A stretch of DNA of 64,000 nt from Synergistetes bacterium ADurb.Bin155 (GTDB lineage: Bacteria > Synergistota > Synergistia > Synergistales > Thermovirgaceae): positions 1 through 64,000 of the forward strand of contig MWDE01000002.1 in assembly GCA_002070395.1 (NCBI GenBank), written 5' to 3'. The notes under the pieces were generated by a model, which did not search any database, was not told the origin of the DNA, and worked only from the letters and a program-made list of their open reading frames with translations. The number at the start of each line of letters is the position of its first letter. Position 1 is the first letter of the stretch. Below, in pieces: positions 1 to 64,000 of the stretch. The position numbers and the translations under genes were made by a program.

Positions 1-93
1 TGGACAAACCAAGGCTATCACAACCATATTTTACTAGGTCAAGGTCCGTTTCTAGAGGACTTTTTCAGAGATTCCTTAAGATTTATGATGCTA
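1..93. other. Left-edge segment, no recognisable gene
   Basis: This stretch is visibly more AT-rich than what follows. One plus-strand frame is open from base 1 into the trmI reading frame. A terminator at about 94-124 separates it from that gene, so the open frame is probably the tail of an upstream transcript or chance. I recognise no protein in it. Confidence 0.4.
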
Positions 94-124
94 AGGGGGA
101 GTGCAAGGAGCACTCCCTTTTTTT
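94..124 (+). terminator. Rho-independent terminator at the left edge
   Basis: An 8-bp perfect stem (97-104 pairs with 110-117) with a 5-nt loop is followed by seven T residues (118-124). A/T pairs on either side extend the stem. It ends a transcript entering from outside the window. Confidence 0.85.
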
Positions 125-210
125 ACGCTTCGCACCTGATGTACAATACACTTCGGCGACGGAGGCAATTAAGAGCCCCCGCTGCTTTACTGATGCCGAG
201 GAGAGAGAAT

Positions 211-1026
211 ATGGAAGAGTTTATCAGGGCCGGCGACCTGGTCTTCATCTGGGCCCCGCCCAAGGGCGACAGCTTCATCATCAAGGCGACGCCCGGCGGC
301 AGGCAGGATTCGCGCCTGGGGCAGCTCCTGCATGACGATATCATAGGGATGCCCTTCGGGAGTTGGGCCTATACCAACATGGGCAAGCCCTTCTGCCTTT
401 TGCGCCCGAATATCCAGGAGTACAGCCGAAGGGTCCGGCGAATGACCCAGATCCTTTACCCCAAGGATACGGGTTTCATCCTTGTTTCCCTGAACATCGG
501 CCCGGGGGCGCTGGTCGTGGAATGCGGCACCGGTTCGGGGGGCTTCACTTCAGTGCTGGCCCACTTCGTCGGCGACGCTGGAAGGGTCGTCTCCTACGAG
601 AAAAAAGAGGAGTACTCGTTGCTGGCTCGGCGCAACTGCGAAAAATGGGGAGTCGCCCATCGCGTGGATTTCAAGATCAGGGATATCGCCGAAGGCTTCG
701 ACGAGCGCGGAGTTGACGCTCTTTTCCTTGACGTCCCCAACCCCTGGGATTACCTCGGCAGGGTGAAGGAAACCCTTGCACCGGGAAACAGGCTGGGCAT
801 CCTGGTCCCCACGGTGAACCAGGTGGAAAAAACCCTGGACGGGCTCAAGGATCACTTTTTCTTCGACGCCCAGGTTTCGGAGATACTCCTCAGGTATTAC
901 AAGACCAACAGCAGGAGGATCCGGCCCGAGGACACCATGATCGGCCATACGGGGTACCTGGTTTTCGCCTCGAATGTCCTTGGTCCCCCTGACCTTGATC
1001 CCGATGGAGGCGACGACCCCGATTGA
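211..1026 (+). CDS. trmI: tRNA (adenine-N1)-methyltransferase, TrmI family
   Basis: Predicted SAM-dependent methyltransferase making m1A58 in the T-loop of tRNA, 271 aa. The N-terminal third is the small beta domain typical of TrmI (IRAGDLVFI onwards). The Rossmann core carries the SAM motif VVECGTGSGGFTSVLA, an acidic residue at VSYEKKEE, and ALFLDVPNPW in the position of the family's catalytic D-P-W motif. ATG at 211 was chosen because GAGGAG lies 6 nt upstream; an ATG at 193 in the same frame lacks this. It overlaps queH by 4 nt, so the two are probably translationally coupled. Both act on tRNA. Confidence 0.88.
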   Translation: MEEFIRAGDLVFIWAPPKGDSFIIKATPGGRQDSRLGQLLHDDIIGMPFGSWAYTNMGKPFCLLRPNIQEYSRRVRRMTQILYPKDTGFILVSLNIGPGALVVECGTGSGGFTSVLAHFVGDAGRVVSYEKKEEYSLLARRNCEKWGVAHRVDFKIRDIAEGFDERGVDALFLDVPNPWDYLGRVKETLAPGNRLGILVPTVNQVEKTLDGLKDHFFFDAQVSEILLRYYKTNSRRIRPEDTMIGHTGYLVFASNVLGPPDLDPDGGDDPD

Positions 1027-1568
1027 GCAGCGATATCCTTCTGCACGTCTGCTGCGCACCTGACGCCACGATACCCTGGCAAAGGCTGATCGAAGAGGGG
1101 CACAGGGTGACGGGTTTCTTTTACGGCTCCAATATTCACCCCTACTCCGAGTTCAGAAGAAGGGCGCAAGACGTGGAAACCCTTTCCCGGACCCTGGGGA
1201 GCGATCGCGTAATAGGGTCCTACGAACCGCTCCGGTGGCTGGAGGCGGTAAGGGAGCATCTCTTGGCCCCGGAGGGCGGCGAAAGGTGCCCGCTCTGTTT
1301 CCGGGCCCAGCTGACCGCCGCCGCTAACCGGGCCCTTTCCCTGGGCATCGGTACCTTGTCGACCACCCTTACGATAAGCCCTCACAAGGATGTAGCCCTC
1401 ATCGAAAGGATCGGCGCCGAGGTTTGCTGGGAGCACTGCCTTGATTGGGTGTTCAGGGTTTGGAGAAAAAAAAGCGGGTTCAAACTTTCCGTTGAAAGAA
1501 GCCGCCGTTTGGGGCTTTACAGGCAACGCTACTGCGGCTGTATCATGAGCATCAGGAACGAAGGATAG
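1023..1568 (+). CDS. queH: Epoxyqueuosine reductase QueH (DUF208)
   Basis: QueH reduces epoxyqueuosine to queuosine in the wobble position of GUN-anticodon tRNAs; it is unrelated to the cobalamin enzyme QueG. This 181-aa protein has the family cysteines: the CC pair at residues 10-11 (LLHVCCAPDA), CPLCF in the middle, and a C-terminal YCGC. These are the expected Fe-S/metal ligands. It starts at TTG 1023, overlapping the trmI stop (TTGA), with GGAGG upstream inside trmI. No other queuosine genes are in the window. Confidence 0.88.
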   Translation: MSSDILLHVCCAPDATIPWQRLIEEGHRVTGFFYGSNIHPYSEFRRRAQDVETLSRTLGSDRVIGSYEPLRWLEAVREHLLAPEGGERCPLCFRAQLTAAANRALSLGIGTLSTTLTISPHKDVALIERIGAEVCWEHCLDWVFRVWRKKSGFKLSVERSRRLGLYRQRYCGCIMSIRNEG

Positions 1569-1581
1569 GAGTGATAAGGCG

Positions 1582-2568
1582 ATGGCGAACAGGGAGCCCG
1601 CGTCGGGGAAGCTTGCGCCGGAGATCCTGGAAAAGACTGTCCTGGCCTACGGCGGTGCCAAAAGGGACGAGGTCCTTGTCGGGCCCGCCGTTGGAGAGGA
1701 CGCAGCCGTGATCCGGTGGCCCGCCGGCAAGTACCTGGTGGTCGCCTCGGACCCCATTGTAGGGGCCGATCGTGGGGCTGGAAGGCTCCTGGTTGTGGTC
1801 AATTCCAACGACATCGCCTCCAAGGGCGGCGACCCGGCCTTCTTGATCTCCACCCTGATCTTCCCCAAGGGGTCAACGCCGAAAGAGATCACTTCCCTCG
1901 TTGAGGAGATCCATGAAGCGTGCCAGGAAGCCGGGATCGCCGTGGTAGGGGGGCACACGGAAATAAACGACCGGTACGACCACCCGGTGCTCTGCGCGAC
2001 CATGATGGGGATGGCTGAGAGGGTCCTTTCCGCGCGGGACATCGCCCCCGGCGATGCAGTGGTAATGACCAAGCATGTTGGCATAGAGGGGATGTGCATC
2101 CTTGCCAACGATCGCAGGGAACTCCTCCGCCGGTGCCTCTCGGACAGGGAGATCGACGGAATCCTCCAATGGTCGGACTCGATGGACGTGCTCCCTGAAT
2201 CAAGGATCCTGAGGAAATGGGCCGTCTTCATGCATGATCCCACCGAGGGGGGATTTCTCGGCGGCCTAGGCGAGGTAGCCCGGCTGAGTGGCCTTGGAGT
2301 TTCCCTGGACAGGGAGGCGGTCACCGTTGACCGGCTTACCCTGTCCTGCTCAGAATGTCTCGGTTTTGACCCGCTGAGGCTCATCTCTTCGGGCGTCCTC
2401 GTGGCGGTGATCCCCCGAAGGTTCCTGAATGAAGCCCTGGGGGCCCTGGAAGGATCAGGGATAGCCTGCTCGGTGATAGGTGAGATGGTCCGGGGCGAGG
2501 GGGACGTCCCCGTCGAGACGAAGGAGGAACTCTGGGGTCTCCTGGCCGAAGGGAGATCCCTACCATGA
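1582..2568 (+). CDS. AIR synthase-related (HypE/ThiL-like fold) protein
   Basis: A 328-aa protein of the PurM/HypE/ThiL/SelD superfamily, whose members bind ATP and phosphorylate or dehydrate small substrates. Visible features are an N-terminal GEDAAVI motif, the NSNDIASKGGDP segment (the ND...GG.P signature of the fold), a glycine-rich VVGGHTEI and a C-terminal MHDPTEGGFLGGL, which matches the HypE-type DPTRGG block. The C-terminal PRVCE cyanylation motif of HypE is absent, so a HypE role is unlikely. It is not a good ThiL either. It lies 13 nt after queH and overlaps the next gene by 4 nt. Substrate unknown. Confidence 0.72.
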   Translation: MANREPASGKLAPEILEKTVLAYGGAKRDEVLVGPAVGEDAAVIRWPAGKYLVVASDPIVGADRGAGRLLVVVNSNDIASKGGDPAFLISTLIFPKGSTPKEITSLVEEIHEACQEAGIAVVGGHTEINDRYDHPVLCATMMGMAERVLSARDIAPGDAVVMTKHVGIEGMCILANDRRELLRRCLSDREIDGILQWSDSMDVLPESRILRKWAVFMHDPTEGGFLGGLGEVARLSGLGVSLDREAVTVDRLTLSCSECLGFDPLRLISSGVLVAVIPRRFLNEALGALEGSGIACSVIGEMVRGEGDVPVETKEELWGLLAEGRSLP

Positions 2569-3689
2569 AAGAGCCCGCCCGTGAACACTTTGAGGAGAGG
2601 TTGGCATCCCTGAGGCGGCTTATGAAGCCCAGGGGCGTCGATGCCGCCCTGGTCCTGGTTCGGGAGGGGTACAACTGGGAAACCTGCTTCCACCTCTCCG
2701 GTTTCCGGGGTTCGAGCTCCGCCCTTCTCCTTTTGGACGGAGAGGCCCTCTTGGTCACCGACGGTAGGTACCTGGAACAGGCCTCGGAGCAGACGGATCT
2801 CACCGTCGTGGACCAGGGACCCGGCTCCATCCTGGAAGCCGTGGAGAGAGAATTGTCGTCCAGGCCCGGCGTAAGGAGCGTGGGCTTCCAGGCGCGGCGG
2901 GTCACCTGTGATCTTCACGATGGGCTTAAAGGCCTCGGAAAGGAACTGCTCGACCTCACGGCCGAGTTTTCAGCCATCAGGAGGAAGAAGGACCCCCAAG
3001 AGGCGAAGATCTTGGAGGAAGCGGCCCGGATCGCCGCCGACGCCTTCCACGAAACCCTTTCATTCTTCCTTTCCGGCATGACCGAGAGCATGATCGCGGC
3101 CAGGCTGGAGTACGAGATGCGCTTGAAAGGGGCCGAAGGGGGGTGGGGCGGGCAGGATTTTATCGTCGCTTCGGGGGCGAGGAGCGCCTTGCCCCACGGG
3201 AGACCTGGAGAGAAGGTTATCGAGGTTGGCGAGAACGTGCTCGTCGACTTCGGCGCAAGGCACAGGAGTTACCTAAGCGATATTACCAGGACCTTCTCCC
3301 CCGGAGAGCCGCCGCAATGGGTGCGGGATGCCCACGAACTGCTCTCCGAGGCGCAGTCCGAAGCCATCGCACTCCTTGAACCGGGGAGGCCGGCCTCGGA
3401 GATCGATGCGGCCGCCAGGAAAGTCATCGAAAGGGCTGGTTTCGGCGGCCTCTTTATCCATGGGCTCGGGCACGGCTTGGGCCTCGAACTTCACGAACCG
3501 CCGACGCTGTCGCCCCGCTCGGGCGATGTGATCTCCGCGGGGGATGTGGTTACCGTTGAACCTGGGATTTATTTCCCAGGCAAGGGCGGCGTGAGACTGG
3601 AGGACGATTTCTACGTCTCCGCGGAAAGGACCGTGTGCCTGACTTCCTCCCTGGAGAGAAAGTTATTCAAGGCCGGCGCCCACCCTTGA
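2565..3689 (+). CDS. pepP: Xaa-Pro aminopeptidase / M24B metallopeptidase
   Basis: A 374-aa creatinase-fold peptidase that removes N-terminal residues before proline, or splits Xaa-Pro dipeptides. The N-terminal creatinase domain spans about residues 1-140. The catalytic pita-bread domain shows the dinuclear metal ligands in order: Asp in NVLVDFGA, Asp in YLSDITRTF, His in GLGHGLGLELHE, Glu in TVEPGIY and Glu in VRLEDD. ATG 2565 overlaps the previous stop (ATGA). The 3' end overlaps the 3' end of galE on the opposite strand by 23 bp. It fits a peptide-degrading lifestyle. PepP versus PepQ cannot be decided from sequence alone. Confidence 0.88.
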   Translation: MKEPAREHFEERLASLRRLMKPRGVDAALVLVREGYNWETCFHLSGFRGSSSALLLLDGEALLVTDGRYLEQASEQTDLTVVDQGPGSILEAVERELSSRPGVRSVGFQARRVTCDLHDGLKGLGKELLDLTAEFSAIRRKKDPQEAKILEEAARIAADAFHETLSFFLSGMTESMIAARLEYEMRLKGAEGGWGGQDFIVASGARSALPHGRPGEKVIEVGENVLVDFGARHRSYLSDITRTFSPGEPPQWVRDAHELLSEAQSEAIALLEPGRPASEIDAAARKVIERAGFGGLFIHGLGHGLGLELHEPPTLSPRSGDVISAGDVVTVEPGIYFPGKGGVRLEDDFYVSAERTVCLTSSLERKLFKAGAHP

Positions 3690-4656
3690 ACCTCTTCTGG
3701 TGCCATCTCCAGGCCGTCTCTATGATCTCGTCGATGTCGGTGAATCGGCGCTTCCACCCCAACTCCCTTTCGGCCCTGGCGGAGGACGCCACGAGGACGG
3801 CCGGGTCGCCGGGTCTCCTCGAGGTGAACTTAAGGGGGAATCCCCTGCCCGTGACGGAGCGTACCGCCGATACGATTTCGAGCACCGAAAAGCCTTTGCC
3901 GTTCCCCAGGTTGAAAGCCTCGCACCCCAAGTTTCCCTTTTCCAGGCCTTCCAGCGCCTCTATATGGGCGTCGGCAAGGTCGCTCACGTGGACGTAATCC
4001 CTGATGCAGGTCCCGTCGTGGGTGGGGTAGTCGTTGCCGTAGACGGTCAGCGCCTCGACCTTTCCAAGGACGGCGTCCAGGGCCAGTGGCACCAGGTGGG
4101 TCTCGGGGTGGTGATCCTCCCCGGTCCTCCCCTTGGGGTCGGCACCCGCTGCGTTGAAGTACCTTAGTGAGACGCTTTTGATCCCGTAGGCTTCGAAGGA
4201 TCTCCGGAGCATGGATTCGATGAAAAGTTTCGTCTCGCCATAGGGGTTGGTGGGAGCCTTGGGGGCTTCTTCCCTGATCGGCATGACCCTCGGTTCCCCG
4301 TAAACGGCGGCGCTGGAGGAGAAAACGATCCTTTCGACGCCGGCCTCGAGCATGGCGGTGATCATGTTCATGGTCCCCCCTATGTTATTACGATAGTAGG
4401 AGTGAGGGTCCGACATGGAATCCCCCACCAGGCTGAGGGAAGCGAAGTGAAGCACCCCGTCGATAGGGTACTTACCCAAGACCTTCCTTACCTGGGCCAG
4501 GTCTCTCAGATCGCACTCCTCGAAGAGGGCCTTGCCGACCAGATCTTCGTGCCCCCGGCTGAGATTGTCCAGGACCAGTACCTCCCGTCCCCGGTCAAGG
4601 AGCCCGAGGACGACATGACTTCCTATGTAGCCAGCACCGCCGGTGATCAGAAGCAA
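3667..4656 (-). CDS. galE: UDP-glucose 4-epimerase
   Basis: Interconverts UDP-glucose and UDP-galactose, 329 aa, an extended-SDR enzyme. It has the NAD-binding GGAGYIGSH at the N-terminus, the catalytic Ser region [10 protein letters not shown], the YxxxK motif NPYGETK and the substrate-loop [10 protein letters not shown]. The open frame continues about 110 codons upstream, but homology starts at LLITGG. TTG 4656 was chosen because a GGGAGGT sits 6 nt upstream. It is convergent with the peptidase gene and divergent from the rubredoxin promoter. Confidence 0.92.
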
Positions 4657-4684
4657 AACTACACCTCCCGATTCTCTGTCTGCG

Positions 4685-4713
4685 TTGTATTTTACCGTAA
4701 GCCCTCTTATAAT
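4685..4713 (+). promoter_or_regulatory. Sigma-70-type promoter for rubredoxin
   Basis: TTGTAT (4685-4690), a 17-nt spacer and a perfect TATAAT (4708-4713), about 45 nt upstream of the rubredoxin start. Confidence 0.75.
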
Positions 4714-4758
4714 CGGAAGAACCGCGGTCAAAGAGATTCCGTCAAAGGGGGAAGAATG

Positions 4759-4920
4759 ATGAAGAAATACCTGTGTACTGTCTGTGGTTACGTGTACGAC
4801 CCCGCAGTCGGAGACCCTGATGGAGGGATCGAGCCAGGTGTCGCCTTCGAAGACCTTCCCGATGATTGGGTCTGCCCGGTCTGTGGTGTCCCAAAGGACA
4901 TGTTCGAACCCATCGACTAA
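4759..4920 (+). CDS. Rubredoxin
   Basis: A small cytoplasmic electron carrier, 53 aa, with one Fe bound by two CxxC(G) knuckles: YLCTVCGY near the N-terminus and DWVCPVCGV near the C-terminus. Length and the PDGGIEPG spacer are typical. Two adjacent ATGs (4756 and 4759) are possible. 4759 gives the usual MKKY start and better spacing from AAAGGGGG. It is a single-gene unit with its own promoter and terminator. A role in oxidative-stress reduction of oxygen or superoxide is likely from family knowledge, but no partner oxidoreductase lies beside it. Confidence 0.93.
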
Positions 4921-4944
4921 AAGAGGCCTGATCGGCAGTAATAA

Positions 4945-4975
4945 CCCGGGAGGCCCCTGGGCCTCCCGGGCTTTT
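4945..4975 (+). terminator. Rho-independent terminator after rubredoxin
   Basis: A 10-bp GC stem (4945-4954 with 4961-4970), a 6-nt loop, then C followed by a short T4 run. Confidence 0.8.
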
Positions 4976-5237
4976 GATGGTACCCCCATCGACTGTAACC
5001 GCTGCCCCGTCTCCCTTCAAGGGGCTGGACAGGGTTGTAGCGGTTTCTGGTCCAAGACCATGCCGTTAGAAGCGGGCCTTTTGACTCACGAAAGGATCAG
5101 AGAGGATCCCATCCGCCGGCTTGGCCGTGTGACGAAACGACGTGGCGGGCTCGCCGGCCGGGGCCCCTTCCCCTGGCGGCCTATTCGGGCCATCTCTTCG
5201 GGTGGGGATCGATCCTTACAGGAGGTTTGGTAATAAG
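4976..5237 (+). other. Leader region upstream of the binding protein, possibly structured RNA
   Basis: No gene is seen here. The region contains nested complementary segments: 4997-5003 pairs with 5039-5045 (7 bp) around an inner 5-bp stem (5004-5008 with 5021-5025). A second hairpin follows at 5048-5060. It could be a structured 5' leader of the substrate-binding protein. It matches no riboswitch class I can name. Confidence 0.3.
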
Positions 5238-5999
5238 ATGAGAAAAGCTTCCAAGGTGATGCTGGTCCTTGTTTTGGTACTGTCCCTTTGCTGGCCCGCC
5301 GCGGCCTCCGAGGCCCGGGTTGGTGTTTTGCGAATTGGGACCGAATCTTCATTCCCGCCCTTCGCTTTTCGGGACGATACCGGGAACCTGGCTGGTTTTG
5401 ACGTGGAACTCGCAAAGACCGTGGCTTCGCGGTTGAACAAGGAAGTCGTTTTCGTCGATATGGCCTTTGACGCCTTGCTTCCTGCTCTTTCCGCCGGGAA
5501 GATCGATATGATCGCCGCCGGTCTTAGCGTTACCCCGGAGCGTTCGAAAAGGGCCGAATTTTCCAGGCCGTACTTTTTTTCTCACGATGCCATCGTCACC
5601 AGGAAGGGGGAGGCTGGGCCGAGGGATGCCGTTGGGCTCAAGGGCAGGAGGGTCACCGTGCAGGCGGGAACGATACAGGATGAGTACCTGACATCTATGG
5701 GCGGGCTGGAGGTCCTCAGGTTCCAGAGGTCCGGGGAAGCCCTTAGGAGAGTCCTGGAGGGGGGAGCCGACGCCTCGTTCATGGACGGCGTCTCCGTTGA
5801 AAGGTACCTGGCCGATGATCCATCCCTCGGGGAGGGGCTCATGGTGGCCTTCTCCGGACGAATCACCGCTGAAGCGATGGGCTTCGCCGTCAGGAAGATC
5901 GACGGGGTGCTCTTGGAGGGGGTCAATGCCGCCCTTGAGGCGCTGTCAGCCGAGGGCTACCTGGATGACCTGGGGAAAAAGTGGTTCGGAAGATCCTAG
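5238..5999 (+). CDS. ABC-type amino-acid substrate-binding protein (family 3)
   Basis: A 253-aa secreted binding protein of the polar/basic amino-acid uptake family. It has a Sec signal peptide (MRKASK, then a hydrophobic stretch to about residue 24, AAASEA) and no lipobox. The mature part shows the family landmarks: GTESSFPPFAF, GFDVELAKTVA, LPALSAGKIDMIAAGLS and TPERSKRAEFSRPYF. ATG 5238 has GGAGG 12 nt upstream, slightly far. No permease or ATPase gene follows, so it is an orphan component whose partners must be elsewhere. It ends 12 bp from a convergent gene. Confidence 0.85.
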   Translation: MRKASKVMLVLVLVLSLCWPAAASEARVGVLRIGTESSFPPFAFRDDTGNLAGFDVELAKTVASRLNKEVVFVDMAFDALLPALSAGKIDMIAAGLSVTPERSKRAEFSRPYFFSHDAIVTRKGEAGPRDAVGLKGRRVTVQAGTIQDEYLTSMGGLEVLRFQRSGEALRRVLEGGADASFMDGVSVERYLADDPSLGEGLMVAFSGRITAEAMGFAVRKIDGVLLEGVNAALEALSAEGYLDDLGKKWFGRS

Positions 6000-6011
6000 G
6001 GTATCACGCCC

Positions 6012-6515
6012 TCATCTTTCTCCTCGATCACCAAGGTGTTCCAGGAACACCAGGGCGAAGGCATCCAGTTCGACGTCCGCGAAGGTTGTTTCGAAGGTAA
6101 GGGTGAAGTCGGGGGCAATAGCGACCGAAAGGGCTTTCCCCACAAGAGAGTGGCACTCCAGGACCGCCCTGTGACCATCTATGTCCAGGGTGTTGTACGT
6201 GGCCCCCGAACCGATGGGTCCATCGTCAGCGTTTATCTCCCCCTCGGGAAATCCTTGCCAGAGGGTGCCGGGTCCTCTCACCCAGACAACGAGGATCGAG
6301 TGGTTATCGGCCTGCCTCCTGTAAAGCCTTTCCATCCTGCAGCCGAGCTGTTCCGTGGGCGTTTCATATTCCTCCGTTGCAAGGTCGCCCGAGTCCCATC
6401 CAGGAATATCCGGGAGGGGACCGGCGTTTTTCGCGGCCCACCCCGTCGAGGCCGCCATGCTGAAGGCGAGAGACAGTGTCACTAGGACCGTCGCGACCCA
6501 GCTTCCTCGATACAT
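6012..6515 (-). CDS. Secreted protein of unknown function
   Basis: A 167-aa protein with a clear N-terminal signal peptide (MYRGS, a hydrophobic run, then an AAST-GWAAK cleavage region). The mature part is acidic, begins with GPLPDIPGWDSG and has two cysteines. I do not recognise a domain. The ATG at 6515 was preferred over an upstream start because it places the basic n-region directly before the hydrophobic core and has AGGGG upstream. It is convergent with the binding protein and divergent from miaB. Confidence 0.6.
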   Translation of the reverse strand: MYRGSWVATVLVTLSLAFSMAASTGWAAKNAGPLPDIPGWDSGDLATEEYETPTEQLGCRMERLYRRQADNHSILVVWVRGPGTLWQGFPEGEINADDGPIGSGATYNTLDIDGHRAVLECHSLVGKALSVAIAPDFTLTFETTFADVELDAFALVFLEHLGDRGER

Positions 6516-6610
6516 GATCCGAACCCCTTTCCCGTTCGTGAGTGCCAAGGTGGTATCATTTCGTGGTGAAGAGCTCCCTCATAGATATTATTGTACATGG
6601 AGGCCGCGAC

Positions 6611-7942
6611 TTGTATCGTTTCTGCATCAACGTTTTCGGGTGCCAGATGAATGTCTACGATGCGGACAGGATCAGAACGGCCTTGACGTCACGAGGCTGG
6701 GTGGAGGCGCCCGAGGAAGATGCCGAAGTTGTCCTCTTCGTCACCTGCAGCATCCGCGACAAGGCCGAGCAGAAGGTCTGGAGCGACATTGGAAGGCTGG
6801 CCTTCCCCTGGCGTGGTCCTGTCATCGCCGTGGTGGGATGCATGGCCCAGAGGGTGGGTCCCCTTTTGCTCAAACGCTTCCCCTCAGTGAGGCTTGTATG
6901 CGGGCCCCGGAGCCTGGGGAGGCTCCCGGCCGCGCTGGGGGAGGTCATGGCTACCGGCAAGGCCGCGGTACTCCTCGATGAGGACCCGACCGTCCTCGAT
7001 GACCTTCCCGAGGCGCCCCTGGCCCGTTCCAACCCATGGAAAGCCTTCATTACGATCGCCCATGGCTGTGATAACTTTTGCACCTATTGTATTGTGCCCC
7101 ACGTTAGGGGGCGATTCGTCTCAAGAAAGCCCGATGATATCTTGGGTGAGGTGGAATGTCTCGTATCTGACGGGGTCAGGGAGGTAACCCTTGTCGGCCA
7201 GAACGTCAATACCTACGGTAGGGATTTCCACAACGGATATGTTTTCTCGAGCCTTCTCAGGGATGTGGCCCTGATCAAGGGAGTGGAAAGGTTAAGGTAT
7301 GCTACGTCCCATCCGAGGGACCTGACCCGGGACGTAGTGGAGGTCATGGCGGAGCATGAAAATATCTGCCCTGCCATCAACCTCCCCATACAGTCGGGGA
7401 GCGACAGGGTACTGCGGGTCATGAACAGAGGCTACACCGTCGAAGAGTACGCCGCGATAATCACTATGATAAGGTCAGGCCTCCCCAATGTGGCCATTAC
7501 CAGCGACCTCATAGCGGGTTTTCCGGGGGAGACCCTCGAGGACTTTCATGAGTCGGTAAAGGCTGTTGAACGATTCCGGTTCGACCTGGTCCATACCGCG
7601 GCCTTCTCACCCCGGGAGGGAACGCCGGCGGCTCGTATGGAAGCCCAGGTGGAAGCGTCGGAGAAACGGCGAAGGCTGAAGGAGATCAACACTGCCCAGG
7701 CTGTGATCACTCGGGAGATAAACCAGGGCCAGGTCGGGAAGACCTTCACCGTCCTCGTCGATGGCCCGGCGCCTAAAGGGGAAGGGCTTTTACAGGGCAG
7801 GACGCCTTCCGACAAGGTGGTCGTCTTCCCCGGCGACCCCGCCATGATGGGTTTTTTCGTCAAGGTGAAGATCACCGGTGCCGGGAATTGGCACCTGATC
7901 GGTGAACTGGAACCGGCTCGACAGGAAGACCTCCGGAGGTGA
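6611..7942 (+). CDS. miaB: tRNA-2-methylthio-N6-dimethylallyladenosine synthase MiaB
   Basis: A radical SAM methylthiotransferase that adds the 2-methylthio group to i6A37 of tRNA, 443 aa. The N-terminal MTTase domain has its cluster cysteines in NVFGCQMN (Cys11), VTCSIRD and VVGCMAQR. The radical SAM motif is HGCDNFCTYCIVP, and a C-terminal TRAM domain follows. Homology begins at YRFCINVFG. TTG 6611, with GGAGG 7 nt upstream, was therefore preferred to more distal starts. It heads the long plus-strand run that continues with comEA. Confidence 0.93.
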   Translation: MYRFCINVFGCQMNVYDADRIRTALTSRGWVEAPEEDAEVVLFVTCSIRDKAEQKVWSDIGRLAFPWRGPVIAVVGCMAQRVGPLLLKRFPSVRLVCGPRSLGRLPAALGEVMATGKAAVLLDEDPTVLDDLPEAPLARSNPWKAFITIAHGCDNFCTYCIVPHVRGRFVSRKPDDILGEVECLVSDGVREVTLVGQNVNTYGRDFHNGYVFSSLLRDVALIKGVERLRYATSHPRDLTRDVVEVMAEHENICPAINLPIQSGSDRVLRVMNRGYTVEEYAAIITMIRSGLPNVAITSDLIAGFPGETLEDFHESVKAVERFRFDLVHTAAFSPREGTPAARMEAQVEASEKRRRLKEINTAQAVITREINQGQVGKTFTVLVDGPAPKGEGLLQGRTPSDKVVVFPGDPAMMGFFVKVKITGAGNWHLIGELEPARQEDLRR

Positions 7943-7951
7943 TGTGAGCCC

Positions 7952-8605
7952 ATGGAGATCCCTAGCACCAGGAGAGGTTTGTTCCTTCTGGCAGGAGGGG
8001 TCGCGTGCCTGGTCCTGGCGGGGTTGCTGGTTTCATTATTCTCGGGCCGATGGGACAGTAAACCCTCGGGCCAGATGGCAGGACCTGCTCCCCTTTCCGC
8101 CACTGGTGCCTCTCCCCCGGGGAACACTCCCAAGCCGGGTCAACCCGGTAAAGATCCCTTGGAAGACCGGTGGGTTATTTATATCACGGGAGCTGTCATG
8201 AGGCCGGGCGTTTACAGGCTCCCCGGCGGGACCAGGGTTTACCAGGCGGTCGAGCAGGCCGGGGGTCTAAGCGCGGAAGCCGATCCGGAGGCCTTCAACA
8301 TGGCGTCCCCCCTTTTTGATGGGATCCATGTCCATGTCCCACGTAAAGGCGATGCCCCGGGTCCTCCCCCCGCCTACCAAGGCGGTGGTTCCCAGAGCCT
8401 CCCCGCCGGCCTCATCGATATTAACAAGGCCGGCACCGCCGCCCTGGAATCTCTCCCCGGCATTGGGCCCAAGCTCGCCGGGGAGATCATCAGGCACAGA
8501 GAGGAGCGGGGAAGATTTTCCAGCGTGGAGGATCTCCTTTCAGTGAAAGGAATAGGGGAAAAGAAATTGTCAGCCATCAGGGACCTGGTAACGGTCTCCC
8601 CCTAG
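7952..8605 (+). CDS. comEA: Competence protein ComEA (SLBB + helix-hairpin-helix)
   Basis: A DNA-binding receptor for transforming DNA at the outer face of the inner membrane, 217 aa. One N-terminal transmembrane helix (about residues 10-31) is followed by a Pro/Gly-rich linker. An SLBB-like domain comes next (YITGAVMRPGVYRLPGGTRV), then a C-terminal double HhH unit (DINKAGTAALESLPGIGPKL and VEDLLSVKGIGEKKL). It lies 9 nt after miaB and 5 nt before comEC, the usual partner. Confidence 0.92.
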   Translation: MEIPSTRRGLFLLAGGVACLVLAGLLVSLFSGRWDSKPSGQMAGPAPLSATGASPPGNTPKPGQPGKDPLEDRWVIYITGAVMRPGVYRLPGGTRVYQAVEQAGGLSAEADPEAFNMASPLFDGIHVHVPRKGDAPGPPPAYQGGGSQSLPAGLIDINKAGTAALESLPGIGPKLAGEIIRHREERGRFSSVEDLLSVKGIGEKKLSAIRDLVTVSP

Positions 8606-8610
8606 GCCCC

Positions 8611-10014
8611 TTGGCCGGGGCGCCGGCCTTCTTGGCGCTCGCGGCCAACTGCCTTCTTCTCTTCCTTGACGCAAGGGGGGTTCCTCTCCCGGCCTCGCTC
8701 GGGGCGGCTCTTTTGGCCGCGATGTTCATCGTGCTGGCCGGTTCCCTCGATGGGATCCCGCCGCGTTCCGTGGCGGTCTTCCTTTTGGTGATCCTTTTCA
8801 CCCTCGCCGGCGCCGTGATACTCGTTCCCCGCGTCCACCGCGGAGATCTTGAGCCTTTTCACCTTTCTTCCGCGGGGACGGTGCTCTATGAAAGACCATG
8901 GGGGAGGGGAAGGGTTATACTCATCGGAACCCCGCGAGGAAAGTACGTGGTGCACTTGCCGCCTTCCTCATTATTCCTGGAGGGTGATCGGGTCCAGGTT
9001 GACGGGGTTGTCCAACCCCTGGAAAAGGCGGCAAAGGAAGGAGACTTCGACGAAGCCAGGTTCTGGAAGGCCAAGGGCGCCGACGGCAAGATCAGGCGCC
9101 CCGATATCCGGTTGGACGGTGAAGGCCGGGCCGGGGTCCTGGGCCTCAGGAGGTCCTTGAGGGAAAAGATCCTGATGAACTTGCCTCCGCTGATGAGGGG
9201 TCACCTTCTTGCGGCCCTCCTCGGCGGGAGAGACCCCGACCTGGCGGAGAGACACTCCGCCTGGGGCACCTCTCACCTTCTGGCGGTCTCGGGTCTTCAT
9301 ACGGGCATGGTCGTCCTGGTCATCTTCCTCCTCATTCCGGCAGGCCCTTTCAGGATACCGGCGGCGTCGCTGATCATGTGGCTCTATGTCCTTTGTGCGG
9401 GGGCCTCGGCCAGCGCCTTACGGGCCGGGCTAATGATTCAGGCCGGTTTCATCGGGAGATGGCTTGGGAGACCTTCCTCGACGCTGAATGCTGTTTCGGC
9501 AGCGGGGTTGTTCCTGCTTTTCTGGCGCCCATGGTTCTTCTGGGACCTGGGGTGGAGGCTGTCAATGACGGCGGCGCTTATCCTTTCCTGCCTTTTCAGC
9601 GGGAGAGGAAAAGGGAGCCGGGTGACGGCACCGGTCCTGCTTTGGTTGGCCACCGCCGGAATGGTGACGGGGGTTTTCGGTTCAGTGCTGGTAGCGGGCA
9701 TGATCATCAATTTCCTGGCTGTCCCGGTATTCACTGTCCTTTTACCGCTGTCCTTTTTCCTCGCGGTCCCTTCACTGGCGGGTATACCCGGAGGCTGGAT
9801 CCTGGCGGAAGCAGGGGAGGGCCTTTATTACGCCTGGGGGCAGTTCGCGGACCTGACCGCTTCATTGGTGCCCTGGGAAGCCCCCTATTCCGGCCTGCTC
9901 TCCCTTTCCGGGGTAGCCCTGACGGCTTACCTGGTCCTCGCCGGTCTGGGTTTTCGCAGGCTTCACGCGGTCCTTTTCGCGGTCCCTATTGCCTTATTCC
10001 TGGTTTTGCTCTAG
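8611..10014 (+). CDS. comEC: ComEC/Rec2-type DNA uptake channel, short form without hydrolase domain
   Basis: A polytopic membrane protein, 467 aa, with the OB-like DUF4131 region (about residues 85-170) followed by the Competence domain. Landmarks are LLGGRDPDL, HLLAVSGLHTGMVV and SASALRAGLMI. Classical ComEC proteins are about 700-800 aa and end in a metallo-beta-lactamase domain. Here the protein stops after the transmembrane region, and that domain does not follow in any frame before coaX. The TTG start at 8611 has no clear Shine-Dalgarno and may rely on coupling to comEA, so the exact start is uncertain. Confidence 0.85.
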   Translation: MAGAPAFLALAANCLLLFLDARGVPLPASLGAALLAAMFIVLAGSLDGIPPRSVAVFLLVILFTLAGAVILVPRVHRGDLEPFHLSSAGTVLYERPWGRGRVILIGTPRGKYVVHLPPSSLFLEGDRVQVDGVVQPLEKAAKEGDFDEARFWKAKGADGKIRRPDIRLDGEGRAGVLGLRRSLREKILMNLPPLMRGHLLAALLGGRDPDLAERHSAWGTSHLLAVSGLHTGMVVLVIFLLIPAGPFRIPAASLIMWLYVLCAGASASALRAGLMIQAGFIGRWLGRPSSTLNAVSAAGLFLLFWRPWFFWDLGWRLSMTAALILSCLFSGRGKGSRVTAPVLLWLATAGMVTGVFGSVLVAGMIINFLAVPVFTVLLPLSFFLAVPSLAGIPGGWILAEAGEGLYYAWGQFADLTASLVPWEAPYSGLLSLSGVALTAYLVLAGLGFRRLHAVLFAVPIALFLVLL

Positions 10015-10056
10015 AAAGGGGCCAAATCATGCGATACTTCTTCGGGAGGTGATGCC

Positions 10057-10827
10057 ATGCTTCTGGTCGTCGATATCGGGAACACCAACACCGTCCTCGG
10101 GATTACCGACGGGGAAAAACTTGTTCAGCGCTGGAGGCTCGTCTCCGAGAGGCATACCTCCGATGAACTGGCGATCTGCCTTTTCAACCTGCTGTCCATC
10201 GCCGGGATTAGGCCGGCAGAAGTATCCGGGGCCGCCCTTTGCAGCGTGGTACCCCCCCTCGACGCTCACTGGGAAGAGTGCATCCGGCGCTACCTCTCGG
10301 TGGAATGCCTCAAGGTCACCAACCGTTCGGATATCGGCATACCCGTTTTGTACGAGAACATCTCCGAAGTGGGGGCCGACCGCCTGGTCAACGCCGTTGC
10401 CGGGATAGAACTTTTCGGGTCCCCCCTCCTGGTCGTCGACTTCGGAACGGCTATTACGGTGGATGCCATTTCGCCCCGCGGCGAGTACCTCGGGGGGGCT
10501 ATAGCGCCGGGCCTGGTGGTCAGCATGGAGGCCCTGTTCGGGAAAGCGGCGAAGTTGCCCAAGGTGTCCCTTGACCTGCCCGAAAGCGTTATTGGGAGGA
10601 ACACGAGGGATTCCATGCAGTCCGGATTCCTTTACGGCTTCGCGGGGATGGTGGATTCCCTGGTGGAGAGGATAAGAGATGAACTGGGGGAAGAGGCCAA
10701 GGCCATCGCCACCGGTGGCCAAGCCGATATAATAGCGCCCATATCGCGAAGCATAAGCGCGGTCGAACCATGGCTGACTCTAGAGGGCCTCAGGCTGGTC
10801 TACGAGAGGGATAGAGGAGTGATCTGA
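10057..10827 (+). CDS. coaX: Type III pantothenate kinase
   Basis: Phosphorylates pantothenate in the first step of CoA synthesis, 256 aa, ASKHA fold. It has the phosphate-binding DIGNTNTVLG at the N-terminus, GADRLVNAVA, the catalytic-site VVDFGTAITVDA, GGAIAPGLVVSMEAL and TGGQADII near the C-terminus. The strong GGGAGGTGAT upstream fixes the ATG at 10057. panC and panB elsewhere in the window supply pantothenate upstream of this step. Confidence 0.95.
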   Translation: MLLVVDIGNTNTVLGITDGEKLVQRWRLVSERHTSDELAICLFNLLSIAGIRPAEVSGAALCSVVPPLDAHWEECIRRYLSVECLKVTNRSDIGIPVLYENISEVGADRLVNAVAGIELFGSPLLVVDFGTAITVDAISPRGEYLGGAIAPGLVVSMEALFGKAAKLPKVSLDLPESVIGRNTRDSMQSGFLYGFAGMVDSLVERIRDELGEEAKAIATGGQADIIAPISRSISAVEPWLTLEGLRLVYERDRGVI

Positions 10828-10861
10828 GATCTCCTTCGATGGCGGATCTTTCCCATCCCGG

Positions 10862-11854
10862 GTGGGCGGGGTAGATGTGAAAAACCCTGTCTGGTTGGCT
10901 CCCCTGGCGGGTATCACGACCCCGTCGGTCAGGCTCTTTTTCAAAAGTATGGGCGCCGGCCTGACCCACACCGAGATGATCAGCTGTGCCGGACTCGCCC
11001 ATGGAAGTCGAAAGACCTTCTCCATGCTCAGAATGATCGAAGGGGAGGGTCCCCTAGTACTCCAGCTCTTCGCGCCGGACGAGGTAACTCTATTTGAAGG
11101 CGCCCGGCGAGCTTTGAGTCGCTCCTCCTTTGATGCCATAAGCATCAACATGGCCTGCCCCATGCCTAAGGTGACAAAAAAAGGTGCGGGTTCAAGCCTC
11201 CTGGAACGGCCCGAGACCGCGGCCGCCATGGTCAGGGCCTTGACGCCCCTTGGGCTTCCCGTATGGGCGAAGACCAGGAAGCCACCCCCCGCCTCCTCGA
11301 TGGATACCCTTTCTTTTTCGGGGATGTTGTTGGAGGCTGGTGCTTCCCATGTCTGTATCCACGGTCGAACGCCGGCACAGAAGTACGGGGGCCGGGCGGA
11401 TAGAGACGCCGTCGTCCGCTCCGCCAAGGCCTTCCCCGGCATGATAGCAGCCAGCGGTGATATCTTTTCTGTCGACGACACCCTGGGATTGTTTGGTGAA
11501 GGATGTTCGGCCGTTTTCGTCGCCAGGGGAGCCCTGAAGGACCCCTTCCTGATACCGGCGACCCTCCATCGTTGCGGTTTCCCTGTGGACGAGCGGTTGT
11601 TGGCTCCTGAGCTCGATACCAGGTTGGACCTGATTACCTCCCTGGGGGAAAGGATGCTCCAGGAAGAAGGGGAAAAGACGGCCGTCGTCTTGCTCAAGCG
11701 TTTACTCTCGGGTATGTTTAAAGGGTTTAGCGGAGCTTCGCGGTTCAGGAAGGCCCTATTCGAGACAACTGACTGGCGAGGGATGAGCGAGGCCTTCGAG
11801 GAGTGTAGATCATCAGAAAGGGGCGAGCTTTGTGACAGACGAGAGGTTTCCTGA
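10862..11854 (+). CDS. dus: tRNA-dihydrouridine synthase (Dus family)
   Basis: An FMN-dependent enzyme reducing uridines in the tRNA D-loop, 330 aa. The N-terminus VKNPVWLAPLAGIT is the Dus signature. The catalytic Cys is in NMACPMPKVTKKGAG, HGRTPAQKYGG holds the conserved His, and FVARGAL lies near the FMN phosphate site. GTG 10862 aligns with the usual IGxxxLKNP start; GTG 10877 is an alternative. Its last 23 nt overlap lysS. The Cys motif reads ACPMPK rather than the common GCPVPK. Confidence 0.88.
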   Translation: MGGVDVKNPVWLAPLAGITTPSVRLFFKSMGAGLTHTEMISCAGLAHGSRKTFSMLRMIEGEGPLVLQLFAPDEVTLFEGARRALSRSSFDAISINMACPMPKVTKKGAGSSLLERPETAAAMVRALTPLGLPVWAKTRKPPPASSMDTLSFSGMLLEAGASHVCIHGRTPAQKYGGRADRDAVVRSAKAFPGMIAASGDIFSVDDTLGLFGEGCSAVFVARGALKDPFLIPATLHRCGFPVDERLLAPELDTRLDLITSLGERMLQEEGEKTAVVLLKRLLSGMFKGFSGASRFRKALFETTDWRGMSEAFEECRSSERGELCDRREVS

Positions 11855-13349
11855 AGGTACAGAAGTACAGGAGGATGAGATCCTCAGGCAGCGCACGGAA
11901 AAATTGCTAAGACTCCGGGATGACGAGGGATATGATCCCTTTGCCCATGAGAAGTGGATAAAAAAACACACCCTCGATTTCGTCCGTGAAAACTTCAACC
12001 ACCTGACCGAGGACGAGAAGGACGATACGGAGATCGTGACCGCCGGCCGCCTCATGATCATCAGGAGGCACGGCAAGGCCACTTTCGCTGATCTCGCTGA
12101 CGAGACTTCGAGCATGCAGCTTTACTTCCAGGTGGACGCCATGGGCGAGGAGGAATACGCCTTCTTCAAGAAATGGGTCGATACGGGAGACATGCTGGGT
12201 GTGGTGGGGTATCCCTTCAGGACGAAGAGGGGTGAATTGTCCATCCTCGTCACCCGGTGCGTCCTCCTGGCCAAGGCCCTCCGCCCGCTCCCCGAGAAAT
12301 GGCACGGCCTCAAGGAGACGGAGATCAGGTACCGCCAGAGGTACGTTGACTTGATCGCCAACCCCGAGGTCCGTGAGACCTTTCGGAAGAGAGCCAGGAT
12401 CGTCTCAACCTTCAGGAGAGTCCTGGAAGACCATGGGACCCTGGAAGTCGAGACACCCATCCTAGCCACCCTCGCCGGTGGGGCCAATGCCCGGCCCTTC
12501 CAGACCTTTCATAACGCGCTGGGTATTAACATGTACCTGAGGATCGCCACGGAGCTTTACCTCAAGAGACTCATCGTAGGCATGCTGGGGCGGGTCTACG
12601 AGATAGGCAAGAACTTCCGCAACGAGGGGATAGATACAATGCATAACCCCGAGTTCACCTCGATGGAGGTTTATTGGGCCTACGCCGATTACCAGGACAT
12701 AATGGACCTGACGGAGGAACTGATCGTCGCATCAGCCGACGCCGTCGGTTCAAGGGACGTGGTCTACCAGGGCACGCCCATAAGCTTTCACCCACCCTTC
12801 AGGCGAGCCACCATGGCCGAACTGGTGAGGGAGGCGACGGGTTTCGACATCGGCGGGTTCGGCCCGGGTGACGATGAGAAGGCCCGTGGATTTGCTAGGG
12901 CGAAAGGGGTCGACGTCGAGGGGGGCGAAAGCAGGTTCGTGATTCTGACGAAACTCTTCGAGGAGTTCGTCGAGGGGAACCTCATCCAGCCCACCTTCGT
13001 CCTGGGGCTTCCCACGGAGGTTTCTCCCCTCGCCAAGAAAAACCCGGAGAATCCCGATTTCACGAACCGGTTTGAACTTTTTATCAATGGTTCCGAGGTG
13101 GCCAACGCTTTCAGCGAACTAAATGACCCCCTCGACCAGAGAGAACGCTTCCAGGATCAATTAAAAAAGAAGGAAGCCGGCGATGACGAGGCCCATGTTT
13201 TCGATGAGGATTACATCAACGCCCTGGAATACGGCCTTCCGCCGACGGGGGGGCTTGGGATAGGCATCGACAGGCTCACCATGTTCCTCACCGATTCCCG
13301 TTCCATCAGAGACGTGATCCTGTTCCCGACGATGAGGCCCAAGGCTTGA
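11832..13349 (+). CDS. lysS: Lysyl-tRNA synthetase, class II
   Basis: Charges tRNA-Lys, 505 aa. An N-terminal OB-fold anticodon-binding domain (about residues 65-160) precedes the class II catalytic core. Motif 2 is around RNEGIDTMHNPEFTSMEVY and motif 3 is GLGIGIDRLTMFL. It starts at GTG 11832, overlapping dus by 23 nt, with AAAGGGG upstream. Length and motifs are normal. Confidence 0.96.
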   Translation: MTDERFPEGTEVQEDEILRQRTEKLLRLRDDEGYDPFAHEKWIKKHTLDFVRENFNHLTEDEKDDTEIVTAGRLMIIRRHGKATFADLADETSSMQLYFQVDAMGEEEYAFFKKWVDTGDMLGVVGYPFRTKRGELSILVTRCVLLAKALRPLPEKWHGLKETEIRYRQRYVDLIANPEVRETFRKRARIVSTFRRVLEDHGTLEVETPILATLAGGANARPFQTFHNALGINMYLRIATELYLKRLIVGMLGRVYEIGKNFRNEGIDTMHNPEFTSMEVYWAYADYQDIMDLTEELIVASADAVGSRDVVYQGTPISFHPPFRRATMAELVREATGFDIGGFGPGDDEKARGFARAKGVDVEGGESRFVILTKLFEEFVEGNLIQPTFVLGLPTEVSPLAKKNPENPDFTNRFELFINGSEVANAFSELNDPLDQRERFQDQLKKKEAGDDEAHVFDEDYINALEYGLPPTGGLGIGIDRLTMFLTDSRSIRDVILFPTMRPKA

Positions 13350-15431
<2,082 letters not shown>

Positions 15432-15432
15432 C

Positions 15433-15741
15433 ATGGAGATCGATGACAAGATCGTAAAAAGGGCAGCGGCCCTATCGGGGATCGAAATAGAGGAAGAAAA
15501 AACCGAAGCCATGGTCGAATTCTTCAGGGAGCTGGTGGGGCACTTCCAAGGCCTTGAGAGGTGCGACATCGAGGGTATGGACCCCTTTTTCGACCTCGAC
15601 GGTACGCCCTGCCCCCTTAGGGAAGATGAGCCGGTACGCTGGGAGAACGGTGACGAGGCTCTCGAGGCCGGGTCTTTGAGAGAAGGCCCGTTTTTCATCG
15701 TCCCTCCGATCAGCGGAGCGGGGGTCGCCGATGAAATCTGA
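15433..15741 (+). CDS. gatC: Asp/Glu-tRNA(Asn/Gln) amidotransferase subunit C
   Basis: A small stabilising subunit of GatCAB, 102 aa. The N-terminal helix region (IVKRAAALSGIEIEEE) is typical, and the C-terminal half is the loose belt that wraps GatA and GatB. ATG 15433 lies one base after the ligA stop, and its 3' end overlaps gatA by 11 nt. C-A-B gene order supports the call even though the protein is divergent. Confidence 0.9.
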   Translation: MEIDDKIVKRAAALSGIEIEEEKTEAMVEFFRELVGHFQGLERCDIEGMDPFFDLDGTPCPLREDEPVRWENGDEALEAGSLREGPFFIVPPISGAGVADEI

Positions 15742-17200
15742 ACCCATGGATGCCGCCGTTATCGCCTCCGCCGTCGCCGGTCGGAAATGTTCGGCTGTGG
15801 AAGTCGTGTCGGCCTCGCTGGAGAGGATCGCCGCCCAGGAACCCCGATTGAACGCCCTTATCACCGTCATGGCGGACCGGGCCCTTGAGAGAGCCGCCTT
15901 CATCGACCGCCAAGTCGCCTCCGGGGGCGACCCGGGCCCTTTGGCAGGAGTGCCGGTCGTCGTGAAAGACAACCTATGCACTCGGGGTGTCAGGACCACT
16001 TGCGGAAGCAGGATGTTGGGAAACTGGAAGCCCCCCTACGATGCCGCCGTGGTAGAGATGCTGGAGGAAGCGGGAGCGGTCATTGTGGGTAAGTCCAACA
16101 TGGACGAGTTCGCCATGGGCAGTACCTCCGAGCATTCCCGTTTCGGCCCCGTGTCTAACCCACGGGACCCCTCCAGGGTGCCGGGAGGGAGCTCCGGCGG
16201 AAGTGCCGCATCGGTCGCGGCCGGGTACGTGCCTATCGCCCTTGGCAGCGATACGGGCGGATCCATCCGCCAGCCGGCGGCCTTCTGTGGTGTCCACGGC
16301 CTTAAACCGACCTATGGCGCCGTCAGCCGCTGGGGCCTGGTCGCCTTTGCGTCCTCCCTCGACCAGGTTGGGCCTTTCTCCAGGAGCGTCGCCGATATGG
16401 CCCTCACGATGGACGTTATTTACGGCCGTGATCCCCGGGACTCCACCAGCAATGAGAGAGGGCGCCCCCGGTTCGCGGAAGGGGCTCTGAACCCTTCCGT
16501 CAGGGGGACGCGGGTCGGTATCGTCCGTGAGTTCCGGGAAGGTGTCCTTGAGCAGCCCCTCGCCAAGGCCATTGAGGACGCGGCCCTGGCGCTGGGTGAG
16601 TCGGGTTGTGCCATGGCTGATGTCTCGCTCGAGGAATCGGTGACCTTTGGGTTGCCCTGTTACTATATTATTTCCCCGGCCGAAGCTAGTTCAAACCTAG
16701 CCCGGTTTGACGGGGCCAGGTACGGCCTCAGGATGGACGCGCCGGACTTCGTCTCACAGTTGCTACTCACCAGGGGCGCCGGCTTTGGTGACGAGGTAAA
16801 AAGAAGGATCCTCACGGGTTCCTTCGTTCTCAGTTCCGGCTATTACGATGCCTTCTACACGACGGCGCTGAAGGTGAGAAAAAAGATCTGTGCCGAGTTC
16901 GACCGTGCCTTCACTTCCGCCGACGTGATACTCATGCCAGCCGTTTCTTCTTTCCCTTTCAAAAAGGGGAATTTCGACGATGATCCCGTCGGGATGTACA
17001 AAAGCGATCTCTTCACGCTGCCGGTGAATCTCGCGGGGCTCCCCGGCATGACGGTCTTCACCGGACTGGAAAGGTCCGGCTTGCCGACGAGCGTACAGTT
17101 AGTGGCCCCCCGTTGGCAGGATCAAAGGCTTATAAAATACGCCGCCGTGATCGAGAAAAAATTCGGGCGTTCCCCTGTCGCCACGGGGGGGTGCTTTTGA
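15731..17200 (+). CDS. gatA: Asp/Glu-tRNA(Asn/Gln) amidotransferase subunit A
   Basis: Amidase subunit that releases ammonia from glutamine (or asparagine) for transamidation, 489 aa. The amidase-signature triad is visible: Lys79 in VVVKDN, the cis-Ser at about 154 in PGGSSGGSAA, and Ser178 in GSDTGGSIR. Residue numbers match those of characterised GatA enzymes. It overlaps gatC by 11 nt and shares its stop with the gatB start (TGATG). Confidence 0.96.
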   Translation: MKSEPMDAAVIASAVAGRKCSAVEVVSASLERIAAQEPRLNALITVMADRALERAAFIDRQVASGGDPGPLAGVPVVVKDNLCTRGVRTTCGSRMLGNWKPPYDAAVVEMLEEAGAVIVGKSNMDEFAMGSTSEHSRFGPVSNPRDPSRVPGGSSGGSAASVAAGYVPIALGSDTGGSIRQPAAFCGVHGLKPTYGAVSRWGLVAFASSLDQVGPFSRSVADMALTMDVIYGRDPRDSTSNERGRPRFAEGALNPSVRGTRVGIVREFREGVLEQPLAKAIEDAALALGESGCAMADVSLEESVTFGLPCYYIISPAEASSNLARFDGARYGLRMDAPDFVSQLLLTRGAGFGDEVKRRILTGSFVLSSGYYDAFYTTALKVRKKICAEFDRAFTSADVILMPAVSSFPFKKGNFDDDPVGMYKSDLFTLPVNLAGLPGMTVFTGLERSGLPTSVQLVAPRWQDQRLIKYAAVIEKKFGRSPVATGGCF

Positions 17201-18684
17201 TGGCCCTTACTTTTGAAACCGTCATAGGCCTGGAGGTACACGTTCAACTTTCAACAAATTCGAAGCTCTTCTGTCCCTGCCCGACCGATTATGTTGGGCA
17301 AGAGCCCAACTCTTTCGTCTGTCCCGTTTGCCTGGGTCTCCCCGGATCACTTCCCTCGCTCAACGCCAGGGCGGTTCAACTCGGTGTGAAAATTGCCCTG
17401 GCACTGGGTTGTTCTGTTCCGAGGGTATCCAGGTTCGACAGGAAGCACTACTTTTACCCCGACCTCCCCAAGGCCTTCCAGGTAAGCCAGTTTGGGCTGC
17501 CCTTGGCCGAAAAAGGCGCCATGCCCATCTTTTTAGGGGGACTGAAAAAAACCGTGGGCGTCACGCGGCTCCATCTCGAGGAGGACGCGGGCAAGTTGCT
17601 CCATGGGACCCCCGATGGCAGGCTTTCCGGTGCATCCATTACCCGGGTTGATTATAATCGGGCAGGGATACCCCTCGCTGAGATAGTCTCCGAACCGGAC
17701 ATGTCCACCCCGATGGAGGCCAGGGAGTACGTCCTGTCCCTGCGGAGGCTTGTGAGGTATCTGGGCGCCTCCGATGGCGACATGGAATCGGGATCCCTCA
17801 GGGTCGATGTCAACGTCTCCCAGAAGTGTTCCGACGGAAGGGTTGGCGGCAGGGTCGAGGTGAAGAACGTCAACTCGGTCCGGGCCATGGAGAGAGCCCT
17901 GGAATATGAGATCTCCCGCCAGAGGGAAGTCCTGCTCTCAGGGGGGCAGGTCTACAGGGAGACGCGCCACTGGGATGACTCGAATGGCTCGACCAGGGGT
18001 ACCAGGGGTAAGGAAGAGGCTCAGGATTACCGTTACTTTCCCGAGCCGGACCTCCCCCCCCTGGTCATCGATGACAGTTTTATCCGCGCCGTCGAAAAGG
18101 ATCTCCCTGAACTCCCCTGGGAGAAAAGGGAGCGGTTCCAGGTCGAATGGGGCCTGAGCTCCGAGGATGCGTCAACCCTCTCGGAACGACTCGACCTGGC
18201 CGAGTTCCTTGAAGAGACCGTCGCCCATGGCGCGGGCAGGGGATCGGCGGCTAACTGGGTAAAGACCGAGGTCCTCAGGATCCTCAACGAAACCGGTATC
18301 GAGACGGATGCGTTGCCCTTCACCCCTCGATCCCTGGGGGCCCTTCTCGCGAAAGTCGACGAGGGGTCCTTGTCCAATACGGCCGCCCGGGGCGTGCTGG
18401 AGGTCATGGGTCGCGAGGGTTTGGGGCTCGAAGAAGCGATGAGAAAAGCCGGGATTGTACCGGGGGGAGTCAAGGGTGACCTGCTGACCGAAGCCGTCAG
18501 GGAAGTCCTGCAGGGCCACCCGGAAGAGACAGCCCTGGTCCTCTCCGGGTCGGACTCCTCGGGAAAGAAAAGAAAATACCTTCAGGGACTTGTCATGAGG
18601 GAGATCAAGGGACAGGCCCTCGTCGGAGATGTGTCGGCCGCTATCGACAGGGAGCTTGACCTGATGAAAGGATTCAGGGAGTGA
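17200..18684 (+). CDS. gatB: Asp/Glu-tRNA(Asn/Gln) amidotransferase subunit B
   Basis: tRNA-binding kinase/transamidase subunit, 494 aa. It begins FETVIGLEVHVQL and has the cradle-domain HYFYPDLPKAFQVSQ. Zinc-type cysteines are in FCPCP and CPVCLG, and a C-terminal helical YqeY-like tail follows. ATG 17200 overlaps the gatA stop. A complete GatCAB means Gln-tRNA and/or Asn-tRNA are made indirectly in this organism. Confidence 0.96.
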   Translation: MALTFETVIGLEVHVQLSTNSKLFCPCPTDYVGQEPNSFVCPVCLGLPGSLPSLNARAVQLGVKIALALGCSVPRVSRFDRKHYFYPDLPKAFQVSQFGLPLAEKGAMPIFLGGLKKTVGVTRLHLEEDAGKLLHGTPDGRLSGASITRVDYNRAGIPLAEIVSEPDMSTPMEAREYVLSLRRLVRYLGASDGDMESGSLRVDVNVSQKCSDGRVGGRVEVKNVNSVRAMERALEYEISRQREVLLSGGQVYRETRHWDDSNGSTRGTRGKEEAQDYRYFPEPDLPPLVIDDSFIRAVEKDLPELPWEKRERFQVEWGLSSEDASTLSERLDLAEFLEETVAHGAGRGSAANWVKTEVLRILNETGIETDALPFTPRSLGALLAKVDEGSLSNTAARGVLEVMGREGLGLEEAMRKAGIVPGGVKGDLLTEAVREVLQGHPEETALVLSGSDSSGKKRKYLQGLVMREIKGQALVGDVSAAIDRELDLMKGFRE

Positions 18685-18702
18685 AGGAGCCCCTGGCGCT
18701 CA

Positions 18703-18731
18703 TTGACGACCCGGTCCTGGCCACTTAAGAT
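18703..18731 (+). promoter_or_regulatory. Promoter for the EF-G paralogue
   Basis: TTGACG (18703-18708), a 17-nt spacer and TAAGAT (18726-18731), in the 146-nt gap after gatB and about 100 nt before the start codon. Confidence 0.55.
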
Positions 18732-18830
18732 TATCTCTGCGTGCGATGGAGCCGCTGGAAAATACTTTTTTCTGCTCGAAGCCGGAAGGGTTAGTCAATT
18801 TAGTTTTTAAATTGAGGGAGGTATCGTTAA

Positions 18831-20912
18831 ATGGCAGCTCGTGACCCTGGTAAAACACGGACCGTGGCCCTTGCAGGCCATGGCGGTTCCGGCAAGACCG
18901 CCCTGGCCGAAGCTATCGCCTTTGATGCGGGTCTTACCACCAGGATGGGCAGGGTGGAGGATGGCAACACGGTTAGCGATTTTGGTAACGAAGAGCACAA
19001 GAGGCAGATCTCGATCAATTCCTCGCTTCTTACGATAGAGCACGCCGACAAGCTGATCTATCTCCTTGACTGCCCCGGTTACGCGGATTTCATTGGGGAA
19101 CTGAGATCTTCCATGAGGGTAGTCGATTCCACCATCGTGGTTATCAGCGGCGTCCACGGCGTCGAAGTGCAGACCGAGATGGCCTGGGAATTCGGTGAGG
19201 ATATGAAGATGCCCATGGCTTTCTTCATAAGCAAGATGGAGCGCGAAAACGCCGATTTTGAGAGGACCCTCAAGGAGATCCAGGACTACCTCTCGGACAA
19301 GGCGGTCCCGCTTTTCCTGCCCGTCGGCAAGGAGGCCGCCTTCAAGGGCGTCGTCGACGTGTTGAGGCAGAAAGCTTTCATGTACAAAGGCGACGGCGGT
19401 AAGGAGTACCAGGAGATCGACGTGCCTCCAGAGATGGCCGATGAAGCGGCCGCCGCGAGAGAGACCCTCATCGAAAGGGTTGTCGAGGCCGATGACGACC
19501 TGATGATGAGGTACCTGGAGGGTGAACAGCTCTCCACGGAAGAACTGATCCCGGCCCTAAGGTGTTCTATCCGCGAGAGGTCGCTCTTCCCGGTGATCCC
19601 GGGAGCCAGCCCTTCCAACGTGGGGATCGGCCAGCTGCTCGACGCTATAGCCGAGGTGTTCCCCAGCCCCCTGGAAGCGCAGCCCAGGGTGGCCCTCCGG
19701 GGCGACGATGAAGTTATGGTGGAGCCCGACCCGGCTGGAAAATTTTCAGCCTTCTGTTTTAAGGTCATGGTGGACCCCTACGTTGGTAAACTCTCTTTCA
19801 TCAGGGTCTTTTCGGGTTCCGCCTCGAACGAGAACCCCCTATATAACGTGTCCAGGGGCGAGGATGAGAGGGTCAGCGCTTTCAAGATCATGCGCGGTAA
19901 GGAATCGGCGGATACGAAAGAGGTGGTGGTGGGGGATATCGTGGCCATACCGAAGCTGCACAGCACCGTCGTGGGAGACACCCTCGGCGTCAAGGGAGTT
20001 AACTACGAATTCCCGGCCATCCAGTTCCCCAAGCCTGTTTTCAGCGTCGCGGTCAAGCCCAGGAGCAGGGCCGACGAGGACAAGTTGGCCAACGCCCTGA
20101 ACAAGATGCTCGAAGAGGACCAGACCCTTCACTTTGAGAAGAACCCCGAGACCAACGACAGCATACTCTCCGGCATGGGCGACCTGCACCTGGATGTCAT
20201 GCTCTCAAAGATAAAGGAGCGGTACGGGGTCGAGCTCGACACCGAGACGCCCAAGGTGCCCTATCGTGAGACCATAAAGAAGTCCTCAAAGGCCCAGGGA
20301 AAATACAAGAAGCAGACCGGAGGCAGGGGGCAATACGGTGATGTTCACATCGAGTTCTCCCCCCTCGCCCGCGGAGAGGGCTTCCAGTTCGAGGACAAGA
20401 TCGTCGGCGGGGTGGTCCCCAAATCCTACATCCCTGCAGTGGAGAAGGGGCTTCGGGAAGCCTTCCTTAAGGGCATCCTCGCCGGCTACCCCGCGGTGGA
20501 TTTCAAGGCCAGCCTCTTCTTCGGTTCCTACCATGAAGTCGACTCGTCGGAAATGGCCTTCAAGATAGCAGCCTCCCTTGCTTTCAAAAAGGGCATGGCC
20601 GAGGCCTCACCCATCCTTCTGGAGCCGATAATGAACGTTGAAGTGGTGGTGCCTGAGGACTATCTCGGGGACGTCATGGGGGATTTCAACAGCCGCAGGG
20701 GCAAGATCATGGGGATAGACAGCCGGGGGAGGCTACAGGTCGTGAAGGCCCAGGCCCCCCTGGCCGAGATGTTCCGGTATGCGATAATCCTGAGGTCCAT
20801 GACTTCCGGCCGCGGGAACTTCACCATGGAGCTCTCCCACTACGAGGAAGTGCCCCACGATATCGCCAAGAAGATCATCGCCGAGGCCGAGGTCCAGGAG
20901 GCCGAGGAATAG
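18831..20912 (+). CDS. Elongation factor G-like GTPase (EF-G2 type paralogue)
   Basis: A 693-aa translational GTPase with full EF-G domain content, I to V. The P-loop is GHGGSGKT at residues 16-23. The G3 motif reads DCPGY (80-84) where EF-G has DTPGH, so the catalytic His is Tyr. The G4 motif reads SKME (134-137) instead of NKMD. DCPGY/DTPGY is, as I recall, typical of the EF-G2 paralogue group, so this is probably not the housekeeping FusA. Domain IV has GGRGQYGDVHIEF. GGGAGG precedes ATG 18831. It has its own promoter and terminator. Confidence 0.85.
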   Translation: MAARDPGKTRTVALAGHGGSGKTALAEAIAFDAGLTTRMGRVEDGNTVSDFGNEEHKRQISINSSLLTIEHADKLIYLLDCPGYADFIGELRSSMRVVDSTIVVISGVHGVEVQTEMAWEFGEDMKMPMAFFISKMERENADFERTLKEIQDYLSDKAVPLFLPVGKEAAFKGVVDVLRQKAFMYKGDGGKEYQEIDVPPEMADEAAAARETLIERVVEADDDLMMRYLEGEQLSTEELIPALRCSIRERSLFPVIPGASPSNVGIGQLLDAIAEVFPSPLEAQPRVALRGDDEVMVEPDPAGKFSAFCFKVMVDPYVGKLSFIRVFSGSASNENPLYNVSRGEDERVSAFKIMRGKESADTKEVVVGDIVAIPKLHSTVVGDTLGVKGVNYEFPAIQFPKPVFSVAVKPRSRADEDKLANALNKMLEEDQTLHFEKNPETNDSILSGMGDLHLDVMLSKIKERYGVELDTETPKVPYRETIKKSSKAQGKYKKQTGGRGQYGDVHIEFSPLARGEGFQFEDKIVGGVVPKSYIPAVEKGLREAFLKGILAGYPAVDFKASLFFGSYHEVDSSEMAFKIAASLAFKKGMAEASPILLEPIMNVEVVVPEDYLGDVMGDFNSRRGKIMGIDSRGRLQVVKAQAPLAEMFRYAIILRSMTSGRGNFTMELSHYEEVPHDIAKKIIAEAEVQEAEE

Positions 20913-20940
20913 AATAGCCGGCCCTATAACAGGCCGAAAG

Positions 20941-20976
20941 AAAAAAGGGGCGCGGGGACTTCCCGCGCCCCTTTTT
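20941..20976. terminator. Bidirectional terminator between EF-G paralogue and fdhA
   Basis: A 10-bp GC stem (20947-20956 with 20962-20971) has A6 on its left flank and T5 on its right. It can therefore stop both the plus-strand EF-G transcript and the minus-strand formate dehydrogenase operon. Confidence 0.88.
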
Positions 20977-20999
20977 GATCGTAAGTCCTGGGGCTAATT

Positions 21000-23900
21000 T
21001 CAGGCTTTCTCGACCTTGACGGCGTTAATTTTATACGCCGGTGTCTCCGAAGTATCGTCCCAGACCGAGGCCGTCAGGACGTTGGCGGGTTGTTCCCCGA
21101 AGTGGAAAGGTACGAACACCATCCTGGGTGAGACCCTGTCGGTGATCCGTGTTTCACCCACCACGCTCCCGCGCCTTGATGTCACCCTCACGTCGTCCCC
21201 TTCTTTTAACCCGATCGCGGCCGCATCCTCGGGGTTGACCTCCACGTAGAGCGACTTAATGTACTCAGCCGAGGGGGTCCTCCTTGTCATCGAACCCGTG
21301 TGATAGTGGTAGAGTGTTCTTCCCGTAGTTGCCAGGAAGGGGTACTCGGCATCGGGCCATTCGTGGGGCTGGTTCCATTCGTAGGGCACGAAGGTTGCCT
21401 TTCCCCTGGGGAAACCCGTGGTGTAAAGGTTCGGTGTCCCGGGGTGGTCCTTGTCGGGGCAGGGCCACATGAGGGGGCCCTGGTCCAGGCGGTCGTAGGT
21501 GATACCGCCGTACTGCGGCACAAACCTGCTTATCTCCTCCATTACGTCCTCGGGGGAGTGGAAGTCCCAGTCCGCTCCGCAGGCCTTGGCCAGGTCAACG
21601 ATGATCTCCCAATCTGAGCGAGCGTCGCCGGGGGCCTCGACGGCCTTGCGTATCCTTTGCACGGCCCTGCAGGTATTCGTGAAGGTGCCGTCCTTTTCCG
21701 CCCAGCAAGCCGCCGGGAGTACCACGTCGGCCAGCTGGGCCGTCTCGGTCATGAAAATGTCCTGGACGACGAGAAATTCCGCCTTTTCGAGAGCGTCCTT
21801 GACGTGGTTAGTGTTGGGATCGCTGACCATGGGGTTCTCTCCCATGATGAACAGCCCCTTGACCTCGCCCTTGGCGAGCCCGTCGGTGACTTTGACGATG
21901 GTCCTGCCGGGGGAGGTGGGAAGCTCGGCCTTCCAGATCTGCCTCACTTTTTCAGCGGCTTTTTCGGTGTTCTTGGCGATGTCGAGGTAACCCGGGAGCG
22001 ACGCCGGCAGGCAGCCCATGTCGCAGGCGCCCTGGACGTTGTTCTGGCCCCGCAAGGGGTTGACGCCCGTGCCGGGCCTTCCGAGCATGCCGCAGAGCAG
22101 AGCGAGATCGGCCACGGTTTTTACATTATTGGTGCCGTACTGGTGCTGGGTGATGCCCATGGTGTAGAAGATCGCCGAGTTAGGGCCACGGGCATAGAGT
22201 CGGGCCGCCTCTTTCAGGGTATCCTCGGGCACCCCGGTGATGGCGCTCACCTTGGCGGGGGTGTATTCCGCGACAAGGGCCTTCAGTTCGTCGAATTTTT
22301 CGACGTTCTTGTCGATGAATTCCTTGTCGTGTAACCCTTCGGCGATGATTATGTTCATGAGCCCGTTAAGAAGGGCCACATCGCTGCCCGAACGGTGCCT
22401 GACCTTGATGTCGGCATAGTCGTTGAGCTCAATACTTCTAGGGTCGCAGACGATCAGCTTTGTCCGGCCTTTCTTTTGCTGTTCCTTAAGCCATGAGCCG
22501 ATGACGGGATGGTTCTCCGTCGTGTTGGACCCGATGACCAGGGCCACGTCGGCGTGCTTGATCGACTCGTAATCGTTGGTCATTGCTCCGCTTCCGAGGG
22601 TCTCGCCGAGACCCGCAACAGTAGCGGAGTGTCAGAGGTGGGCACAGTGGTCGATGTTGTTTGTGCCCATCACCTCCCTCGCGAATCGCTGGAGCAGGTA
22701 GTTCTCCTCGTTGGTGCAGCGCGCCGAGGAGAAGAAGGCCACCGAGTCGGGGCCGCTGGAATCCCTGAAGCCAGTGAACTTCTCGGCCACCAGGCCCAGG
22801 GCTTCATCCCACGATGCCTCCCTGAAAGCACCCTTTTCCTTTATCAGGGGCTTTTTGAGCCTGTCATCGCTGTGGACGAAGCTCCAACCGAACCGGCCTT
22901 TCACGCAACACCTTCCCGCGTTCATCGAGGTGGTGCTGTCGTAGTCGGTCTTCACGTTCCAGATCTTGCCCGTGAGTTCATCCACGTGGATGTCCAGTTC
23001 GCAACCTACCCCGCAGTAGGGGCAGATGGTCTTGACGACCCGAGTTTTGGAAGGGCGGCTGATGCCGTGCACCGAGTTCTCCGTTAGGGCTCCCGTCGGG
23101 CATAGTTCCACGCACTGACCGCAGAAGACGCAGGTGGAGTCCTCGATGCTCCGGTCCATGGCAGGCGCTATCAAGGTGTCCATGCCCCTGCGCTGGAAAT
23201 CTATGGCGCTGTAGATGGCCTGCTGGCTGCAAGTCCTCACGCAGATGCCGCACGCGATGCACTTGTCCATGTCCCTGAGGTAGTACTTGTTGGCCTCGAC
23301 GGTCCTGTGGGGTCTTGAGTATTCTTCCTTGGAGAAGGTCTCGGGATCGGCCTCGTACTCCGTCCCGTACCGCCTGAGCTTGCATTCATGGACGTCGGGG
23401 CATCCGCACTTCATGCAGCGGCTTCCGTCCCTTAGCACCTGTTCCTCCGTGAGCCCCAGGTTGTACTCCTCGAAGGGGCGGGCGAGGCGGACGTTCCCCG
23501 GACAGTGAACGGGGTGTTCCTGGGGCTGTTTTTCCTGGTCCAGGAAATCCTCCGGGCCCAGGTCGACCCGAACGACGTCGCACTCGAAGGGCCGGTGGGG
23601 GACACCCTCCATGAGGAAGTGGTTGATGGATTCGGCTGCCCAGTGGCCCTCGGCGATGGCGCCGACGGCGATGTCCGGCCCGGTGTTGAGGTCGCCGCAG
23701 GCGAAGACTCCTTCCAGGGGTGTTGCGAAGTGCTTGTCCGTGGCGATCCTTCTGCCGTCGTGCATCTCCTTGGGCAGGGCCGAGAAGTCCGCGCCCTGTC
23801 CAATGGCGGCGATCACTGAGTCCACTTCAAGGGTGAACTGCTCTCCCGTCGGGACGGGACGTCTTCGGCCCGAGGCATCGGGTTCGCCGAGTTCCATCTT

Positions 23901-25103
23901 TTCGCATATCAGCCTCTCCACTTTGCCATCGCCCTCGACAGCCACCGGGGCTGCCAGGAAGATGAACTCCACGTCCTCCTCCATGGCTTCGTCGATCTCC
24001 AGTTTTTCCGCGGGCATCTCGTCGCGGGTCCTCCGGTAGACCACGTAGACCTTGTGGGCCCCGGAGCGGAGCGCGCAGCGGGCCGCGTCCATGGCGGTGT
24101 TGCCGCCGCCGATGACGGCGACCTTGTCTCCTACGTCGACCTTCCTCCCGTTGTTGACCTCGTAAAGGAAGTTGATCCCGCCCAGGACCCCCTTCAGGTC
24201 CTCCCCGGGCACCCTCATCGGCAGGGATTTCCAGCAGCCAAAGGCCAGGAGCACCGAATCGTAATCTTTCCTCAGTTCATCGAGGGTCACGTCCTTGCCC
24301 AGGGTCATGCCCAGTCTCGTTTCGATCCCGTGGTCGATGATCCAGTCGACCTCTTTCTGGAGGACCGGTTGGGGGAGACGGTAGTCGGGTATGCCGAACC
24401 TCATCATCCCGCCGAGAGCCGATTCCTTGTCGAAAAGTGTGATGGCGTAACCCATCCTTCTCAGGTAGTAGGCTGCGGAGAGACCGCCCGGGCCGCCACC
24501 AACGATGGCCACCTTTTTCCCGTTCTCCTTTATCTCGGGGATGGTGCCCAGGTCTCCGGTCTTGATGCCCCAATCTCCTATGAACCGCTTGATCTCACGG
24601 ATCGAGACCGGTTCCTCGTCGACAAAGTTCCTCCTGCACTTTTCCTCGCAGGGGGCGGGACAGATGCGGCCTATGGAGGCCGGAAGGGTGATATTCTCGT
24701 GGAGGGCTTCCAGCGAAGCCCGGAACTCCCCTTCGGCGGCGTAGTTGACGTAGCCCTTGACGTCGCCCCTGGCGGGGCAGGCCAGTTGGCACGGCGGGCG
24801 GCAGTCGCCCACGTGGTCTGAGAAGAGAAGTTGGAGGGCCAGCTGCCTGGCGCCGAATACCCGGTCGGTCATGGTCTGGATCTCCATGCCGTTGTTGATG
24901 GGCATGGCGCAGGCCCTGACCAGATTCTTAGCGCCCTTTACCTCGACCAGGCAGAGAGAACACCCGCCGTGGAGGGTCAAATGCGGGTCGTAGCATAACG
25001 TGGGTATCTCTATGCCGTTCTCGGCGCATAGCTCCAGGATCTTTTGGCCCCGATACCCGAAAACCTCTTTCCCGTTAAGGATTACTTTTACGTCACGATC
25101 CAT
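21000..25103 (-). CDS. fdhA: Selenocysteine-containing NAD(P)-linked formate dehydrogenase, catalytic subunit fused to a GltD-like flavin module
   Basis: One gene of 1367 residues if the in-frame TGA at 22634-22632 is read as selenocysteine (residue 824). Domains: NuoG-type [2Fe-2S] (Cys37, 48, 51, 65); a GltD-like FAD/NAD(P) module with extra Fe-S cysteines ([18 protein letters not shown]) and two dinucleotide motifs ([22 protein letters not shown]); two [4Fe-4S] ferredoxin motifs ([22 protein letters not shown]); then the molybdo/tungstopterin formate dehydrogenase core starting CPYCGVGC. The active site reads [18 protein letters not shown], matching the conserved Sec/Cys-His of FdhF proteins. 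Protein homology runs unbroken across the TGA. ATG 25103 has AAGGAGG 11 nt upstream. Last gene of the operon, 16 nt after the nuoF-like gene. Confidence 0.9.
22587..22634 (-). promoter_or_regulatory. UGA(Sec) codon and putative bacterial SECIS hairpin
   Basis: On the minus strand, right after TGA (22634-22632), an outer 6-bp stem (22628-22623 with 22592-22587) encloses a perfect 7-bp stem (22614-22608 with 22604-22598) with a 3-nt GGC loop. The apical loop lies about 24-27 nt past the UGA, the distance expected for SelB-dependent insertion. Confidence 0.65.
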
Positions 25104-25119
25104 TGTCCAAAGATCCTCC

Positions 25120-26916
25120 TTATTCAACGCTTATCGCCTTGACTGGGCATACGGCCATGCATCGTCCGCACTTGATGCAAAGGTCCTGGTCAATGAGATG
25201 CGGTTTCTTTACCTCACCGCTTATCGCCTGGACCGGGCATTCGCGGGCGCACCGGGTGCACCCGATGCACTTGTCGGGGTCGATGGTGTAGTGGATAAGG
25301 GCTGTGCAGACCTTGGCCGGGCATTTCTTGTCGACGATGTGCGCGATGTACTCATCACGGAAGTACTTGATAGTTGTCTGGACCGGGTTGGGAGCCGTTC
25401 CCCCCAGGGCGCAGAGGGACCCGTCCTTGACTTTTTGGGCGAGGTCTTCCAGCAGATCCAGGTCTTCCAATTTTCCCTTGCCTTCGCAGATCCGCTCCAG
25501 GATCTCCAGCATCCTCTTCGTTCCTATCCTGCAGAAGGGGCACTTGCCGCAGGATTCGTTCTGGACGAAGGTGAGGAAGAACTTCGCGAAATCCACGATG
25601 CAGGTGTCCTCGTCGGTGACCACCATGCCACCGGAACCCATGATGGCGCCGGTAGCGTTTATTGATTCGTAATCGACGGGGGTGTCGAGCATTGATTCGG
25701 GCAAGCAGCCTCCCGAGGGGCCGCCCAGCTGGACGGCTTTGAATTTCTTGTTGTTCGGGATGCCGCCGCCGATGTCGAAGATGACCTCCCTGAGGGTCAT
25801 ACCCATGGGAGCCTCCACGAGGCCCGTATTGTTAACCTTACCGGTAAGGGCGAAGATCTTCGTCCCTTTCGATGTCTCCGTCCCGACGCTGCTGAACCAT
25901 TCCGCGCCGTTCAGGATTATCTGCGGAATATTAGCCCAGGTTTCGACGTTGTTGATGTTCGTCGGTTTTCCCCAGAGGCCCGAATTGGCCGGGAAGGGTG
26001 GGCGGGGGTTGGGCATGCCCCGCTTGCCCTCTATCGAGGCCATGAGGGCGGTTTCCTCGCCGCAGACGAAGGCCCCGGCGCCTTCTTTTATATGGAGGTG
26101 GAAGGAGAAATCGGTGCCCATGATGTTGTCGCCGATGAGGCCCAACTCCTCGGCCTGTTCAATGGCGGTGTTTAGGCGCTTGATGGCCAGGGGGTATTCA
26201 GCGCGGCAGTAGATGTACCCTTCATCGGAGCCAATAATGTAGGCGCCGATGAGCATCCCCTCAACGACGCTGTGGGGGTCGCCCTCCAGTACCGATCGGT
26301 CCATGAAAGCCCCTGGGTCGCCCTCGTCGGCGTTGCACACGATGTACTTCTTGTCACCGGGGGCCATCCTGGCGAACTCCCACTTTCTGCCCGTGGGAAA
26401 ACCGGCCCCTCCGCGTCCCCTGAGGCCGGACTTCTTCACTATATCGAGCGTCTCCTCGGCCGGCAGTTCGAGAAGGACCTTGGCCAGAGCCTGGTACCCG
26501 TCCCTGGCGATGTATTCCTCGATGTTGTCCGGGTTTATGTAGCCGCAATTTCGCAGCACTATCCTGCGCTGCTTGCCGTAAAATGGAATATCCCTGTAAT
26601 GGGGGATCTTGATCTTTTCTACGTCAGGTGTCGTGTAAAGGAGCCTCTGAAGAATGCGGCCCTTGTAAAGGTGCTCCTCGACGAGTTCCGGGACATCTTC
26701 GGGTTTAACGCGGCAGTAGAAGGACCCTTCCGGGTAGACCACGACGATAGGTCCCATTTCGCACATTCCGTGGCAACCCGTCTCGACAAGCATGACCTCT
26801 TTGTCGAGCCCCCGTCGAGCCAGTTCTTTCCTAAAGGTTTCATAAAGCGGTCCTGAACCGCTTGCGGTGCAACCAGTCCCCCTGCATACCAGAACGTGGG
26901 CGCGATACAAAGCCAT
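25120..26916 (-). CDS. NuoF/HydB-like NADH-binding flavoprotein subunit
   Basis: A 598-aa diaphorase subunit that exchanges electrons between NAD(P)H and the Fe-S chain. An N-terminal thioredoxin-like [2Fe-2S] domain (Cys11, Cys16, Cys48, Cys52) precedes the NuoF core: the NADH-binding GLRGRGGAGFPTGRKW, the FMN-site CNADEGDPGAFMDR and the [4Fe-4S] ligands ESCGKCPFCRIGT. Two C-terminal ferredoxin motifs follow (CIGCTRCARECP, CIKCGRCMAVCP). This architecture is that of HydB/HytB-type subunits of bifurcating hydrogenases and formate dehydrogenases. It sits between the [2Fe-2S] protein (12 nt) and fdhA (16 nt). Confidence 0.92.
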   Translation of the reverse strand: MALYRAHVLVCRGTGCTASGSGPLYETFRKELARRGLDKEVMLVETGCHGMCEMGPIVVVYPEGSFYCRVKPEDVPELVEEHLYKGRILQRLLYTTPDVEKIKIPHYRDIPFYGKQRRIVLRNCGYINPDNIEEYIARDGYQALAKVLLELPAEETLDIVKKSGLRGRGGAGFPTGRKWEFARMAPGDKKYIVCNADEGDPGAFMDRSVLEGDPHSVVEGMLIGAYIIGSDEGYIYCRAEYPLAIKRLNTAIEQAEELGLIGDNIMGTDFSFHLHIKEGAGAFVCGEETALMASIEGKRGMPNPRPPFPANSGLWGKPTNINNVETWANIPQIILNGAEWFSSVGTETSKGTKIFALTGKVNNTGLVEAPMGMTLREVIFDIGGGIPNNKKFKAVQLGGPSGGCLPESMLDTPVDYESINATGAIMGSGGMVVTDEDTCIVDFAKFFLTFVQNESCGKCPFCRIGTKRMLEILERICEGKGKLEDLDLLEDLAQKVKDGSLCALGGTAPNPVQTTIKYFRDEYIAHIVDKKCPAKVCTALIHYTIDPDKCIGCTRCARECPVQAISGEVKKPHLIDQDLCIKCGRCMAVCPVKAISVE

Positions 26917-26928
26917 CTTTAAAGCCCC

Positions 26929-27309
26929 CTAGTCAGTTTGTCCGACAACCTTGTCCTCGACAATGTTGCCGTTGACGATGTGTTCAACAATGATCCTGGG
27001 AACGTCTCCAGGCCCGACTTCACCATAGGTCGTTCGAGGTTCACCGGGACGGATCACGTCCACCAACGGTTCCTTCTGGCACATCCCGATGCACCCGGTG
27101 GTCTCAACGGCTACATCCGTGAGGCCCCTCTTTTCGAGTTCCTGGAGGATGGCAGTCATGACCTCCCTCGCGCCGGCGGCGATACCGCAGGTCCCCATTC
27201 CCACGATGATCCTCATCTTTCCCCCGGAACGGGCCGAAGTGAGGTCCTTCGACTGTTCCTTGATCTTCCTAAGGTCCTCAAGGCTGGTTATTTTCTTCAA
27301 AATCTTCAT
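26929..27309 (-). CDS. Thioredoxin-like [2Fe-2S] ferredoxin domain protein
   Basis: A 126-aa stand-alone NuoE/NuoF-N-type domain. Cysteines are in GMGTCGIAAGA and TTGCIGMCQKE. Only three are in the expected places; the first ligand of the usual C-x4-C pair is not there. This form is common in hydrogenase operons of anaerobes, as I recall. It probably relays electrons or docks the diaphorase. ATG 27309 overlaps the end of the upstream ATPase gene by 32 nt, implying coupled translation. Confidence 0.82.
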   Translation of the reverse strand: MKILKKITSLEDLRKIKEQSKDLTSARSGGKMRIIVGMGTCGIAAGAREVMTAILQELEKRGLTDVAVETTGCIGMCQKEPLVDVIRPGEPRTTYGEVGPGDVPRIIVEHIVNGNIVEDKVVGQTD

Positions 27310-27862
27310 TCCCCCCTGTGCGGAGATGGTAGATACCTTGTTCGATATAGCGGGAGATCCACAAAGCGACCTCCGGAGTGACTAATAGTGACCTGTCTTG
27401 CAACACCTGCACCAACTCTTCCGTACCGGTCTCGAAAAGCTCATCGTCGAAGTTGAACCGGAACAAAAAATCCCTCTCGGGCCATCCCACCATGAGCGTC
27501 ATGACCGTGGCGGGTATATCCCCGAGAGGAGGGCAATCGATGCAATCTCTTTTGAAGCTGGCTTCAACAACGGTACCCCTACCCTTAACGGAGCGTATTT
27601 CGAATCGGCCGCCGCAGGTATCCGAGGCCTGCTTCAGGAAGGGAATACCAAGCCCGACCCTTCGTTCGGTCCTGGTGGTGAAGAAGGGGTTTTCAATGGC
27701 CGATACCTGTTCATCATCCATGCCGTAACCGTTGTCCGTGACCTTGAGCGTTATCAAGTCCCCCCTGGTATCTTCAAAGACCTCGATCTCTACCCGGGAT
27801 GCTTCGGCCTTGAGAGAGTTCTCTGCGATATCAAGTATGTACTGGGAGAGGTCCTGAAGCAT
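27278..27862 (-). CDS. Histidine-kinase-like ATPase (HATPase_c) protein in the formate dehydrogenase operon
   Basis: A 194-aa protein with a GHKL ATP-binding domain: N-box DIAENSLKAEA, G1 box DNGYGMD and G2-like GLGIPFLKQAS. There is no histidine phosphorylation domain and no transmembrane segment, so it is not a complete sensor kinase. The C-terminal 80 residues hold DCIDCPP and are otherwise unassigned. It sits between nuoE-like and [2Fe-2S] genes, overlapping the latter. It may be a redox-dependent switch or phosphoryl-transfer partner; this is inference. Confidence 0.78.
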   Translation of the reverse strand: MLQDLSQYILDIAENSLKAEASRVEIEVFEDTRGDLITLKVTDNGYGMDDEQVSAIENPFFTTRTERRVGLGIPFLKQASDTCGGRFEIRSVKGRGTVVEASFKRDCIDCPPLGDIPATVMTLMVGWPERDFLFRFNFDDELFETGTEELVQVLQDRSLLVTPEVALWISRYIEQGIYHLRTGGNEDFEENNQP

Positions 27863-27870
27863 CGCAGCTC

Positions 27871-28344
27871 TTACTCGTACTTGTCCAGGATGGGCTTTAT
27901 CCCTTCTGGAGTAAGCCTTCCGTAAGTCGTGTCATCTATCATTACCACGGGTGCGAGGCCACAGGCTCCAAGACAGGCGACAGGCTCGAGGGTAAAGCGA
28001 AGATCGTCGGTGGTTTCGTGTTCGCCCACATTAAGGGTCTCCTTGACTCTGTCAAGGATCTTGAGGCTCCCCCTGACATGGCAGGCCGTGCCCCTGCACA
28101 CCCTGATCACGTGCCTCCCCCTGGGCTTAAGGTGGAATTGGGCGTAGAAGGTCGCGACGCCGTAAGCCTCAGCCATCGGGATCCTGAGTTCCCTGGAAAT
28201 GACCTCCATCACATCCTCACGGAGATAACCGAACTCATGCTGGACATTTTGAAGGATGGGTATCAGGCTACCCTTTTTGCCCTTCCAGGGTTCAATTATT
28301 TCCTTGACCTTTTCCTCGATATCCGCAGTCTGGACCCTTACCAC
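27871..28344 (-). CDS. NuoE/HydC-like [2Fe-2S] subunit
   Basis: A 157-aa thioredoxin-fold subunit that carries one [2Fe-2S] cluster. The ligands are in VCRGTACHVRGS and ACLGACGLAP. The N-terminal helical part (LIPILQNVQHEFGYL) is typical. The open frame extends to 28461, but that stretch contains the promoter. GTG 28344 has AGGTGGT upstream and begins just before the homologous region. It is first gene of the catalytic half of the operon. Confidence 0.9.
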   Translation of the reverse strand: MVRVQTADIEEKVKEIIEPWKGKKGSLIPILQNVQHEFGYLREDVMEVISRELRIPMAEAYGVATFYAQFHLKPRGRHVIRVCRGTACHVRGSLKILDRVKETLNVGEHETTDDLRFTLEPVACLGACGLAPVVMIDDTTYGRLTPEGIKPILDKYE

Positions 28345-28384
28345 AAAGACCACCACCTGGATGAAATTTTGAGGTTCAAAAATA

Positions 28385-28428
28385 CTATAAAGCCAAGTGA
28401 ATTGTATCACTTTATAGATAAATTGCAA
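28385..28428 (-). promoter_or_regulatory. Promoter with overlapping Rex/CRP-like palindromic operator
   Basis: Minus-strand promoter: TTGCAA (28428-28423), a 16-nt spacer, TACAAT (28406-28401). An 18-bp palindrome AAGTGA-N6-TCACTT (28395-28412) is centred exactly on the -10 box. A further inverted pair, 28385-28392 with 28410-28417, flanks it. The GTGA-N6-TCAC core fits both Rex (NADH sensor) and CRP/FNR boxes. Occupancy would block transcription of nuoE through fdhA. Confidence 0.6.
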
Positions 28429-28500
28429 ACATTTTCGAAAAGGAGTCACTTCGGAAAACAAAGCGCTTAGGGCCCGATCCGCCTCATTTCCCGTAGGAAC

Positions 28501-29262
28501 TCAGGGGCTATTGCGGTCCCAGGGCCAGAGCACCTTTCGTCCATCGACGCCCTTGAGCGCCAGGGACAGTTCATGGAAGGATGGTTTCCCCAGTAGCGCC
28601 ATGGTGGTCCTTTCTTGGCCGATATCCTTCAGGGTATGGGCGTCGGAAGACCTGATCACCGACCTTTTACCGGCTTTCTCGAGCCAAAAGAGCGCCTCCG
28701 AACCGGTCAGGCGGCCCGATAATTCCACGGCGTCCACTTCAAGGTTTTCCGGGATCATCCCTAGAACGGCAACGTAGGAGTAGGCCGGCCGGTCAATATG
28801 GGCAAGGATGCTCAGGCCTCCGAAGGAACGGGTCTTCTCGATGATCTCGTCGGCGGTGGCGTCGATGCCCTGCACCAGGAGAATTTCGTATTCATCGATG
28901 ACATGGTTGTCCTCGTCGATCACGAACTGGTCCCCGAATTTGTCGGGTATGTTCCGATAAGGGGGGAGTCGTTTCCTGACCCATTCCTCGAAAGCGCGGG
29001 CCTTCTCTAGATCAGGCATAAGGCAGAGGACATGAATATCTTCAGAGGACTGGACCTCCAACCCGCAGATGACCTCAACGCCCGAACCTGTCGAGGCCCT
29101 GTTAAGGGCTTCGCAATTCAGAGCGGAGTTGTGGTCGGTTATCGCGATCAGGTCGATGTCCTCTTCCCGGCAGCGGGAAATAATGTCGGGCGCCCCCATA
29201 TCCAGTTCGGCGCACGGGGAGAGGACGGTATGAATGTGCAGATCCATTCGATAGAGATCCAT
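28501..29262 (-). CDS. PHP-domain phosphoesterase
   Basis: A 253-aa PHP family protein, predicted to be a metal-dependent phosphoesterase. Metal ligands are seen in MDLHIHTVLSPC (HxH), AITDHN and, near the C-terminus, RSSDAHTL; LAHIDRP in the middle adds another His. The substrate is unknown; characterised relatives hydrolyse nucleotides or small phosphates. It lies 8 nt after the DRTGG gene, as the last member of the upstream signalling set and about 70 nt before the nuoE promoter. Confidence 0.85.
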   Translation of the reverse strand: MDLYRMDLHIHTVLSPCAELDMGAPDIISRCREEDIDLIAITDHNSALNCEALNRASTGSGVEVICGLEVQSSEDIHVLCLMPDLEKARAFEEWVRKRLPPYRNIPDKFGDQFVIDEDNHVIDEYEILLVQGIDATADEIIEKTRSFGGLSILAHIDRPAYSYVAVLGMIPENLEVDAVELSGRLTGSEALFWLEKAGKRSVIRSSDAHTLKDIGQERTTMALLGKPSFHELSLALKGVDGRKVLWPWDRNSP

Positions 29263-29270
29263 GGGCTGGG

Positions 29271-29609
29271 TCAGTTCCTTACCCCCATGGCGAAAAGCCT
29301 TCCACAGACCTCAAAGGAGTCCATGTTTACAGAGGCCAGGGCGATCCCTTCCTTGTGGCACTGGTCCTTCAATTCCAGCGATGGGACTCTTCCCGACGCC
29401 AGGAGGACCAGGGGGACCTCCTTCAGCAGCGCGACGGCGGCCACATTTACATGGTTCTGGATGGTCACCCACAACGCTTTTTCGGGCGCCGAGCCCATTA
29501 CAAAACTAAGCAGGTCCCCTACAAACCCCCTGGTGATCTCCACATCTTCGCCGGCGGCCACGTGGGTAGTGACCCCCTCCAGATTTCCCAGAATGTCCCG
29601 TATTTTCAT
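29271..29609 (-). CDS. DRTGG-domain protein (copy 2)
   Basis: A 112-aa single-domain protein resembling the DRTGG domain of phosphotransacetylase and HPr-kinase-like proteins. Typical elements are the ligand-loop GDLLSFVMGSAPEKALWVT and VPLVLLASGRVPS. DRTGG proteins are thought to bind a small effector. The start overlaps the stop of the hydrogenase-like gene by 4 nt (ATGA). A second copy begins the operon at 31742. Confidence 0.75.
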   Translation of the reverse strand: MKIRDILGNLEGVTTHVAAGEDVEITRGFVGDLLSFVMGSAPEKALWVTIQNHVNVAAVALLKEVPLVLLASGRVPSLELKDQCHKEGIALASVNMDSFEVCGRLFAMGVRN

Positions 29610-30925
29610 TCCTTCCCCTCCGGGGTCATGGTATGGACAAATCTTTTAGAAAGTTCGTTGAGTTCCTGCGAAAGGTCGCCCATCCTTTTCCTCAGCCTGA
29701 AGATGCAATCATCCAGCGAAGCTTCACCGCGGACTATATCCTCGGCCATCACCCTGCAGGTCGGTCGGCCGCAGGTCCCGCAGTCGAGGTGGGGCAATTC
29801 GGCATAGACCGACTGGAGTTCCGAAAGTTTCTCCATGGCCTTCGCCATATCTTTGCCAAGGGGGATCTGTTCGATCGGGAGGATCTCCTGCTGCAGTTTC
29901 CAAACACCGGCCTGGTAAAGATCCTCCAGGATCGCCATTTCCTCCTTGTCGATCTCCCTGGCAAAGGGGTAATCCTCTACTTTGAGTCTGCTGAGGAAGG
30001 GGGATTCGGCGTTGGCTATCCCTCCAATGCAGCCCATATCGCACATCCTGGCCTCGATAAAATCGACCCCCTTGAGCCTCCGTAGCTCTATTTCCTGCAA
30101 GATCCCAACGACGTTCCTCAAACCGGAAACAGCGAGGGTCTTCAAGGGTCTCTTCTCGAACATCCTGATATGACCGGCCTCACCGCCGGACACGGACCAG
30201 TGTACCCAACGGGAATCCCTTCCCGGAATAGTCGATTCCCTGGAAGGGGAACAGTTCTTCGACAGTATCTCCTTCGCCACCCTGGCCGTGGAGACCACGT
30301 TGTCTATGGAGCTGGTCTCCCTCCCAACGGGCCTTATAGCCATGGTGATCCGTGCGGGGCACGGGGCCACCAGGGTGGAGGGGATGTCGTACCTGTTATG
30401 ACGGGTCCTCCAAAGGTCGACGCTGGTCTCCAGGGGGGTTTCGGCGGGCGAAAGGTTGTGTATCAGCTCCGGGAACCTGATCTGTATCAGTCTTACCACG
30501 GAAGGGCAATAGGTCGATATCATCGGCAGTTCGCGGGAATCGTGCTCATCAAGGATACGGGCCTGGGCCATGGCGGCGAGGTCGAAGGCGAGAGCAGCAT
30601 CTTCGAAGATTGGTTCGAACCCAATATCCATAAGGATATCTTTGAGTATACCGGGGTCCGGGGGCCAGGAGAACTGGGTGCAGAGCGCGGGGTCGGTCAC
30701 AAGGGGCATTGAACGATTATCGGCGGCGATGGAATTCCATTCGGATTCCTCCAGCGAAATGGCCCTGTGGCGGCATATCCTGAGGCATTCGCCACAGGCG
30801 ATACAGCGTTCGTCGATGATGTGCAACTGACCGTGGATCACCCTCATGGCCTCAGTAGGACAAGCCTTGATGCAATTGACGCACCCCCGGCAGGATTCTC
30901 CGGAGATCTTTATACCGTGCGGCAA
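29606..30925 (-). CDS. Sensory-type [FeFe]-hydrogenase-like Fe-S protein
   Basis: A 439-aa protein. It has two N-terminal [4Fe-4S] ferredoxin motifs (residues 12-22 and 41-51), a hydrogenase large-subunit-like domain, and a C-terminal Fe-S module (CGTCGRPTC...DDC) of the Fe-S_assoc type. All four H-cluster cysteine positions seem to be kept: Cys140 in STYCPS (L1), Cys189 in APCPAR (L2), Cys295 and Cys299 in MCDMGCIGG (L3). The proton-shuttle Cys of L1 is Tyr139, as expected of sensory or non-catalytic forms. Starts at TTG 30925 with GGAGG upstream. Embedded among ATPase and DRTGG genes. Confidence 0.8.
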   Translation of the reverse strand: MPHGIKISGESCRGCVNCIKACPTEAMRVIHGQLHIIDERCIACGECLRICRHRAISLEESEWNSIAADNRSMPLVTDPALCTQFSWPPDPGILKDILMDIGFEPIFEDAALAFDLAAMAQARILDEHDSRELPMISTYCPSVVRLIQIRFPELIHNLSPAETPLETSVDLWRTRHNRYDIPSTLVAPCPARITMAIRPVGRETSSIDNVVSTARVAKEILSKNCSPSRESTIPGRDSRWVHWSVSGGEAGHIRMFEKRPLKTLAVSGLRNVVGILQEIELRRLKGVDFIEARMCDMGCIGGIANAESPFLSRLKVEDYPFAREIDKEEMAILEDLYQAGVWKLQQEILPIEQIPLGKDMAKAMEKLSELQSVYAELPHLDCGTCGRPTCRVMAEDIVRGEASLDDCIFRLRKRMGDLSQELNELSKRFVHTMTPEGKE

Positions 30926-31380
30926 AGGTCGCTCACCTCCTCCCCGGAAGGGTCTAAGAGGATGACGGCCCTGAGGGTCGTCCCCTTCCCCAATTCGGTT
31001 TCGATCTCAAGTTCGTCGGAATACTTCTTGATATTGGGGAGGCCCATCCCAGCGCCAAACCCCAATTCCCTGATGGAATCTGGGGCCGTGGTGTATCCTT
31101 CCTGCATCGCCAGGCTTACGTTCTCAATGCCCGGACCTTCGTCACTGGCCACGATGGTGATCCTGTCGCCGGCCAATTCCAGGGCTATTATGCCGCCGCC
31201 CCCATGGATCACGGCGTTCATCTCCGCTTCATAGGTCACAATGGAGGCTTTCCGGCAAATCTCGGGGGGGATGCCGAGGGATTTCAAGGTCTCCTTGAAA
31301 TCCGACGCCGTCTCCCCAGCAGCAAGAAAATCCAGGGGTTTGACCTCCCTTTGGATGACGTAAGGTTCCTGTCGGCTCAA
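30910..31380 (-). CDS. RsbW-like anti-sigma/serine kinase ATPase
   Basis: A 156-aa GHKL ATPase of the anti-sigma-factor type. The N-box is YEAEMNAVIHGG, the G1 box is ASDEGPGIENV and the G2 box is GFGAGMGLPNIKKYSD. There is no sensor region. TTG 31380 is preferred because AAAGGTG lies 6 nt upstream; an in-frame TTG at 31401 would overlap the DRTGG gene. The 3' end overlaps the hydrogenase-like gene by 16 nt. No sigma factor or anti-anti-sigma gene is next to it, so its target is open. Confidence 0.82.
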   Translation of the reverse strand: MSRQEPYVIQREVKPLDFLAAGETASDFKETLKSLGIPPEICRKASIVTYEAEMNAVIHGGGGIIALELAGDRITIVASDEGPGIENVSLAMQEGYTTAPDSIRELGFGAGMGLPNIKKYSDELEIETELGKGTTLRAVILLDPSGEEVSDLCRTV

Positions 31381-31385
31381 GGGGT

Positions 31386-31742
31386 TCACCTTTCGACGCA
31401 ACGGATGGGCTTGATCCCTGCCTGGAATAGCAGGCCACAGGCCTCGAACATTGTCTTGGATGTAATGATGGAGGGGATGCCGAGCTTTTCCGCAAGATCG
31501 ATCGTCTCCTTGGGCGGCCTTTTCCCCCGGACGAACACGACAGCCGGCGTATCAACCACGCTCGCTGTCCTCATGATCTGGATATTGGTCAACCCGGTGA
31601 TCATGAGAGTGCCCGGTCTCGCCAGCGCGAGGACATCGCTCATGAGATCGGCGGCAAAAGCCGTATGAAGGTCAACGTCGAGATTTAATGCCCGGCTAAG
31701 CGGTTCCGCTTCAAGGATCTTCATGACGTCGCCCAGGATCAT
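31386..31742 (-). CDS. DRTGG-domain protein (copy 1)
   Basis: A 118-aa DRTGG-type protein with the typical FAADLMSDVLALARPGTLMI and AVVFVRGKRPP elements and two cysteines near the C-terminus (FEACGLLF, IRCVER). It is divergent from copy 2 at 29271, sharing layout and the FEACGLLF/FEVCGRLF motif. It is the first gene of the minus-strand signalling set, with AAGGAGGGGG ahead of ATG 31742. Confidence 0.75.
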   Translation of the reverse strand: MILGDVMKILEAEPLSRALNLDVDLHTAFAADLMSDVLALARPGTLMITGLTNIQIMRTASVVDTPAVVFVRGKRPPKETIDLAEKLGIPSIITSKTMFEACGLLFQAGIKPIRCVER

Positions 31743-31954
31743 TTGTCCCCCTCCTTAATATAATGGAAAAAGTGGCCCTGCTAACTATAACATGTTTCTT
31801 TTTGATATGCTCTTCCTGTTAGTGAAAATTTTACCGTTTTGCGGTCCAGAGAGAGCCTGGCCGAGATAGAGGCATTTTCCCGCAGGATAGTACCTTTGGG
31901 TTTACTCTTTGTGGGTCCTCTTCCAAGGGCCCCTCAAAGGTGTTAAAGTCAAGG
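31743..31954. other. Divergent intergenic region between signalling operon and glutaredoxin
   Basis: About 300 nt separate the two divergent genes. It is AT-rich near 31780-31840. A weak palindrome around 31821-31834 (GTGAAAATTTTAC) loosely resembles the operator at 28395 but lacks one half. I see no convincing -35/-10 pair for the minus strand. Confidence 0.35.
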
Positions 31955-31982
31955 TTGACAAAGCGAGGCCCGAGTGTAAAAT
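31955..31982 (+). promoter_or_regulatory. Promoter for the glutaredoxin gene
   Basis: Perfect TTGACA (31955-31960), a 16-nt spacer and TAAAAT (31977-31982), about 58 nt before the GTG start. Confidence 0.75.
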
Positions 31983-32039
31983 ACCTGCTGGGGGTATTCA
32001 GTTAATCCCTTCGGGTAAAAAAGTTGGGGGTGAAAGGTA

Positions 32040-32282
32040 GTGACAAAGGTTAAAGTTTATTCGACACCAACCTGTCCGTGGTGCGTAAGGCTCAAGAATT
32101 ACCTTCAATCAAAGAAAGTTGATTTTGAGAATATTGACGTCAGCGTCGACAGGGCCGCCGCAATGGAAATGGTCAAGAAGACCGGCCAGATGGGGGTACC
32201 CGTGGCCCTCATAGGTGATGTCTATATCGTGGGTTTTGACCAGGCCAGGATAGACGAGGAATTGGCCAAACTCGGCGGTTAG
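32040..32282 (+). CDS. Glutaredoxin-family thiol-disulfide protein
   Basis: An 80-aa thioredoxin-fold protein with the redox motif CPWC (STPTCPWCVRL), the cis-Pro loop MGVPVALIGD and the C-terminal GFDQARIDE helix. This is the short Grx/NrdH-like form found in anaerobes; partners may be thioredoxin reductase or peroxiredoxins, not seen here. GTG 32040 has a GGGGTGAAAGG ribosome binding site. It is a monocistronic unit with its own promoter and terminator. Confidence 0.9.
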   Translation: MTKVKVYSTPTCPWCVRLKNYLQSKKVDFENIDVSVDRAAAMEMVKKTGQMGVPVALIGDVYIVGFDQARIDEELAKLGG

Positions 32283-32309
32283 ACCGGTAGACAAAATAGA
32301 ACATCTTGG

Positions 32310-32342
32310 GGCTGCCCCTATCGAGGAGGCAGCCTTTTTTTT
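32310..32342 (+). terminator. Rho-independent terminator after glutaredoxin
   Basis: A 7-bp stem (32310-32316 with 32328-32334), an 11-nt loop, and eight T residues. Confidence 0.85.
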
Positions 32343-32391
32343 CTGTTAAAATAAGACCGCTCTATCGAAAAAAGGCCCACTTGCCGAGGCG

Positions 32392-33768
32392 GTGATCACT
32401 TTGAGGGAGAACATGCTTAGCCTGGGTTTTGGAGCCGGTTTCCCCGGCATCGATGCAGTGGAGGCTCTCCGCGAGATGGAAGGGCGGTTGGAGAAAGGGT
32501 TGCAAAGGCTTCTTGAGGGAGCACGGGCGAAAGAAGATGGTTTTGGGTGGCTTGACCTACCCGACAGCCTCCCGGAAGGCCTGTTTGATTCGGTGGCCTG
32601 GCTCAGCGGCTTCGATTCGGTGGTCCAGATCGGGATAGGCGGGTCTGCCCTCGGGAACAGGATGATCTCCTCGGCCATCGGTCACCCTTTCTACAACGAA
32701 CTGACAAGAAAGGAGAGGATGGCACCGAGGTTTTACATAGCCGACAACGCCGACCCTGAAAAAGCCTCCGCCATCCTGGGCATGATCGACCCATCACGGT
32801 CAGGTTTTATCGTCGCCAGCAAGTCAGGTTCGACGGCCGAGACCATGGCCAATTTCCTCTTTTTCCTTGGCGAGCTCGAAAGGTCCGGCGTCAAGGATCC
32901 TGCCGGGAACATCCTCGTTGTGACTGACGAGAAAAGAGGTGCCCTACGATCTTTCGCGAAGGAGACCGGGTGCCGGTCGCTCTCCGTGCCTGAAGCCGTG
33001 GGAGGCCGGTACTCGGTTCTTTCCGCCGTGGGGCTTCTCTCGGCCGGTGCACAGGGGATCGATATCGGTTCCCTCCTCCTTGGAGCCTCGGTGATGAAGA
33101 AAAACCTGTCGGGCAAGATGGAGACAGGCGAAGACCCGGCAAGGGTATTGGCGGCTTCGGCGATACGCCACAACGAGGAGGGTAGGAACATTCTCGTCCT
33201 CATACCCTATTCGGACAATCTGGCTTCTTTCTCGGAGTGGTTCTGCCAACTCTGGGCCGAGAGCCTGGGAAAGGGGGGGTGGGGCAGCACTCCTCTCAGG
33301 GCCCTGGGCGCTACGGACCAACACTCGCTGCTGCAGCTTTTCACCGATGGACCCGACGACAAGTTGTACCTCTTCCTTGTTCCCGCTTCCAGGAGGGACC
33401 TGGTCCTGCCAGGGACATCCTGGGAAAGCCTGGAGGAGATCTCTTACCTCGGTGGCAAGACCATGGGCTCCATGCTCTACCAAGAGGCCCTATCGACCGC
33501 TTCCGCCCTCGCCAGGAAGGGACGTCCTGTTCTCTGGCTTGAAGTACCTGTCATTGACGCTTTCCACCTGGGCGGGCTTGTGTTCTTTTTTGAATATGTG
33601 ACTGCCCTTACGGGGTTGTCGTTGGGCCTGAACCCCTTCGATCAGCCGGGGGTCGAACAGGGAAAAAGGTTTACCTACGGCTTGATGGGGAGGTCCTCTT
33701 ACGAAAGCGACGCCGACGAGGCCAGGATCCAATTCCGTTCCATCATGGCCGACTCGGCCGGCCTTTGA
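32392..33768 (+). CDS. pgi: Glucose-6-phosphate isomerase
   Basis: Interconverts glucose-6-P and fructose-6-P, 458 aa. Signature segments are QIGIGGSALGNR, VASKSGSTAETM (sugar-phosphate binding), GGRYSVLSAVGL and the C-terminal NPFDQPGVEQGK with the catalytic Lys region. The start is uncertain: GTG 32392, TTG 32401 and ATG 32413 are all in frame, and GAGGCGG or GAGGGAG could serve different ones. It is followed 14 nt later by panC. Confidence 0.93.
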   Translation: MITLRENMLSLGFGAGFPGIDAVEALREMEGRLEKGLQRLLEGARAKEDGFGWLDLPDSLPEGLFDSVAWLSGFDSVVQIGIGGSALGNRMISSAIGHPFYNELTRKERMAPRFYIADNADPEKASAILGMIDPSRSGFIVASKSGSTAETMANFLFFLGELERSGVKDPAGNILVVTDEKRGALRSFAKETGCRSLSVPEAVGGRYSVLSAVGLLSAGAQGIDIGSLLLGASVMKKNLSGKMETGEDPARVLAASAIRHNEEGRNILVLIPYSDNLASFSEWFCQLWAESLGKGGWGSTPLRALGATDQHSLLQLFTDGPDDKLYLFLVPASRRDLVLPGTSWESLEEISYLGGKTMGSMLYQEALSTASALARKGRPVLWLEVPVIDAFHLGGLVFFFEYVTALTGLSLGLNPFDQPGVEQGKRFTYGLMGRSSYESDADEARIQFRSIMADSAGL

Positions 33769-33782
33769 GAGGATTGTCATTC

Positions 33783-34634
33783 GTGAAGCCCAATATTGCC
33801 ACAAGGGTGGCCGAAGCTAGGAAATTTTTAAAAAGGAAAAGTGAAGCCGGATTCACCATCGGTCTCGTCCCCACGATGGGATTCCTCCACGAAGGCCACC
33901 TCTCCCTGGTCCGGCGAGCGAGGAGGGAGAATGACACCTGCGTGGTCTCCATATTCGTGAACCCTCTTCAGTTCGGTCCTTCAGAGGACTTCGACGCTTA
34001 CCCCAGGGATATGGACAGGGACCTCGACCTGCTAGCCTCCGAGGGAGTGGAACTGGTCTTTTCACCCGGAGTGAAAGAAGTGTTTTCCTGCGACTGTTCG
34101 ACGATCGTGTCCGAAAAAAAGCTGAGCGGTTTTCTCTGTGGCTCCGCCCGCCCCGGACATTTCGACGGGGTTTGCACGATCGTCCTCAAACTTTTTAACA
34201 TTCTTCGCCCCGACAGGGCCTACTTCGGCGAAAAGGATTACCAACAACTCCAGGTCATTAGGCGTATGGTCAGGGACCTGGACATGGAAGTTGAAGTGAT
34301 CGGGTGTCCCATCGTGCGGGAAGAGGACGGGCTGGCCCTGAGCAGCCGTAACACCTACCTGTCAGAGGCCGAAAGGGAGCAGGCCCTAGCTCTTTCCCGT
34401 GCTTTGGGGGAGGTGCGGTCCGTCTTTGCCGACGGGGAGCGTGACTGCCGTTCCATCCTGGCCGTCGTGAGGAAGGTCGTTGGGTCTTATCCCATGGTCA
34501 GACTGGAATACGCGGAGGTGTGCGATGCTGAGGACCTGTCTCCTGTCGAAAGGGTGGACCGGAAAGTCGTTGTGGCTCTCGCGGCGAGGGTCGGGAGGGC
34601 GAGACTGATCGATAACACGGTTCTGGCACCTTGA
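33783..34634 (+). CDS. panC: Pantothenate synthetase
   Basis: Condenses pantoate with beta-alanine using ATP, 283 aa. The HIGH-like motif is in PTMGFLHEGHLSLV. Other family blocks are SIFVNPLQFGPSEDF, GHFDGVCTIVLKLFN, YFGEKDYQQL and LALSSRNTYL (KMSKS-like loop). GTG 33783 was chosen over TTG 33765; GAGAGG lies 10 nt upstream. It is convergent with ttcA, with one base between the stops. Confidence 0.95.
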   Translation: MKPNIATRVAEARKFLKRKSEAGFTIGLVPTMGFLHEGHLSLVRRARRENDTCVVSIFVNPLQFGPSEDFDAYPRDMDRDLDLLASEGVELVFSPGVKEVFSCDCSTIVSEKKLSGFLCGSARPGHFDGVCTIVLKLFNILRPDRAYFGEKDYQQLQVIRRMVRDLDMEVEVIGCPIVREEDGLALSSRNTYLSEAEREQALALSRALGEVRSVFADGERDCRSILAVVRKVVGSYPMVRLEYAEVCDAEDLSPVERVDRKVVVALAARVGRARLIDNTVLAP

Positions 34635-34635
34635 C

Positions 34636-35373
34636 CTAGCCCTCCCAGTGGTTCTTCTCTCCTGACCACATCAAGGCATGCAGTACCTGGGAACGGATAT
34701 CGGGGATCTCTACTTCCAGGGTTCCGACAAGGTTTTTGATCCGCTCCCGTTTACTGTCCCTGGGGAAAGGACATAAAGGTGGGATCAACTCCAGCCCCAG
34801 GCGCCGGACCTCATCAGCGATCTCCGATTCAGAGAGGAAAACCAGGGGCCTGATGAGCCATAAACCTGTCCTGCTCCGCCATGACCTAGGATGGAAGCAC
34901 TTGAACCGCCCGCTGTAAAAAAGGTTAAGCAACGCCGTCTCCACCACGTCATCCATGTTATGACCGAAGGCTACCGTGGTGGAGCCGTTTTCGACAGCCT
35001 TGGCGAAGATGGCACCCGCCCTCATTTTTGAGCACAGGCTGCAAGGGGCTTTCTCATTTCTTTCTTTTATTATTTCCAGGACTCGGCAGGGCAGTACCTC
35101 GAAGGGGATGCCAAGGGATCCGCAGAGCCTTGACATAGGGCCCGTGTCGCACTCACCGTCGGTTATGTCGATCATGATCGCCCGCAGGGAGTACTTGACG
35201 GGGCTTCTCTCTTTAAGCCAGGCCAAACCCAAAAGAAGGAGGGCACTGTCCTTGCCTCCTGAGAGCCCCACGGTTATATGATCTTCGGGCCCGATCATCC
35301 CAAAAGTGCAGACGGCTTTACCGATCCCGGAGGCGATCCGGTGTGATATATCCGGAAAAAATTCTCGGTCCAC
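34636..35373 (-). CDS. ttcA: TtcA/TilS-type ATP pyrophosphatase (tRNA thiolation)
   Basis: A PP-loop ATPase of the TtcA family, which thiolates C32 of tRNA in model species; 245 aa. The PP-loop SGGKDS is at residues 38-43. Cysteines that may hold the Fe-S cluster are in CSLCSKM, and GHNMDDVVETALLN is the family's second conserved block. The motif is CxxC as in TtcA. GTG 35373 has GGAGG 8 nt upstream. Related proteins of other function cannot be excluded. Confidence 0.82.
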   Translation of the reverse strand: MDREFFPDISHRIASGIGKAVCTFGMIGPEDHITVGLSGGKDSALLLLGLAWLKERSPVKYSLRAIMIDITDGECDTGPMSRLCGSLGIPFEVLPCRVLEIIKERNEKAPCSLCSKMRAGAIFAKAVENGSTTVAFGHNMDDVVETALLNLFYSGRFKCFHPRSWRSRTGLWLIRPLVFLSESEIADEVRRLGLELIPPLCPFPRDSKRERIKNLVGTLEVEIPDIRSQVLHALMWSGEKNHWEG

Positions 35374-35577
35374 GAGCTGTACCTCCAGGCTGGGATAAAA
35401 TGATCGCGAGCGTCATTAACGATGATAGGTTATAATTCCCTCTAATGAAGACTGGCCTCTCCTGCGCAACCTTCTTACACTGGGGCCATTTTACACCGAC
35501 TTTGAGAGGGGACCGGGGCCTTTTCGCGATCCTTCGCAAGGCTATCCCGCCAAAGCCTTTTCCTGGAGGTGGTTTTT

Positions 35578-36231
35578 GTGGAAAAGACACGGGTTCTACT
35601 TACGGCTCCCCAAAAGCTGGTCCGTGAAGCCATCGGTAAGGCCATTGACAACGAAGAGGGCCTACTGCTGGTCGGGTCGACCGACGATGGCCTTGAGGCC
35701 TTTCGTCTGGCCAGGGAGGCCCGCCCTGATGTGGTGGTCTTCGACCTGGGATCGGGCAAGATGGACTGGCCTCATTTTGTGAGAGAACTGTCCCTGTCCT
35801 GTAGGGGGGTCCGCTTCCTGGCACTCTCTTCCGATGGGAGCCCTGACCGGATCTCCGCCCTTTGTGAAGCCGGCATTCACGGTTGCGTCTCTTTTTCGTC
35901 GGGGTTCAGCGAACTGGTGAAGGGCCTTCGCAAGGTTGGGGAGGGCGATCTTTTCTTCGACCAGGAGATCTCTTCAGCGCTGCCAGAGATCCTCGGCAAG
36001 GTCAACGAGGGGGCGATTTTGCTCCGGGCGCTCACTGCCAGGGAGAGGGAGGTGGTCCATCTTCTTTCTCAGGGGTACAGCAACCAGCAGATCGCCGAGG
36101 AGATGGTCCTGTCGGAAAAGACCGTTAAGAATCACATCAGTCATATTTTGAGAAAACTGGAACTTAAGGACAGGACCCAGGTCGCCATCCTCGCCTGGAA
36201 GACGGGGTTGGCCCTGAAGGGGTCCTTATGA
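35578..36231 (+). CDS. NarL/LuxR-type response regulator with degenerate receiver
   Basis: A 217-aa protein: an N-terminal receiver-like domain (about 1-125) and a C-terminal LuxR HTH (LTAREREVVHLLSQGYSNQQ; EKTVKNHISHILRKL). The candidate phospho-acceptor Asp56 is kept (VVVFDLGS). However, the acidic pair expected at about 9-10 is Thr-Ala, and the conserved Lys near residue 105 is missing (GCVSFSSG). Phosphorylation-independent action is therefore likely. No sensor kinase is adjacent. GTG 35578 has GGAGG 8 nt upstream. Confidence 0.85.
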   Translation: MEKTRVLLTAPQKLVREAIGKAIDNEEGLLLVGSTDDGLEAFRLAREARPDVVVFDLGSGKMDWPHFVRELSLSCRGVRFLALSSDGSPDRISALCEAGIHGCVSFSSGFSELVKGLRKVGEGDLFFDQEISSALPEILGKVNEGAILLRALTAREREVVHLLSQGYSNQQIAEEMVLSEKTVKNHISHILRKLELKDRTQVAILAWKTGLALKGSL

Positions 36232-36265
36232 ATGGGCACGGTAGAAATGATCCATCAGGGGATGA

Positions 36266-37327
36266 GTGAGCTTGTCTGTTAGAAGGGGACTGGCCGCATT
36301 CCTTGCCCTCTCCCTGGGTGTGAGCACCATCGTGCTTGTTTCCAGTTTTGACAGATCTACCATTGATATGATCGCCCATGCCCACAAAACCCGCCTGGCT
36401 TGCGCTCTGCTTTTAGTGCTCCTGGTATGGGCCTTTGACGCCCTCAAGCTCTATTTCGTCGTCAAGTCCGCTGGGGAGAGGATCAGCGGGAGACTTGCCA
36501 TCCTTCTGAACTGGCTTCGCTATTTCGGCTGCGCCATAACCCCTATGCAGAGCGGGGGTGGCCCTTTCCAGGTCTTTTTTCTTTTCAAGAGTGGCATCCC
36601 CATTGGCAAAGGGGTCGCCATCACCCTCACAAGCACATTAATGACCCTATTCCAGTTGGGATTCTTTGTACCCCTTGCTCTCCTGCTCCAGCCGGAACTA
36701 CTACAGGGGAGAAAGCTCCTACAGGGCGTGTTTTCCTACGTCCTGGTCTTCGTCCTGGTCTCCTGGACCGTGGTTGTGATCAGCCTTCTGAGGCCCAGGT
36801 TGATCAAGAAGTGGGCCGGCGGCATCACCTTGCTTCTCAAGCGTTGGGGGTTCCTGAAGCCGGTGAAGGTTCTCAGGGTCGTGAGGCGGGTCAACCGTGA
36901 GATCGACAACTATAATCGGAACTTCCGCGTCTTTTTCTCCTCAGGCATGCCCCTATTCGCCCTGGGATTCCTTTTTTCCTGCCTCCAGATGGTGGCCATG
37001 TTCTCCATTCTCCCCTGCCTGATCTGGTCCCTCGGGATGAACGTCAGTTTCGTCGAGGCCTTTCTGGCCCAGGCCCTTTTCCTTTTCATCCTCTACTTCG
37101 TGCCTACCCCGGGAGCCAGCGGAGTCGCAGAAGGAGGGGGAGCGGCTATCTTCAGCCTTCTCGTCCCGTGGAACATAGCCGGTGTCGTGGCCATCACCTG
37201 GCGTTTCTTCACTGAATACCTCTCGATCGCGATGGGGGGCATCGTCGCGGTCAGGTTGCTCGGGTGGGGAGTGACCGATGATCTGCTGGTACAAGGCGAG
37301 GAAGGGGCAGAAGAGGATACACAATGA
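36266..37327 (+). CDS. UPF0104/LPG-synthase-type integral membrane protein
   Basis: A 353-aa protein with about eight hydrophobic segments, of the lysylphosphatidylglycerol synthetase TM region family. Typical elements are TPMQSGGGPFQVFFLFKSG and the C-terminal PTPGASGVAEGGGAA. There is no aminoacyltransferase domain, so a lipid flippase or carrier role is more likely than lipid lysylation. It overlaps the next gene by 4 nt (ATGA); the two probably act on the same membrane lipid. Confidence 0.8.
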   Translation: MSLSVRRGLAAFLALSLGVSTIVLVSSFDRSTIDMIAHAHKTRLACALLLVLLVWAFDALKLYFVVKSAGERISGRLAILLNWLRYFGCAITPMQSGGGPFQVFFLFKSGIPIGKGVAITLTSTLMTLFQLGFFVPLALLLQPELLQGRKLLQGVFSYVLVFVLVSWTVVVISLLRPRLIKKWAGGITLLLKRWGFLKPVKVLRVVRRVNREIDNYNRNFRVFFSSGMPLFALGFLFSCLQMVAMFSILPCLIWSLGMNVSFVEAFLAQALFLFILYFVPTPGASGVAEGGGAAIFSLLVPWNIAGVVAITWRFFTEYLSIAMGGIVAVRLLGWGVTDDLLVQGEEGAEEDTQ

Positions 37328-37893
37328 ACGTGGGAAGAGCCGGCTCCCTGGCATTCAAGTTCCGCGGCGGTGTTTGGACCCTGTTCTTCCTGTTGGTCCT
37401 TTTTTCCATGCGTCCCGGTACGCCCGTTCATGCGACGGGGTTGGCATCAGTCGCGCTGGGGCAGGGGATCCGGTTCTGGGCGGCGGGGTCGATCGGGCAA
37501 TACCGGGGGGAGACCGTCGGCGCGGCCACCCTGGTCACATGGGGACCCTACGCCTTGGCCAGGAACCCGCTCTACCTGGGCAATGCCCTAATCGGGACGG
37601 GGTGGTGCGCCCTTACGGGAAAGCCGATGGCCTTCGTGATTTTCCTGGTTGTTTTCATAACCCTTTATGTCCTTCTGGTAATACCCTACGAGGAGGGTTA
37701 TCTTAAAAAGCGTTTCCCCGGCGAATTCGCCCGTTACTCGGAGCTAGTCGGGAGGTTCTTCCCTTTGAGAGCGCCCTCCCTGGCGAGACTAAAAGGCCCC
37801 TTCGACTGGGGCGTTCTCTGGAAAAGCGAACGTCACTCCCTCTGGGTCACCCTCATCGGGACTTTGCTCTTGCTTTCCCGACGCTGGTGGTAG
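37324..37893 (+). CDS. Isoprenylcysteine carboxylmethyltransferase-like membrane methyltransferase (ICMT/PEMT)
   Basis: A 189-aa membrane protein. The C-terminal half has the ICMT/PEMT signature: GPYALARNPLYLGNALI, then VIPYEEGYLKKRFPGEFARY (SAM site). About four hydrophobic segments. In bacteria the substrate is usually unknown, possibly a phospholipid or isoprenoid. Coupling to the UPF0104 gene suggests lipid modification; this is inference. Confidence 0.8.
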   Translation: MNVGRAGSLAFKFRGGVWTLFFLLVLFSMRPGTPVHATGLASVALGQGIRFWAAGSIGQYRGETVGAATLVTWGPYALARNPLYLGNALIGTGWCALTGKPMAFVIFLVVFITLYVLLVIPYEEGYLKKRFPGEFARYSELVGRFFPLRAPSLARLKGPFDWGVLWKSERHSLWVTLIGTLLLLSRRWW

Positions 37894-38035
37894 GGCAGAC
37901 CTTCCGCTTTTATGGGCGCCGGACTACAGAAAGAGCACTCTCGCCAGAACGAAGGGACAACAGCCTTTTTTTTGGAACTCCAGGGTGACCGCCGCAAGAA
38001 GGCCGATGCCTCTTATACCTCCCGGGTCAGGATCC

Positions 38036-39280
38036 CTAAAATCTCGTTATTTGTTCCCCGTAGAGGTTTTGCCATAGATTGTTATAGATCTCGCCCTTGG
38101 GTACTTCCTTTGTAGCGAAGCCCTCGGCTATCGCGGCCTGCCCGACGGCCTCGGCGACCCTCGGCGCAGTCTCGTCGCAGAAAATATCGGGGATTATTTT
38201 TCCTGGGCCCAGCCTGCGCCTGTCCACCACGTCGGCCAGCGCCCGGGCCGCTGCCAGGAGCATCGTGTGGTTGAGCACTGTTGCCCGTACGTCGAGGAGC
38301 CCTCGCATTATCCCCGGCGTGGATATGGAGTTGGGCATGGCGTTCTGGTAACCGGGCCCTCCAGTTGCGACGATGGCGGCCCCCGCTGCGATCGCCTCTT
38401 CAGGAAGGATCTCGGGCTCAGGCAGAGCCATGGCCAGGATCACCGGGTCACCGGACATGAGCCTGATGTTTTCTGGAGGAAGGACGCCTCCCTTGGAGAG
38501 CCCGACGAAAATGTTGGCCCCTTCCATGGCCTTATCGAGCCCACCGGTTATCTTCCCAGGGTTCGTGATCTCCGCGAGTTCTTCCTGGATGTGATTCATC
38601 CTTGGGTTGTCCTCGCCCAGGATCCCGGCGCTGTTCAGCACAACAATATCCTTTGCACCGGCCTTGAGGAGCAGTTCCGCCGTGGCGATCCCCGCGGAAC
38701 CAGCGCCGTTGATCACGATCCTCATGTCCTCGAGTTTCCTTCCTTGGACTTCGAGAGCGTTGTAGATCCCGGCCAGTACAATGACCGCCGTCCCGTGCTG
38801 GTCATCGCAGAGGACGGGGATGTTTATCCTGTTCCTCAGTTCACGGACGATGGTGAACGCCTTGGGGCTCGAGATATCCTCGATATTGATCCCCCCCAGG
38901 GTAGGGGCGAGGAGGGCGCAGAAGTGAAGGATATCTTCCGTGTCCTGGGAGCCCACGCTCAGGGGGTAGGCATTCACATCGCCGAAAAGCTTGAAAAGCA
39001 GGCATTTTCCCTCAATGACCGGAAGGGCCGCGTAGGGCCCCACATTTCCCAACCCCAGGACGGCGCTTCCATCGGTTACGACGGCGATCCGGTTGCCCCT
39101 CCCGGTGTACTCAAAACTCATGCCCTCGTCCTGCTGGATGGCAAGGGCGGGGGGCACACTTCCGGGGATATAGGCAAGGGCCATTTCCTCTTCGTTATGG
39201 ATGTTGATGGTAGGGTAGATCTTTATCTTCCCCCTTGCCTTTCTGTGCAGTTCGATCGCTCTTGTCCTGTCTATCGGCAT
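38036..39280 (-). CDS. NAD(P)-dependent malic enzyme
   Basis: Oxidatively decarboxylates malate to pyruvate, 414 aa, the short bacterial form. Visible are VTDGSAVLGLGNVGP (malate/metal region), PVLCDDQHGTAVIVLAG, the Rossmann motif VINGAGSAGIATAELL and SGDPVILAMALPEPEI. There is no phosphotransacetylase extension. The Rossmann strand is followed by residues that do not clearly decide between NAD and NADP. GGAGG precedes ATG 39280 by 7 nt. It lies 37 nt after the isochorismatase-like gene, so the two are probably co-transcribed. Confidence 0.93.
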   Translation of the reverse strand: MPIDRTRAIELHRKARGKIKIYPTINIHNEEEMALAYIPGSVPPALAIQQDEGMSFEYTGRGNRIAVVTDGSAVLGLGNVGPYAALPVIEGKCLLFKLFGDVNAYPLSVGSQDTEDILHFCALLAPTLGGINIEDISSPKAFTIVRELRNRINIPVLCDDQHGTAVIVLAGIYNALEVQGRKLEDMRIVINGAGSAGIATAELLLKAGAKDIVVLNSAGILGEDNPRMNHIQEELAEITNPGKITGGLDKAMEGANIFVGLSKGGVLPPENIRLMSGDPVILAMALPEPEILPEEAIAAGAAIVATGGPGYQNAMPNSISTPGIMRGLLDVRATVLNHTMLLAAARALADVVDRRRLGPGKIIPDIFCDETAPRVAEAVGQAAIAEGFATKEVPKGEIYNNLWQNLYGEQITRF

Positions 39281-39317
39281 TGGTTCCCCTCCCCGAACTT
39301 TGATTATCCTCGACCGA

Positions 39318-39899
39318 TCAGGCCTTGAAAAAAGGAAGCATGGTTTTGAACTGTTCCGTACCCGCCCGCCGGATCAACTGGTAAGCCAAAGTCTCAACGG
39401 GCGCCACCAGCGCCCCGGCGGCGGTGATGGCCTCGCAAGCCATCCTGTGATGATCCGGGTCGCGGCTTGAGCAGGCATCGGCGGCAACGGCCACGGGATA
39501 TCCCTGTGACAGCAGGTCCATCACGGTAGCGAGCACACAGATATGGCTCACGACCCCGGATATTATTATCTGGTCTCTTCGGTCGTCTCGAAGGTACTCA
39601 TCAAAACCCATCTCATCGCAGCAGGAGAAGTGGATCTTCTCGAAGGGCAAGACAACGGGGGGGATCTTCTCCATAATCGGCGGGATGGTTTTTCCGAGCC
39701 CTTTGGGATAGTGTTCAGTGAACTTTATTGGAACGCCCATGGTCCTGGCGGCCTCGATGAGAATACCCGCGTTCCGGATAGTCTTTTCCCGGTCAAAAAC
39801 GGCCTGCAGCATTTTATCCTGGAGGTCGATCAAGAGCAACTGGGCCCTTTCCGGTTCGATCCTGAAAGGTAGCATGGGAACCCACCCCGTTTCCTTCAT
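39318..39899 (-). CDS. Isochorismatase-like cysteine hydrolase
   Basis: A 193-aa cysteine hydrolase of the isochorismatase/nicotinamidase superfamily. The triad is recognisable: Asp in LLIDLQDKM, Lys in PFEKIHFSC, and Cys in VVSHICVLAT with the usual cis-peptide context. Substrate unknown (nicotinamide, biuret-like amides and others are handled by relatives). No siderophore gene is nearby, so true isochorismatase activity is unlikely. ATG 39899 has AAGG upstream; ATG 39875 is possible. Confidence 0.85.
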   Translation of the reverse strand: MKETGWVPMLPFRIEPERAQLLLIDLQDKMLQAVFDREKTIRNAGILIEAARTMGVPIKFTEHYPKGLGKTIPPIMEKIPPVVLPFEKIHFSCCDEMGFDEYLRDDRRDQIIISGVVSHICVLATVMDLLSQGYPVAVAADACSSRDPDHHRMACEAITAAGALVAPVETLAYQLIRRAGTEQFKTMLPFFKA

Positions 39900-40012
39900 T
39901 ATTCACGGCCTTGGGGTTATTATAGGCTAAAGATAACCTGAATGAGCCCGTGCCGGTTTACTCAAAATGTGATATGCTCTGAAAACTTGAGAGCCCGGGG
40001 GAGGTGTGTTTC

Positions 40013-40672
40013 ATGGGCGGCAGTATTGACAGAAGAAGCAACGAGGGGGATGGGTTTGATCCCGGTGGGGAATGGACGGTCGGTGATATCCTTAGGGCCA
40101 TGGCCGGTGGAGATATCCCCCGTTACGTGGAAAGGCTCGCTTCCCAGGTCCAGGAATGGATGATCTTGGCCCTTTCCGGGGAGGGAGAGCTATCGACCGA
40201 AGATTACCTGTTCGGTTTTGGGGACAGGAAGCAAGGAGACCCTGAAGCACTGATCTCCCAGCTCGAATGGGTGGAGGAGTTTGCCGATATCCTTCCCGCC
40301 ACGAGTGAACCCGCGGGACATGAGGAAGCCGTCGCTCTTTGCTTCGGCCCCGTCGATTTCGACGAGGGTATGCGCATGGCTATAGATTACGCCGCTCTCT
40401 TCGGCAGGGACCATTGCCGGCGGGTCTGGATGCTCAGCGACAGTTGGGTGATCGGTGAAGTGGTCCGGTACGTGCAGCATTTCAAGGCACTGTCTTCACA
40501 GGGGGTTGAGTTGAGGTTCATCATGGTGACCCCCTGGGGTTGGACCGAGATCCCCATCGCCCTTGAGACGGGCGACAATGACAGGCTCCACTGGGAAGCG
40601 AGGTCGGCCAGACAGGACCATAACAACAATCCCATGAAGCCAAAAAAGCGAGACGACCCGAACCAGAAGTAA
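40013..40672 (+). CDS. Conserved-looking cytoplasmic protein of unknown function
   Basis: A 219-aa acidic, soluble protein without signal peptide or transmembrane segment. It has an excellent ribosome binding site (GGGGGAGG, 8 nt before ATG 40013) and a strong terminator. The middle (ALCFGPVDFDEGMRMAIDYA) and the C-terminal half (RVWMLSDSWVIGEVVRYV, LRFIMVTPWGWTEI) look like a folded alpha/beta domain. The Lys/Asn-rich tail is probably disordered. I do not recognise the family. Confidence 0.65.
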   Translation: MGGSIDRRSNEGDGFDPGGEWTVGDILRAMAGGDIPRYVERLASQVQEWMILALSGEGELSTEDYLFGFGDRKQGDPEALISQLEWVEEFADILPATSEPAGHEEAVALCFGPVDFDEGMRMAIDYAALFGRDHCRRVWMLSDSWVIGEVVRYVQHFKALSSQGVELRFIMVTPWGWTEIPIALETGDNDRLHWEARSARQDHNNNPMKPKKRDDPNQK

Positions 40673-40700
40673 CGGCTGGTTCCGTCCGGGAGTGAAAAAA

Positions 40701-40730
40701 GGGGGCAGGCTTTTCGGCCTGCCCCCTTTT
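40701..40730. terminator. Bidirectional terminator
   Basis: A 10-bp GC stem (40701-40710 with 40717-40726), loop TTTTCG, T4 on the right and A6 on the left. It separates the unknown gene and the ThiS-like gene, which converge here. Confidence 0.85.
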
Positions 40731-40737
40731 CGTCGCT

Positions 40738-40935
40738 TCACCCACCGCTGATCATATGAATGATCTGGACGTTGGAACCATCGGGTACAGTGGCATCGTC
40801 AAACCTGTCCCTCGGAACGGGAACATGGTCGACCCAGACCGCGAGGAGGGGGAAAACGTACCTCTTCCCGTCAATGATATCCCTGACGGTCATCCCCTCT
40901 TCCCATTCCATAGGTTCACCGTTGACGATGATCAT
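40738..40935 (-). CDS. ThiS/MoaD-like small sulfur-carrier protein
   Basis: A 65-aa beta-grasp protein ending in the Gly-Gly tail (IIHMISGG) that carries thiocarboxylate in this family. It lies 10 nt after the aldehyde:ferredoxin oxidoreductase gene. The location suggests supply of dithiolene sulfur for the tungsto/molybdopterin cofactor, as MoaD does. ATG 40935 has no good Shine-Dalgarno of its own, so it may depend on translational coupling with the gene before it. Confidence 0.82.
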   Translation of the reverse strand: MIIVNGEPMEWEEGMTVRDIIDGKRYVFPLLAVWVDHVPVPRDRFDDATVPDGSNVQIIHMISGG

Positions 40936-40945
40936 GACAAGGGAA

Positions 40946-43114
40946 CTACCACTGGTCCTCCGGCTTGGCGTATTTTTCAACCGTCGCTACGACCTCCGGC
41001 AGGTCCATCCCGAGTGATTTCAGCTTTTTGACCGTAGGGATACCGTTTTTATCCCAACCGCGCCGCTTGTAAACGGCATCCACCAGTTCTTCCCATTGTT
41101 CCCGGCGTTTCTTGAGAAGCCGGTCGCACTTATCCTGGGAGGAGAGGCCGGCGGGATCGATGCCTGTCGCTTTCAGTTCGTTGTCGTAGTACTCTTCCCT
41201 TGCCTCCCACTCGTCGGCCCAGACCGGCCCCAGGGCCCTGTCGGGGATATTGTGGTATTTCCTGGTACCCTTGCCGAGCCTCAGCTGGAACACCCTCTGG
41301 AAGTTGTAAACACGCTCGGACTGGAGGACAAGCTCATCCTTGTCAATATTCTTCCCCGTCACGGCGTTGAAAACTTCGACGTAGTTCTGGACATGTTCGG
41401 GTACTTTCGCGGCCTCCTGGGGAGGGTAGCTGGTGGCGTTGTCGGCGGGTTCGATATCATTCCAGGGCAGCTTGCAAACACCGGTCAGGGAGAACCACGT
41501 CCTGAAGTTGGGGAAATAGTGGAGGGCTTCAGCCTTGTCCTCGAAGGTCGGCAACTGCTTGTTAACCCTGTCCATGAATATCAGCCACGCCTCGTCGTGC
41601 TGGGGTCCCTTCAGGGTCAGGAAGTAGCCGCCCCACTGGGCTATTGACTCCTTAGGCACGTACTCGGAGACCTCGATCCCCTGGCCCTCCATGCCGATCC
41701 TTTCCATGACATCACGGTCGGCGCCGAAGTGATCGGCGAAGAGATCCTTCATCCTGTGGATACCCTTGCCCACCATGAGGGCGAACTCGTCCTTGCCCTC
41801 ACCGAGACGGTGGAGCAGTTCCAATATGTCTGCCTTGTTGCCGAAGCGGAGGTCAAGGCCGTTGGTGTGCTCCTTGTTGATGAGCCCCAGTTCATAGCAT
41901 TCGCAGACGAAAGCGATGCCCGTCCCCAGGGATATGGTGTCGAGTCCGTAGTGGTCGGCGTAGAAGTTGACCTCGGTGGTCCATTCCGGGTCAAAGACAC
42001 CCACGTTGGGGCCCATGCCGGCGGCGGTCTCGTATTCCGGGCCGTCGACGGTGATCTTCCTGCCCTTCCACGGTCCCGTTTTGAGGGTAAAGCCGTCGAC
42101 GGCCTTTGCGCAGGCCATGGTGCAGCCGTACCAGCAGCCGTCGGCGATGCCCTGGGTGAACATCTTCCCGTAGACCTCGGAATGGATCTTGTCAGCGTCG
42201 GGGTGCTGACCGAATTTGTAGTTCATGGTGGGGAGCAGGTGATATTCGTTCATTATCTCGTTGAGGTGGGTTGTTCCGACGGTGCGCATTCGGCATTGTT
42301 CTGCGTCGAGGGTCAGGATCTCGTTGTGGAGTTTTGCCCCGAGCCTGGTGAGGGTTCCCACGTCGGCTGGGTTGTTGGCGGTGCCGCTCAGGTCGTGGGT
42401 CTTGACCACAAGAGCGGCGATCTTTTTATCGCGGAGGATGGTCCCACCGCCCCCGCGGCCAGCCTGTTTCAGCCGGGGCAGTTTGCGGTGGCTGTCCCAG
42501 AAGCTGCTATTGAGGCAGCCCCAGTAGGAGGTCTCGGCTCCCTTCCCCGCGGTTACCACGGAAACGAAACGGCGATCGTTGATGTCCCCCGGCTTTCCGA
42601 AGTATTCGTGAAGGGCCTCGGTCACCGTGTAAGCATTAACGTCATCGAAGGGAGACTCAAGGATCTGGACCTTCTTCTCGTCGGCGTCGACCAGGACGAT
42701 GACGTCCTTTTCTGCCTTACCCTGCACCTCGATGGCGTCAAAGCCCGCGAACTTAAGGAGAGGACCGAAGTGTCCACCCGCGTTGCTGTCATAGGTCTGA
42801 TTTGTCAGCGGGGATACAAATACAGCGTAAAACTTCCCCATCCCTGGGTACTGGGTGACTCCGCATAGAGGACCCCCGGAGATGACGATCTCGTTTTCAG
42901 GGTCGTCCCACCGGGTGGTATCCTTGACGGAATCCCAGAGGAGTTTCAGGCCGAAACCCCTTCCCCCGGTGAATTTTTCCTTCATTTCCTCGGAGACGTC
43001 CTTTGACTGGAATGTCATGTCTCCCACGTTGACCTTCAGGGTCTTGCCGGTGTATCCCCTGAAGGGTTTCGCCGGGACGTAAGTCCATTCGGCGAGGACT
43101 TTCATTTTCTCCAT
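40946..43114 (-). CDS. aor: Tungsten-dependent aldehyde:ferredoxin oxidoreductase
   Basis: Oxidises aldehydes to carboxylic acids with ferredoxin as acceptor, 722 aa, cytoplasmic. The N-terminal AFOR_N domain has GGRGFGLKLLW and the pterin-site NAGGHFGPLLKFAGFDAI. The [4Fe-4S] ligands are Cys327, Cys331 and Cys335 (CWYGCTMAC), with the fourth in TGVCKLPW near residue 550. It is longer than the classic archaeal enzyme (about 605 aa), like several bacterial ones. AGGGGGG precedes ATG 43114. Probably co-transcribed with the ThiS-like gene. It may detoxify aldehydes from amino-acid fermentation. Confidence 0.93.
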   Translation of the reverse strand: MEKMKVLAEWTYVPAKPFRGYTGKTLKVNVGDMTFQSKDVSEEMKEKFTGGRGFGLKLLWDSVKDTTRWDDPENEIVISGGPLCGVTQYPGMGKFYAVFVSPLTNQTYDSNAGGHFGPLLKFAGFDAIEVQGKAEKDVIVLVDADEKKVQILESPFDDVNAYTVTEALHEYFGKPGDINDRRFVSVVTAGKGAETSYWGCLNSSFWDSHRKLPRLKQAGRGGGGTILRDKKIAALVVKTHDLSGTANNPADVGTLTRLGAKLHNEILTLDAEQCRMRTVGTTHLNEIMNEYHLLPTMNYKFGQHPDADKIHSEVYGKMFTQGIADGCWYGCTMACAKAVDGFTLKTGPWKGRKITVDGPEYETAAGMGPNVGVFDPEWTTEVNFYADHYGLDTISLGTGIAFVCECYELGLINKEHTNGLDLRFGNKADILELLHRLGEGKDEFALMVGKGIHRMKDLFADHFGADRDVMERIGMEGQGIEVSEYVPKESIAQWGGYFLTLKGPQHDEAWLIFMDRVNKQLPTFEDKAEALHYFPNFRTWFSLTGVCKLPWNDIEPADNATSYPPQEAAKVPEHVQNYVEVFNAVTGKNIDKDELVLQSERVYNFQRVFQLRLGKGTRKYHNIPDRALGPVWADEWEAREEYYDNELKATGIDPAGLSSQDKCDRLLKKRREQWEELVDAVYKRRGWDKNGIPTVKKLKSLGMDLPEVVATVEKYAKPEDQW

Positions 43115-43209
43115 TGTGCGATCCCCCCTAGAAAAATTGGATGAACTGTGTCAACGCCCATCACCGGATGAGCGGCTCTCCATTGTACGCAAAACCAGTT
43201 TCAGCATTA

Positions 43210-43239
43210 ATGATAACACGTTTGTGCAAGGAGTATCAA
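43210..43239 (-). promoter_or_regulatory. Promoter for aldehyde oxidoreductase
   Basis: Minus strand TTGATA (43239-43234), an 18-nt spacer and TATCAT (43215-43210), about 96 nt upstream of the start. A second candidate with TACAAT lies closer to the gene. Confidence 0.5.
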
Positions 43240-43272
43240 TTTACCTGGAACTAGCCCGTAGGACCCCTCTCG

Positions 43273-43302
43273 TTGACGGGCCCAAGGAGATAATGCTACA
43301 AT
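43273..43302 (+). promoter_or_regulatory. Promoter for tRNA-Pro
   Basis: TTGACG (43273-43278), an 18-nt spacer and TACAAT (43297-43302), with a TG dinucleotide just before the -10. It ends 10 nt upstream of the tRNA. Confidence 0.75.
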
Positions 43303-43312
43303 GCCCGACGTC

Positions 43313-43390
<78 letters not shown>

Positions 43391-43402
43391 GAAGAGGGAA
43401 AC

Positions 43403-43431
43403 GGGACCCGCTCTTTTGGGGTCCCTTTTTT
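43403..43431 (+). terminator. Terminator after tRNA-Pro
   Basis: A 7-bp stem (43403-43409 with 43419-43425), a 9-nt loop, and six T residues. Confidence 0.8.
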
Positions 43432-43517
43432 CTTGGGGGCTTTTTGAAGCACGAAAGTCTGACGAAAGTTGACTATTGTCCAAGCTATCCCTATAATTAC
43501 AGTCACGAGGGGGAAAA

Positions 43518-43985
43518 ATGGAAAGTTCGGTCGTAGCGAGAAATCGCAAGGCCCGTCATGAGTATTTTATTATCGAGACCGTCGAGGCCGGGATGGTGCT
43601 CACTGGTACGGAGATAAAATCGGTCAGGGCCGGGAAGATAAATCTGAAGGACGGATACGCTAAGATCCAGGGTTCCGAAATTTGGCTCAACAACGTCCAT
43701 ATTTCTCCTTTTGAGCAGGGGACCTATTTTAATCACGAACCCCTACGGCCACGGAAACTCCTATTGAATTCCGGCGAGATAAGGCGCCTTGGTTCCAGGA
43801 CAAGGGAAAAGGGCTTGACACTGGTGCCCTTGACGGTTTACCTCAAGCAGAACCGCTGGGCCAAGGTAGAACTGGCTCTGGTCAAGGGAAAGACGGGTTC
43901 CGACAAGCGCGAAACGATCGCCGAGAGGGATGCCCGGAGGGATATGGAAAAGGCTGTCAAAGAAAGACGGCGGGGCGAAGTTTGA
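43518..43985 (+). CDS. smpB: SsrA-binding protein SmpB
   Basis: Binds tmRNA and brings it to stalled ribosomes, 155 aa. It has the OB-barrel segments ARHEYFIIETVEAGMVL, GTEIKSVRAGKINLKDGYA and the C-terminal basic tail with RDARRDMEKAVKERRR. GAGGGGGA precedes ATG 43518. The gene ends 11 nt before the tmRNA gene, its functional partner. Confidence 0.97.
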   Translation: MESSVVARNRKARHEYFIIETVEAGMVLTGTEIKSVRAGKINLKDGYAKIQGSEIWLNNVHISPFEQGTYFNHEPLRPRKLLLNSGEIRRLGSRTREKGLTLVPLTVYLKQNRWAKVELALVKGKTGSDKRETIAERDARRDMEKAVKERRRGEV

Positions 43986-43996
43986 CAATTGAATAT

Positions 43997-44345
43997 GGGG
44001 GCGACAGGTTTCGACGGCAGGATGGAGGGCTACGGGCAGCGTGCCGAGTTGCCGGGACTCGCAAAACACGGCGCAAACAATAATCGCCAACAATAATTAC
44101 GCACTGGCCGCTTAAATAGCGTCCACGTCCCTTGGGGTTTCCGTCGCCAGGACCCCCTGCGGACGTCACTTATGGCGACTGCTCCCCGCGTAACGCTCTC
44201 GCGCGCGGGGTCAAGCTCCAGAGGGCTAGGGTGAGGGGATCCCGTCTCCGGGAGCCCTGAACCGACATCAAAACGGGGACTGCGCACGGAGAAACCCGCA
44301 GTCGGCCCCTGTCGGACCGGGGTTCGATTCCCCGCGCCTCCACCA
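43997..44345 (+). ncRNA. ssrA: tmRNA (SsrA)
   Basis: A 349-nt transfer-messenger RNA. The 5' end GGGGGCG pairs with CGCCTCC at 44335-44341. The T-arm contains GGTTCGATTCC, followed by A and an encoded CCA (44343-44345). The tag frame ends TAC-GCA-CTG-GCC-GCT-TAA (44098-44115), giving the ...NNNYALAA terminus. If translation resumes at GCG 44071 the tag is AQTIIANNNYALAA. A resume codon at GCC 44086 would give a shorter one. Confidence 0.95.
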
Positions 44346-44354
44346 AATGAAAAA

Positions 44355-44396
44355 GGGCAGCCCCGGCGAAGCCGGTTCGGGGCTGCCCTTTTTTTT
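44355..44396 (+). terminator. Terminator after tmRNA
   Basis: A 10-bp stem (44355-44364 with 44379-44388) with an inner CCGGC/GCCGG extension, followed by eight T residues. Confidence 0.9.
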
Positions 44397-44642
44397 CTGA
44401 ATACCTGGGACCTCACCCCCAGGACCGCCCGAGATCATGCCCGGAGGGCTTCGTCATATTGAACCTCCCGCCCGAGGCCGGCCCAAAAGGTGCAAACCCT
44501 GGAAGCGGATCCGCCTTGTTTATATTTAAGTGCCTGAAGTGCCACGGCCATCCTCGAAAAGGTATCCCCGGGGCCGACTTTAGGGTAATATAGGTACCGG
44601 GTCACTGTATCAAACCAAGAGTCTTAAGGGAGGGTTCCAGGG
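44397..44642. other. Intergenic region upstream of hcp
   Basis: About 245 nt with no gene. A TAATAT at 44586-44591 might be a -10 box, but no good -35 accompanies it. I found no clear FNR, NsrR or HcpR palindrome. Confidence 0.35.
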
Positions 44643-46286
44643 ATGTTCTGTTTTCAATGCCAAGAGACAGCGAAAAACCAGGGTTGCACGGTTAGGGGGG
44701 TCTGCGGGAAACCGGAAAGTACCGCCGCGCTCCAGGACCTCTTGATATACCTTTGCAAGGGGATCTCCGTCTTCGGAGAAAAACTGAGAGAGAAGGGGGT
44801 TGTGGACAGGGAGGCCGGTCGGTTCATCACGAAGGCTCTTTTCGTAACTATAACGAACGCCGCCTGGGATGACCTTTCCATCACGGAGTGGATAAGGGAA
44901 GGTCTCAAGGTCAGGGATGTCGTGGCGAAAAGAGCCGGCGGCGCGGCGGGCCCGCTCCCCGATTGTGCCACCTGGGAAGGGACCTCAGGTGAGGACATCC
45001 TCGCCAAAGCGATGTCCGACGAGGTCCGGATCACCGCCGCCGATGATGAGGATGTTCGGTCCCTCCGGGAACTCCTGATAATAGGGTGCAAGGGAATAGC
45101 CGCCTACGCGGAGCACGCCGAGGTCCTCGGCTTCGAAAAGGACGATATCTACGGCTCCCTTATGGAGAGCCTCGCTTCAACCACGAGGGACCTTCCCGTC
45201 GACGAGATGGTCGACCTGGTCATGAAGGCCGGCGAGACGGCCGTCAAGTCCATGGCTCTCCTCGATGAAGCCAACACCTCCACCTACGGCAATCCGGAGA
45301 TGACCGAGGTGAACCTTGGGGTCAGGAACAACCCCGGCATCCTAATCTCGGGCCACGACCTTAAAGATATGGAAGAACTCCTGGAACAGACAGAGGGTAC
45401 CGGGGTGGATGTCTATACCCATGGTGAAATGCTCCCCGCCAATTATTACCCGGCCTTCAAGAAATACGGCCATTTCGTGGGCAACTACGGCGGCTCCTGG
45501 TGGCATCAGAATGAGGAGTTTGAGTCCTTCCAGGGTCCGGTCCTGCTCACGACCAACTGCCTGGTCCCCGTGAAAAAGGGAAATACCTATCTTGACAGGC
45601 TTTTCACAACTGGTGTGGTCAGTTACCCCGGCGCCAGATATATCCCGGCGAGGCCAAAGGGTGGGAAGAAGGACTTTTCAAGCCTGGTAGAAGCGGCAAA
45701 GAAATGCGCCCCCCCGAAGGAGATAGAGAAGGGGAAGATCGTGGGCGGTTTCGCCCATGCCCAGGTCATGGCCCTGGCGGACAAGATCGTCGAAGCCGTC
45801 AAGTCCGGGGCGATAAAACGGTTCGTGGTGATGGCCGGATGCGACGGGCGGTTCAACTCCAGGGACTATTACACCGAGGTGGCGAAAAATTTACCCAAGG
45901 ACACGGTGATCCTGACCGCCGGCTGCGCCAAGTACCGGTACAACAAGCTTGACCTCGGCGATATCGGCGGCATCCCCCGGGTGCTCGACGCCGGTCAATG
46001 CAATGACTCCTACTCGTTGGCGATCATAGCCCTGAAGTTGAAGGAAGCCTTCGGGCTGGCCGATATAAACGAACTGCCCATTTCCTACGATATCGCCTGG
46101 TACGAACAGAAAGCCGTTGCCGTCCTGCTGGCGCTGCTGTCACTGGGCGTCCAGGGAATAAGGCTTGGCCCGACATTGCCGGCCTTTCTCTCACCCAACG
46201 TGGCAAAGGTCCTGGTGGACAAATTTGACATCAAACCCATAGGCACCGTCGAGGGCGATATCGCAGCGATGATGGCGGGTAAGTAA
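44643..46286 (+). CDS. hcp: Hybrid cluster protein (hydroxylamine/NO reductase)
   Basis: Reduces hydroxylamine or nitric oxide and protects anaerobes from nitrosative stress; 547 aa. The N-terminal cysteines Cys3, Cys6, Cys15 and Cys21 bind the proximal cluster in the compact spacing of anaerobe-type Hcp. Hybrid-cluster ligands are in [23 protein letters not shown] and [18 protein letters not shown] precedes the ATG. It has its own terminator. No hcr reductase gene is adjacent; rubredoxin or ferredoxin may serve. Confidence 0.95.
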
Positions 46287-46304
46287 CTGTACCTCATGGT
46301 TTAA

Positions 46305-46334
46305 AATAAGGGGGGCCAGGCCCCCCTTATTTTT
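46305..46334 (+). terminator. Terminator after hcp
   Basis: An almost perfect palindrome: 46305-46317 pairs with 46319-46331. It is A-rich on the left and followed by T on the right. Confidence 0.8.
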
Positions 46335-46550
46335 GAATAGGCCTTCTTTCGTACCCGGTAAGAATTCGATCACCCAGAACATCCAGGCATTGTGCTGCCT
46401 CATGAGCACTATTTCAAAAAGGGTACGATCAAAAGCAGGCCTTCATGACCGGAATTCCTGTTTTCAATTCACCCACTGTTCTCAGATGCCCTTAAGAGGG
46501 ACAGATGCCTTCCGAAGCCTTTATCTTCGTTCGAAAGGAGAGAACCCTGG

Positions 46551-47582
46551 ATGAAAAGGCTGTTCGTTCTGTTCGTTCTGACGGTGATCACGATAGGGGC
46601 CGTTACAGGAAGTACGACGGCCGCGGCGATGGGAAAGGAGGTGGTCTTCGGCGACCAGTCCTGGGACAGCATCCAATTCCTGCACCGGGTAATGGGCTAT
46701 ATCCTGGAACACGGTTACGGTTTGAGGCCGGTTTACAATTTTTCCGAGACCATGCCATCCTTGATAGGGCTCGAACGGGGCGATAACCATATCGTCCTGG
46801 AGGTGTGGGTCGAGGCAAGGCAGGAATGGTGGGACAACGCCCGGAGGGCGGGGAAGGTGTCGGGCTTCGGAAAAGTCTTCCCCGACTCACCCACGGGTCT
46901 CTACATCCCGGCCTACCTTGTAAAGGGAGACCCCGATAGGGGCATTGAACCCCTCGCCCCGGACCTCGTTTCAGTCTTCGACCTGCCCAGGTACCAGCAC
47001 CTTTTCACCGACCCCGAGGACAAGAGCAAGGGGAGGGTCTATAACGCCGTCTCGGGTTGGGCTGCCAGCGAGAGGTATTTAAAGAAATTCGCCGGGTATA
47101 GGGTGGATAACAAACCCCTGGAGCATTACTTCAACCTCTTCGACCCCGGCTCCCAGACCGCGCTTAACGCCGCCATAAGGGGGGCACACGACAGGGGCCG
47201 GCCCATCGTTGCTTACTACTGGGAACCGACGCCCCTGCTGGGGGAACTGGACATGATCCTCCTCAAAGAACCTGACTACGATGAAGAGATCTTCACCCGG
47301 ACCTGTCTTTGTCAGAACCCATCCTTCTCCGTTGAGAAGGCCGTCAACGCTAAATGGGTCCAAGGACACGCCGAGGTCGTACCGCTCCTCGAAAAATTCC
47401 ACCTCAGTCTCGAGATGACCAACGAGGTACTCGCCTGGATGGAGGCCCACGGGAATGACCCACAGAAGGCGGCCCTCTGGTTCCTCAAAAATAATACCGA
47501 CTTCTGGCATTCATGGGTCGATGACTCGGAAGAGGTGTCGGAGAAGGTGGATAAGGCTCTGGAGAAGGAGATGCTCCCTTAA
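46551..47582 (+). CDS. OpuAC-type (glycine betaine/amine) substrate-binding protein
   Basis: A 343-aa secreted binding protein with a signal peptide (MKRLFVLF... to about residue 26) and no lipobox Cys. The mature protein has the OpuAC family features SWDSIQFLHRVMGYILE, HIVLEVWVEAR and ATP-independent aromatic residues (SWWD..., YYWEP) typical of quaternary-amine binding. No ABC permease or ATPase is next to it. Ligand not determined. GAAAGGAG precedes ATG 46551. Confidence 0.8.
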   Translation: MKRLFVLFVLTVITIGAVTGSTTAAAMGKEVVFGDQSWDSIQFLHRVMGYILEHGYGLRPVYNFSETMPSLIGLERGDNHIVLEVWVEARQEWWDNARRAGKVSGFGKVFPDSPTGLYIPAYLVKGDPDRGIEPLAPDLVSVFDLPRYQHLFTDPEDKSKGRVYNAVSGWAASERYLKKFAGYRVDNKPLEHYFNLFDPGSQTALNAAIRGAHDRGRPIVAYYWEPTPLLGELDMILLKEPDYDEEIFTRTCLCQNPSFSVEKAVNAKWVQGHAEVVPLLEKFHLSLEMTNEVLAWMEAHGNDPQKAALWFLKNNTDFWHSWVDDSEEVSEKVDKALEKEMLP

Positions 47583-47638
47583 GGACGGAACCCGCGCTGG
47601 TCCCGCTTTTTTGAAAAGTCCAAACAGGTGCCATGAAA

Positions 47639-47671
47639 GGGGGACAGCCTGAGGTTAAGCTGTCCCCCCTT
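47639..47671. terminator. Hairpin between two convergent genes
   Basis: A 10-bp stem (47639-47648 with 47659-47668) with a 10-nt loop. The T-run is poor on both sides, so terminator function is likely but not certain. Confidence 0.5.
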
Positions 47672-47695
47672 ATACCATGTTTTTCAAAGTGCCCC

Positions 47696-49066
47696 TCAAC
47701 CGGGTGTTTTTTCAGCTGTTTCCCGCGCTTCCCATTTCCTCATCTCTGACCTTAGCATCGTGAGGGCCAGGAGAAACCCGCTCAGGTCCATCAGGGGGAA
47801 GGCTAACCAGACTCCGTCGGTGCCCAAGAAATGGGGAAGGATAAGCAGCATAGGGAAGCAGAAGACGATCTGGCGCAGGACCTGGAGGATAAAAGTCGCC
47901 CTGGCCCTTCCCAGCGCCTGGAAGGTGTAGCTTGTCACGATATACAAAGACATCAATGGCAGCAACAGGTAACCCAGCCGTAAACCCCTTGCGGCTATCG
48001 CTCCCAGTTCCATGTCCCCCCTGGAAAAAAGGTTCACCAGGAGGACGGGGAACGCCTGGACGATCACCCAGAACAAAGTGAAGATACCCGCGGCGGCGAG
48101 AATGGCCAGTTTTACTATGCCCCTTACCCTCTCCATTTTGCCCGCCCCGTAGTTGAACCCCACCAGTGGCTGGGCGCCTTCCCCGATCCCTAGGGCGGGG
48201 AGGTAAAAGAGGGAGTCGAGGCTGAAGAATATCCCCACGGCCGAGATGGCCAGGTCCCCGCCCAGGCGGCCCATTATCCTGTTTATGATCACCAGGAGTG
48301 TCACAAAGGATACTTCCAGCAGGCCCGGTGATATCCCGATGGCCAAGGCGGGCAGTATGATCTTCAACCTGGGACGGATGAGGTTCCTTCGGATCTTGAG
48401 GCTGCTGTGACGCAGGTAGAAAAGGATGACCCAGCCCAGTGCCGCGGCCTGGGCCAGGGTGGTCCCCCAGGCGGCTCCCCTGACACCCCACCCTAGGACC
48501 GCAATGAAGAGCCAGTCAAGAAAAATGTTGGTCAGGGTGCCGATCAGCATGGTTCCCATGGCCCAGCGGGGAGCGCCTTCGGCCCTCATCAGGCCGTTCA
48601 TTGAGAAGGTCATCACCAGGAAGGGCATACCCAATGCCACTATCCGTAGATAATCCAGGGCCGAACCAATGACCAGATCGCTCGCGCCGAAAAGGCGGAG
48701 CATAGGGTTCCCGCAGCAGAATCCCGCCCACAGGAGTAAAACCCCCCCGGCGAGGGCCATCAAGAAAGCGTTCGCCAGGACTTCTTCCGCCCCGTCGCGG
48801 TCTCCCCTGCCCAGGTTTCGTGAGACGATCGATGACGATCCGACCGTTATCAGGATCCCGGCCGTGATGGCAAGGCCGAAATAGGGGAATGCCACGGTAA
48901 CGGCCGCCAGGCCATTGGAACCCACTATTCGTCCTATGAACATCCGGTCGACGATGTTGTACAAGGCGTTGGAAAGCAATCCGACGATCGCCGGCATGGA
49001 GAAGCGAAAAAGAAGGCTGCCGATGGGGTCGCGCCCCATTACGTCCGTGCGTGTATCGTAAGACAA
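47696..49066 (-). CDS. MATE-family multidrug/cation efflux transporter
   Basis: A 456-aa membrane protein with about 12 transmembrane helices in two MatE repeats. It opens with GSLLFRFSMPAIVGLLSNALYNIVDRMFIG, shown here only in part of its length; later parts include VGFNYGAGK, typical of the family. Na+ or H+ driven export of drugs or metabolites is inferred. The frame stays open upstream to 49390. TTG 49066 was chosen because GGGAG lies 7 nt upstream and it matches the usual N-terminal length. Confidence 0.88.
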   Translation of the reverse strand: MSYDTRTDVMGRDPIGSLLFRFSMPAIVGLLSNALYNIVDRMFIGRIVGSNGLAAVTVAFPYFGLAITAGILITVGSSSIVSRNLGRGDRDGAEEVLANAFLMALAGGVLLLWAGFCCGNPMLRLFGASDLVIGSALDYLRIVALGMPFLVMTFSMNGLMRAEGAPRWAMGTMLIGTLTNIFLDWLFIAVLGWGVRGAAWGTTLAQAAALGWVILFYLRHSSLKIRRNLIRPRLKIILPALAIGISPGLLEVSFVTLLVIINRIMGRLGGDLAISAVGIFFSLDSLFYLPALGIGEGAQPLVGFNYGAGKMERVRGIVKLAILAAAGIFTLFWVIVQAFPVLLVNLFSRGDMELGAIAARGLRLGYLLLPLMSLYIVTSYTFQALGRARATFILQVLRQIVFCFPMLLILPHFLGTDGVWLAFPLMDLSGFLLALTMLRSEMRKWEARETAEKTPG

Positions 49067-49435
49067 GTCCTCACTCCCTGGCGCACCCTTCCGGAAGGCT
49101 GGAGACGGGGTCGAAGGACGGTTCCGACCCGCCGAGATCGCCTCTCCGACCCGGCTTTTCGGCGATTGGCCGGGCCAGGCCGGCAGCTTTTTCTTTTCAA
49201 AGACCGGCGACATCATTCGGCGATCCCACCCCGAGGACTCCCGGTGTCGGGCATTTCTGGGCCGCGGGTTATAGTACTCGCAGGGTCCTGTTCTTGACAA
49301 GAGCCCGCGAAGCAAATCTCCTGTGATCGTGGGTGCCTCCCGGTCAGCGGCCCTCTCAATAGGCTGGTGACCACCGGGGATGCCGTTCACGCCAACAGCG
49401 GGAAGGGACGAGGCAATGCGAAAGCGTCACTTCGC
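49067..49435 (-). other. 369-nt gap upstream of the MATE gene
   Basis: No gene is supported, although one minus-strand frame is open and in phase with MATE. Its composition looks non-coding (Arg/Pro/Gly-rich translation). Several GC-rich complementary stretches exist, so a structured 5' leader is possible. I could not match it to a known riboswitch. Confidence 0.35.
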
Positions 49436-50197
49436 CTACCTTTTCAGGTTATCCCGTTTCCATCGGAAACAGGGCTCAACGGCCCCGTAAAAGGCGGTTT
49501 TATCGCCCTTCATGAAGGCCCAGTTCTGGTTGCCGTAGTCGAAGTGCCACCATTCATCGGGGAAGTTTGTGAACCCCGCTCCGGTCATGACGGCAAAAAG
49601 CATTCGACGGTTATCCAGGGCTTCGAGGGTCTTTCCCGCCATGGCTCCACCCGAGGATGCCCTTTTTTCATAATAGGCCGTCCCTGACCTGTCGGTGGTC
49701 TCGTCGAAATCCGAGCCCATGTAGAGGCAGAATCCCTTGTCGTCGGCTATGGTTAAATCGACGGCGCCACCCGTCAAGTGGGGTGAAGGCCGTTCGGGGT
49801 TGCTGGAAGGGGAAGCGATGAAACGGGCCGCCAGCGAGCCCAACTCCTCGTCGTTCTTGAAGGGCATGGCCTCCCGGAGTTCTTCACGATACTTGTTGAA
49901 AAGGGCGGTTTGCAACGGTGCCGGTCGCCACCCATCGAGGAGCACCAACCTGAACCCGGGCGGTAGCCGGCCGGCCGCTTCCAAAAGAAGTGTCAGGACT
50001 CCTCGCCGGACGTAACATTCCGGCAGGGCGCCTTCGATCCCGTTTAGGAAGTATATGGGGTGTACCAGCAGTTTGTCCGGAACGAGGCTGGCAGGGACCA
50101 GTTCCTCACGGCATTCCACTATTGGCAGCGCGAGGGCCTTTTCCCAGTTGAAAAGCCTTTCCTGTGTTACGGGGGCCCATTTCCTTTCTGTTACCAT
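49436..50197 (-). CDS. VanX/DdpX-type D-alanyl-D-alanine dipeptidase
   Basis: Zinc dipeptidase (M15D), 253 aa. It has the SxHxxGxAxD motif in SPHLTGGAVDL and the ExxH-type motif in DEWWHFDYG, both zinc and catalytic residues of VanX. No signal peptide, so cytoplasmic. ATG 50197 has GGAGG 8 nt upstream and lies 13 nt past the dctM stop, so it is the last gene of the dctP-dctQ-dctM operon. A vancomycin-resistance role is unlikely without vanH/vanA. Use of imported D-Ala-D-Ala or other dipeptides is more plausible. Confidence 0.88.
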   Translation of the reverse strand: MVTERKWAPVTQERLFNWEKALALPIVECREELVPASLVPDKLLVHPIYFLNGIEGALPECYVRRGVLTLLLEAAGRLPPGFRLVLLDGWRPAPLQTALFNKYREELREAMPFKNDEELGSLAARFIASPSSNPERPSPHLTGGAVDLTIADDKGFCLYMGSDFDETTDRSGTAYYEKRASSGGAMAGKTLEALDNRRMLFAVMTGAGFTNFPDEWWHFDYGNQNWAFMKGDKTAFYGAVEPCFRWKRDNLKR

Positions 50198-50210
50198 CTT
50201 GGTCACCTCC

Positions 50211-51500
50211 CTAGAGGTTCATCATCCCGGGGATCAGCGTGGTCAGAAAGGGAAAAGTGATAATTATCAACAGGACGATCAGCGACACGCCTATGAAGGG
50301 CCAGATGTGCATGAAAACGTCGGTCAACTTCACCTTACCGACGGCCGCTACGACGTAGTTGCAGGCGCCCATCGGCGGCGTGATGAGGGCGATGGTCACG
50401 TTCAGCGTCATGACCACGCCGAACTGGAAAGGGTCTATGCCGGCTTTCATGGCAATGGGCGTGAAAATGGGGGTAAGAAGGGTGAGGGTGGATACTTCCT
50501 CCATGAACATCCCTATGGGGAATATCACTCCGCTCAGTACCACCATAAGGAGCCAAGGCCTGTCAACAAGGCCGGCCTGGAGCAGTAGCGCGGCAAAGCG
50601 CTGGGGGACCTGTTCCCATTTCAGGAGCCAGCCGATGACCGTCGCGGCCCCCATGATGAGGAATATCGAACTGGTAAGGCGGACCGTTTCGTAAAGGGAT
50701 TCCCAAAGGACCTTCCTGGTCAGCTGCCTTGTATAAAAGACACCTGTTACAAGGCAATAGGCCACGGCCAGGGCCCCGGATTCCGTCGGTGTCACGACAC
50801 CCGAGATGATCCCCCCCAGGATGATGACGGGGGCGAGAAGGGCCACCGCCGACCTCGCCAGGATCTCCTTTTTTCGCTTGCGGACTTCGGCGAAGTCGGC
50901 GACGGGTACGTGGTATTTCATTGAATAAAAGTAGTTCATGATCATGAAGGCCCCTCCCAGGACCAGCCCTGGGAGTATCCCCGCCGCGAAAAGGCCCCCG
51001 ATGGACGTGTTGGTCATAGTGGCGTAAATGATCATGAAGATACTCGGGGGGATGATCGGTCCGATAAGGGCGCTGCCGGCGGTAAGACCTGCCGAATAGG
51101 AGGGGGAAAAGCCGTCCTTGATCATGGCTGGGATGAGGATCGAGCCGAGAGCCGACGCGTCGGCCACAGCGGACCCGTTCACACCCGCAAGGATGATGCT
51201 TCCCACCACGTTCACGTAACCGAGCCCGCCGCGTACGGAGCCGACCAGGAGCCGACAGAAGTCAAGCAGGCGGTCCGTCAGTCCCGATCGGTTCATAAGG
51301 ATCCCCGCCAGGATAAAAAAGGGAATGGCCATGAGGGTAAAGGAATCCATTCCGCCGAAGAACTGCTGGCTCATCACTCTCAGCAGGGAAAGGTCGCCCA
51401 GGAGCAATATCCCCACCAGGGCCGCCGAGAGCAGGGATAAAAAGAGGGGCAGCCCCAGGATCATGAGCACGAGGAAGGAAGCCAGCATGAAAAAGCCCAA
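50211..51500 (-). CDS. dctM: TRAP transporter large permease (DctM)
   Basis: Main transport subunit, 429 aa, about 12 transmembrane helices. Characteristic DctM segments: MAIPFFILAGILMNRSG, GSIILAGVNGSAVADASALGS, IGPIIPPSIFMIIYA and MEEVSTLTLLTPIFTP. TTG 51500 was chosen because GGAGG lies 7 nt upstream. It follows the dctQ stop after one base. It uses the Na+ or H+ gradient together with DctP and DctQ. Confidence 0.94.
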   Translation of the reverse strand: MGFFMLASFLVLMILGLPLFLSLLSAALVGILLLGDLSLLRVMSQQFFGGMDSFTLMAIPFFILAGILMNRSGLTDRLLDFCRLLVGSVRGGLGYVNVVGSIILAGVNGSAVADASALGSILIPAMIKDGFSPSYSAGLTAGSALIGPIIPPSIFMIIYATMTNTSIGGLFAAGILPGLVLGGAFMIMNYFYSMKYHVPVADFAEVRKRKKEILARSAVALLAPVIILGGIISGVVTPTESGALAVAYCLVTGVFYTRQLTRKVLWESLYETVRLTSSIFLIMGAATVIGWLLKWEQVPQRFAALLLQAGLVDRPWLLMVVLSGVIFPIGMFMEEVSTLTLLTPIFTPIAMKAGIDPFQFGVVMTLNVTIALITPPMGACNYVVAAVGKVKLTDVFMHIWPFIGVSLIVLLIIITFPFLTTLIPGMMNL

Positions 51501-51501
51501 A

Positions 51502-51996
51502 TCAGTTCCTCCTTCCCTCGAGGTGAAGGAGCACGCTCCCCGCCAGCAGCAGCGCAAACCCGGCGGGCAACGCCATCAGGGGTATGGTTTTCGGGATGTT
51601 AAGCGCCAGGGTCCTCATGTACCAGATCCTGGTCGCGTTCACCCAGCCAAGGTAGATCATCAGTAAAAGAATGGCCGACGAAAGGAAAAATTTACCCTGC
51701 TTTATCACTCGTTGAAGGAGGGGTGGGAGGTGGGGGACCACGAAATCCACCGCCATGTGGTCCCCCTTTATGGCAGCCCCGAGGGCGCCGAGCATTACGA
51801 TCCAGATCAAAGAAAAGCGTGCCACCTCCTCTGTCCAGACGAGGGAACTTTTAAGGACGTAGCGACAGAAGACCCCCAGGAGAATATCGCTCACGTTGAC
51901 GGCGAGCATGAAGCAGGCGGCCCACGCCCCGAAAAGTTCAAGCCTGGAAATCCATTTCGAAAGCCTTCTTCCCGAGTTGGCGCCGGAAAAGGTCAT
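51502..51996 (-). CDS. dctQ: TRAP transporter small permease (DctQ)
   Basis: A 164-aa protein with four transmembrane helices. The family motif is in the first half, FCRYVLKSSLVWTEEVARF, followed by GAAIKGDHMAVDF. It lies 6 nt after dctP and 1 nt before dctM. Confidence 0.92.
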   Translation of the reverse strand: MTFSGANSGRRLSKWISRLELFGAWAACFMLAVNVSDILLGVFCRYVLKSSLVWTEEVARFSLIWIVMLGALGAAIKGDHMAVDFVVPHLPPLLQRVIKQGKFFLSSAILLLMIYLGWVNATRIWYMRTLALNIPKTIPLMALPAGFALLLAGSVLLHLEGRRN

Positions 51997-52002
51997 CACG
52001 GG

Positions 52003-53043
52003 TTATTTCGCCTTTTCGTTGGCGTCTTTGGCGCATTGCAAGGCCAGGTCCAGCCAGTCCTGCCCCACCTTTGTCTTCAACCACTCCACGTAGGCAGGCT
52101 GCGCCGCCTTCCTAAAGGACTCCATCTCCTCATGGTCGGGCGCGTAGGCGGCCATCCCTTTTTCCACAAGGAATTCGATATCCTTCCTGTCGGCCTCCTG
52201 CATCGCCTGCCTGTTCAGCGAATTGGCTTTCTTCGCCGCTTCGGTGAAGGTCGACCTTTGTTCCGCCGTAAGCGAGTCGAGGAGGTCGCCGTTGATGACG
52301 AGGAACTGGTCTGAGTATTGGATGTTGGCGAGGGTAAGGTACTTCTGGACTTCGTAAAGGCTGCCCATCTTGATGTACATGGCGGGGTTCATCTGTCCAT
52401 CAACGACGCCCGACTTCAGGGCCATGTACAGTTCCGTCCAGGGGATGGGCGTGCCGCTGGCGCCGAAGGACTCGAAAAGGATGACCTGTCCCTCGTCCAT
52501 CCCGCGGAAGCGGAGACCCTTGAAGTCCTCGGCGGTCCTTATCTGCCTCTTGTCATTGGAGAAGGCCAGGAAACCTCCTTCCTCGACGGCTTCCAGCAGG
52601 TACGCGCCGGTACGCTGGTGGAACTCCTCCTTCGCCCTCTCCCAGTAGCGGCTCTCATCGAAGAAGAAGTGGGCCGCCTCGAAACTGTCGAACATGAAAG
52701 GCACCGCCGAAGCGTAGATCTCCGGGAATACCGGTGCCACGCCCGCGAAGGATGCCACGTTGATAATGGGCTGATTCATTCCCTTTTTCGCGAGAAGTTC
52801 CATTCGTTCCTCTTCGTTGCCGAGCTGGCTGTCGGGGAAGAGCTTGATCGCCACAGCCCCCCCGGTTCCTTCCTCGACCAGTTTCTTGAAGTTGACGGCG
52901 TAAAGGTGTACCGCGTTGTTCTCCTCGTCGGCCGGGCCGTTGTAGGACATCTTGACCTCCAGGACGGCCGGCGACGGCACTCCCGAAAAAGCGACGCAGA
53001 AGAGGGCGAGCAGGATCGCGGCGATCAACCTTCCAGGTCTCAT
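52003..53043 (-). CDS. dctP: TRAP transporter substrate-binding protein (DctP)
   Basis: A 346-aa periplasmic binding protein with a signal peptide (hydrophobic residues 8-24). Family landmarks: FPDSQLGNEEERMELL, the conserved Arg that binds the ligand carboxylate in FKGLRFRGMDEG, and SGVVDGQMNPAMYI. GGAGG precedes ATG 53043 by 9 nt. Linked to a dipeptidase gene, so the ligand may be a dipeptide or other carboxylate; this is inference. Confidence 0.92.
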   Translation of the reverse strand: MRPGRLIAAILLALFCVAFSGVPSPAVLEVKMSYNGPADEENNAVHLYAVNFKKLVEEGTGGAVAIKLFPDSQLGNEEERMELLAKKGMNQPIINVASFAGVAPVFPEIYASAVPFMFDSFEAAHFFFDESRYWERAKEEFHQRTGAYLLEAVEEGGFLAFSNDKRQIRTAEDFKGLRFRGMDEGQVILFESFGASGTPIPWTELYMALKSGVVDGQMNPAMYIKMGSLYEVQKYLTLANIQYSDQFLVINGDLLDSLTAEQRSTFTEAAKKANSLNRQAMQEADRKDIEFLVEKGMAAYAPDHEEMESFRKAAQPAYVEWLKTKVGQDWLDLALQCAKDANEKAK

Positions 53044-53355
53044 CGTGATCAACCTCCTTCATTAAGATCTAAACCGGGCGCCTCCAATGAAATGTGGGCC
53101 GATCCCACCCAAGGCAACCTGGTAAATAAATGATACCAAAAAAGGGGACGACCTCCTAAAAAAATGTTGCCTTTCCAGGAGCGTCCGGACAGAGACAGGT
53201 CAGATGTTCCCGAAAGGGTCTACCCCGGTGGCCCTGGTTTTGTTCTTCACGCCCAGCTCTGGCCCCTTAATCCCTGTTCGTATATATTTGGAACGCCCTT
53301 GCACAAGAACGAGACAGAAAGGACTTAAAATATTCTCGGTAAGGTTGTGAGACCC
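53044..53355. other. Divergent intergenic region between dctP and panB
   Basis: About 310 nt, AT-rich in places (53281-53345). TATATATTT near 53282 and TTAAAATATT near 53324 could be -10 boxes, but I could not pair them with good -35 boxes. No small gene or repeat is seen. Confidence 0.35.
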
Positions 53356-54219
53356 ATGGCGAAAGTGACGATCCAGCAACTGCAGAAGATGAAGGAGGCG
53401 GGGGAGAAGATCTCCATGGTGACGGCCTACGATTATTCCCAGGCCGTCCTGGTGGAGAAAGCCGGCATTGAGGTGATCCTGGTGGGCGATTCTCTCGCCA
53501 TGACCACCCTGGGACACGAAGGGACGACGGCCCTAACCACCGATGAAATGATCGCCCATATCAGGCCCGTAGTGAAGGGGGCGCCTTCCCCCCTGGTCAT
53601 AGGGGATCTCGTTTTCGGCTCCTACAACGAGAGTCTTTCCCAGGCTGTCCATTCATCCACCCGCCTCATCAAGGAGGGCGGGTGCGATGCCGTAAAACTC
53701 GAGGGCGCGCACCCCGACGTTATCAAGGCCATCGTTGATGGAGGTATAGCCGTCCAGGGGCACCTGGGGCTCACACCCCAGACCGCCGTCCTCCTGGGAG
53801 GGTTCAAGGTCCAGGGGAAGGGCAAAGAAGCCGGGCTCCAGTTGCTCGATGATGCGAAGAGGTTGGAGGAGGCGGGAGTTTTCTCCATCGTGCTGGAATG
53901 TGTCCCCGAAGAATTGGGGAGGGTCATGTCCGGCCTTGTGGATGTGCCGGTCATCGGCATTGGCGCAGGCAGGTATTGCGACGGGCAGGTTCTGGTGTTG
54001 CACGACATGATGGGGCTTTTCGACCGGTTCACGCCCAGGTTCGTCAAGCAGTACAGGCAGATAGGGAAAGAAATGGTGGAGGCCTTCATGGAATTCAAGG
54101 CGGACATAAGGAACGGTTCCTTCCCGTCGGAAGAGAACGTATTCACTGGATTCTCCAGGGAAGAGGCCGATGCCCTTTTCGAGGAACTCAAGTCCCACGG
54201 GGTGCATCAGGACCGTTGA
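53356..54219 (+). CDS. panB: 3-methyl-2-oxobutanoate hydroxymethyltransferase
   Basis: Makes ketopantoate from 2-oxoisovalerate and methylene-THF, 287 aa. Conserved blocks: MVTAYDYSQAVLVEKAG, VGDSLAMTTLG (metal-binding Asp), KLEGAHPDV, HLGLTPQ and the metal/substrate Glu in LECVPEELG. ATG 53356 has AAGG upstream; a GTG at 53347 is possible. panC and coaX are elsewhere in the window; panE and panD are not seen. Confidence 0.95.
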   Translation: MAKVTIQQLQKMKEAGEKISMVTAYDYSQAVLVEKAGIEVILVGDSLAMTTLGHEGTTALTTDEMIAHIRPVVKGAPSPLVIGDLVFGSYNESLSQAVHSSTRLIKEGGCDAVKLEGAHPDVIKAIVDGGIAVQGHLGLTPQTAVLLGGFKVQGKGKEAGLQLLDDAKRLEEAGVFSIVLECVPEELGRVMSGLVDVPVIGIGAGRYCDGQVLVLHDMMGLFDRFTPRFVKQYRQIGKEMVEAFMEFKADIRNGSFPSEENVFTGFSREEADALFEELKSHGVHQDR

Positions 54220-54319
54220 CCGAAAGGAGCCTGGGAGTTGGCAATGCCCAGGTGTCCTTCGCGGTGGCCGGTTTTTTCGAGGTCTGGCCCAGGAAGGCGG
54301 GTCAAGGTTGTGTCGAGCC

Positions 54320-54823
54320 CTATCCCAGTAATATTCCCCAGTCATTCATCTTCTGGGCAAGGCTTTTCGAAGCGTAGGCCGGGCTGGTCGATGGAAGTGT
54401 CTGTCTGCGCAAGGCCCTTTTGTCGGCGTCCAGGTCTGGCAGGACGAAGCGTTCATATAGTTCCGCAGCCTTGCGGCCGTTGAAAAAGATCGCTGTGACC
54501 GTCGGATGGTCTTGAAAAAACCGTCCAAAGTTGTTTGGGATGACTCCGTCAGCGATGATCGCGCCGTCCATGCTTCCGGGCCTCTCGCAGTAGAGCAGGA
54601 CGTCCCACAAGGCGACCCTCGCGCCGCGGATCCTTTCAAGCCGGTCTTCATAAGGGAGTTCCGGTCCGGCTTTGAAGAGTCGGCCCATGATCGTCCAGAA
54701 AGTGTTCCTGGGGTGAGCGTAATATTGCCTCTCCTGGAGCGACCGTTTCCCCGGGAAACTGCCCAGGATGAGCAAAAGCGGTCCCGGCCCGGACACAAAG
54801 GGGAAACCTCTCTGTTCTGCCAA
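54320..54823 (-). CDS. DNA-deoxyinosine glycosylase (UDG family 6-like)
   Basis: A 167-aa member of the uracil-DNA glycosylase superfamily. The N-terminal LGSFPGKRSLQERQYYAHPRNTFW is the hallmark of the hypoxanthine-DNA glycosylase group and a C-terminal TLPSTSPAYAS holds the family's STSPA loop. It removes deaminated adenine from DNA. TTG 54823 is the likely start, with GGGAG 10 nt upstream. It stands alone and is convergent with panB. Confidence 0.85.
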   Translation of the reverse strand: MAEQRGFPFVSGPGPLLLILGSFPGKRSLQERQYYAHPRNTFWTIMGRLFKAGPELPYEDRLERIRGARVALWDVLLYCERPGSMDGAIIADGVIPNNFGRFFQDHPTVTAIFFNGRKAAELYERFVLPDLDADKRALRRQTLPSTSPAYASKSLAQKMNDWGILLG

Positions 54824-54909
54824 CGATCCATCACTCCCGTACCTTTATAATAAGGATGACGCAAGCAAAAGGCAAAGCATTTCAAATCTACTGAAGAGGG
54901 TACGATGCT

Positions 54910-55827
54910 TTGAGAGAATACTTCCGACTTGACCTTTTAGCCGTCCTCACGGCGGGCGTCCTCTGGGGCACCCTGAGCCCCGCTGGTAAACAGCTGAGCC
55001 TTTTGGGCGCCGATATGCTCACTGTGGCGGTCCTGAGGGCGGCTTTCATGGCCGGGGGAGTGGCTCTTTTCCTCCTGGCACGCATGCCGCACCGCTTTCG
55101 AATCGGAGGCCGCCAACTACTACAGGTCGCGATCCTTGCCGGACCCTGCATGGTGGGCATCTACGCCGGGTTCTTCTTCGCGCTTCATCACCTCTCGGTG
55201 CCGGTCACCATTGTCATTTTCTTCACCCATCCCCTGCTCACGACCATCGGTTCGCTGGTGATAACGAAGGATCTCCCCGATCGCCGCCAGGTCGCCGGGG
55301 CGTTGCTTACCTTCGTGGGTGTGGCGGTAGGGGTGCTTTCATCGGAGGGGTCCCTTTCGGGAGGGATAGACCCCGTTGGTATCGCCTGGTGTCTTTTCGC
55401 CGCCCTAGGCATGTCCTTGTATTCGCTTTTTGGAAGACTCTCAGCTCAGACTGGATTCATACCCCAAGCCACGCTGTTTTTCTATTTGCAGTTTTTCGGC
55501 CTGGGCTGGCTCTTCCTGCTCAAGACAATTACCGCCGGGTGGGGCGATCTTCCCTCGATCACCACGGCACAACTGTTATGGATCATGTACGTTGGGCTTG
55601 GTGGAGGCATGCTGGGTTACAGTATCTATTTTTACGGCCTCAGGACCTTGCCGGCGTCGACGGCCAGTATTGTCTCATCCATAGAGATAGTAACGGCTTT
55701 CACCCTTTCGGCCGTCCTGTTGGGTCAACCCCCGGCCTCCAGGGAGGTAGTGGGGGCGGTCCTCATCGTTCTGGCGATAGTCCTCGTGAGCCGAGGTGGC
55801 ACCGAACCCTTAAGAATAAAATCCTAA
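54910..55827 (+). CDS. EamA/DMT-superfamily metabolite exporter
   Basis: A 305-aa protein with ten predicted transmembrane helices in two EamA repeats. The first repeat has GVLWGTLSPAGKQLS and the second has SLYSLFGRLSAQTG; the C-terminal helix region reads LLGQPPASREVVGA. Substrate unknown; amino acids or other metabolites are typical. TTG 54910 with GAGGG upstream is the start. It is followed by mscL after 33 nt. Confidence 0.85.
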   Translation: MREYFRLDLLAVLTAGVLWGTLSPAGKQLSLLGADMLTVAVLRAAFMAGGVALFLLARMPHRFRIGGRQLLQVAILAGPCMVGIYAGFFFALHHLSVPVTIVIFFTHPLLTTIGSLVITKDLPDRRQVAGALLTFVGVAVGVLSSEGSLSGGIDPVGIAWCLFAALGMSLYSLFGRLSAQTGFIPQATLFFYLQFFGLGWLFLLKTITAGWGDLPSITTAQLLWIMYVGLGGGMLGYSIYFYGLRTLPASTASIVSSIEIVTAFTLSAVLLGQPPASREVVGAVLIVLAIVLVSRGGTEPLRIKS

Positions 55828-55860
55828 AAATCAGCAAATCTCGAGAGGAGGTTGGATCCC

Positions 55861-56310
55861 ATGTTCAAAGAGTTCAAGGAATTCGCGATGCGGGGGAACG
55901 TGGTGGACATGGCCGTGGGTATCATAATAGGCGGAGCCTTCGGCACGATCGTTATGAGCCTTGTCACCGATATACTCATGCCGCCCATAGGCCTTATCCT
56001 TGGCGGCGTCGACTTCACTGATCTATTCCTTACGCTTAAGGAAGGGGCCTCGCCTGGTCCCTACGCGACGCTGGCGAGCGCCCAGGAAGCCGGCGCGGTC
56101 ACCGTGGCCTACGGCCTCTTTTTGAACTCCGTGGTTAGTTTCCTCATCATCGCCCTATCGGTTTTTTTCGTCATTAAAGGGGTCAACGCGATGAAACGCC
56201 GGGAAGAAGAGCCTTCCCTGGAGCCGACCACGAAGGATTGCCCTTACTGTCTTTCCTCGGTGCCCCTCAAGGCGACCCGCTGTCCTTTCTGTACCTCCGA
56301 GCTCGCCTGA
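55861..56310 (+). CDS. mscL: Large-conductance mechanosensitive channel with C-terminal zinc ribbon
   Basis: Osmotic emergency channel, 149 aa. The N-terminal [16 protein letters not shown] and the first helix are diagnostic, with the second helix around [19 protein letters not shown]. Instead of the usual amphipathic C-terminal helix it ends in a Cys4 zinc-ribbon-like segment (CPYC and CPFC, 11 residues apart). GAGGAGG precedes ATG 55861 by 9 nt. Confidence 0.95.
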
Positions 56311-56351
56311 GGGGCGCGTTGCTCGGCGGCAAGAAGGGGACAACCGAAGAT

Positions 56352-56384
56352 GAACAGGGGGGCGGTTCGACCGCCCCCCTGTTC
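56352..56384. repeat. 15-bp inverted repeat between convergent genes
   Basis: A perfect inverted repeat, 56352-56366 with 56370-56384 and a 3-nt loop. There is no T-run; it is probably a Rho-independent-like or transcript-protecting hairpin shared by mscL and the TRAP gene. Confidence 0.75.
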
Positions 56385-56401
56385 ATGTATTCTTCGTCTC
56401 T

Positions 56402-58366
56402 TCAGCTCGCCGTAACTGTTCTTCGGGCGTTGAGGATCTTCAGGGCGATCACCGACGCGCCGATGAAAAGGGCGGCCATCGCCTTTACGCGGTAATCGGG
56501 CAGGAAGGCGACGATGGCGGCGACAAAAAGGACCACCCTCACGGGGTAGCTCAGCCTTTCAAACATCCACCCCTGCAAAGCCGACGCCAGGCTGAAGATA
56601 CTGGCCAGGGAGGCCACGACAATGATGGCAAGGGGGACCCAGGAAAAATTCTCCAGGAGTATCACCGGGTTATAGATGAAAGAGTAGGGTATAAGGTAGG
56701 CAACGAGGGCTATCCTGGTCGCCATGAAACCCGTCTGGCTGGGGTTGCCTCCGGCTATCCCGGCGCCGGTGAACGAAGCGAGGCAGACCGGCGGGGTCAG
56801 GTCGGCCATGATGCCGAAGTAGAAGACGAAAAGATGGGCAGCCAGGGGCAGGACCCCCATCTTGACCAGCGCGGGGGCGATCATCGTGCTCGTCACGATG
56901 TAGTTAGCCGTCGTGGGCAGCCCCATCCCCAGCACCAGGCAGGCCACCATGGAAAGAAGCAGCGTCGGGAACAACAACCCCCTCGAGATGTCGATAATGT
57001 TGTTGGAGATCGTCAATCCCAACGCCGTAAGTGATGAGGTCCCCACGATGAAACCCACCAGCGCGCAGGCGAGGGCCACGCCAAGGGCGCACCGGGCCCC
57101 CTCTTCGAGGGCGTCGCAGATGTCCCTGATCCCCATCCGTGTGTGCTTGCGGAGGAGACTCACCCCCACGACGCTGACGATCCCCCAGAAAGCCGCCGCG
57201 AGGGGGGTATACCTGTTCAGGAGCATGCCGATAATGACCACCAGGGGAACCATGAGGTGGCCGTCCTTTTTCATGACCTGCTTCAGCGAGGGTAGGAGAT
57301 CCTTGGGCAGGCCCCTGAGGTCCCTCTGACGGGCTCTCAAGTGGACGGCGAAGTAGAGGGCGATGTAGTAGAGCAAGGCCGGTATCGCGGCCGCGGCGGC
57401 TATTCTCAGGTAAGAGATCCCCAGGAATTCGCTCATGATGAAAGCACCGGCTCCCATGATGGGTGGCATGAACTGGCCCCCGGTGGAGGCGCTGGCCTCA
57501 ACGGCACCGGCGAATTCAGGCTTGTAGCCCACTTTTTTCATGAGAGGAATAGTGAAGGCCCCAGTGGTGGCCACGTTGGCCACGGAGGAACCACTGATGG
57601 TCCCCAACAGGCCCGAGGCGACTATGGCGACCTTCGCGGGGCCGCCGGGTGAATGACCCGCCATGGCTAAGGCGAGTTCGTTGAAGAACCTGGCCCCCCC
57701 GCTCTTCCCAAGAAAGGCCCCAAAAAGGATGAACAAGAATACGAAAGTACTGGAGACCCCGAGGGCCACGCCGAAAATTCCCTCCTGGGTCAGGTACATG
57801 TGCTGGATGATCCGGTTGATCGAGTAACCCCTGTGCATGAACATGAAGGGCATGAAGCGGCCGAAGTAGCAGTAAAGGAGGAAAAAGACGCTCAGGAAGG
57901 GAAGCACCTTCCCGGCAACCCTTCTCCCGGCTTCCAGGACCATCACAAAGGTGAGTATGCCAAGCCAGACCTCGTGGGGTTGAACCTGGGCTCCCCTTCG
58001 GGCGATCTCGTTGAAGAAGAATATTATGTACCCCGTCCCCACACCGGCCACCGCCGCCAGGACCCAGTCAAACCAGGGGATCTTGGTCTTGTCCTCGCCC
58101 TCTCTGCCCGGGTAGAGCAGAAACACGGCCACGATGGCGAAGGTGAGGTGGACGGCGCGATGGATCGATGTGGGCAAAAGTCCGATCCCTGCGGTATAGA
58201 GGTGGAAAAGGGACATGGCGATCAACCAGGCGGACACGAACATCTTCGGGAAACCTACGGGCCGACGAAAGCGGCTCTCGATGTCGTACTTCTCGACTAT
58301 GCTCTGGAGGTCTTCCTCCTCGATCTGCTGCACTAGCGGTGTTTTGACGGTTTCGTCCTTACCCAT
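56402..58366 (-). CDS. TRAP transporter fused permease (4TM/12TM)
   Basis: A 654-aa fused DctQM-type permease of the TAXI-TRAP class with about 16-18 hydrophobic segments. Signature parts are GAFLGKSGGARFFNELALA, GTISGSSVANVATTGAFTIP, ASTGGQFMPPIMGAGAFIM and GMGLPTTANYIVTSTM. ATG 58366 is favoured; ATG 58378 is also possible and neither has a strong Shine-Dalgarno. It works with the TAXI binding protein encoded just upstream. Ligand likely a carboxylate or amino acid. Confidence 0.93.
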   Translation of the reverse strand: MGKDETVKTPLVQQIEEEDLQSIVEKYDIESRFRRPVGFPKMFVSAWLIAMSLFHLYTAGIGLLPTSIHRAVHLTFAIVAVFLLYPGREGEDKTKIPWFDWVLAAVAGVGTGYIIFFFNEIARRGAQVQPHEVWLGILTFVMVLEAGRRVAGKVLPFLSVFFLLYCYFGRFMPFMFMHRGYSINRIIQHMYLTQEGIFGVALGVSSTFVFLFILFGAFLGKSGGARFFNELALAMAGHSPGGPAKVAIVASGLLGTISGSSVANVATTGAFTIPLMKKVGYKPEFAGAVEASASTGGQFMPPIMGAGAFIMSEFLGISYLRIAAAAAIPALLYYIALYFAVHLRARQRDLRGLPKDLLPSLKQVMKKDGHLMVPLVVIIGMLLNRYTPLAAAFWGIVSVVGVSLLRKHTRMGIRDICDALEEGARCALGVALACALVGFIVGTSSLTALGLTISNNIIDISRGLLFPTLLLSMVACLVLGMGLPTTANYIVTSTMIAPALVKMGVLPLAAHLFVFYFGIMADLTPPVCLASFTGAGIAGGNPSQTGFMATRIALVAYLIPYSFIYNPVILLENFSWVPLAIIVVASLASIFSLASALQGWMFERLSYPVRVVLFVAAIVAFLPDYRVKAMAALFIGASVIALKILNARRTVTAS

Positions 58367-58447
58367 GTCAAACCCCATTCCCGAGAGGGCCCGGGCCGCC
58401 AATCGCTCCGACCCGGGCCCTGAAAGATTTTTTGATAATTGAGGACC

Positions 58448-59389
58448 TTACATTACCTCGTCGTAGTACCTCCTGGCTCCGTAGTGCATCGGGATCAGTA
58501 TGTACTGGATGTTTTCGGGTTTCATGGTCTCCATCATGGCACGAACGGCGAGAAGGTCATCCTTGTGCTCGAAGAGAGCCTTGGTCATCCGGTAGGCCAG
58601 GTCGCCATCGACATCCTTGTTGATGGCCAGGATATTCCAGCTGGCGTAGGTCTTGACCTCGTTGGGCTGGTTTGAGTAGAAATTGGCTGGGATGGTGAAG
58701 GGCACCCAGTAGGGGGTCTCGGCAATGACCTTGTCCCGGATGTTGTCGGGGACATCGATGAATTCCACTACGCCCAGGGTGGCGGCCTCGACCACGCCGG
58801 CCATCCCGAGGGAACCCACCATCACTGCTGCGTCGATCCGCTTATCGCTGAAGGCGGTCGCCGTATCGCCTACGCCGAGGTTCTCGGCCTGGATATCCTT
58901 GTCAGGGTCGATCCCCGCCAGCCTGAGCAGTTGACGGGCCGTGACTTCGGTTCCGCTAGCGACGGCCCCGATGGAGATCCTTTTGCCCTTGAAGTCGTGC
59001 AGGGTCTTGATGCCGCTTCCCTTGGCTATCATCAGTTGGGTCGGCTCGGGATAAAGGGGAACAAGGGCCCTGATGTAGTCCTGGGGGTTGCCCTCGAATT
59101 TATCCTTCCCCAGGTAGGCGTAGTAATAAAGGCCGTCCATGAAGCCTGTCTCGGCCTCGCCACTGCCCATCAGCTGGATGTTGTTGACGGTGCCGCCGGT
59201 GGACTGGGCGCTGGCCTTGATGCCCTCGATATTATCATTCCAGATCTTGGCCATCGCCGCGCCGAGAGGATAGTAAGCACCTCCCGTGCTTCCCGTGGCG
59301 ATGTTGATGAACGTCACGGCCGAAGCGGCTCCCGCCACAAGGCCCGCCATCACCATCGCAAGGACAAGGATCCTCAAACCTCTTCTCAT
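58448..59389 (-). CDS. TAXI-family TRAP substrate-binding protein
   Basis: A 313-aa periplasmic binding protein with a signal peptide (residues 1-24). The family signature is INIATGSTGGAYYPLGAAMA. Other blocks: AQSTGGTVNNIQLM and KRISIGAVASGTEVTA. GGAGG precedes ATG 59389 by 10 nt. It pairs with the fused permease that follows; no regulator is adjacent. Confidence 0.94.
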   Translation of the reverse strand: MRRGLRILVLAMVMAGLVAGAASAVTFINIATGSTGGAYYPLGAAMAKIWNDNIEGIKASAQSTGGTVNNIQLMGSGEAETGFMDGLYYYAYLGKDKFEGNPQDYIRALVPLYPEPTQLMIAKGSGIKTLHDFKGKRISIGAVASGTEVTARQLLRLAGIDPDKDIQAENLGVGDTATAFSDKRIDAAVMVGSLGMAGVVEAATLGVVEFIDVPDNIRDKVIAETPYWVPFTIPANFYSNQPNEVKTYASWNILAINKDVDGDLAYRMTKALFEHKDDLLAVRAMMETMKPENIQYILIPMHYGARRYYDEVM

Positions 59390-59532
59390 TTCCGAGAAAC
59401 CTCCTTAAGGAAAGTCACCTCGTGAGGAAAGGTGCAGATAATATATACCTTATAAACAGGTTCCCTGTCAAAGGATCACATAGCCTTCGAGCAGGGCTCG
59501 GGTCCGGGGTGTTGGGGAAAGACCGATCACGG

Positions 59533-60693
59533 TCACTGGGTATCGCTTTCGGGCGGTATGGAGGTGCTGAACAGTTGGTGTACCCTTGGGGCGAGGAGGA
59601 TTATAGAGCCGCAGATCAACCTGAAGGCCCAGGCGAAGTTAAAATACCGCGCGATGAAGCCCGTCAACACGGGGGAGACGAAGTAGCACCCGGCCATTAA
59701 AAACCACACCAGGGAGGTAGCCTTCGGCCGAAGCCTTGCGGGGACCATGTCTCCGATGAGGGCGAGGTGTAGGGGGAAGCCGTACCCCATTCCGATGCCG
59801 TAGACCACTCCCCCGAAGATCATCCAGGCGTTACTGTTCACAAAAGTAACGGCTACCAACGCGAAGGCGGTCACCGAAAAGCTGAGAGCCGCTAACCTGT
59901 TCCGCGGAAGGCGGTCCATGAGCCTGAAGCCGAAAAGCCTTATCAAGAGTCCCGTCAGGGCCTGGGAGGAGATGAACGACGAGGCGAGCAAACTTCTCTC
60001 CATGGCCAGTCCCGCCAGGGAGACTATGGCGGCGTCGGTCATGGCGAAGAGGATAACCGAAGCAAGGAGGGTCCTGAACTCCTTCCCCTTTAGCACCTCT
60101 GAATAGGTCCCCCAGTAGACATTCCCCAGGCTAGGATCCTCTTTCCTAGGTATGGTGAGGGTGACGGCCAGGCAGAGGATGGCGGGAAGGATAGGTGACC
60201 AGATGTAGAAATTTTTGTGGCCGTTCCTCAAAAGCCACTCGGCGATGGGAAGCAACGCTATCAGGGGGGCTATGGTGCCGGCGCTGGCAAGGGTGAAGGA
60301 AGAGCCCCGGACCTTTTCAGGAACGGTCAGGACCTGGTAAGTGGTCAGACCGACCAGAAAAAGGCTTGAAGAAAAACCCGTGAGGGCTCTGAAGACCAGT
60401 ATCAGGGGGACCGAAGATCCAGCCAAGGCGACCCCCGTCCCGCTGGCGAGGCAAAGGAGCGAGGCCGCTAGCATCACCCTCCTGAAGGAAAACCTCTCGA
60501 TGACGAGGCTGGCAAGAGGTCGGGTGACCGCCGAGGCGGCGAAATAGATCCCCAATATCCACCCGAGGGTTCCGGGATCGGTGACCCCCATATTCTGCAG
60601 GTACAAGGCAAGGAGGAAATAAAGATCGCCAAAAGCCATTATGGCGAAGTTGCCTGTAAGGAATCGACCGGTGAGGACACTGGTAGAATTCAT
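59533..60693 (-). CDS. Major facilitator superfamily transporter
   Basis: A 386-aa protein with about 12 transmembrane helices. The A-like motif between helices 2 and 3 is recognisable as AVTRPLASLVIERFSFRR. ATG 60693 was preferred over an upstream start at 60765 because AAGGTG lies in front and the extra 24 residues look non-homologous. Substrate unknown. It lies 68 nt after the radical SAM gene, same strand, so the two may be co-transcribed. Confidence 0.85.
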   Translation of the reverse strand: MNSTSVLTGRFLTGNFAIMAFGDLYFLLALYLQNMGVTDPGTLGWILGIYFAASAVTRPLASLVIERFSFRRVMLAASLLCLASGTGVALAGSSVPLILVFRALTGFSSSLFLVGLTTYQVLTVPEKVRGSSFTLASAGTIAPLIALLPIAEWLLRNGHKNFYIWSPILPAILCLAVTLTIPRKEDPSLGNVYWGTYSEVLKGKEFRTLLASVILFAMTDAAIVSLAGLAMERSLLASSFISSQALTGLLIRLFGFRLMDRLPRNRLAALSFSVTAFALVAVTFVNSNAWMIFGGVVYGIGMGYGFPLHLALIGDMVPARLRPKATSLVWFLMAGCYFVSPVLTGFIARYFNFAWAFRLICGSIILLAPRVHQLFSTSIPPESDTQ

Positions 60694-60761
60694 GGAAGAG
60701 ACACCTTCTTCGCATCCAAACACGGACCTCATGCAGTGTAGCACGAGAGATCGCTGAGATG

Positions 60762-62036
60762 TCAACCAGGGTAATTGGCCAGGTCCTTGAGGTGCTGTAG
60801 CTCCTCCGCTGTTATCTCGCCCGACACGAAGGGCGAGTAGACGGTGTTGTTCTGCAGGAGGGGTTCGTGCTGCACTTCAGGGTGCCTGCAAAGGACCTCC
60901 CTGAAAAGGGGTGTGCCGGGGATCGGTGAATATTGAGCGAGTTTCGCCTTCGCCCCGAGGGATCGGACGAAACGGATGGTCTCGGCGATGTCGGAGGCTT
61001 TCTGTCCTGGAAGGCCTACCAACACGTAGGTCTCGACCTGGTCTGGCCGGTAACCCGCTCCCAGGAGGCGGGAAACGGCCGCCCTGTATTCCTCGGAAGT
61101 AGCCTTGATCCCCCCTGCCTCGAGGTTGATCTCATCGATGCCTTCAAGGCTGAGGCGGATAGTCTTGAAACCCGCCCGGTGCAACATTGAAGCACAATCA
61201 CGATCGATCTCGCGTACGTGGAGCCCGTTAGGCGCGTGAAGTCTCAAGCCGGGGTGACGATCGATGATCCCTTGACAGAGAGGGTAGAAGTGATCCTCCT
61301 TCGCCGCTAGGAGGGCATCGTCATAAAAAGCAAGGTCTTCCGCCCCGAGGTCGACCTGGAGGTCAACTTCGGCCACCAACCGGCCCAGGTCCCTTCGCCT
61401 GAACTCCGGCCATAGGAGAGAAGAGGCGCAGTAGGTACACCTCCTGGGGCAACCGGTGGACGAGAGGGCCACTCCGAAGGTCAACCTCCCGTAAAGGTCC
61501 ATCGCTGGTGTGGCAGAAGGGAGTGGCAAGGGCACCGTTTGGACCTCGTCCGCCCCGGAGAGGGAGGCGTGCTCTGGACATAGGACGGGATAAATCCCGC
61601 CGAGGATCACCGGGACCCCCGGCAACAAATCCTTGAGTTGCTCGATGCACCAGAACACTCCCTTGTACCAGTAAGTCATGACCGATGTGACAAGGATGAG
61701 GTCGGGCCGCGGCAGGGAGCGAACCCTTGAAGCGAGCCCTTCAACATCAAGGCCGTAATGCCAGAAACGGCGGGGGATCTGCCGGTAGGCCTCGGGCTTA
61801 GGGATCTCCCTCCTGGCGGTGACCCTTCGACCGTACTTTTTATCGGAAGCGGCGGAATCACGGATGCAGTCGATGAGATAAACCTCGTTGCCCCTTTTCC
61901 GCAGGAGACCAAGGAGAAAAAGCAGCCCCAATGGTTTAGCCCAAAGGTCGAAGAAAGAGAAGTCCATCACCGGGGGGTTTACGCCCAGAACCCTGCAACC
62001 CTCCAAGGAATCCAGGAACCTGGACAGGTCGCTCAT
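60762..62036 (-). CDS. B12-binding-type radical SAM protein
   Basis: A 424-aa radical SAM enzyme. An N-terminal cobalamin-binding-like Rossmann domain (about residues 10-170) lacks a clear DxHxxG motif. The cluster motif STGCPRRCTYCASS follows, with the elp3-like core and a glycine-rich LVGLPGQKASD. The function is unknown. Members methylate or rearrange unactivated carbons in various pathways. The MFS gene downstream may export or import a related compound. Confidence 0.82.
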   Translation of the reverse strand: MSDLSRFLDSLEGCRVLGVNPPVMDFSFFDLWAKPLGLLFLLGLLRKRGNEVYLIDCIRDSAASDKKYGRRVTARREIPKPEAYRQIPRRFWHYGLDVEGLASRVRSLPRPDLILVTSVMTYWYKGVFWCIEQLKDLLPGVPVILGGIYPVLCPEHASLSGADEVQTVPLPLPSATPAMDLYGRLTFGVALSSTGCPRRCTYCASSLLWPEFRRRDLGRLVAEVDLQVDLGAEDLAFYDDALLAAKEDHFYPLCQGIIDRHPGLRLHAPNGLHVREIDRDCASMLHRAGFKTIRLSLEGIDEINLEAGGIKATSEEYRAAVSRLLGAGYRPDQVETYVLVGLPGQKASDIAETIRFVRSLGAKAKLAQYSPIPGTPLFREVLCRHPEVQHEPLLQNNTVYSPFVSGEITAEELQHLKDLANYPG

Positions 62037-62300
62037 TGGAGCTGTTCCTCATCAATGATACCGGGCAACCCACGGGGCTCCGGATCCCAAACTCTCGATG
62101 CCATGATCTCCGCCATAACTTCCAATTCCTTCCCCTTTGATCTCCCGGGATCGGGAATAACTTGCCCTTTGGTGTCCATTATATTTCAGATAGATCATAG
62201 TAAATCGAGAGCCCTGCCGAAGAAGACCCCCCCATGGGCCGGCCCTTGAAGTAGAATAACAGAAAGATCCGAAAACCATGGCGGTTGGGAGGTGGCAGGG
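62037..62300. other. Divergent intergenic region
   Basis: About 264 nt between the radical SAM gene and the DUF4412-like gene. It is AT-rich around 62176-62212. I see no clear promoter pair or repeat. Confidence 0.3.
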
Positions 62301-62876
62301 GTGAATTGGAAAAGACTGGTCCTTCCGGTTGCTGTTTTATCAATATTGATTTTCTCCGGCTCAGCTTTTGCCGCGGAGTTCAAGGCAGACATGGCCGTGG
62401 AAACCGGGGGTGAGACCATCACGAGCAAGGTTTACGTCAGCGGCAGCCTCATGCGGCATGAGACGAAGATTCCCGGCGGCGGGGTGAATATCAGTATCTT
62501 TGATGGGGCCAGGGGGGTAATGTATGTCCTTATGCCCGAAGAAAAAATGTTCATGGAATTTCCCAACGACCAGATCGTCCTAGGTGACGAGGATATTGAA
62601 AAGAAGCTTTCCGGCGAGGCGGACCTGAAAAAGTTAGGAACGGAGACCATCGATGGTTACCAGTGCGACAAGTATGAGGTGATCTACAAGGATCCCGACA
62701 TGAGGGACATGGACAGTTCCGTGGTCTGGGTAGCCCGGAAGCTTAATTTCCCGATCAAGGGAGTCTCCGAGGGGAAAGACGGCACGGTCATCGTGACCTA
62801 TAAAAACATCGAGGAAGAGGCCATCGACCGGTCCCTGTTCGAAATACCCAAGGATTATAATAAATTCTCTTTCTAG
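62301..62876 (+). CDS. Secreted LolA/DUF4412-like protein
   Basis: A 191-aa exported protein with a signal peptide (WKRLVLPVAVLSILIFSGSAFA). The mature beta-rich domain resembles the DUF4412/LolA-like fold: KVYVSGSLMRHET, MYVLMPEEKMFMEFP and a conserved GTETIDGYQCDKYEV. A likely periplasmic lipid- or ligand-binding role. GTG 62301 was chosen over GTG 62292 because GGAGG lies 8 nt upstream. Monocistronic; a hairpin at 62882-62914 may follow. Confidence 0.75.
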   Translation: MNWKRLVLPVAVLSILIFSGSAFAAEFKADMAVETGGETITSKVYVSGSLMRHETKIPGGGVNISIFDGARGVMYVLMPEEKMFMEFPNDQIVLGDEDIEKKLSGEADLKKLGTETIDGYQCDKYEVIYKDPDMRDMDSSVVWVARKLNFPIKGVSEGKDGTVIVTYKNIEEEAIDRSLFEIPKDYNKFSF

Positions 62877-62881
62877 AGCTA

Positions 62882-62914
62882 TGAAGGACGCCCGTCGTTT
62901 GGCCGGGCGCCCTT
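62882..62914 (+). terminator. Hairpin after the DUF4412-like gene
   Basis: A long imperfect stem (about 62882-62894 with 62903-62915) with a mismatched A/C; no T-run. Terminator function is tentative. Confidence 0.35.
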
Positions 62915-62961
62915 CAGTCCGCACCCGGTCGTCCCGATACCCGTCGCCCTATGTTCAACGG

Positions 62962-64000
62962 CTAATCGAGAAGGGTATCGAGCGTCGCTGCTAAAAAAAG
63001 TTCGAAGGCCTCCCCGAGGTCCCTTATATCCAGTCCGGTCAACCTTTTTATCTTTTCTATCCTGTAACCCAGTGTATTCCGGTGGACATTGAGATCCTTC
63101 GCTACGAGTCCGGGGCTGCAGGGGTGACGACACCAGGAATGGAAGGTGTGCAGCATCTCCTCTCCATCAGGGGCCTTCCTGAGCCCTGAAAGGGTTTTGT
63201 CGGCGAAAAGGCGCCCCTTTTTCATGTTAACCGTCGTCAAAAGGTCTTCCAGCCGGTAATCGTCAATAGAATGGGTCCCACCCGGATCATTCTTCTTCAA
63301 CCCTATTGTCAGCGCTTTCCAGGCGTCAAGGTAGGAGTAGTGGAGTTCCTCCAAGACCCGGGCGGGCGAACCCGCCCCCACTGTCAGGATCAACCCCATC
63401 CCCTTCATTTTCTCCCTGCATCTTTGGCATCCCGACACAGCATGATCCAGAACGGACCCTCCTCCCACTTCTTTAATAGCGGCGAAGATCGCGAACCTGG
63501 CGCCTCCCAGGCTGGAACCGAAATTCAAAGGTTCAGGGAAAACAGATAGGATGATCTCATGGATCTCCTTAAAGAGAGAAATCTGTTCCAGGGGATCAAG
63601 CCCTTTTCCGGCCGCCCCGGGCTTGGCCGACCCTGGCTCAAGGACCAGGCAGACTCTTGGGATACCGGGCTCAAAGCCCAATTCCCTGATCCGGGTCGCG
63701 AGGATGCCGGAGTCATCATGACCGGGGGCGAAGGAAGCGATATAGGAGATGAGTTCCTGGACCGCCCTGTCCCTGGCCCCTGCGGATTCCTGGATCATCT
63801 GTTCCCGGAGGAACAGCTCCGCCTGCTTTTGAACGAGGTAACCGTAACGGGCTACCTCCCTGTGATCGCCGGCGATGGCGATAGATCCCACCACCTCTCC
63901 GGCGAGGCAAACCGGCAGGGTTACACCAGGTTTGACGCCTTCAAGGCGAGAGGCCTCTTCACTGTCGGTGAAGGTTTCCGCCCGGGATCTCATGCATTCC
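62962..64000 (-). CDS. CdaR/PucR-type transcriptional regulator, N-terminus cut by window edge
   Basis: At least 345 residues. The visible part starts inside the sugar-diacid recognition domain (GVKPGVTLPVCLAGEVVGSI). A middle GGDEF-like/CdaR region and a C-terminal PucR-type helix-turn-helix follow (VAKDLNVHRNTLGYRIEKI). Such proteins activate genes for glycerate/glucarate or other acid catabolism. Frame stays open to base 64000, so the true start lies outside. Target genes are not obvious. Confidence 0.88.
   Translation of the reverse strand, partial: ECMRSRAETFTDSEEASRLEGVKPGVTLPVCLAGEVVGSIAIAGDHREVARYGYLVQKQAELFLREQMIQESAGARDRAVQELISYIASFAPGHDDSGILATRIRELGFEPGIPRVCLVLEPGSAKPGAAGKGLDPLEQISLFKEIHEIILSVFPEPLNFGSSLGGARFAIFAAIKEVGGGSVLDHAVSGCQRCREKMKGMGLILTVGAGSPARVLEELHYSYLDAWKALTIGLKKNDPGGTHSIDDYRLEDLLTTVNMKKGRLFADKTLSGLRKAPDGEEMLHTFHSWCRHPCSPGLVAKDLNVHRNTLGYRIEKIKRLTGLDIRDLGEAFELFLAATLDTLLD

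Follow-up and report, generated by a model that had tools for sequence, protein, structure and literature searches.

Among described systems, those closest to the operon analysed here include two TRAP solute-binding proteins, both EFI targets, namely Csal_0660 from Chromohalobacter salexigens (PDB entry 4N8G) and Dde_1548 from Desulfovibrio alaskensis (4NGU), the crystals of which both reportedly contain bound D-Ala-D-Ala. Growth on D-Ala-D-Ala with a TRAP system of this kind was reportedly described by Vetting et al. in 2015; if so, the remark in the original prediction of knowing no TRAP system described for this does not hold. The review by Rosa et al. 2018 lists "cell-wall constituents" among the new TRAP ligands of the Vetting et al. 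2015 study (PMC5812351). A search of the literature, mostly without subscription papers, returned no recognisable description of a D-Ala-D-Ala TRAP system among the matches listed: passages of PMC11762602 name D-Ala-D-Ala only as part of a wall precursor, and the string "D-Ala" was not found in passages of PMC8276074, PMC11668362 and PMC5788505. It appears that systems combining a D-Ala-D-Ala TRAP transporter with a dipeptidase are already known; here we encounter the arrangement conserved across bacteria that are only distantly related. A further counterpart is the ddpXABCDF operon of Escherichia coli, which likewise unites a transporter and an M15D dipeptidase and has the same proposed substrate (named in PMC8743547).

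The window, i.e. the whole analysed stretch of 64,000 nt from contig MWDE01000002.1 of Synergistetes bacterium ADurb.Bin155 (assembly GCA_002070395.1), carries at positions 49436-53043 four minus-strand genes arranged head to tail as dctP-dctQ-dctM-dipeptidase. The gene dctP (52003..53043; ATG at 53043, stop at 52005-52003) encodes a TRAP solute-binding protein of 346 aa with a hydrophobic, signal-like N-terminal stretch (PF03480, 245.8 bits; cut-off 23.4). It is followed by dctQ for the small membrane subunit (51502..51999; 165 aa from GTG 51999, alternatively starting at ATG 51996; stop at 51504-51502; PF04290, 87.2 bits; cut-off 28.3) and by dctM for the large membrane subunit (50211..51500; 429 aa from TTG 51500; stop at 50213-50211; PF06808, 378 bits, cut-off 23.8; TIGR00786, 408 bits). 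The last gene (49436..50197; stop at 49438-49436) encodes a predicted VanX/DdpX-like zinc D,D-dipeptidase of the M15D type (PF01427, Peptidase_M15, 72.3 bits; cut-off 27); its start ATG 50197 is preceded by GGAGGTGA, and GTG 50206 is also possible. The transporter thus belongs to the DctPQM type: consecutive genes, 1-6 nt apart, encode all three families at scores above their Pfam cut-offs. The gaps measure 3 (or 6) nt between dctP and dctQ, 1 nt between dctQ and dctM, and 13 (or 4) nt between dctM and the dipeptidase gene, so the earlier description of a one-stranded dctP-dctQ-dctM-vanX-like row spaced by 1-13 nt is borne out by the ORF coordinates and the Pfam scores. The scanned neighbours of the operon comprise MATE efflux, panB, OpuAC, prismane, UDG-like, EamA-like and TAXI-TRAP genes. 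A scan for promoters and terminators gave nothing notable (2 promoter-like sites against 1.4 expected, 4 terminator-like sites against 5.2 expected).

The predicted structure of the dipeptidase (pLDDT 93.3) matches VanX of vancomycin resistance (PDB 1R44) with Z 18.3 and rmsd 3.8 over 182 aligned residues, and the following row of the search reaches only Z 10.8; together with the Peptidase_M15 score, this VanX fold places the protein in M15D. In alignments, VanX residues R71, H116, D123, E181 and H184, the zinc ligands and catalytic residues, correspond to R94, H143, D150, E218 and H221, and each of these five positions is kept in all 49 aligned sequences (hand-picked from 56 possible rows). 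Despite the common fold and catalytic positions, the window enzyme differs from VanX in its sequence (22% identity), in its longer N terminus, and in having no vanH or vanA among the scanned neighbours. It also lies under both NCBIfam equivalog cut-offs (34.6 of 320 bits for VanX, NF033115; 68.5 of 176 bits for DdpX, NF007557), and therefore represents a separate subfamily that is neither VanX nor DdpX proper. The M15 family also includes enzymes that act on other substrates. As judged from the N-terminal hydropathy (1.0, compared to 3.1 for the dctP product), the dipeptidase has no signal-like stretch and is therefore probably cytoplasmic. The E. coli operon, on the other hand, differs from that of the window in encoding an ABC transporter rather than a TRAP secondary transporter (here DctPQM, and no ABC dipeptide permease, adjoins the dipeptidase), in having its dipeptidase gene first rather than last, and in the window enzyme falling short of the DdpX model.

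The relationship of the window DctP to the two crystallized binders is much closer. A sequence search of the PDB retrieved 4n8g (E 6.2e-116) and 4ngu (E 1.5e-112), followed at a large distance by 4p47 (E 4.3e-35), and the identity to the 4N8G and 4NGU chains amounts to 54.5% and 54.4%, respectively. The predicted structure (pLDDT 93.9) is nearly identical in fold to both, with Z 48.6 and rmsd 1.1 over 317 aligned residues for 4NGU and Z 46.8 and rmsd 1.2 over 310 for 4N8G; the third-best row of the structure search lies well behind (Z 38.1). Among 50 aligned DctPs (hand-picked from 80 possible rows) 50 positions are invariant and all 50 are identical in both 4N8G and 4NGU, although some of them owe their invariance partly to selection, since the set was collected by the stretches EEGGFLAF and [LM]TLANIQY. 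Against these likenesses stand the origin of the window protein from another phylum and its four extra residues after the MELL/MEQV stretch. With its sequence, its fold and the group residues agreeing, it belongs to the 4N8G/4NGU group, and we regard it as a predicted D-Ala-D-Ala binder. Its R180, an arginine in 50/50 DctPs, aligns with the arginine in the LKLRVP stretch of a sialic acid binder, which presumably is SiaP Arg-147. An arginine equivalent to SiaP Arg-147 is given as a rule for TRAP membership in PMC4646407, and the window DctP possesses it.

We consider it highly likely that this operon provides both an importer and a catabolic enzyme for the dipeptide D-alanyl-D-alanine. What we observed here, namely the order and families of the genes, the fold and catalytic residues, the conservation of the linkage, and the invariant positions common with 4N8G and 4NGU, leads us to infer for this operon the ligand, the coupling ion, the cellular place of the enzyme and the fate of D-Ala. 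According to this scenario, DctP would bind D-Ala-D-Ala in the periplasm, with the conserved R180 holding the carboxylate; DctQM would carry the dipeptide over the inner membrane, using an ion gradient as the driving force like other TRAP transporters; and the cytoplasmic zinc dipeptidase would cleave it to two D-Ala. These could enter the synthesis of the cell's own wall or be racemised to L-Ala as a source of carbon and nitrogen (the genome of the window has four Ala_racemase_N matches). In this way the operon would function much as ddpXABCDF does in E. coli, the ABC transporter being exchanged for a TRAP one. The imported dipeptide may derive from peptidoglycan turnover. The suggestion of the original prediction that the TRAP system imports D-Ala-D-Ala or a related dipeptide as a nutrient is thus very probably correct: it is supported by the nearest structures, the invariant residues and the linkage, and also fits the VanX fold, the catalytic residues, and the VanX-proper-type enzyme found in the equivalent slot of one related locus (L079).

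Conservation of the linkage in related genomes had been named as a check, and its absence as a refutation; absence did not occur. Among the best 80 of 202 relatives, 71 loci were assessable, and a close dipeptidase homologue directly follows dctM in 55 of them, or 56 with the enzyme of L079. Set aside were four loci in which dctM was not found (L064, L076, L083, L118), three that end inside or soon after dctM (L106, L109, L123), and two with 711 and 867 bases remaining beyond it (L084 and L093, respectively); by eye, the final bases of L109 resemble a dipeptidase start. By record title the 55 loci comprise 16 Synergistota, 4 Halanaerobiales, 3 Desulfobacterota, 1 Sediminispirochaeta (Spirochaetota) and 31 Gammaproteobacteria; the titles and the independence of these loci are uncertain, as they include many members of the same genus and many metagenome bins. 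For the start codons a fixed rule was applied that reaches no farther than 40 bases upstream of the dctM stop; overlaps in the locus spacings are therefore floored near -34. In the window genome and 60 relatives, a dipeptidase match lies within 5 kb of 17/30 orthologous DctPs and of 0/28 paralogous ones, with paralogues taken only down to E 1e-40 and two further ortholog pieces (G026:C247 and the second G032 piece) left out; for one paralogue (G017:C10) there is a match about 6.7 kb away. Eleven of the 28 dipeptidase matches in these genomes are not near an orthologous DctP, and most of these are weak or fragments. These two counts indicate that the adjacency is more than chance. In the family of L130 (uncultured Halomonas) the linkage holds in 20/20 fetched loci, chosen down the ranking from 65 places in 151 genomes (the dctP frames of L148 and L152 contain a stop), and a DctP sharing 99% identity with the 4N8G chain sits in the dctP-dctQ-dctM-vanX order. 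In that of L139 (uncultured Desulfovibrio) it holds in 10/11; the best relative of Dde_1548 found there is 77% identical, the genome of Dde_1548 itself not being among them. The three genome and locus sets overlap in genomes (e.g. L062 and G001). The identities of DctP and dipeptidase are correlated (r 0.861 over 35 rows), at a level that none of 2000 shuffles attained; common descent alone would also yield this.

In the remaining 15 of the 71 assessable loci (L063, L071, L075, L077, L078, L080, L081, L082, L090, L100, L102, L105, L114, L119 and L125) dctPQM has no such dipeptidase behind it. Three loci bear the title Acetomicrobium; the enzyme is present in L073 and missing from L075 and L078. 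In four genomes with the transporter (G004, G027, G034, G046) the window dipeptidase as a query found no match genome-wide, and thus the transporter can exist without this enzyme. Replacements were sought with Pfam in 10 ORFs neighbouring six loci that lack a close dipeptidase, and with NCBIfam in 7 ORFs of seven loci, including the non-assessable L093. The slot of L079 contains a protein that can be aligned along its length with VanX 1r44 (E 2.6e-57; NF033115, 231.4 bits, cut-off 320), which by its sequence is of the VanX-proper type; apart from it, no clear dipeptidase was found among the scanned ORFs. The amidohydrolase of L105 has an Xaa-Pro dipeptidase model as its best match (66 of 500 bits), a gene on the reverse strand in L077 resembles alanine dehydrogenase (173 of 409 bits), the ORFs next to L119 and L071 belong to unrelated families, and those of L080 and L093 gave no NCBIfam match. 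The dctP gene of L048 is preceded by a divergent gene for an NlpC/P60 endopeptidase.

The 15 loci without the enzyme bear on two other readings. The substrate range could be different or wider, embracing D-configured or wall-derived dipeptides such as D-Ala-Gly or D-Ala-D-Ser, with D-Ala-D-Ala as one ligand; the dipeptidase has diverged from both VanX and DdpX, and its specificity may therefore differ. We find this unlikely, as all 50 invariant DctP positions are the same in 4N8G and 4NGU and an enzyme of the VanX-proper type occupies the slot in L079. The transporter might instead carry an ordinary carboxylate, with the dipeptidase as a passenger gene, in agreement with the predominance of carboxylate-containing substrates among TRAP transporters (stated in PMC4646407). 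However, D-Ala-D-Ala itself contains a carboxylate and the arginine is kept, and the linkage, recurring under titles from several phyla and missing within 5 kb of every paralogue, makes a passenger role very improbable.

The VanX fold could also be taken to mean that the dipeptidase serves glycopeptide resistance, as in vanHAX, yet this we judge hardly credible. The vanHA ligase and dehydrogenase are absent from the scanned neighbours, and the Dala_Dala_lig_C matches of the genome fall on contigs C4 and C18 rather than C2, so that identity with a vanHAX cassette is rejected. Moreover, resistance is not known to need a dedicated importer beside the enzyme.

Import and cleavage of D-Ala-D-Ala being the preferred reading, it provides a transporter whose family commonly bears the label "dicarboxylate" with a defined substrate, both in Synergistota and in relatives belonging to several other groups, and it highlights lineages in which the importer occurs without this enzyme. 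It also suggests that D-Ala-D-Ala, whether from other bacteria or from the cell's own wall, is valuable enough in anaerobic and marine communities to warrant an importer of its own. Tentatively, and with more doubt than confidence, one may go further and regard the TRAP-VanX operon, and not an ABC system, as an ancient and principal means by which several phyla scavenge D-Ala-D-Ala; the dipeptidase would be exchangeable, and the lineages without it would use another splitting enzyme. If this were true, Acetomicrobium hydrogeniformans ATCC BAA-1850 (L075) would exemplify a lineage that has kept the transporter without the dipeptidase, and free D-Ala-D-Ala would commonly serve as a nutrient in anaerobic and marine environments.

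The four-gene row of the original prediction, dctP-dctQ-dctM and a vanX-like gene on one strand with gaps of 1-13 nt, is confirmed by coordinates and Pfam matches. All genes lie on the minus strand: dctP at 53043-52003, dctQ at 51999-51502, dctM at 51500-50211 and the M15-family dipeptidase gene from 50197 or 50206 to 49436 (Peptidase_M15, 72.3 bits), each far over its Pfam cut-off. The gaps are 3, 1 and 13 nt in this order, with 6 and 4 nt in place of 3 and 13 if other start codons are used. In the window, panB lies divergently upstream of dctP, and downstream of the dipeptidase gene, on the same strand, there is a gene for MATE efflux; a matE match was found in three of 30 relatives' loci (L033, L034, L039), never directly behind the dipeptidase gene. 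A second, unrelated TRAP system (56402-59389) comprises a TAXI-type binding protein and a fused permease (TIGR02122, TIGR02123). The source genome consists of 80 contigs (1.9 Mb), and in a scan with the DctP alignment its nearest named relatives are titled Synergistaceae.

By sequence comparison, the solved chains closest to DctP are 4n8g (Csal_0660 of Chromohalobacter salexigens, E 6.2e-116) and 4ngu (Dde_1548 of Desulfovibrio alaskensis, E 1.5e-112), each about 54% identical to it, followed by 4p47 (E 4.3e-35). The titles of both structures reportedly end in bound D-Ala-D-Ala. The structure model of DctP (pLDDT 93.9, built from 50 sequences) likewise matches 4ngu (Z 48.6) and 4n8g (Z 46.8) best, with many other TRAP binders at Z 38.1 or below. 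All 50 positions invariant across the 50-row DctP alignment are identical in both solved proteins, some of them being invariant in part because two conserved stretches served to gather the relatives. R180 aligns with the arginine that holds the ligand's carboxylate in the sialic acid binder (PMC4646407).

The dipeptidase model (pLDDT 93.3, built from 49 sequences) is most similar to VanX (1r44; Z 18.3, rmsd 3.8, 182 aligned), ahead of VanY, VanXY and hedgehog-type domains (Z 10.8 or below). R94, H143, D150, E218 and H221, the counterparts of VanX R71, H116, D123, E181 and H184, are each kept in 49 of 49 rows. The enzyme has the fold and these five catalytic positions in common with VanX. It scores under the NCBIfam cut-offs of both the VanX and DdpX models and so forms a subfamily of its own. 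Its best N-terminal 13-residue hydropathy mean is 1.0, compared to 3.1 for dctP, which alone has a strongly hydrophobic stretch; the dipeptidase is thus probably cytoplasmic and acts after import.

Among the best 80 of 202 relatives kept from the contig scan with the DctP alignment, 71 loci had a stretch after dctM long enough to be assessed, and 55 of these carry a close dipeptidase homologue there, starting from about 34 bases before to 79 after the dctM stop. By record title, they comprise 16 Synergistota, 4 Halanaerobiales, 3 Desulfobacterota, 1 Sediminispirochaeta and 31 Gammaproteobacteria. In a 56th locus, L079, the slot of the diverged dipeptidase is occupied by an enzyme of the VanX-proper type (L079:5503-6177), alignable over its whole length with 1r44 (E 2.6e-57) and scoring 231.4 bits with the NCBIfam VanX model (cut-off 320), which looks like a replacement inside the same operon. 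Such an enzyme is absent behind dctM in 15 of the 71 assessable loci, so the transporter can occur without the dipeptidase. As a control, orthologous and paralogous DctPs were compared in the window genome and 60 relatives: 17 of 30 orthologues have a dipeptidase match no more than 5 kb away, and none of 28 paralogues has one. These counts bear out the conserved linkage on which the prediction depended. Of 151 genomes from the family of L130 (uncultured Halomonas), 65 encode a DctP that matches the 4N8G chain with E 1e-80 or better. The four-gene row is present at all 20 of these 65 places inspected; at one of them DctP is 99% identical to that chain, and at two the dctP frame contains a stop. 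In the family of L139 (uncultured Desulfovibrio), such a DctP occurs in 11 of 149 genomes, ten with the full row and one with dctP followed by the dipeptidase gene, without dctQM. Over 35 rows, DctP identity is correlated with dipeptidase identity (r 0.861, reached by none of 2000 shuffles), although common descent would produce this as well.

Several loci depart from this layout. In L176:5139-7013 (genome G323, Desulfovibrio family), dctP is directly followed by the dipeptidase gene without dctQ or dctM; binding protein and enzyme have no permease of their own here, and dctM homologues elsewhere in G323 are only 31-37% identical. Upstream of a dctPQM row without dipeptidase (L048:6208-9029) lies a divergent gene for an NlpC/P60 endopeptidase with SH3 domains (L048:4349-5731), and L049 and L050 have similar-sized ORFs at this place. 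In four loci without dipeptidase (L040, L051, L052, L060), the dctQ and dctM matches lie together in a single open frame (531-651 aa) that seems to encode a QM fusion permease. The Fretibacterium-titled loci L105, L114 and L125, also without dipeptidase, contain similar amidohydrolase-like ORFs downstream of dctM on the same strand, that of L105 (9055-10224) being best matched, far under the cut-off, by an Xaa-Pro dipeptidase model. In genome G066, two genes that converge on the operon (L144:811-3464) encode a class III aminotransferase and a 2-oxoadipate dioxygenase of the HglS type, suggestive of lysine breakdown.

The nearest solved binders, the invariant residues, the conserved operon and the VanX fold with its catalytic residues support the original prediction that the system may import D-Ala-D-Ala or a related dipeptide as nutrient. 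The accompanying statement that no such TRAP system was known fails if one was described by Vetting et al. 2015, in which case the window operon joins an already known type; their abstract reportedly names the use of D-Ala-D-Ala as a sole carbon source. In the accessible literature, which did not include that paper, we found no account of the breadth of the dctPQM-dipeptidase linkage, of a VanX-proper-type enzyme in the L079 slot, or of loci keeping the transporter without the enzyme. A review lists "cell-wall constituents" among the new TRAP ligands of Vetting et al. (PMC5812351). In the proposed mechanism, DctP would capture D-Ala-D-Ala, which may stem from wall turnover or from lysed neighbours, DctQM would carry it inward and the dipeptidase would split it in the cytoplasm, whereupon one or more of the genome's four Ala_racemase_N matches could convert D-Ala to L-Ala. 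The window operon would then correspond, with a TRAP transporter, to ddpXABCDF of E. coli, described as an operon for a dipeptidase and a D-Ala-D-Ala transporter (PMC8743547).
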